The notes under the pieces: generated by a model | Databases searched by the model: none | What the model was told of the DNA's origin: nothing | Seen by the model: only the letters and a program-made list of their open reading frames with translations | Translations under genes and position numbers: made by a program | From: Verrucomicrobiales bacterium | GTDB taxonomy: Bacteria; Verrucomicrobiota; Verrucomicrobiia; Verrucomicrobiales; DEV007 | NCBI GenBank assembly: GCA_023253615.1 | Contig: JALRFZ010000299.1 | Location: 1 to 18,803 of the forward strand | Length of the DNA stretch: 18,803 nucleotides | Direction of reading: 5' to 3' | Shown: positions 1 through 18,803 of the stretch, piece by piece | How the letters are laid out: the number at the start of each line of letters is the position of its first letter | Position numbering within the stretch: position 1 is the stretch's first letter

Positions 1-1
1 G

Positions 2-205
2 AAGCTTTACGACGAGCGCCTCACCGAGCGCCCCTGGCTGATCGTCGCGAACAAGATGGACCTGCCCGAATCGGCCGAAAAGCTCGAGGCCCTGCAGACG
101 CGCTTCGCGAAACAGGAGATCATCCCCATCTCCGCCGACACCGGGCTGGGGCTCGATGCGCTCAAAAAACGCCTCTGCGAGCTGGCCGGAAGAAAGCCGG
201 GCTGA
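2..205 (+). CDS. obg: Obg-family GTPase, C-terminal end (5' truncated by window)
   Basis: This is the 3' end of a gene that starts outside the window; 67 residues are visible. The sequence shows WLIVANKMDLPES, which contains the NKxD guanine-specificity motif (G4), followed about 25 residues later by IIPISADTGLGLDAL, the SA-type G5 motif. The protein stops soon after at ELAGRKPG. This order and spacing fits the end of the G domain of Obg/CgtA, a ribosome-associated GTPase involved in 50S assembly. The visible end has no extra OCT domain, so it would be the short form. Another TRAFAC GTPase with the same G4/G5 context cannot be excluded because the Obg fold and G1-G3 lie outside the window. 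Confidence 0.8.
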   Translation, partial: KLYDERLTERPWLIVANKMDLPESAEKLEALQTRFAKQEIIPISADTGLGLDALKKRLCELAGRKPG

Positions 206-206
206 T

Positions 207-243
207 CGCGGCGACTCCGCCCTTGCGCGAAAAGCCCGCCGCG
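207..243. other. Stem-loop just after the obg stop codon
   Basis: CGCGGCG at 207-213 pairs perfectly with CGCCGCG at 237-243 around a 23-base loop. It begins two bases after the GTPase stop codon. There is no T tract after it, so it is not a standard intrinsic terminator; it may protect the mRNA 3' end or separate the gene from the cimA leader. Confidence 0.35.
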
Positions 244-267
244 GCTAACTTCCCGCCGACTTCCGGC

Positions 268-327
268 ATGGACCGCCTCCCCCAGAGCTCCATTCTTATT
301 CGCATCGCGATCCTCATTATCGGCTGA
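268..327 (+). CDS. Probable Ile-rich leader peptide of cimA (attenuator peptide)
   Basis: A 19-codon ORF reads MDRLPQSSILIRIAILIIG and then TGA. In the ten codons 292-321 six are Ile and two are Leu, directly before the stop. It lies 102 bases upstream of the citramalate synthase start, and a GC-rich hairpin with a T6 tract follows at once. Ile/Leu/Val-rich leader peptides followed by a terminator are the hallmark of ribosome-mediated attenuation of branched-chain amino acid genes, and isoleucine is the end product of the citramalate pathway. There is no obvious Shine-Dalgarno sequence, but neither has cimA. An odd point is that the hairpin's 5' arm starts in the last sense codon and includes the stop codon, tighter than in enterobacterial ilv leaders, so the switching logic is not textbook. 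The function is inferred. Confidence 0.6.
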   Translation: MDRLPQSSILIRIAILIIG

Positions 328-359
328 CCCGCCGGGTGATTGCGAGTCGGTCCTTTTTT
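322..359 (+). terminator. Candidate attenuator terminator in the cimA leader
   Basis: GGCTGACCCGC (322-332) pairs with GCGAGTCGGTC (342-352). The stem is 11 positions with two G-T wobbles and one C-A mismatch, the loop is nine bases, and C plus T6 (354-359) follows. Two competing pairings exist. GGGTGAT (334-340) is perfectly complementary to ATCACCC at 386-392, and GGACCG (270-275) to CGGTCC (348-353). Either would disrupt the terminator, so a switch is plausible. Confidence 0.55.
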
Positions 360-429
360 CCAACTGCCGGAACGAGCCGAGTCGGGATCACCCCTCCCCC
401 GCCCCGCTGTTTTTTCGACTCCCTTTCCC

Positions 430-2001
430 ATGAGCAAGCACCCCGAAGTGAAACTGTATGACACGACCCTGCGCGACGGCACCCAGGGCGAAGGCGTGAA
501 CTTCAGCTCGCTCGACAAGATCCGCATCGCCAGGGAGCTCGACGCCTTCGGCATGCACTACATCGAGGGGGGCTGGCCGGGGTCGAATCCGAAGGATGTC
601 TCCTTCTTCGAACAGGCCGCCGATCTGGAATGGAAAAACGCCCGCATCGCCGCCTTCGGCAGCACCCGCCGCAAGGGCATCGCGGTGGAGGACGACGGCC
701 AGGTCCGCACCCTCCTCGAGGCCAGGACGCCCGTCATCACCTTCTTCGGCAAGAGCTGGCGCCTCCACGTCACCGAGATCCTCGGCACGACGGAGGAGGA
801 AAACCAGGCCATGATCCGCGACACGACCCGCTATCTGAAAGAACACGGTCGCGAGGTGGTCTATGATGCCGAGCACTTCTTCGACGGATACAAGGACGCC
901 CCCGAGCACGCCCTCGCCACTCTCGCGGCCGCCAAAGAAGGCGGCGCCGACTGGCTCGTGCTCTGCGACACAAACGGCGGCACGATGCCCCACGAGGTCG
1001 CGGAGATTACCGAAGTGGTCATGAAGACCCTCGGCATCCCCGTCGGCATCCATACCCACGACGACACCGGCGTGGCCGTGGCCAATGCCCTCGCCTCCAT
1101 CCTCGCCGGGGCGACACAGGTGCAGGGCACGATGAACGGCTACGGCGAACGGGTCGGGAATTGCAACCTCACCACCGTGATCCCGAATCTCCAGTTGAAG
1201 ATGGACCGCCCCGTCGTGAGCGATCTCTCGCGGCTCACCCACCTGTCCCACTTCGTCGACGATCTCGCCAACAACGCCCACAACATCCGCGCCCCCTACG
1301 TGGGCTCGACCGCTTTCGCGCACAAGGGCGGCATGCACGTGAACGCCGTGCAGAAGGTCGCCCACAGCTTCGAGCACATCGCTCCGGCCACCGTGGGGAA
1401 CCGCCAGCGCATCCTCGTCTCCGAGCTCTCGGGCCAGTCCAACGTGCTCATGAAGGCGGAGGAACTCGGACTGAAGGTGGAAAAAGGCAGCCCCGAGGCC
1501 CTCGAGATCCTCAAGAGCCTGAAGGAACTCGAAGAGCAAGGCTATGAGTTCGAGGCGGCCGAGGCCAGCTTCGAGCTCCTCATCCGCCAGCATCAGAAGA
1601 CCTACCAGCCGCTTTTCGACCTCAAGGAATACCATTGCACCTTCCGCCGGGATGGAGTCCGGGATTACCAGACCTGCTCCGCCACCGTGAAGCTCGTCGT
1701 GAACGGCGTCGAGGAATACCGCGTCGCCGAAGGCGATGGTCCCGTCAACGCCCTCGACGGCGCCCTCCGCAAGGCCCTCCGCTCCGCCTACCCGCACATC
1801 GACGAGATGGTGCTCGAGGATTACAAGGTCCGCATCATCGACAGCCACATGGGCACCGCGGCGAAGACGCGCGTCCTCATTCTCAGCTCGGCCAATCACG
1901 AGACCTGGGGTACCGTCGGCGTCAGCTACAACATCATCGAAGCGAGCTGGCGCGCCCTCGTCGATTCGGTCGAGTATTTCCTGACGAAACGCCGCGATTG
2001 A
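430..2001 (+). CDS. cimA: Citramalate synthase
   Basis: 523 residues. Condenses acetyl-CoA and pyruvate to (R)-citramalate, the first step of the threonine-independent isoleucine route in the cytoplasm. Visible signatures are LYDTTLRDGTQGEG (residues 9-22, metal and substrate site of the DRE-TIM metallolyases), HTHDDTG (208-214, metal-binding His pair) and GTMNGYGERVGNCNL (233-247). The C-terminal ~150 residues (TCSATVKLVVNG to the end) match the LeuA-type allosteric dimer domain. The sequence IEGGWPGSNPKD near residue 45 is typical of CimA rather than of 2-isopropylmalate synthase. I chose ATG 430 because the catalytic TIM barrel begins right after it; the frame stays open upstream to a TTG at 340, but that part crosses the leader hairpin and T tract. 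The Ile-rich leader upstream agrees with an isoleucine biosynthetic role. It converges on the M23 peptidase gene with an 18-base gap. Confidence 0.93.
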   Translation: MSKHPEVKLYDTTLRDGTQGEGVNFSSLDKIRIARELDAFGMHYIEGGWPGSNPKDVSFFEQAADLEWKNARIAAFGSTRRKGIAVEDDGQVRTLLEARTPVITFFGKSWRLHVTEILGTTEEENQAMIRDTTRYLKEHGREVVYDAEHFFDGYKDAPEHALATLAAAKEGGADWLVLCDTNGGTMPHEVAEITEVVMKTLGIPVGIHTHDDTGVAVANALASILAGATQVQGTMNGYGERVGNCNLTTVIPNLQLKMDRPVVSDLSRLTHLSHFVDDLANNAHNIRAPYVGSTAFAHKGGMHVNAVQKVAHSFEHIAPATVGNRQRILVSELSGQSNVLMKAEELGLKVEKGSPEALEILKSLKELEEQGYEFEAAEASFELLIRQHQKTYQPLFDLKEYHCTFRRDGVRDYQTCSATVKLVVNGVEEYRVAEGDGPVNALDGALRKALRSAYPHIDEMVLEDYKVRIIDSHMGTAAKTRVLILSSANHETWGTVGVSYNIIEASWRALVDSVEYFLTKRRD

Positions 2002-2019
2002 TCCCGCGGCCCCGCGCTT

Positions 2020-2877
2020 TCACTGCGGATTCGCCAGTTTCTCGCGGAGGAGTTCCAGAAAGGTCTTGGCCTTCTCCGGAGTCGCGGCTTCCGTCTGCGT
2101 CTCCTCCTCGATCACCATCTCCACCGCCGGCGGCACCTCGGGGCGCACCGTCTGCGGAGCCTCTGCCGTGCTGGTCAGCTCGGGCAAATCGACTTCATCG
2201 GTCTCGATCCGGTTCGGATTGGTCTTCAGGAACGTGTTGATCGGCACCCGCACGAGGCGGTCTTCGAAGCGCAGGTTGCGGCGGGCGTCGGTGAATTGCT
2301 TCGGTACGTGATAAGTCTGGTAGGTGCGTGGATAGAGCTCGCGCCGCATCCCCACCCGCAGATCCTTCCGGATTTCGAAGTGAAGGTGGGCCGCATACAT
2401 CCGGTAGGGACCGCAGCCGATCGTGCCCACGAGCTGCCCCCGCGTCACCTGCTGGCCCAATTGCACGGATCGCACCTTGAGGTGGCCGTAGAGCGAATCG
2501 ACGAAGGCGATCTGGCCGTTGCTCTCGCGATACGCGTGGCGGACGATGACGACGTTGCCCCAGCCCCGTTTGTAATCCTCCGAAAAGACGACCACCCCGT
2601 GGGCGATCGAATAAACCGGGTCACCCTCGTCCGTGTCCCCCCCGCCGTTGCCGTTCCAATCCTCGCCAAGGTGGCCGTTCGGGGAGAAGCCGCGGAAAAT
2701 GTAATAGCCTTCGCCGTCCGGCTTGCCCACCGGGTAATCGAATCCGTCCGCCAGACGCGTCGTGGTAAACGCCTGCGCCCGCGACTCGACCGGCCCGGCC
2801 GCCACCAGGAACGCGGCCACCGCCACGGGGAGCAGGGCCGCCATCCGGGCCCCGGGCCTGTTGTTTAGTCTCACCAT
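2020..2877 (-). CDS. Secreted M23-family (LytM-type) metallopeptidase
   Basis: 285 residues. Predicted zinc endopeptidase acting outside the cytoplasmic membrane, probably on peptidoglycan cross-links. Residues 1-35 form a signal peptide (basic start, hydrophobic AALLPVAVAAFLVAAG, then SRAQA). The catalytic domain shows HLGEDW (His69, Asp73), YGHL (His132) and AAHLHFEIR (His164, His166), the complete HxxxD...H...HxH set of active M23 enzymes. The last ~45 residues are rich in Glu and Thr and look like a flexible tail. The start at 2877 has AAAGGA three bases upstream, one of the clearer ribosome binding sites here; Met12 is an alternative. A regulatory or structural LytM protein is less likely since all ligands are present. 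A long upstream spacer (2878-3375) must contain its promoter. Confidence 0.88.
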   Translation of the reverse strand: MVRLNNRPGARMAALLPVAVAAFLVAAGPVESRAQAFTTTRLADGFDYPVGKPDGEGYYIFRGFSPNGHLGEDWNGNGGGDTDEGDPVYSIAHGVVVFSEDYKRGWGNVVIVRHAYRESNGQIAFVDSLYGHLKVRSVQLGQQVTRGQLVGTIGCGPYRMYAAHLHFEIRKDLRVGMRRELYPRTYQTYHVPKQFTDARRNLRFEDRLVRVPINTFLKTNPNRIETDEVDLPELTSTAEAPQTVRPEVPPAVEMVIEEETQTEAATPEKAKTFLELLREKLANPQ

Positions 2878-3375
2878 GGATCCTTTGTCTTTGTGCCTGT
2901 GAATGACTTCGGAAACGGACCGCGAACGGCCAAACTTAGAACGGGTGCAGGAAAAAGTCCCTATCGCACCGGGCCGGCAACCAAGCCACAGATTCCGGTC
3001 GAGTCAAACCCTCTCCGGAAAAGCCAATCCATCCTCTGGAACCCCTACAAAAGCGCGCAATTCCTGATTTGACCGCACCCGCTTTTCGCGCATCAATTTC
3101 GGCGAAAAGCCCCCGCCTCTCCCCGGAGTTTCCCCGAACCAGAGGCCACCCCGCCCTCCCCCACCTCGCATTTGGCGACCCTCCCGATCAAGAATTTCCG
3201 CAATCCCGAATCTCATAATTGAAATATTTCTCAAATACCGCTTGTGTTTTTAATAAAATTGGCCACAATTGCCAGAACCGACCTGTTTTCCTGAGGATTG
3301 TGGTTTTTTGACTAAATCCTCAAAATGAAATCCGGTTCCCTGAAAACCCATTCCGGGGGAAACCCAAACACCCAC
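2878..3375. other. Long non-coding spacer between the M23 peptidase and HTH-receiver genes
   Basis: About 500 bases between divergent genes with no convincing coding sequence. It holds an inverted repeat (3082-3109, listed separately), a GGTGC/GCACC pairing around 2944-2972, and a markedly AT-rich stretch at about 3205-3265 in otherwise GC-rich DNA. The AT-rich stretch, with TAAAAT at 3254-3259, is the likely promoter area for the rightward gene. TTGACT at 3308-3313 could be a -35 box but has no good -10 partner. I cannot assign a single promoter with confidence. Confidence 0.5.
3082..3109. repeat. Short perfect inverted repeat in the spacer
   Basis: CTTTTCGC (3082-3089) and GCGAAAAG (3102-3109) are perfect complements around a 12-base loop. 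No T tract follows on either strand, so it is not a classical terminator. It could be an operator or an RNA stem-loop in the leader of either flanking gene. Confidence 0.4.
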
Positions 3376-3936
3376 ATGGCAGACGAAGAAGCACCAGAAT
3401 TGATGACCGTGAAAGAGACCGCAGAATATCTGCGGATTCCTCTTCCGACGGTGTATTACCTTGTTCAGCGGGGCCAGCTGCCTGCGATCCAGATCGGCGG
3501 GCGTTGGCGCATCAAGCGCAGCCTGCTCGACCGCGACATCCTCAAGACGGACGAAGGCGGCCAGCCCACCGTGTTGGTCGTGGACGACGATCCCTCGCTG
3601 CAGACGCTCTTCAAGCAGTTCCTGAAAAAGGCCGGATTCGGACGCATCGTCGTCGGGACCGGGGCCGAGGCTCTCTCCTATGCGGAGAAGCAGAAGTTCG
3701 ACCTCGTCTTCCTCGACCTCAAACTTCCCGACATCCCGGGCGACGAGCTCTACACGAAGTTGAAGAAGATTTATCCCGATCTCCCCATCGTGATCATCAC
3801 CGGCTACCCCGACAGCGAGATCCTCACCAAGATCCTCTCGAGCGGACCGGTCACCGTGATCCAGAAGCCGATCGAATACGAGAAGCTGAACCGGGCGGTG
3901 AAGATCCTGGGCCACAAGGGCGCCGACGCGGCGTGA
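3376..3936 (+). CDS. Excisionase-type HTH domain fused to a response-regulator receiver domain
   Basis: 186 residues. Residues 9-57 (LMTVKETAEYLRIPLPTVYYL...GGRWRIKRSLLD, discontinuous) match the MerR-like excisionase family HTH_17 fold, with TVKETAEYLRI as the first helix pair and the wing GGRWRIK. Residues 64-180 form a receiver domain: VLVVDDDP with acidic pocket Asp70-72, phospho-acceptor Asp114 in FLDLKLPD, Thr142 in IITGYPD and Lys164 in VIQKPIE. All key residues are present, so it should be phosphorylatable. The domain order is the reverse of most response regulators, which carry the DNA-binding part at the C-terminus. No histidine kinase gene is nearby, so it is an orphan here. ATG 3376 is preferred; an upstream in-frame ATG at 3325 adds 17 low-complexity residues outside the HTH. 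A strong terminator follows. Confidence 0.85.
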   Translation: MADEEAPELMTVKETAEYLRIPLPTVYYLVQRGQLPAIQIGGRWRIKRSLLDRDILKTDEGGQPTVLVVDDDPSLQTLFKQFLKKAGFGRIVVGTGAEALSYAEKQKFDLVFLDLKLPDIPGDELYTKLKKIYPDLPIVIITGYPDSEILTKILSSGPVTVIQKPIEYEKLNRAVKILGHKGADAA

Positions 3937-3978
3937 TCGCCCCCTGCACCGACCCCGACGGTTTCCCTTTTTTTTTGG

Positions 3979-4015
3979 AAAGGTCCCCTCGCGAGAGGGG
4001 GCCTTTTTTGTTTTA
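3979..4015 (+). terminator. Rho-independent terminator of the HTH-receiver gene
   Basis: A 12-position stem pairs 3979-3990 with 3995-4006, with one T-G wobble and a GCGA loop. The 3' side runs into TTTTTT G TTTT. It starts 42 bases after the stop codon at 3936. Confidence 0.88.
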
Positions 4016-4040
4016 CGGAAGCGGACCGGTGTCGCCTCCG

Positions 4041-4072
4041 TAAAAGAACAGGGCTCCGATGCCGGAGCCCTG
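4041..4072 (-). terminator. Terminator of the small secreted protein gene
   Basis: CAGGGCTCCG (4049-4058) and CGGAGCCCTG (4063-4072) form a perfect ten-pair stem with a four-base loop. Read on the minus strand it is followed by TTCTTTTA, as expected for termination of the leftward gene that ends at 4117. It stands back-to-back with the rightward terminator at 3979-4015. Confidence 0.8.
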
Positions 4073-4116
4073 TCGGGGAGAGGTGTTTTTCAAAGATTCA
4101 CCGGTGCATCGTCGCC

Positions 4117-4473
4117 TCACGAGAAGGTGCGCGACCAGGTGCGGGTGGTGCCGTTCGAGTAGTGGTCGCAGTAGGTCACCACGGTCACGTGGTAGGTGTA
4201 GGGACGGCCACAGTGGTCGTAGGCGGTGCGGCACTGGGTGTAGCGGTTCACCTCCACCGTGTGGGTCTTGTAGACGACCGGGGCGCAGTGACTGGGTCGG
4301 TAATGGGGTGCGACGTAGCCGTAGCCGCTGTCGTATCCCCCGCGATAGCCGCCGGCGTATCCGCCTCCGCCGTACGATCCACCGCCATGGTAGCGGGGAC
4401 CGGCTTCAGCAGTGGAGGCTCCGATAACAGCGAGGGTCGCGGCGGCGGCGGTGGCGAGGACAGTGAGTTTCAT
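4117..4473 (-). CDS. Small secreted Gly/Tyr-rich protein, function unknown
   Basis: 118 residues, not recognised as a named family. Residues 1-24 form a clear signal peptide (MKLTVLATAAAATLAVIGAS, then TAEA, likely cleaved after Ala24). Residues 29-54 are a low-complexity segment of Gly-Gly-Tyr/Gly-Gly-Ser units. The C-terminal half is compact and rich in Tyr, His and Thr with four Cys (63, 81, 88, 102), which could form two disulfides in the periplasm or outside the cell. It is expressed alone: a private terminator lies 45 bases downstream, and the next upstream gene (aroE) ends with its own terminator. A role in the envelope or surface is inferred only from the export signal and composition. 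Confidence 0.8.
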   Translation of the reverse strand: MKLTVLATAAAATLAVIGASTAEAGPRYHGGGSYGGGGYAGGYRGGYDSGYGYVAPHYRPSHCAPVVYKTHTVEVNRYTQCRTAYDHCGRPYTYHVTVVTYCDHYSNGTTRTWSRTFS

Positions 4474-4578
4474 GGGAGGCGTTGGGTAGGGGTGTTGATG
4501 ATTTCACCTGTGTCGGAGTTTCTCTTTTCCGAACCTTGCGGTGATGTCGGAATGACGAACCCCGCCCCCGCCTTATGC

Positions 4579-4601
4579 AAAAAAGTCCGCGAAGCGCGAA
4601 C
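4579..4601 (-). terminator. Rho-independent terminator of aroE
   Basis: On the minus strand GTTCGCG pairs with CGCGGAC (seven positions, one T-G wobble) around a CTT loop and is followed by TTTTTT (4584 down to 4579). It begins 21 bases after the aroE stop codon. Confidence 0.75.
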
Positions 4602-4621
4602 CTTGTTCCCCTCCCGACGGG

Positions 4622-5551
4622 TCAACCCGCGAGTCCCGCCCGCATCGCCTCGACCGGGGCCGGTTGGTTGAACCAGAATTCAAAGGCGAGCGCCCCCTGC
4701 CACAACAACATTCCCAGACCGTTCGCCGCCTTCGCCCCTTCCTCCTCGGCCTCCGCCATGAGGCGGGTGCGGGCCGGCGCATACACCATGTCGTAGACGA
4801 GATGATGGGGCTGGATGAGCCGGCGCGGCAACACCTCCTGGTCGGTCCGCTTCATCCCCAGCGAGGTCGCGTTGATGATCAGGTCGATCTGTCCGAGCTC
4901 GCGCTCCATCGCACGCTCTTCCCAAGGGATCGCGACGAGACGATCGGCCGGTCCCTCGAGCCGATCGGGATCGTGGATGACCTCGCGCAACTCCGCGGCC
5001 AGCTCGCGCGCTTTCTCCACGGTGCGGTTCACGAGCACGAGACGTTCGCAGTGATCCATCGCGCATTGCACGGCGGCACCGCGCCCGGCACCGCCTCCGG
5101 CGCCAACGATCATGATGCGCAGATCGCGGAGATCCATCGAAAACGCCTCGCGCACCGCGCGGCGCAGCCCCGGCGCATCCGTGTTGTGCCCGATGAGACT
5201 GCCGCCTTCGATCGCCACGGTATTCACCGCACCGACACGACGGGCCGTCTCGCTCATGTCATCGACCGCCTCGAACACCGCGCTCTTGTGGGGAATGGTG
5301 ACGTTGAATCCGACGAAGCCGGCTTCCTTCATGCCCGCGATGCCCTCGGCGAGCTCCTCGGGACGCAGGTGGAGCCTCACGTAACTCGCCTCGATCCCCG
5401 CGGCGCGCAGAGCCGGATTGTGCATCTGCGGCGAGCGGGAATGAGCCACCGGATCACCGATCACGGCGAGACGGGCTGGGAACCCGAGCGAACGCGTCGC
5501 TTCCTTCCAGTTCCCCAGATCGGCGAGAGTGTAGACTTCCGGTTCGCTCAT
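4622..5551 (-). CDS. aroE: Shikimate dehydrogenase
   Basis: 309 residues. Reduces 3-dehydroshikimate to shikimate with NADPH in chorismate synthesis. All the expected residues are present: HSRSPQMHN with substrate serines Ser38 and Ser40, NVTIPHK with catalytic Lys89, NTDAPG with Asp125, the nucleotide-binding loop GAGGGAGRG (150-158), NRTVEK (Arg176, Lys180, NADP preference), NATSLGM, VYDMVYAP and GLGMLLWQGALAFEFW with Gln285. It has an N-terminal extension of about 20 residues before the usual start of the fold (ARLAVIGDP). ATG 5551 is supported by GGAAG about 11 bases upstream. It is the canonical one of two AroE-type proteins in the window. It follows dhaL on the same strand but across a 154-base spacer with a large inverted repeat, so independent transcription is possible (TAAGAT about 15 bases before the start could be a -10). 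Confidence 0.93.
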   Translation of the reverse strand: MSEPEVYTLADLGNWKEATRSLGFPARLAVIGDPVAHSRSPQMHNPALRAAGIEASYVRLHLRPEELAEGIAGMKEAGFVGFNVTIPHKSAVFEAVDDMSETARRVGAVNTVAIEGGSLIGHNTDAPGLRRAVREAFSMDLRDLRIMIVGAGGGAGRGAAVQCAMDHCERLVLVNRTVEKARELAAELREVIHDPDRLEGPADRLVAIPWEERAMERELGQIDLIINATSLGMKRTDQEVLPRRLIQPHHLVYDMVYAPARTRLMAEAEEEGAKAANGLGMLLWQGALAFEFWFNQPAPVEAMRAGLAG

Positions 5552-5580
5552 GGTTTGGTCGCTTCCATCTTAATCTCGGT

Positions 5581-5670
5581 CTCCTACTCGTACCTCACAC
5601 TCCTACTCTTACTCAAAAACCGGACGGCCCTCGGCCCACGCTGAGTATGAGTAGGAGGTAAGAGTAGGAG
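5581..5670. repeat. Large TACTC-rich imperfect inverted repeat
   Basis: The left arm 5581-5615 and right arm 5642-5670 are complementary at 27 of 29 aligned positions, with a six-base bulge (5597-5602) in the left arm and a 26-base loop. Each arm is built from short direct repeats of the CTCCTACTC / CTTACTC type, so one strand is nearly all pyrimidine in each arm. The composition differs strongly from the neighbouring genes. It occupies most of the dhaL-aroE spacer and looks like a copy of a dispersed intergenic repeat family. Confidence 0.7.
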
Positions 5671-5681
5671 TATGAGTTTGA

Positions 5682-5704
5682 GCGGGGAGCCGAAGGCTTC
5701 CCGC
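5682..5704 (-). terminator. Stem-loop directly after dhaL
   Basis: On the minus strand GCGGGAAGCC pairs with GGCTCCCCGC around a TTC loop; nine of ten positions pair. It starts two bases after the dhaL stop codon. No run of T follows, so it may stabilise or process the transcript rather than terminate it. Confidence 0.4.
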
Positions 5705-5705
5705 C

Positions 5706-6341
5706 TCAAAGCCCCGCCACAAAATCGCTCATCGCGGCGAGAATGATGGCGACGCTCACCGCTCCCGCATCGGGCTTGCCGAGCGAGTTTTCGCCGAGGG
5801 TCTTGGCGCGACCCATCGTGGCGATCATGTCCTTGCTCGCCTCACGGCCCGCGGCGGCGGCGGCAGCGACGGCGACGAGAGCCTCGTCGATCGGAAGACC
5901 GGCGACCTCACCGGCCTTCCGCGCGGCCGGATCGAGGGCGTCGACCATGGTTTTGTCGCCGGGCTTGGCCCCTTTGGTCATGACCTGGTCGGTGCCTTCG
6001 CGAAGCAGCGTCGCGAGATGGGCGGCGGTGAATTCGGTCGCATCCCCCACGGCTTTGCCGCCCGAGCGGAAGAGAATGCCGAAGATCGCACCCGAGGCGC
6101 CTCCCATGCTCGACATCATCGCCGTGCCGACGCCGACGAAGACTTTTCCAGCCGAGGGGAAATCCTTCCCGGCGAGTGCTTCCTTCACCGCGGTCATGCC
6201 GCGCTCCATCCCGACACCGTGATCGCCGTCGCCCAGGGCGCGGTCGGCATCGGTGAGGATGGGCTCGGAGGCGATGATCTGGTCGGCGGCCGCGAGCATC
6301 ATGTCGCGGACTTCGTTGACGGAGAGGGAGGCTTTGGCCAT
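5706..6341 (-). CDS. dhaL: Dihydroxyacetone kinase subunit DhaL
   Basis: 211 residues, the usual length for the family. DhaL binds the nucleotide and passes phosphate to dihydroxyacetone held by DhaK. Visible motifs are DADRALGDGDHGVGM with metal-binding Asp33, Asp38 and Asp40, the nucleotide loop GGASGAIFG (80-88), GDKTMVDAL (128-136) and GRAKTLGENSLG...DAGAVS (177-196). It follows dhaK on the same strand with a 96-base spacer that carries a stem-loop. No dhaM (the PTS phosphate donor of the E. coli type) is present next to it, so the donor is either ATP directly or a PTS protein encoded elsewhere. Related sugars such as erythrulose are possible substrates. Confidence 0.92.
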   Translation of the reverse strand: MAKASLSVNEVRDMMLAAADQIIASEPILTDADRALGDGDHGVGMERGMTAVKEALAGKDFPSAGKVFVGVGTAMMSSMGGASGAIFGILFRSGGKAVGDATEFTAAHLATLLREGTDQVMTKGAKPGDKTMVDALDPAARKAGEVAGLPIDEALVAVAAAAAAGREASKDMIATMGRAKTLGENSLGKPDAGAVSVAIILAAMSDFVAGL

Positions 6342-6363
6342 GGGATGGAATGTTTTCGGAGAC

Positions 6364-6398
6364 TAAAGAGGGTATCGTCGGGGATTCAACCCTCTTTA
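6364..6398 (-). other. Intercistronic stem-loop between dhaK and dhaL
   Basis: TAAAGAGGGT (6364-6373) and ACCCTCTTTA (6389-6398) form a perfect ten-pair stem around a 15-base loop. No strong T tract follows on the minus strand. It could reduce read-through or set the relative dosage of the DhaK and DhaL subunits. Confidence 0.5.
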
Positions 6399-6437
6399 CC
6401 CGCCAAAAGGTGCGGAGATACGGCGATCGGAGCGGGC

Positions 6438-7469
6438 TCAGCCGCCGTTGCGGCCTTCCATCTTGCTGTAGCAGACGGATTGGCAGGGCATGTCCCAGTA
6501 GCCCTTCAGTTCCTCGTCGAGACGGGTGATGGAGAAGGAGATCCCGGACATTTCCTGACAGGTCACAAACGGCCCGATGAGCACGTCGTAGATTTTCAGG
6601 CCGCGTTCGGTGAGGATGGCCTTGGCTTTGCGCAGGGCGATGAGGAGTTCCATCATCGTCGTGGCACCGAGTGAATTGACGAGAAGCAGGACCTCGTCGC
6701 CGGGCGCGAGGGCGGCGACTTCCTCATCCTTCTCGAAATCGGCGAAGATCAGGTCGAGCATCTGCGCGGTGAGCTCGTCCGCCGTGGTCATGGGGATCTC
6801 CCCCACCCCGGGTTCGCCGTGGATGCCCATGCCGAGACCGATTTTATCTTCGTCGATGTCGAAGGTGGGCTTGCCGGTGGCGGGAATCGAACCAGGCGAC
6901 ATGGAGACACCGACGGAGCGGGTCTGGAGCACGGCCTTTTTCGCGAGAGCTTCGAGTTCCTCCAGAGTGGAGACCTTCTGCGAGGCGGCCCCGGCGAGTT
7001 TCACGATGGGGACGAGACCGGCGATGCCGCGGCGGTTGTGTTTCTGAGTCGCCGGTGCGGAGCAGACGTCATCCCAGATCAGCACGGTGCGCACCTCGAT
7101 GTCATCGTCGGAAGCAAGCTCGGCCCCGAGATCGAAATTGAGGACGTCGCCGGCGTAGTTGCCATAGAGGTAGAGCACGCCTTTGCCGCGGTTCACCGCC
7201 TCGGTCGCTTCGAGGACGATGTTTGGCGGAGGGGCCGCGAAGATGTCGCCGCAGGCGGCGCCGTCGGCGAGATTGCGCCCGACGAGACCGTGGTAGATCG
7301 GCTCGTGGCCGCTGCCACCGCCGATGAGAAGGGCCACCTTGCCCTCGGGGATGTCGTTCTTCACGATGGAACGGGCACCGACGTGGCGGCATTCACCGTT
7401 GTAGGCCTCGACGAGACCCTCGACGAGTTCGTCGGCACATTTGAGGGGATTGTTGATGAGTTTTTTCAT
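6438..7469 (-). CDS. dhaK: Dihydroxyacetone kinase subunit DhaK
   Basis: 343 residues, close to the ~350 usual for the family. DhaK binds dihydroxyacetone through a covalent hemiaminal to a histidine. The sequence shows GGGSGHEPIYHGLVG (50-64, with substrate-contacting His55) and GLGMGIHGEPGVGE with the covalent His217, plus FAAPPPNIVLEA and NYAGDVLNFD typical of the fold. ATG 7469 is chosen because MKKLINNP is the conserved DhaK N-terminus; the frame extends further upstream but that part is unrelated. No clear Shine-Dalgarno site precedes it. It heads the dhaK-dhaL(-aroE) strand and is divergent from the C39-like peptidase gene, sharing a 139-base promoter region. Confidence 0.94.
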   Translation of the reverse strand: MKKLINNPLKCADELVEGLVEAYNGECRHVGARSIVKNDIPEGKVALLIGGGSGHEPIYHGLVGRNLADGAACGDIFAAPPPNIVLEATEAVNRGKGVLYLYGNYAGDVLNFDLGAELASDDDIEVRTVLIWDDVCSAPATQKHNRRGIAGLVPIVKLAGAASQKVSTLEELEALAKKAVLQTRSVGVSMSPGSIPATGKPTFDIDEDKIGLGMGIHGEPGVGEIPMTTADELTAQMLDLIFADFEKDEEVAALAPGDEVLLLVNSLGATTMMELLIALRKAKAILTERGLKIYDVLIGPFVTCQEMSGISFSITRLDEELKGYWDMPCQSVCYSKMEGRNGG

Positions 7470-7572
7470 CGGAAACAGATGGGGGGAAGGAGCGGCGGAA
7501 ATGGGCCGGACTGTTGTTGTCTCAGAGTTTGCCCGCGAAAACAAACGGAAAATGGCGGCCTCGCGATTTTGC

Positions 7573-7601
7573 GAGACACAATTGGCGGAATTCGATACAC
7601 T
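7573..7601 (+). promoter_or_regulatory. Candidate promoter placing the start site at the ATG of the C39-like gene
   Basis: GAGACA (7573-7578, four of six matches to the -35 consensus) is separated by exactly 17 bases from TACACT (7596-7601, four of six to the -10). Seven bases later comes ATG 7609, so transcription would begin on the start codon (leaderless). The same TACACT box stands eight bases before the ATG at 11000. Confidence 0.45.
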
Positions 7602-7608
7602 CCCCGGC

Positions 7609-8862
7609 ATGCGATTTCCGACCCGCGTTCCCGCCATCGCGGCCCTGATCACCTCAGGGCTCGTTGCCTTGTCCCCGCTCGAGGCACAAGAACCGCTCGT
7701 CGCGGACCTCGATCTGTTCGTGACCCTGCCGGGTGCCTATCAACTGACCCCCGACGATCTCGAAAAGCGCTTCGAGAAGGGCAACTGGAATCGCAATCCC
7801 TACTTCGAGTGGCTCACCGAGGATCGCTCGCGCGCGATCTTCCAGAAGAAGAATCTCGGCAATCTGAAGGTCGATCTCACCCTGCTCCAAGGCGCCTTCA
7901 AGGTCGAGGAGGCGGTCGTCGATTTCAAGGACGGCAAATTCCTCGGGGTGACCATCTCGATTTTCAACCGCGGCGACGGGGGCTCGATCTCCATGGCGGA
8001 TTACGACCAGCGGTTCCAGGCGGTGGGACGCCATCTCGGCACCCAGCTCCAGATCCGCCCCACGAAGCGCGAAGGCAAACCGAGCCAAGGACTGCTCACG
8101 ATGGGATACTCGTGGATCTCCGCCCGCGGCAAAGCCGTCCTCGAGCGCAACGCCCCTGAAAACGCTCCCGTGGAATATCTGCGCATGCGCCTCGCGAAGC
8201 GCGACGCGGGCGGTGTCTACGAAGCCGCGATGCAGGATCGCGCCGGAGCCACGGTGAAACTCTCCGAACTGCCTCTGAGGGTGAAGAAAAGCGGCGACGG
8301 CGACGTTTTCATCGCGGGCGTCCCCATGGTCGATCAAGGAGCCAAGGGCTATTGCGTCGTGGCGTCGGCGCAGCGGCTTTTCGAATACTACGGCATCGCC
8401 TGCGACATGCACCAGCTCGCCGAGATCGCCGGATCCGATCCCGAGCGCGGCACCAGCATCCTCGCGACGAACGAGGAACTCGGCCGCATCGACCACCTTT
8501 TCAAAACGCGCTTCACCTGTCTCGCCGTGCGCCAGGGATACCAGCTCGTCGAGCTGCTGGAGGGCCGTTATGTGGGGCCGGAGGTGCCGAAGGCGAAATA
8601 CCATGAGGCGATCCGCAAGAACATCGATCAGGGCATCCCGCTGCTCTGGTCGCTCGAGGTCGGGCAGTTTCCCGAGGATCCGCCCCTCCACGAACAGACG
8701 AGCGGCGGGCACATGCGCATGATCATCGGATACAATGAGGCGAAAAAGCAGATCCTCTTCTCCGACTCCTGGGGTGCCGGGCACGAGCTGAAACGCATGG
8801 ACGCCGAGCACGCCTACCAGGCCACGCACGGTCTCTTCGTGATGAAACCGACGACGCGCTGA
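7609..8862 (+). CDS. Secreted C39-like cysteine peptidase domain protein
   Basis: 417 residues. Residues 1-27 are a signal peptide (MRFPTRVPAIAALITSG..., ending near EAQ). Residues 28-230 are a family-specific region that I do not recognise. The C-terminal part is papain-like of the C39 type: VPMVDQGAKGYCVVASAQRLFEYYG gives the oxyanion Gln243 and nucleophile Cys249, GGHMRMIIGYN gives His368, and ILFSDSWG gives Asp386. With the triad intact it is probably an active protease or transglutaminase-like enzyme outside the cytoplasm. C39 domains in ABC exporters cut double-glycine leaders, but there is no ABC part here, so the substrate is unknown. ATG 7609 gives the signal peptide directly; upstream in-frame starts would bury it. 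It converges on the lipoprotein gene with a nine-base gap. Confidence 0.8.
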   Translation: MRFPTRVPAIAALITSGLVALSPLEAQEPLVADLDLFVTLPGAYQLTPDDLEKRFEKGNWNRNPYFEWLTEDRSRAIFQKKNLGNLKVDLTLLQGAFKVEEAVVDFKDGKFLGVTISIFNRGDGGSISMADYDQRFQAVGRHLGTQLQIRPTKREGKPSQGLLTMGYSWISARGKAVLERNAPENAPVEYLRMRLAKRDAGGVYEAAMQDRAGATVKLSELPLRVKKSGDGDVFIAGVPMVDQGAKGYCVVASAQRLFEYYGIACDMHQLAEIAGSDPERGTSILATNEELGRIDHLFKTRFTCLAVRQGYQLVELLEGRYVGPEVPKAKYHEAIRKNIDQGIPLLWSLEVGQFPEDPPLHEQTSGGHMRMIIGYNEAKKQILFSDSWGAGHELKRMDAEHAYQATHGLFVMKPTTR

Positions 8863-8871
8863 CGCCGGTTT

Positions 8872-9615
8872 TCAGGGGGCTTCGCCCTTCCGGATGATGA
8901 GCTCGGGCCGGTAGAGATCCTCGTTGCTGGCCTGGAACTCCGCCTTCAGCCGCACTTTGAAACGGGCGAGATCGACGAGGTGCCAGCGCAGGTATTTCCA
9001 CTTGCCGGTGTTCCCGTCATGCTCGATGCCCACGAGGAGATGGCTCGCATCGTGGAGCACCTTCCGCGTCTGCACGCTCGGGGTGAAATAGAAGGTGCGC
9101 AGGTCCGACTCAAGCGAACCTTCCTGCACCAGCTTCGGATCGAGATACACGACGCGACCGCTTTCCGGATGCCGGATCATCAGATCGGGGTAGCCGGCGC
9201 GCTGCAGGTTTCCCTCGGCGGTGCGCGGGTAGGCGCACTCGAGCTCGGGCGCGCGATCGATCTCCTCGATCAGCGCCGTCTCGAAATACGCGCTGACCTC
9301 GTTGATGCGGCTCTCTCGGTGCGTCACCGAGTCGGGCGCGTTCATGCGCACGAGGACGCGACCGATCGCCTCATCGAGCCCGGCGAGGATCTCGGCATCG
9401 ACCGGATCGTCGGGCGTCATCGGCAGCACCTGTTTGCCGGTCGAGATTTCGACGAGGCTCGCAAACGGCACGTCGCGGAAGGTGCCGCCACCGTTGAGCA
9501 CCGTCGTCACGAGCGCCTCCACCGTGGGTTCCTGCTCGATCACCACCTGCGGAGGGGCCTCGCGTTCGCACGCGGCGAGGATCAATCCACAAGCCATGAA
9601 AAGGTATCCTCTCAT
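8872..9615 (-). CDS. Lipoprotein with a PD-(D/E)xK nuclease-like motif
   Basis: 247 residues. The N-terminus MRGYLFMACGLILAAC is a type II signal with lipobox LAAC, so Cys16 should be lipidated and the protein anchored outside the cytoplasmic membrane. I recognise no named family. Residues 110-161 run in the order of a restriction-endonuclease-like core: a helix with acidic residues (YFETALIEEID, 110-120), YPDLMI with Asp144, a turn, then VVYLDPK with Asp159 and Lys161. This matches PD-x(n)-(D/E)xK by eye. The later region VLHDASHLLVGIEHD followed by WHLVDLARFKVRLKAEF resembles the helix-strand pattern after such cores. The start overlaps the stop of the upstream nucleoside phosphorylase as ATGA (9612-9615), implying translational coupling. 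Nuclease activity is inferred and could be absent. Confidence 0.7.
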   Translation of the reverse strand: MRGYLFMACGLILAACEREAPPQVVIEQEPTVEALVTTVLNGGGTFRDVPFASLVEISTGKQVLPMTPDDPVDAEILAGLDEAIGRVLVRMNAPDSVTHRESRINEVSAYFETALIEEIDRAPELECAYPRTAEGNLQRAGYPDLMIRHPESGRVVYLDPKLVQEGSLESDLRTFYFTPSVQTRKVLHDASHLLVGIEHDGNTGKWKYLRWHLVDLARFKVRLKAEFQASNEDLYRPELIIRKGEAP

Positions 9616-10844
9616 TCGCACAAAAATCCTGACAAAAAGCTCATTCCCGCCGCGTCCGCGTCGTTTTCGCTGCCGGCGTGGATCCGGGCGATGGGATCTC
9701 CGGCCGTGATCCGTTCGCCGACCTTCACGATGCGGTCGAATCCCACGGCGGGGTTCACGGCATCCTCGGCCTGGCTCCGACCCGCCCCGAGCGCATTGGC
9801 GGCGCGTCCGACCGCTTCGGCATCGACCCGCCTCACTTCGCCCGACCGCGGAGAACGGACCTCGCGAACCACGGGTGCGGGATGCACTTGCTCGAAGGCA
9901 TCGAGAGAGCCGGGATCGCCGCCCTGTGCCACGACCATTTCCCGGAATTTGTCGAAAGCCGTGCCGTCGTCGAGCCACGCGGCGAGTTGCTCGCGACCGG
10001 CTCCGCTCACTTCTCCCGCTAGGGTCAGCACAAGATCGCGCAGGTCCGCGGGTCCGGCTCCGCGCAGACTCTCGATCGCCTCGGCCACCTCCAGGGCATT
10101 GCCCACGGCCCGGCCGGTGGGCTCATCCATCGGGTGATAACACACCCGCGTCTCCACCCCCATCGCCGTGCCCACCTCTCGCATCGCCTCGCCGAGCAAG
10201 ACCGCGTCCTCCCGCGTCTTCATGAAGGCGCCGGATCCGTGTTTCACATCGAGCACCAGTGCATCGAGCGATTCCGCGAGTTTCTTCGAAAGAATCGACG
10301 CGACGATGAGCGGCCGGCTCGGCACCGTCGCGGTCACGTCGCGCAGGGCATAAAGTTTTTTGTCGGCTGGACAGATCGACTCCGTCTGCCCCATCATCAC
10401 CACCCCGATCCGCCCGATCTGGGCGAGAGCTTCGTCCGCCGACAGTCCGATGCGGAATCCCGGGATGGATTCGAGCTTGTCGAGCGTGCCCCCGGTGATG
10501 CCGAGTCCGCGCCCCGAGATCATCGGCACCCAGAGACCATCGCAGGCGAGGAGCGGGGCGAGCACCAGCGAGACCTTGTCCCCCACACCGCCGGTCGAGT
10601 GTTTGTCGACCACGCGCGGGGCATGCGAGGGCCAGGCAAATGAAGTCCCCGACTCCAGCATCGCTCGGGTCAACGCGGCCGTCTCACCCGCATCCATTCC
10701 CTGGAAATAGACCGCCATGGCGAAGGCCGACATCTGGTAATCCGGCATCGATCCATCGGTGAAAGCCTGCACGAGATGGCGGATCTCTCCCTCGTCGAGG
10801 GTCTTTCCATCGCGCTTCCGCTCGATGATCGTGGGCACATGCAT
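9612..10844 (-). CDS. Pyrimidine-nucleoside (thymidine) phosphorylase
   Basis: 410 residues, slightly shorter than the ~435 usual. Splits thymidine or uridine with phosphate into the base and (deoxy)ribose 1-phosphate. KHSTGGVGDKVS (81-92) is the phosphate-binding loop, and SGRGLGITGGTLDKLES (110-126) matches the family signature S-G-R-x-L-x2-T-G-G-T-x-D-x-L-E in full. The glycine-rich loop and the C-terminal alpha/beta domain (PVVREVRSPRSGEV, VGFDRIVKVGERI, GDPIARIHA) are present. deoA and pdp cannot be separated by eye, so no symbol is given. ATG 10844 is chosen because MHVPTIIERKRDGK is where the family fold starts; the frame runs 33 codons further upstream. Its stop overlaps the lipoprotein start by four bases. 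It is divergent from the second AroE homologue with 155 bases between. Confidence 0.92.
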   Translation of the reverse strand: MHVPTIIERKRDGKTLDEGEIRHLVQAFTDGSMPDYQMSAFAMAVYFQGMDAGETAALTRAMLESGTSFAWPSHAPRVVDKHSTGGVGDKVSLVLAPLLACDGLWVPMISGRGLGITGGTLDKLESIPGFRIGLSADEALAQIGRIGVVMMGQTESICPADKKLYALRDVTATVPSRPLIVASILSKKLAESLDALVLDVKHGSGAFMKTREDAVLLGEAMREVGTAMGVETRVCYHPMDEPTGRAVGNALEVAEAIESLRGAGPADLRDLVLTLAGEVSGAGREQLAAWLDDGTAFDKFREMVVAQGGDPGSLDAFEQVHPAPVVREVRSPRSGEVRRVDAEAVGRAANALGAGRSQAEDAVNPAVGFDRIVKVGERITAGDPIARIHAGSENDADAAGMSFLSGFLCE

Positions 10845-10962
10845 CGCCGGAAGGATGGACCAAATGAGGCGGGGGGGAAAAGGGAAAATTTCGCCATGGC
10901 GGCGCAAGTCTCTCCTGATCGTCGGCCCGGGATTCGTGCCCAAGACCTCGTGTGAAGAAATC

Positions 10963-10991
10963 CTTGCCCTCCCCGCCCGCTTCCCTACACT
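10963..10991 (+). promoter_or_regulatory. Candidate promoter of the divergent AroE homologue (leaderless)
   Basis: TTGCCC (10964-10969, four of six to the -35) is 16 bases before TACACT (10986-10991). ATG 11000 follows after eight bases, placing the expected transcript start at or next to the start codon. The -10-like hexamer and its distance to the ATG repeat the arrangement found upstream of 7609. Confidence 0.42.
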
Positions 10992-10999
10992 CCGCCGTC

Positions 11000-11881
11000 A
11001 TGGCGAAGGAATTGAATTTCAAACAGGAACTGGTGGGTTGTTTTGGTTTTCCCGTGGCGGAAAATCCGACCCAGGCGATGATCGAGCCGGCCTTCCGGGC
11101 GATGGGGCTCGACTGGCGCTACCTCACCCTCGAGGTGCGGCCCGATGATCTCGCCGCCGCCGTCGCCGGAGCCCGCGCCTTCGGTTTCCGCGGATTCAAC
11201 TGCACGATCCCCCACAAGGTGGCGGTGATCCAGCACCTCGACGGACTCGGCGAATCCGCCTCGCTCATGGGCGCGGTCAACTGCGTGGTGAACCGCGACG
11301 GGCGTTTCATCGGCGAGAACACGGATGGCAAAGGATTCGTCTCCAGCTTCCGCGAACTGGCCGACCCGGACGGAAAATCGCTCGTCCTTCTCGGCGCGGG
11401 AGGCGCGGCACGCGCCATCGGTGTGGAGATGGCGTTGGCGGGATGCTCGAGCATCACCCTGGTGAACCGCGATGAAACCCGTGGCCGCGAACTCGAGGCA
11501 CTTTTCTCCGGACCGCTGCGCGAGGCGGTGAAGGCGTCCGGTCGCGATCTCTCGGTGACCTTCGTGCCCTGGCACGGCGATTTCCGCGTTCCCGAAGGAA
11601 CCGAAATCGTGGTCAATGCGACCTCGATCGGTCTTTTCCCCGATGTCGAGGCGCGCATCCCTCTCGAGATGGACTCGGTCACACCCGACATGATCGTGGC
11701 CGACGTCATTCCGAATCCCCCCATCACCCGCCTCGTCGAGGAGGCCCGTCGGAAGGGATGTCGTGTCATTGATGGACTCGGCATGCTCGTCGCCCAGGGC
11801 GTCATCGGCATCGAATATTGGACCGGCCGCACGCCCGATGCGGGCGTGATGCGGCGGGGTCTCGAGGAGGTCTTTGGATAA
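11000..11881 (+). CDS. Divergent shikimate dehydrogenase-like (AroE superfamily) oxidoreductase
   Basis: 293 residues with the full AroE fold: NCTIPHK with catalytic Lys73, NTDGKGF with Asp109, dinucleotide loop LGAGGAARA (131-139), NRDETR (156-161), NATSIGL and DGLGMLVAQGVIGIEYWTG with Gln266. The substrate side differs from true AroE. The two shikimate-binding serines of SRSPQMHN are replaced in VAENPTQAM (Asn22, Thr24), and the tyrosine of the V-Y-x-P segment is missing (VADVIPNPP). The cofactor loop has Asp158 where NADP-type AroE has Thr. Catalysis is thus conserved but the substrate, and perhaps the cofactor, may not be. A canonical aroE lies 5.5 kb away, so this copy is free to do something else, for example act on quinate or another polyol acid. 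It is followed by the Rpn-like gene after 20 bases on the same strand. Confidence 0.85.
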   Translation: MAKELNFKQELVGCFGFPVAENPTQAMIEPAFRAMGLDWRYLTLEVRPDDLAAAVAGARAFGFRGFNCTIPHKVAVIQHLDGLGESASLMGAVNCVVNRDGRFIGENTDGKGFVSSFRELADPDGKSLVLLGAGGAARAIGVEMALAGCSSITLVNRDETRGRELEALFSGPLREAVKASGRDLSVTFVPWHGDFRVPEGTEIVVNATSIGLFPDVEARIPLEMDSVTPDMIVADVIPNPPITRLVEEARRKGCRVIDGLGMLVAQGVIGIEYWTGRTPDAGVMRRGLEEVFG

Positions 11882-11901
11882 AGGCAACGACGGGCCCCAA
11901 C

Positions 11902-12930
11902 ATGGAAGAGTCCGGCGAATCGATCCACCAACCGCACGACAAGCTCTTCAAGGCGGGCTTTTCGGATCCGGTCGATGCCGGGGCCTTTCTGCGCTGGCGG
12001 CTCCCGCCCGCCCTCGTCGAGGCAGTGGACTGGGAAGGGCTACGGCTCGAACCGGGCTCGTTTGTCGATTCGCAGTTCCGGCTGAGCGAAAGCGACCTCC
12101 TCTTTTCCGCCCCCTTTCTCGATCCGGAACCAGGCGGAGGGGATGCCTGTTATTTCTATTTCCTCCTCGAACACTTCAGCGCCCGCCCACGTTTCGCCGC
12201 GCTTCAGATTCTCCGCTACCTCGTCCGGATCTGGGAAAATCACCTCTCCACGGAAAAGGCATCGGACCGCCCGCCGGAGCGCCTTCCTCCGATCATCCCG
12301 TTGGTCGTCGCCCAAAATTCCGCGGGCTGGGACCTCTCACCCCGTTTTGCCGACCTCGTTCATCTACCCCGATCGTGCGAAGAAGTGTTGCGTCCCTTCA
12401 CTCCCGATTTCGCCTTTTCCCTGCTCGAACTGGCGGAGGTGCCCTACGATGCGATCGCGGGAACCCCCTCCGGGATCCTCGCCCTGCGTGTTCTCAAGGC
12501 CGAACGAAGCGGTGAACTCCTCGGGGACGCCGTGTGGGACGAGGTCCTCCTTTCCCGGGTGGCGAGAGGACTTTTCGAACGCGTCCTGCGTTACCTCATG
12601 GGCGGTGGCATTGACAAGGAGGCCTTCCGCCGTAGGTTGGAAATGGTCTCCGAACCCCGTATCCGCAACGCAGCCATGACTCTCGCCGAACAATTCGTCA
12701 AGGAAGGCATCGAGAAAGGCATCGAGAAAGGCATTGAGAGAGGCATTGAAAGAGGCATCGAAGCGGGCAAGCGCTCCGATATCGTCGAGGCCCTCGAAGT
12801 CCGCTTTGGCTGCGTGCCGGAAAAGGTGCGGGAAGCGATTTCGGTGGTTCGTGGCGAAGCCCGCCTCCGCCATCTCCATCGCGCCGCCATCCTCGCGGCC
12901 AGTCTGGACGAGTTTGCAAAGGAGTTGTGA
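11902..12930 (+). CDS. Rpn/YhgA-type recombination-promoting nuclease-like protein (Transposase_31 family)
   Basis: 342 residues. The N-terminal half matches the PD-(D/E)xK family of E. coli RpnA: HDKLFKAGF (12-20), SESDLLF with Asp65, and FLLEHFSARP with Glu90 followed by LQILRYLVRIWENHL. Family members usually have E-H-Q-S at this point; here it is E-H-F-S, so the third active-site residue is Phe92, which may weaken or abolish cleavage. Residues ~269-288 are five GIE(K/R/A) units encoded by 12-base tandem repeats, a low-complexity linker seen in many Rpn proteins. The C-terminal part (VEALEVRFGCVPEKV...) resembles the DUF4351-like helical end. It lacks terminal inverted repeats, so it is not a mobile element itself. 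ATG 11902 is chosen because the family N-terminus (HQPHDKLFK) follows directly. Confidence 0.85.
   Translation: MEESGESIHQPHDKLFKAGFSDPVDAGAFLRWRLPPALVEAVDWEGLRLEPGSFVDSQFRLSESDLLFSAPFLDPEPGGGDACYFYFLLEHFSARPRFAALQILRYLVRIWENHLSTEKASDRPPERLPPIIPLVVAQNSAGWDLSPRFADLVHLPRSCEEVLRPFTPDFAFSLLELAEVPYDAIAGTPSGILALRVLKAERSGELLGDAVWDEVLLSRVARGLFERVLRYLMGGGIDKEAFRRRLEMVSEPRIRNAAMTLAEQFVKEGIEKGIEKGIERGIERGIEAGKRSDIVEALEVRFGCVPEKVREAISVVRGEARLRHLHRAAILAASLDEFAKEL
12706..12765 (+). repeat. Five 12-base tandem repeats inside the Rpn-like gene
   Basis: Units of the form GGCATYGARARA begin at 12706, 12718, 12730, 12742 and 12754; the last is degenerate (GGCATCGAAGCG). They encode GIEK, GIEK, GIER, GIER, GIEA. 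Because the unit is a multiple of three, copy-number change would lengthen or shorten the linker without frameshift. Confidence 0.9.
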
Positions 12931-12978
12931 GGTCCGCGGCGTTTCCCGTTTCCGACCCGCCGGGATCCACCGGTATCG

Positions 12979-14094
12979 TCAGGGTTGCGACGGGATCTTC
13001 TTCAGCTTTCCGCCGAGATCCTCCAGCAACGCCCCGAGATTCTTCAGTTCTTCCATCACCTCGGGATTCTGCGAGAGCAATTGCAGGAACCTCTGCGCGG
13101 GCGAACTCGTCGGGCCGGACGCCGCGGCGCCCGCCGCCGGGATGGTCCACGCATCGAGCCAGGTCGTCCCGCCTTTCACGAATCCCTCAGCGAGCAATCT
13201 CTCCTCGAAGTCGGGCATGTGGGCGGCTCCGTAAAAAATGGCGTAGGTCCCGCGCCCCTGCTTCGCGCGGACTTCGGCGAACTTCTCCATCACGATGCGG
13301 TTGCGCTCGCTCACGAGCACGGTTCCATCCGTGGCTTCGAGGCGGGTGATAAAGGTCTCGGCCTCGCCCAGGAGAGGCGCGACGCCGCGCTTCAACTCGG
13401 CGCTGTTTCCGGTGAGGAAGGCATCGAGCATCTTTCGCAGCATGGCCTGCATCGCCGCTTCGTCGCCGGCGATGCCGATGCCGCCGTCTTCGTCGGCCAG
13501 GGCCATGGTACGGGTCAGGAGCGAGAAGATCGATTCGTTGCGCGCCTTCATGAGGGCCTCGAACTCGACCCACGCGACATCGGCATGCACGAAGTTCGGC
13601 GCGGAATAATCGATCGCCTCGGTCTGGTATTCGAGCCCGAGAAAGGACTTCGCGAGTTGCTGGAGCCCGCGGATCGTGCCGACCTCCTCCGAGGTCTTTC
13701 CGTCCGCCGGGGCCTCCGTCGGAATGGGCCCGCCCACCATTTCATAGAGCACCACGTCGTAAGCGCGGAGCCGCTCGTCCAGCCCGTCGAAATAGGCCGC
13801 GTCCGCAAGATGCACGACACCGACGAGATCGACGATGACCCCGTCTTTTTCGAAGCGCACCACCGCGGTTTGCAGCCGGTCGGAACCGTCCCCACCCGCA
13901 TCGCCTGCCGCCCCGGATGACGGAACGAAATGCAGGTATTGCGAGACCACCCCCTCCGCGGCGGCGGCATCCGCTTTCTCCAACCCGGGACCCGGCAGCC
14001 GGGGTGCGGGAGGAGAGGGAACCTCCGTGCCCTGACCCGAAAGGGAAGCGACCCAACAAGGCAGCACGGCGAGTACAGGGAGGAGGCGTTTCAT
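12979..14094 (-). CDS. Secreted TraB/GumN (Tiki)-family protein
   Basis: 371 residues. Residues 1-22 are a signal peptide (MKRLLPVLAVLPCWVASLSG). The family motifs are present: GVVH (92-95) followed by ADAAYFDGLDERL and the acidic YEMVGG (Glu118), then SERNRIVMEKFAE (Glu263, Asn265), and YGAAHMPDFEERL (289-292 GAAH). Two GxxH motifs and an ERN-type motif define the TraB/PrgY/GumN/Tiki fold, a putative metalloprotease family. An insertion of ~80 residues between the halves is helical. The C-terminal ~60 residues (LQLLSQNPEVMEELKNL...) are predicted helical and charged. GAGAGG just before ATG 14094 is a fair ribosome binding site. It follows the PQQ-propeller gene after 49 bases and is probably co-transcribed. 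Protease activity is inferred from the family only. Confidence 0.83.
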   Translation of the reverse strand: MKRLLPVLAVLPCWVASLSGQGTEVPSPPAPRLPGPGLEKADAAAAEGVVSQYLHFVPSSGAAGDAGGDGSDRLQTAVVRFEKDGVIVDLVGVVHLADAAYFDGLDERLRAYDVVLYEMVGGPIPTEAPADGKTSEEVGTIRGLQQLAKSFLGLEYQTEAIDYSAPNFVHADVAWVEFEALMKARNESIFSLLTRTMALADEDGGIGIAGDEAAMQAMLRKMLDAFLTGNSAELKRGVAPLLGEAETFITRLEATDGTVLVSERNRIVMEKFAEVRAKQGRGTYAIFYGAAHMPDFEERLLAEGFVKGGTTWLDAWTIPAAGAAASGPTSSPAQRFLQLLSQNPEVMEELKNLGALLEDLGGKLKKIPSQP

Positions 14095-14143
14095 CTTACC
14101 TCTCTGGACGCGGGACGAGTGAAAACCTTAGAAACCGGATCAA

Positions 14144-15388
14144 TCACTCCGATTTCATGTCGAGCACGACGATCTGCCCGCCCGCATTGCGACAATAGAC
14201 GCGGCCGTTCACGAAGACCGGCACGGTCCAGACCTTCGGCTCGACGACCTGTTGTTTGAAGACCGGCGCATAGGCCGTCGGGGTCGCCGGCGCCACCTGC
14301 AGCTCGCCGCCTTCGCTGAGGACGAGGAGATTTCCCTGCACCGCCATCACCGTGCCGTGGCCCACGGAGGAATCGGTCCATTTCACCTTACCGGTGGCGA
14401 GCTCGAGACAGCGCAGCCCGGTGCCATCCTGCCCCTCGTTCCCGGTGACACCGTAGATATGGCCGTCGATCAACACGGGCGCGTTCATCTGCGCCTGCAT
14501 CTCGCGGTTCTGCCAGATCTTTTCCGGCTCGCCCTTCTCGGCCCACTTCACGAGGGTCGCGCCTTTCCCGTAGCCGCTGGAAATGAAGACCGTGTCGCCC
14601 GAGACGATGGGGTCGGCGGCGTTGACGCCGTAGCGGGTCATCCACTTGTGCCGCCACACCTCCGTGCCGTTGCTGGCATCGACGCAGACATAGGCGCGTT
14701 TGTTCGAGAAAATCACGAGACGCCATCCGTTGCGGGTCACGGGATGCGGCATCGAATAGCCGGCCTCCTCGTTGTCCGATTTCCAGATGACCGAGCCGTC
14801 GCTCTTCTTCAGGTTGATGCCAGAGTCTCCCGCGTTGATGAACAGCCAGTCATCCCAGACGAGGGGCGCGCCGGTGAATCCCCAGGTCGGCTTGGTGTAT
14901 TGGAAATCGGTCTGCAGATGCTTCTGCCAGAGGACTTTTCCGCTCGAGAGTTCCAGACAGAAAAGTTCCCCCTCGCGGGCGAGATGGTAGACGCGGTCGC
15001 CGTCGATCGTCGCGGTACCGGTGGTGCCGCCCTGGAAATAGAGATCGCCGAGCGGCTGCGGGTAGGAGAAGGCCCAGCGCCGCGCGCCGGTCGCCTCGTC
15101 GAGACAATAGAGCGTGTCCTTCTCCTTGCCGTCGTGTCCGCTGATGACGACGCTGCCGGCGGAAATGACAGGCGCGCTGTAGCCGAGACCCACCGCGCTT
15201 TTCCACAACACCTTCGCTTCGCCCGAGGTGCGCAGACCGCCCTCGGTGGAGATGCCGTCGAGCGCCGGTCCCCGGTAGCGCGCCCAGTCGGCCCCGTGGA
15301 GCCCGGGTTGGGCGGCGTCAGGCAGGAGGAGGGCGGAAAGAAACAGTGCTGGATTGACGTGGGGAAACGAAAAGGGCAGCATCGACAT
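14144..15388 (-). CDS. Secreted PQQ-binding-like beta-propeller repeat protein
   Basis: 414 residues. A hydrophobic N-terminal segment (NPALFLSALLLPDAAQPG) before the first blade suggests export. The mature part opens with ADWARYRGPALDGIS, the usual start of this family in PVC bacteria, and continues through repeated blades of the type LYCLDEATGARRWAF, LFCLELSSGKVLWQK, AYVCVDASNGTEVWRH, LRCLELATGKVKWTD. The A-x-T/S-G-x-x-x-W motif marks PQQ-like (WD40-like) repeats, about six to eight blades. It lacks the dehydrogenase active-site insertions of true quinoprotein alcohol dehydrogenases, so a binding or scaffold role is more likely than catalysis. ATG 15388 directly abuts the ATG of the divergent epimerase gene; Met3 at 15382 is the alternative start. 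The TraB-type gene follows downstream. Confidence 0.85.
   Translation of the reverse strand: MSMLPFSFPHVNPALFLSALLLPDAAQPGLHGADWARYRGPALDGISTEGGLRTSGEAKVLWKSAVGLGYSAPVISAGSVVISGHDGKEKDTLYCLDEATGARRWAFSYPQPLGDLYFQGGTTGTATIDGDRVYHLAREGELFCLELSSGKVLWQKHLQTDFQYTKPTWGFTGAPLVWDDWLFINAGDSGINLKKSDGSVIWKSDNEEAGYSMPHPVTRNGWRLVIFSNKRAYVCVDASNGTEVWRHKWMTRYGVNAADPIVSGDTVFISSGYGKGATLVKWAEKGEPEKIWQNREMQAQMNAPVLIDGHIYGVTGNEGQDGTGLRCLELATGKVKWTDSSVGHGTVMAVQGNLLVLSEGGELQVAPATPTAYAPVFKQQVVEPKVWTVPVFVNGRVYCRNAGGQIVVLDMKSE
15354..15382 (+). promoter_or_regulatory. Weak candidate promoter of the aldose epimerase gene inside the divergent CDS
   Basis: TTGACG (15354-15359, five of six to the -35) is 17 bases before CAGCAT (15377-15382, three of six to the -10). 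ATG 15389 comes six bases later. Since the two divergent start codons abut, any promoter for this gene must lie within the first codons of the propeller gene, and this is the best match there. Confidence 0.25.
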
Positions 15389-16495
15389 ATGCCTAACGTC
15401 ACGCAAATCCCGGCCTTCGCAACCGCCATCTTGGCGGCGTTGCTCCATGCCGCGCCCGTCCCCGCGGCCTCCGCGCCCACGGTGACGGAGTCCGCCTGGG
15501 GCCGCCTGCCGGATGGCCGCCCCGTCCGCACCTTTACCCTGACGAACGCACAAGGCACCCGCGTCGTCCTCGCCGAATACGGCGCGCTCCTCGTCTCCGT
15601 CGAGACGCCGGACAGGGAGGGTCGGATCGGTCACGTGACCCTCTTCTACCGGTCGCTCGAGGAGGCGCTCGCGGGCGGGGTCTTCGGTTCGGTGATCGGG
15701 CGATTCGCCAACCGCATCTCCGGAGGCGGCTTCACCATCGACGGGGAACGCCACGATCTCGAGAGCGTGAACGGCGACGGCGTCCACATCCACGGCGGCA
15801 AGACCGGATTCCACCGGCAGCTCTGGCAGGGCCGGGCGGAGGGGGGCGGTGTCACCTTCTCCCTCGCCAGTGAAGACGGACACGAGGGATATCCCGGCAA
15901 GGTCGAAGTGTCCGTCACCTACACCCTGACAAACGACTCCACCCTCCGCCTCACCTACACCGGCACCACCGGCCGGACCACCCCTCTGAACCTCACCAAC
16001 CACGTCTATTTCAATCTCTCCGGCACGGGCGACATCCGCGGACACGAACTGCACATGGATTGCGCGGAAGTGCTCGCGGTCGATTCGCGGAAAGTCCCCA
16101 CCGGCGCGCTCCTCCCCGTCGCGGGCACGCCCTTCGATTTCCGCACCGCCAAAACCGTCGGCCGCGACATCGGGTCGGTCGAGGGCGGCGGATATGATCA
16201 TTGTTTTGTCATCCCCCGCGGGGCCGCGGGGAAGGGCGGCGAGCCAGTGGCCTTCGCCACCTTGTCGGACCCGGCGTCCGGCCGCACGCTGGAAATCGCC
16301 ACGACCAAACCCGGCGTGCAGATCTTCACCGCCAATTCCTTCAACGGCAGTCCGTATCCGCGGTGGGGTGGGATTTGTTTTGAAACCCAGTTTTATCCCG
16401 ACTCGCCGAACCGCCCCGAATTCCCCCCATGTCTCCTCCGTCCCGGAGAGCGCTACGCCCACGTCACCGAATTCCGTTTCGGCGTCTCGCCTTGA
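15389..16495 (+). CDS. galM: Secreted aldose 1-epimerase (mutarotase)
   Basis: 368 residues. Interconverts alpha and beta anomers of aldoses such as galactose or glucose. A signal peptide covers residues 1-28 (PAFATAILAALLHAAPVPAASA), so it should act in the periplasm, unlike cytoplasmic GalM of E. coli. Conserved features are GSVIGRFANRI (100-110), VHIHGGKTGFHRQLW with His135, LTNHVYFNLSG with catalytic acid His205, GYDHCFV (269-274) and CFETQFYPDSPN with catalytic base Glu332. All catalytic residues are in place. No alternative start close by preserves the signal peptide, so ATG 15389 is firm even though it touches the divergent start codon. The small membrane protein gene follows after 55 bases. 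A periplasmic role in polysaccharide breakdown is inferred. Confidence 0.92.
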   Translation: MPNVTQIPAFATAILAALLHAAPVPAASAPTVTESAWGRLPDGRPVRTFTLTNAQGTRVVLAEYGALLVSVETPDREGRIGHVTLFYRSLEEALAGGVFGSVIGRFANRISGGGFTIDGERHDLESVNGDGVHIHGGKTGFHRQLWQGRAEGGGVTFSLASEDGHEGYPGKVEVSVTYTLTNDSTLRLTYTGTTGRTTPLNLTNHVYFNLSGTGDIRGHELHMDCAEVLAVDSRKVPTGALLPVAGTPFDFRTAKTVGRDIGSVEGGGYDHCFVIPRGAAGKGGEPVAFATLSDPASGRTLEIATTKPGVQIFTANSFNGSPYPRWGGICFETQFYPDSPNRPEFPPCLLRPGERYAHVTEFRFGVSP

Positions 16496-16550
16496 ACAAA
16501 GCCCTTGCCTTGTCCCGCCTTCGGGCGAAGGAATCGCACCCGCCCCGGCC

Positions 16551-17285
16551 ATGCGTCTGAAGATCCCCCTGCTCGTGCTGCTCTGCGGCGTCCACCTCGC
16601 CGACGCCGTGCCCGCCGCCGCCGCATGGACCTTCCGCAGCGGCGAGACCTTGCCGGGCGATCCGATCGCCTTTGATTTCGATCGGAAGACCCTGACTTTC
16701 CACGATCCGCTCTCCGACAGGGAGACGATCGTGCCGACGCTCCGGCTCTCCCTGCGCAGCCGACAGCAGCTCCTCGTCTCGCCCCTGTTCCACCGCGGCG
16801 ACCGCGACGACGCCCTCTGGACACCCGAAAAGCGGCGCCTCCTCATCCCCGCCCTCGGCATCCCCGCCGCGGCCCTCTTCATCGCCTTCTGGGGCGCGTC
16901 CATTTTCATCGCGGGAAGATTCAATCCCCTCCTCGCCTTCATCGGCTTCACCGGATCGTGGGTCGTGCTGCTGATTTTCGCGGTTTGTTATGCCTTTCTC
17001 GAGATGCGTCTCGACGGCGGATCGAGAATCCTCCTTCTCGGCGCCGTCGTGGCCCTCGGGGTGACACCACTCTACCTTTCGGCGGTCTACAACTGCACCT
17101 ATCTCCGGGCCCAGGCCGTGTTGCTCTCCCACCTCGTCGCGGGCGTAGTCGTGCTCGCTCTCGGCCTCACCGCCACCGGTCTCATCGCGGGACGGGAAAA
17201 GACCGAAGCCTGGTGGGATCGCACCGTCTTCGAGCCGGTCGGTCTCATCGCCCCGGGTCAGGCGACGACTCCACCAGCCCCGTGA
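16551..17285 (+). CDS. Membrane protein with SHD1-like N-terminal domain, function unknown
   Basis: 244 residues. Residues 1-25 are a signal peptide (MRLKIPLLVLLCGVHLADAV, then PAAAA). Residues 26-78 (WTFRSGETLPGDPIAF...KTLTFHDPLSDRETIVPTLRLSL) resemble by pattern the SLA1-homology-1-like domain common in Planctomycetes and Verrucomicrobia proteins (W-x-G-x-x-F-x-x-V-x-L-x-V-P-x-x-x-L-S). Four hydrophobic segments follow at about 97-121, 127-151, 159-180 and 186-212, then a short cytoplasmic or exported tail. GAAGGAA about 20 bases before ATG 16551 is a possible ribosome binding site at unusual distance. It follows galM on the same strand and its 3' end overlaps the convergent cupin gene by 41 bases. 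I do not recognise a function. Confidence 0.75.
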   Translation: MRLKIPLLVLLCGVHLADAVPAAAAWTFRSGETLPGDPIAFDFDRKTLTFHDPLSDRETIVPTLRLSLRSRQQLLVSPLFHRGDRDDALWTPEKRRLLIPALGIPAAALFIAFWGASIFIAGRFNPLLAFIGFTGSWVVLLIFAVCYAFLEMRLDGGSRILLLGAVVALGVTPLYLSAVYNCTYLRAQAVLLSHLVAGVVVLALGLTATGLIAGREKTEAWWDRTVFEPVGLIAPGQATTPPAP

Positions 17286-17754
17286 GCCATTGAAGATAGG
17301 CGGGTGCCCCGTCGGAAAATTCCTCGGGCGACCAATCGGCGAAGACCTTGTCCTCCTCGTTGAAAGGACCACGCTTGATCTCGAGGATCATCGTATCCTC
17401 GGCCAGCGCCAGCACCGAATGCCAGACGCGCGCCTCGATATCGACGAGCCCGCCGACGCCGAGCCGGTGGGTCGTCAGGACGTTTCCCTCCGCATCGAAG
17501 GTGACGAATCCGAGGCACCCTGACATCACCATCAAGGTCTCCGTCGCCCATTCGCGCGGATGCTGGTGGGCGCGGATGTAGGTGCCCGGCTGCATGAAGT
17601 TGATCATGCGCTGCACGAGATCCGCCTGCCCCCGGTGGAAGGGCAGCAGCATGCGGCGGCGCGGGCTGAGACGGGACTCGCGCAGCCCCTCCTCGCGCAG
17701 TGCGGGCGTGAGTTCGAAAACGGAACCGCTCGGGTTGGGCAGGGCGAGTTTCAT
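17245..17754 (-). CDS. WbuC-family cupin metalloprotein
   Basis: 169 residues. The cupin core shows PGTYIRAHQHPREWATETLMV (His63, His65, Glu72 as likely metal ligands) and the second motif VWHSVLAL (His112), followed by ILEIKRGPFNEEDK, a strand and tail typical of WbuC proteins, which were first seen in O-antigen gene clusters. The reaction is unknown for the family. ATG 17754 is preferred; an in-frame TTG at 17760 adds only two residues. The gene follows the EamA transporter after 52 bases on the same strand and probably shares its transcript. Its 3' end overlaps the convergent membrane protein gene (17245-17285). No other surface-polysaccharide genes are visible here, so the context does not confirm an O-antigen role. 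Confidence 0.85.
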   Translation of the reverse strand: MKLALPNPSGSVFELTPALREEGLRESRLSPRRRMLLPFHRGQADLVQRMINFMQPGTYIRAHQHPREWATETLMVMSGCLGFVTFDAEGNVLTTHRLGVGGLVDIEARVWHSVLALAEDTMILEIKRGPFNEEDKVFADWSPEEFSDGAPAYLQWLTGLVESSPDPGR

Positions 17755-17806
17755 GCGCAAGGGATCGCGCCGAACCGGGCCGACGGCAAGAAAAAGGCGC
17801 GCGGTC

Positions 17807-18718
17807 TCATCCGCTCTTCCAGTTCAGCACCGCCACCCCCGCGATCATCAACAGCAGCGCGACCGCCTTCCAACGCAGGTTGTGGCGCTCTTTCAGGATG
17901 AGGATACCTCCGAGGAATCCCACCATCGCCGAGGTGCGGCGGATCGGAGAAATCACGGAGATGAGAGCGCCCTCCGAAGCGATCGCGGCGAAATAGAGGG
18001 CATCGGTGACGAGCAGTCCGACCCCGACCGCGGGGATCATCCAGCGCCATTCGAAGGTGCCGCGATCCGCCGGTGTCAAACCATACCGCCACACCAGCAC
18101 GAAGGGCAGCATCACCACCACGAGGTAGACGGCGAACCAGAATTGCAGCGTCGCGACGCGGAGGCCGAGAGTTTGGAGCAGCACCTTGTCGTAGACCGCG
18201 CTCATCGCGCCCAGCAGGGTCGCGAGGATGAGGCAGGCGACCCATTTGTCGCGGTGGAAGCGGATCCCTTCCGCCCGCCCCAGCAGGGAGAAGGCGTAAA
18301 ACGCCACGAGGATCATGCCGACGCCGAGCCACTGGATGGGCGAGGGTTTTTCCCCGAGAAAGGCGACCGCGAAAAGGATCGTCCAGAGCGGCGCGCTCGA
18401 CCGCACCGGACCCGCGATGGTGATCGGCAGGTGTTTCAAGGCGAAGTATCCGAAGATCCACGAGGCCGACACCAGCACCCCCTTGCCGAAGAGAAAGCCA
18501 TGCTCGCGCCACGAGAGCGGATCGATCGCCAGCCCCGCCTGCCACGCCCCGGGCAGGAGCGGTGTGACCACGCGCAGGACGAGCCAGACAAGCATCCCCG
18601 TGAGCGCCCCGAAGAACAGCACCGGCGGCACCGCGTTGTTCCGCACCGCGAGCTTCTTCAGCAGGTCGTAGACGCCCAGGACCAGCGCCGAGCAGACGGA
18701 GAGAAGGACCCAGGACAT
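17807..18718 (-). CDS. EamA/DMT-family transporter
   Basis: 303 residues with ten predicted membrane helices in two EamA repeats. The first repeat ends with PVRSSAPLWTILFAVAFLGEKPSPIQWLG and the second with PIRRTSAMVGFLGGILILKERHNLRWKAVAL; the P-x-R...(L)GE/KE pattern is typical of drug/metabolite transporters. The substrate cannot be read from the sequence. ATG 18718 is chosen; a GTG at 18721 directly upstream is in frame and is the only alternative. The start codon lies within the 100-base palindrome, so only the 35 bases up to the palindrome centre can be trusted as true upstream DNA. The cupin gene follows downstream on the same strand. Confidence 0.88.
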   Translation of the reverse strand: MSWVLLSVCSALVLGVYDLLKKLAVRNNAVPPVLFFGALTGMLVWLVLRVVTPLLPGAWQAGLAIDPLSWREHGFLFGKGVLVSASWIFGYFALKHLPITIAGPVRSSAPLWTILFAVAFLGEKPSPIQWLGVGMILVAFYAFSLLGRAEGIRFHRDKWVACLILATLLGAMSAVYDKVLLQTLGLRVATLQFWFAVYLVVVMLPFVLVWRYGLTPADRGTFEWRWMIPAVGVGLLVTDALYFAAIASEGALISVISPIRRTSAMVGFLGGILILKERHNLRWKAVALLLMIAGVAVLNWKSG

Positions 18719-18803
18719 CACTCGTTCTCTTTCGCCCTCAATTCTTGTCGCGGCCGCGACAAGAATTGAGGGCGAAAGAGAACGAGTGATGTCCTGGGTC
18801 CTT
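18704..18803. repeat. Perfect 100-base palindrome ending at the window edge
   Basis: Positions 18704-18753 and 18754-18803 are exact reverse complements with no loop; the centre is GCGGCCGC. The left arm includes the first 15 coding bases of the transporter gene and its upstream DNA, so the right arm repeats its start codon on the other strand. Such a long perfect palindrome that stops exactly at the end of the sequence is most easily explained as a fold-back at a contig end. Confidence 0.97.

Follow-up and report, generated by a model that had tools for sequence, protein, structure and literature searches.

The window, by which we mean the whole 18,803-nucleotide stretch of DNA that was analysed, carries a leader rich in isoleucine codons upstream of cimA. 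Judged by comparison across genomes, this leader is conserved and dedicated to cimA, and it is accompanied by a probable two-hairpin switch; together they would represent a known type of attenuation in an altered form. We estimate at about 0.7 the probability that the element is an isoleucine-responsive, ribosome-mediated attenuator of cimA, of which we infer the stalling step, the direction of the response and the output. The gene itself encodes the entry enzyme of the threonine-independent route to isoleucine. The features discussed below, all on the + strand, are as follows.

223..251, +: probable promoter (TTGCGC 223-228, 17 nt spacer, TAACTT 246-251); TTGC is kept in 23 of 30 aligned rows
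268..327, +: leader ORF, translation MDRLPQSSILIRIAILIIG*, recognised by sequence and conservation
292..321, +: regulatory codons (Ile at 292, 298, 304, 310, 316 and 319; Leu at 295 and 313)
305..314, +: 5' arm of hairpin H1, within the Ile codons (fold, pair counts)
321..334, +: apical part of H1 (CGGC 321-324 with GCCG 331-334), stop codon in the loop (fold, pair counts of helix 3)
335..345, +: 3' arm of H1 (fold, pair counts)
334..351, +: region 2, the 5' arm of hairpin H2, overlapping the 3' arm of H1 (fold, pair counts)
354..359, +: T6 within the H2 loop, tail of a terminator candidate (sequence, scans); possibly a pause site or a subclade-local terminator
376..393, +: region 3, the 3' arm of H2 (fold, pair counts)
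394..429, +: C-rich, G-poor stretch (C 0.53, G 0.11), jointly with 355-393 a candidate Rho loading site
430..2001, +: cimA, (R)-citramalate synthase (TIGR00977, 736.1 bits, cut-off 450)

The leader ORF has 19 codons, starts with ATG, ends with TGA at 325-327 and lies inside a gap of about 225 nt upstream of cimA. Of the ten codons from 292 to 321 (I L I R I A I L I I), six specify Ile and two Leu; Gly and the stop follow. An earlier note on this DNA had described this ORF, had named the downstream gene as a citramalate synthase and had proposed a probable attenuator. The ORF stands at the coordinates it gave, the TIGR00977 score bears out the gene, and the proposal gains from the conservation of the ORF upstream of cimA and from the competing helices described below. 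A strict sigma-70 scan found no promoter. Positions 1-205 hold a frame on the strand of cimA which, by eye, resembles the C-terminus of an Obg-type GTPase. Since this frame runs on the same strand, cimA might also be transcribed from upstream, as is suggested by the related locus L010. In L010, the leader and H1 are gone and region 3 is retained. A frame beginning with TTG at 340 stays in phase with cimA through 2001 (553 codons); in L013, the corresponding TTG frame stops before cimA.

Conservation was assessed with a fixed leader rule (ATG start, 8-32 amino acids, at least four Ile per 12 codons, within 300 nt upstream of cimA). Of 114 genomes, 101 had the gene, including that of the window, and upstream regions from 90 of these 101 were inspected (30 loci and 60 further stretches). 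On the forward strand, 46 of 65 same-family loci, a set that includes the near-identical pair L001/L003, contained an Ile-rich ORF, whereas 100 shuffled sets of 65 gave a mean of 1.3 and a maximum of 5, and the reverse strand gave 8 of 65. This is in line with the view of the earlier note that the Ile bias is unlikely to be chance. Two related families (f4 and f5) had the ORF in 9 of 13 loci, against 0 on the reverse strand and 0.04 in shuffles. When L, V, T, S, R, A or G took the place of Ile in the rule, 0 to 7 of the 65 loci passed. Nineteen same-family loci failed the rule, and seven of these (L017, L035, L043, L045, L049, L053 and L055) have a leader by eye. Within the window's genus, six of 30 loci are without a leader: L010, already mentioned, and L023, L025, L027, L028 and L030, from which the whole element is absent. 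Indels in the aligned leader ORF have lengths divisible by three, and mean pairwise differences at codon positions 1, 2 and 3 are 0.232, 0.326 and 0.395 (last 12 codons, 16 sequences), a merely mild excess at third positions. By these comparisons, the Ile-rich leader ORF is conserved beyond chance.

Two mutually exclusive hairpins, H1 and H2, recur in this region, with region 2 common to both. Pairs in each helix were counted in 28 aligned loci (alignment A2) with 500 shuffles each. In H1, 87.6% of cells are paired against 83.3 +/- 0.6 in shuffles, and 12 cells show double changes (reached in 0 of 500 shuffles); helix 3 is paired in 79.5%, with changes on both sides in three of its four pairs. 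In H2, the corresponding values are 91.2% against 89.8 +/- 0.4, and 7 double-change cells (1 of 500). Pairing in H1 and H2 thus exceeds shuffles on these cell-based measures, the weaker kind because the shuffles ignore relatedness; neither hairpin stands out on two stricter ones, namely the number of pairs with double changes (H1: 4, 48 of 500; H2: 3, 134 of 500) and of further pair types (H1: 14, 65 of 500; H2: 12, 106 of 500). Sliding the H1 pairing by -3 gave 5 pairs with double changes. RNAalifold returned a weak H2-type consensus (-4.88 kcal/mol, double change in 1 of 9 pairs). Folding independent of alignment, carried out on 31 loci hand-picked across genera of f1, f4 and f5, gave a mean z of -1.85 for the fold around the stop, i.e. 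H1 (Stouffer 10.3; z above 0 in 4 of 31), and of -0.59 for the fold after the stop, which contains H2 (Stouffer 3.3; z above 0 in 12 of 31). The leader stop is bridged by six or more pairs in 28 of the 31 loci and overlaps the apical loop in 22. Three loci (L029, L036 and L041) keep the H1-like shape with different letters. A likeness of GGTGAT/ATCACC to a Shine-Dalgarno/anti-Shine-Dalgarno pair was considered and dropped, as the letters differ in other genera.

From this arrangement, the following model can be proposed. Under shortage of Ile-tRNA, the ribosome would stall on the leader Ile codons, which make the 5' arm of H1. The stalled ribosome would block H1, so that region 2 could pair with region 3 as H2 and cimA would be expressed. 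With enough isoleucine, the ribosome would reach the stop codon within H1 and cover the 5' half of region 2, preventing H2; after its release H1 would reform, region 3 and the C-rich stretch would be left single-stranded, and transcription would stop before cimA. In the window, the H2 segment (330-395) folds at -31.6 kcal/mol and H1 at -18.9. H2 outweighs H1 in the free RNA, and repression would therefore require a kinetic trap or a ribosome positioned at the stop.

The geometry had earlier been judged opposite to the textbook logic. This impression arises from taking the hairpin at 322-352 as the switch; with H1 and H2 the textbook logic returns, because a ribosome halted at the Ile codons should disrupt H1 and allow H2 to form. 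As for the two alternative pairings named at that time, 334-340 with 386-392 is part of the longer helix 334-351/376-393, i.e. H2, but 270-275 with 348-353, present in the window, has all six pairs in just 9 of 30 aligned loci and was rejected as a conserved pairing.

Two marks of attenuation were found here: end-product codons in a short ORF upstream of the gene, and mutually exclusive helices, one of which overlaps the regulatory codons. The conserved intrinsic terminator that classically lies between leader and gene was not found in the window's genus. The hairpin at 322-352 (-13.1 kcal/mol), followed by T6 at 354-359, does exist as the earlier note described, and it may be that this hairpin, or H1 itself in relatives, ends transcription together with the T tract, H2 having a modulating role only, possibly within a single subclade. 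A permissive scan lists the hairpin at -12.9, a stricter scan of 150-460 lists nothing, and a T tract with at least six T in eight positions is kept in 17 of 30 rows (exactly five in six of the other 13). Across the alignment, however, 77.7% of its cells are paired against 77.3 +/- 0.8 (234 of 500 shuffles), a separate count gave 174 of 240 against 175.3 +/- 2.2, and the covariation score falls below the shuffle mean. Alignment of relatives, suggested previously as a check, confirmed the Ile codons, but compensatory support for this stem is limited to 8 double-change cells (3 of 500). Only 4 of 24 leader-bearing loci (L001, L003, L004 and L006), including that of the window, had 322-352 as their best local hairpin ahead of the T tract in the permissive scan. 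Other loci with a match at the tract mostly show H1 plus one or more closing pairs, or else another fold, and in most H1-type matches several unpaired bases separate H1 from the tract. A terminator-like match anywhere between leader and ATG occurs in 21 of the 24 loci, and none was found there in L014, L020 and L026. Moreover, H2 presumably could not control a terminator at the T tract, because RNA polymerase would pass the tract before region 3 exists. We therefore rejected 322-352/T6 as a conserved terminator, the general role once claimed for it, and consider termination of this intrinsic kind an unlikely explanation of the switch; since 322-352 is the local hairpin in the four loci named, it may act as a terminator local to the window's subclade. 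The distance of 8 nt from the end of H1 to T6 would suit a hairpin-stabilised pause, as in the his and trp leaders.

For the output step we prefer Rho-dependent termination, a tentative choice made on the basis of base composition and of the rho-like genes in the genome. From region 3 to the ATG, loci of the same genus average C 0.41 and G 0.15 (21 loci). In the 70 nt before the ATG, C/G is 0.30/0.17 in other leader-bearing genera of the family (27 loci) and 0.37/0.11 in f4 (12 loci). Controls gave 0.20/0.18 (ilvB of 11 relatives), 0.27/0.26 (nine window genes), 0.34/0.30 (the leaderless genus g3, 4 loci) and 0.26/0.27 (69 class or phylum cimA upstreams). Family f3, which is mostly leaderless, likewise has more C than G (0.38/0.21, 8 loci), and genus g15 is not C-rich by eye. 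The C-rich, G-poor stretch before cimA thus suggests a role of Rho, as a correlative indication. The window's genome has two rho-like loci, G000:C541 (L270; 418.5 bits) and G000:C368 (L271; 295.9 and 177.1 bits in two pieces), all scores lying below the family cut-off of 509.45. Slightly more doubtful than Rho alone is the whole picture, in which regulatory codons and leader stop would be parts of one hairpin in competition with a second, downstream one, the switch would gate access of Rho and not an intrinsic terminator, and related lineages would use terminator-based Ile attenuators on cimA.

The switch could instead act on translation of cimA, with free region 3, or H2, masking or opening the cimA start. 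Region 3 is indeed complementary to the stretch before the ATG or to codons 3-5 in some loci, but its pairing with downstream sequence is no better than in shuffles (21 loci; mean z -0.29, Stouffer 1.3) and its distance to the ATG varies from 29 to 148 nt, which makes this alternative improbable. Still less probable is a reading in which region 3 would find many short region-4 partners within the C-rich stretch, forming a terminator hairpin without a U tract. Region 3 contains CGGG, C is abundant downstream and the best duplex reaches -22.1 kcal/mol (L011); however, duplexes in the 21 loci stay at the level of dinucleotide-preserving shuffles, which cannot exclude selection on composition itself, and a region-4 partner was rejected.

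To return to the attenuator and its target, a covariance model of the leader built on the H2 structure (R1) was searched over 95 genomes. It matched 30, once per genome, and every match was directly upstream of cimA on the same strand. The training set accounts for 26 of these 30 genomes, and G014 is nearly identical to the window; outside the training genera there were three matches (G037, 5.7e-9; G051, 8.2e-5; G047, 0.0019). R1 gave no match in 12 same-family genomes that bear a leader by reading (G036, G038, G039, G042-G046, G048, G049, G055 and G056), nor in any f4 genome searched, and its reach is for this reason confined to near kin. On this distribution, the leader element is dedicated to cimA. 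Rfam gave 0 matches at the gathering score across the window and 0 with E up to 1 in 200-500; T-box, riboswitch and other known RNA families were rejected, as no Rfam family model matched the leader. A single Ile-rich frame would be weak evidence given the reverse-strand yield of 8 in 65, but with 46 of 65 loci in the family, 9 of 13 in the others and one R1 match per genome, always at cimA, a chance frame beside an unrelated structure is hardly credible.

Leaders of this kind were also detected in other lineages. Family f9, possibly Opitutaceae-like, was represented by 11 loci; in two of them (L145 and L146) cimA is preceded by both an Ile leader and a terminator of about -18 kcal/mol, and in a third, L150, a terminator is present and a leader was not seen. 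In L210, whose record is labelled Patescibacteria, an Ile leader occurs together with an inverted repeat that has a T run (by eye only). L145, L146 and L210 thus look like classical Ile attenuators of cimA outside the window's family. A loose leader rule was passed by 16 of 69 class or phylum loci. By reading, L095 and L096 (f4), L137, L146, L152 and L156 are leader-like, as is L145, missed by the rule; the remaining passing loci were rejected as coding ends or TTG frames. Among loci from named records, 19 of 80 passed a looser rule, and L161-L165, L168 and L210 were accepted as leaders. L194 (Luteolibacter) passed but reads as a gene end and was rejected, and L190 (Haloferula) and L197 (Luteolibacter) failed this rule. 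No leader was found upstream of cimA in L088-L090 (f2, which we guess to be Akkermansia-like). Different Ile leaders occur in L152, L156 (f14) and L137 (f13), where the stops lie, by eye, in short inverted repeats (CCCTCA..TGAGGG; GGGCTGTAAGCCC).

The ilv, leu and thr attenuators of Proteobacteria combine a short ORF containing runs of end-product codons with competing hairpins and a biosynthetic gene downstream. The cimA leader shares all three, and differs in having a hairpin around the leader stop, no conserved 3:4 intrinsic terminator, cimA as its target and a host in Verrucomicrobiota. In the tna system, TnaC senses free tryptophan via the nascent peptide, whereas the cimA leader is proposed to sense codon starvation, with a putative role of Rho. 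In the E. coli tna operon, which PMC1262725 names, leader translation decides Rho-dependent termination. In mycobacterial cys operons, Cys leader peptides have their regulatory codons close to the stop, an obvious terminator is lacking and the spacer has polyY motifs; the authors propose Rho as one possibility and found no conserved hairpins able to serve as terminators (PMC1262725). Regulatory codons close to the stop, the lack of an obvious terminator and such spacer motifs are common to both, while amino acid, gene and phylum differ and, in the cimA case, two competing helices recur. In the LEU element before leuA of Actinobacteria, a pseudoknot, the base stem pairs Leu codons with the leuA Shine-Dalgarno box (PMC1262725). 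There, too, the RNA structure involves the regulatory codons of a leader ORF; those of the cimA leader would pair across the leader stop, and pairing with the start site was not found. A 2010 survey added Firmicutes to the phyla with leader-peptide systems; as far as its authors knew, earlier demonstrations were confined to Proteobacteria and Actinobacteria (PMC2965389). In searches of the openly licensed literature, none of the papers listed dealt, by title or opening of the abstract, with cimA attenuation or with amino-acid leader peptides in Verrucomicrobiota. If our reading is correct, attenuation by Ile-codon leaders would extend to this phylum and to cimA, and the natural series of loci with terminator present, terminator absent and leader lost could indicate how attenuators change their output with the sensor unchanged.

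Other genes of the pathway were surveyed in 28 genomes. A leuA gene (TIGR00973) was found in two of them, and ilvB in 26, the window's own genome being without it. Of the 26 ilvB loci, 24 were inspected; two of these, L245 and L246, consisted of coding or N sequence and could not be used, and none of the others had a convincing leader. Between the leader region and cimA, a motif resembling TRACCCTGTTGA occurs in several genomes of the window's genus (L012-L018, L021-L023 and L025), often twice and about 22 nt apart, L023 and L025 being leaderless. The motif is also found upstream of ilvB in L242, L251 and L255, there as an inverted repeat AACAGGGTTAGGTC..GACCTAACCCTGTT; it may be an operator, a dispersed repeat or a terminator of the upstream gene. 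Finally, the window contains two shikimate-dehydrogenase-like genes, one at 4622-5551 on the - strand (TIGR00507) and one at 10952-11881 on the + strand, recognised by its look only.
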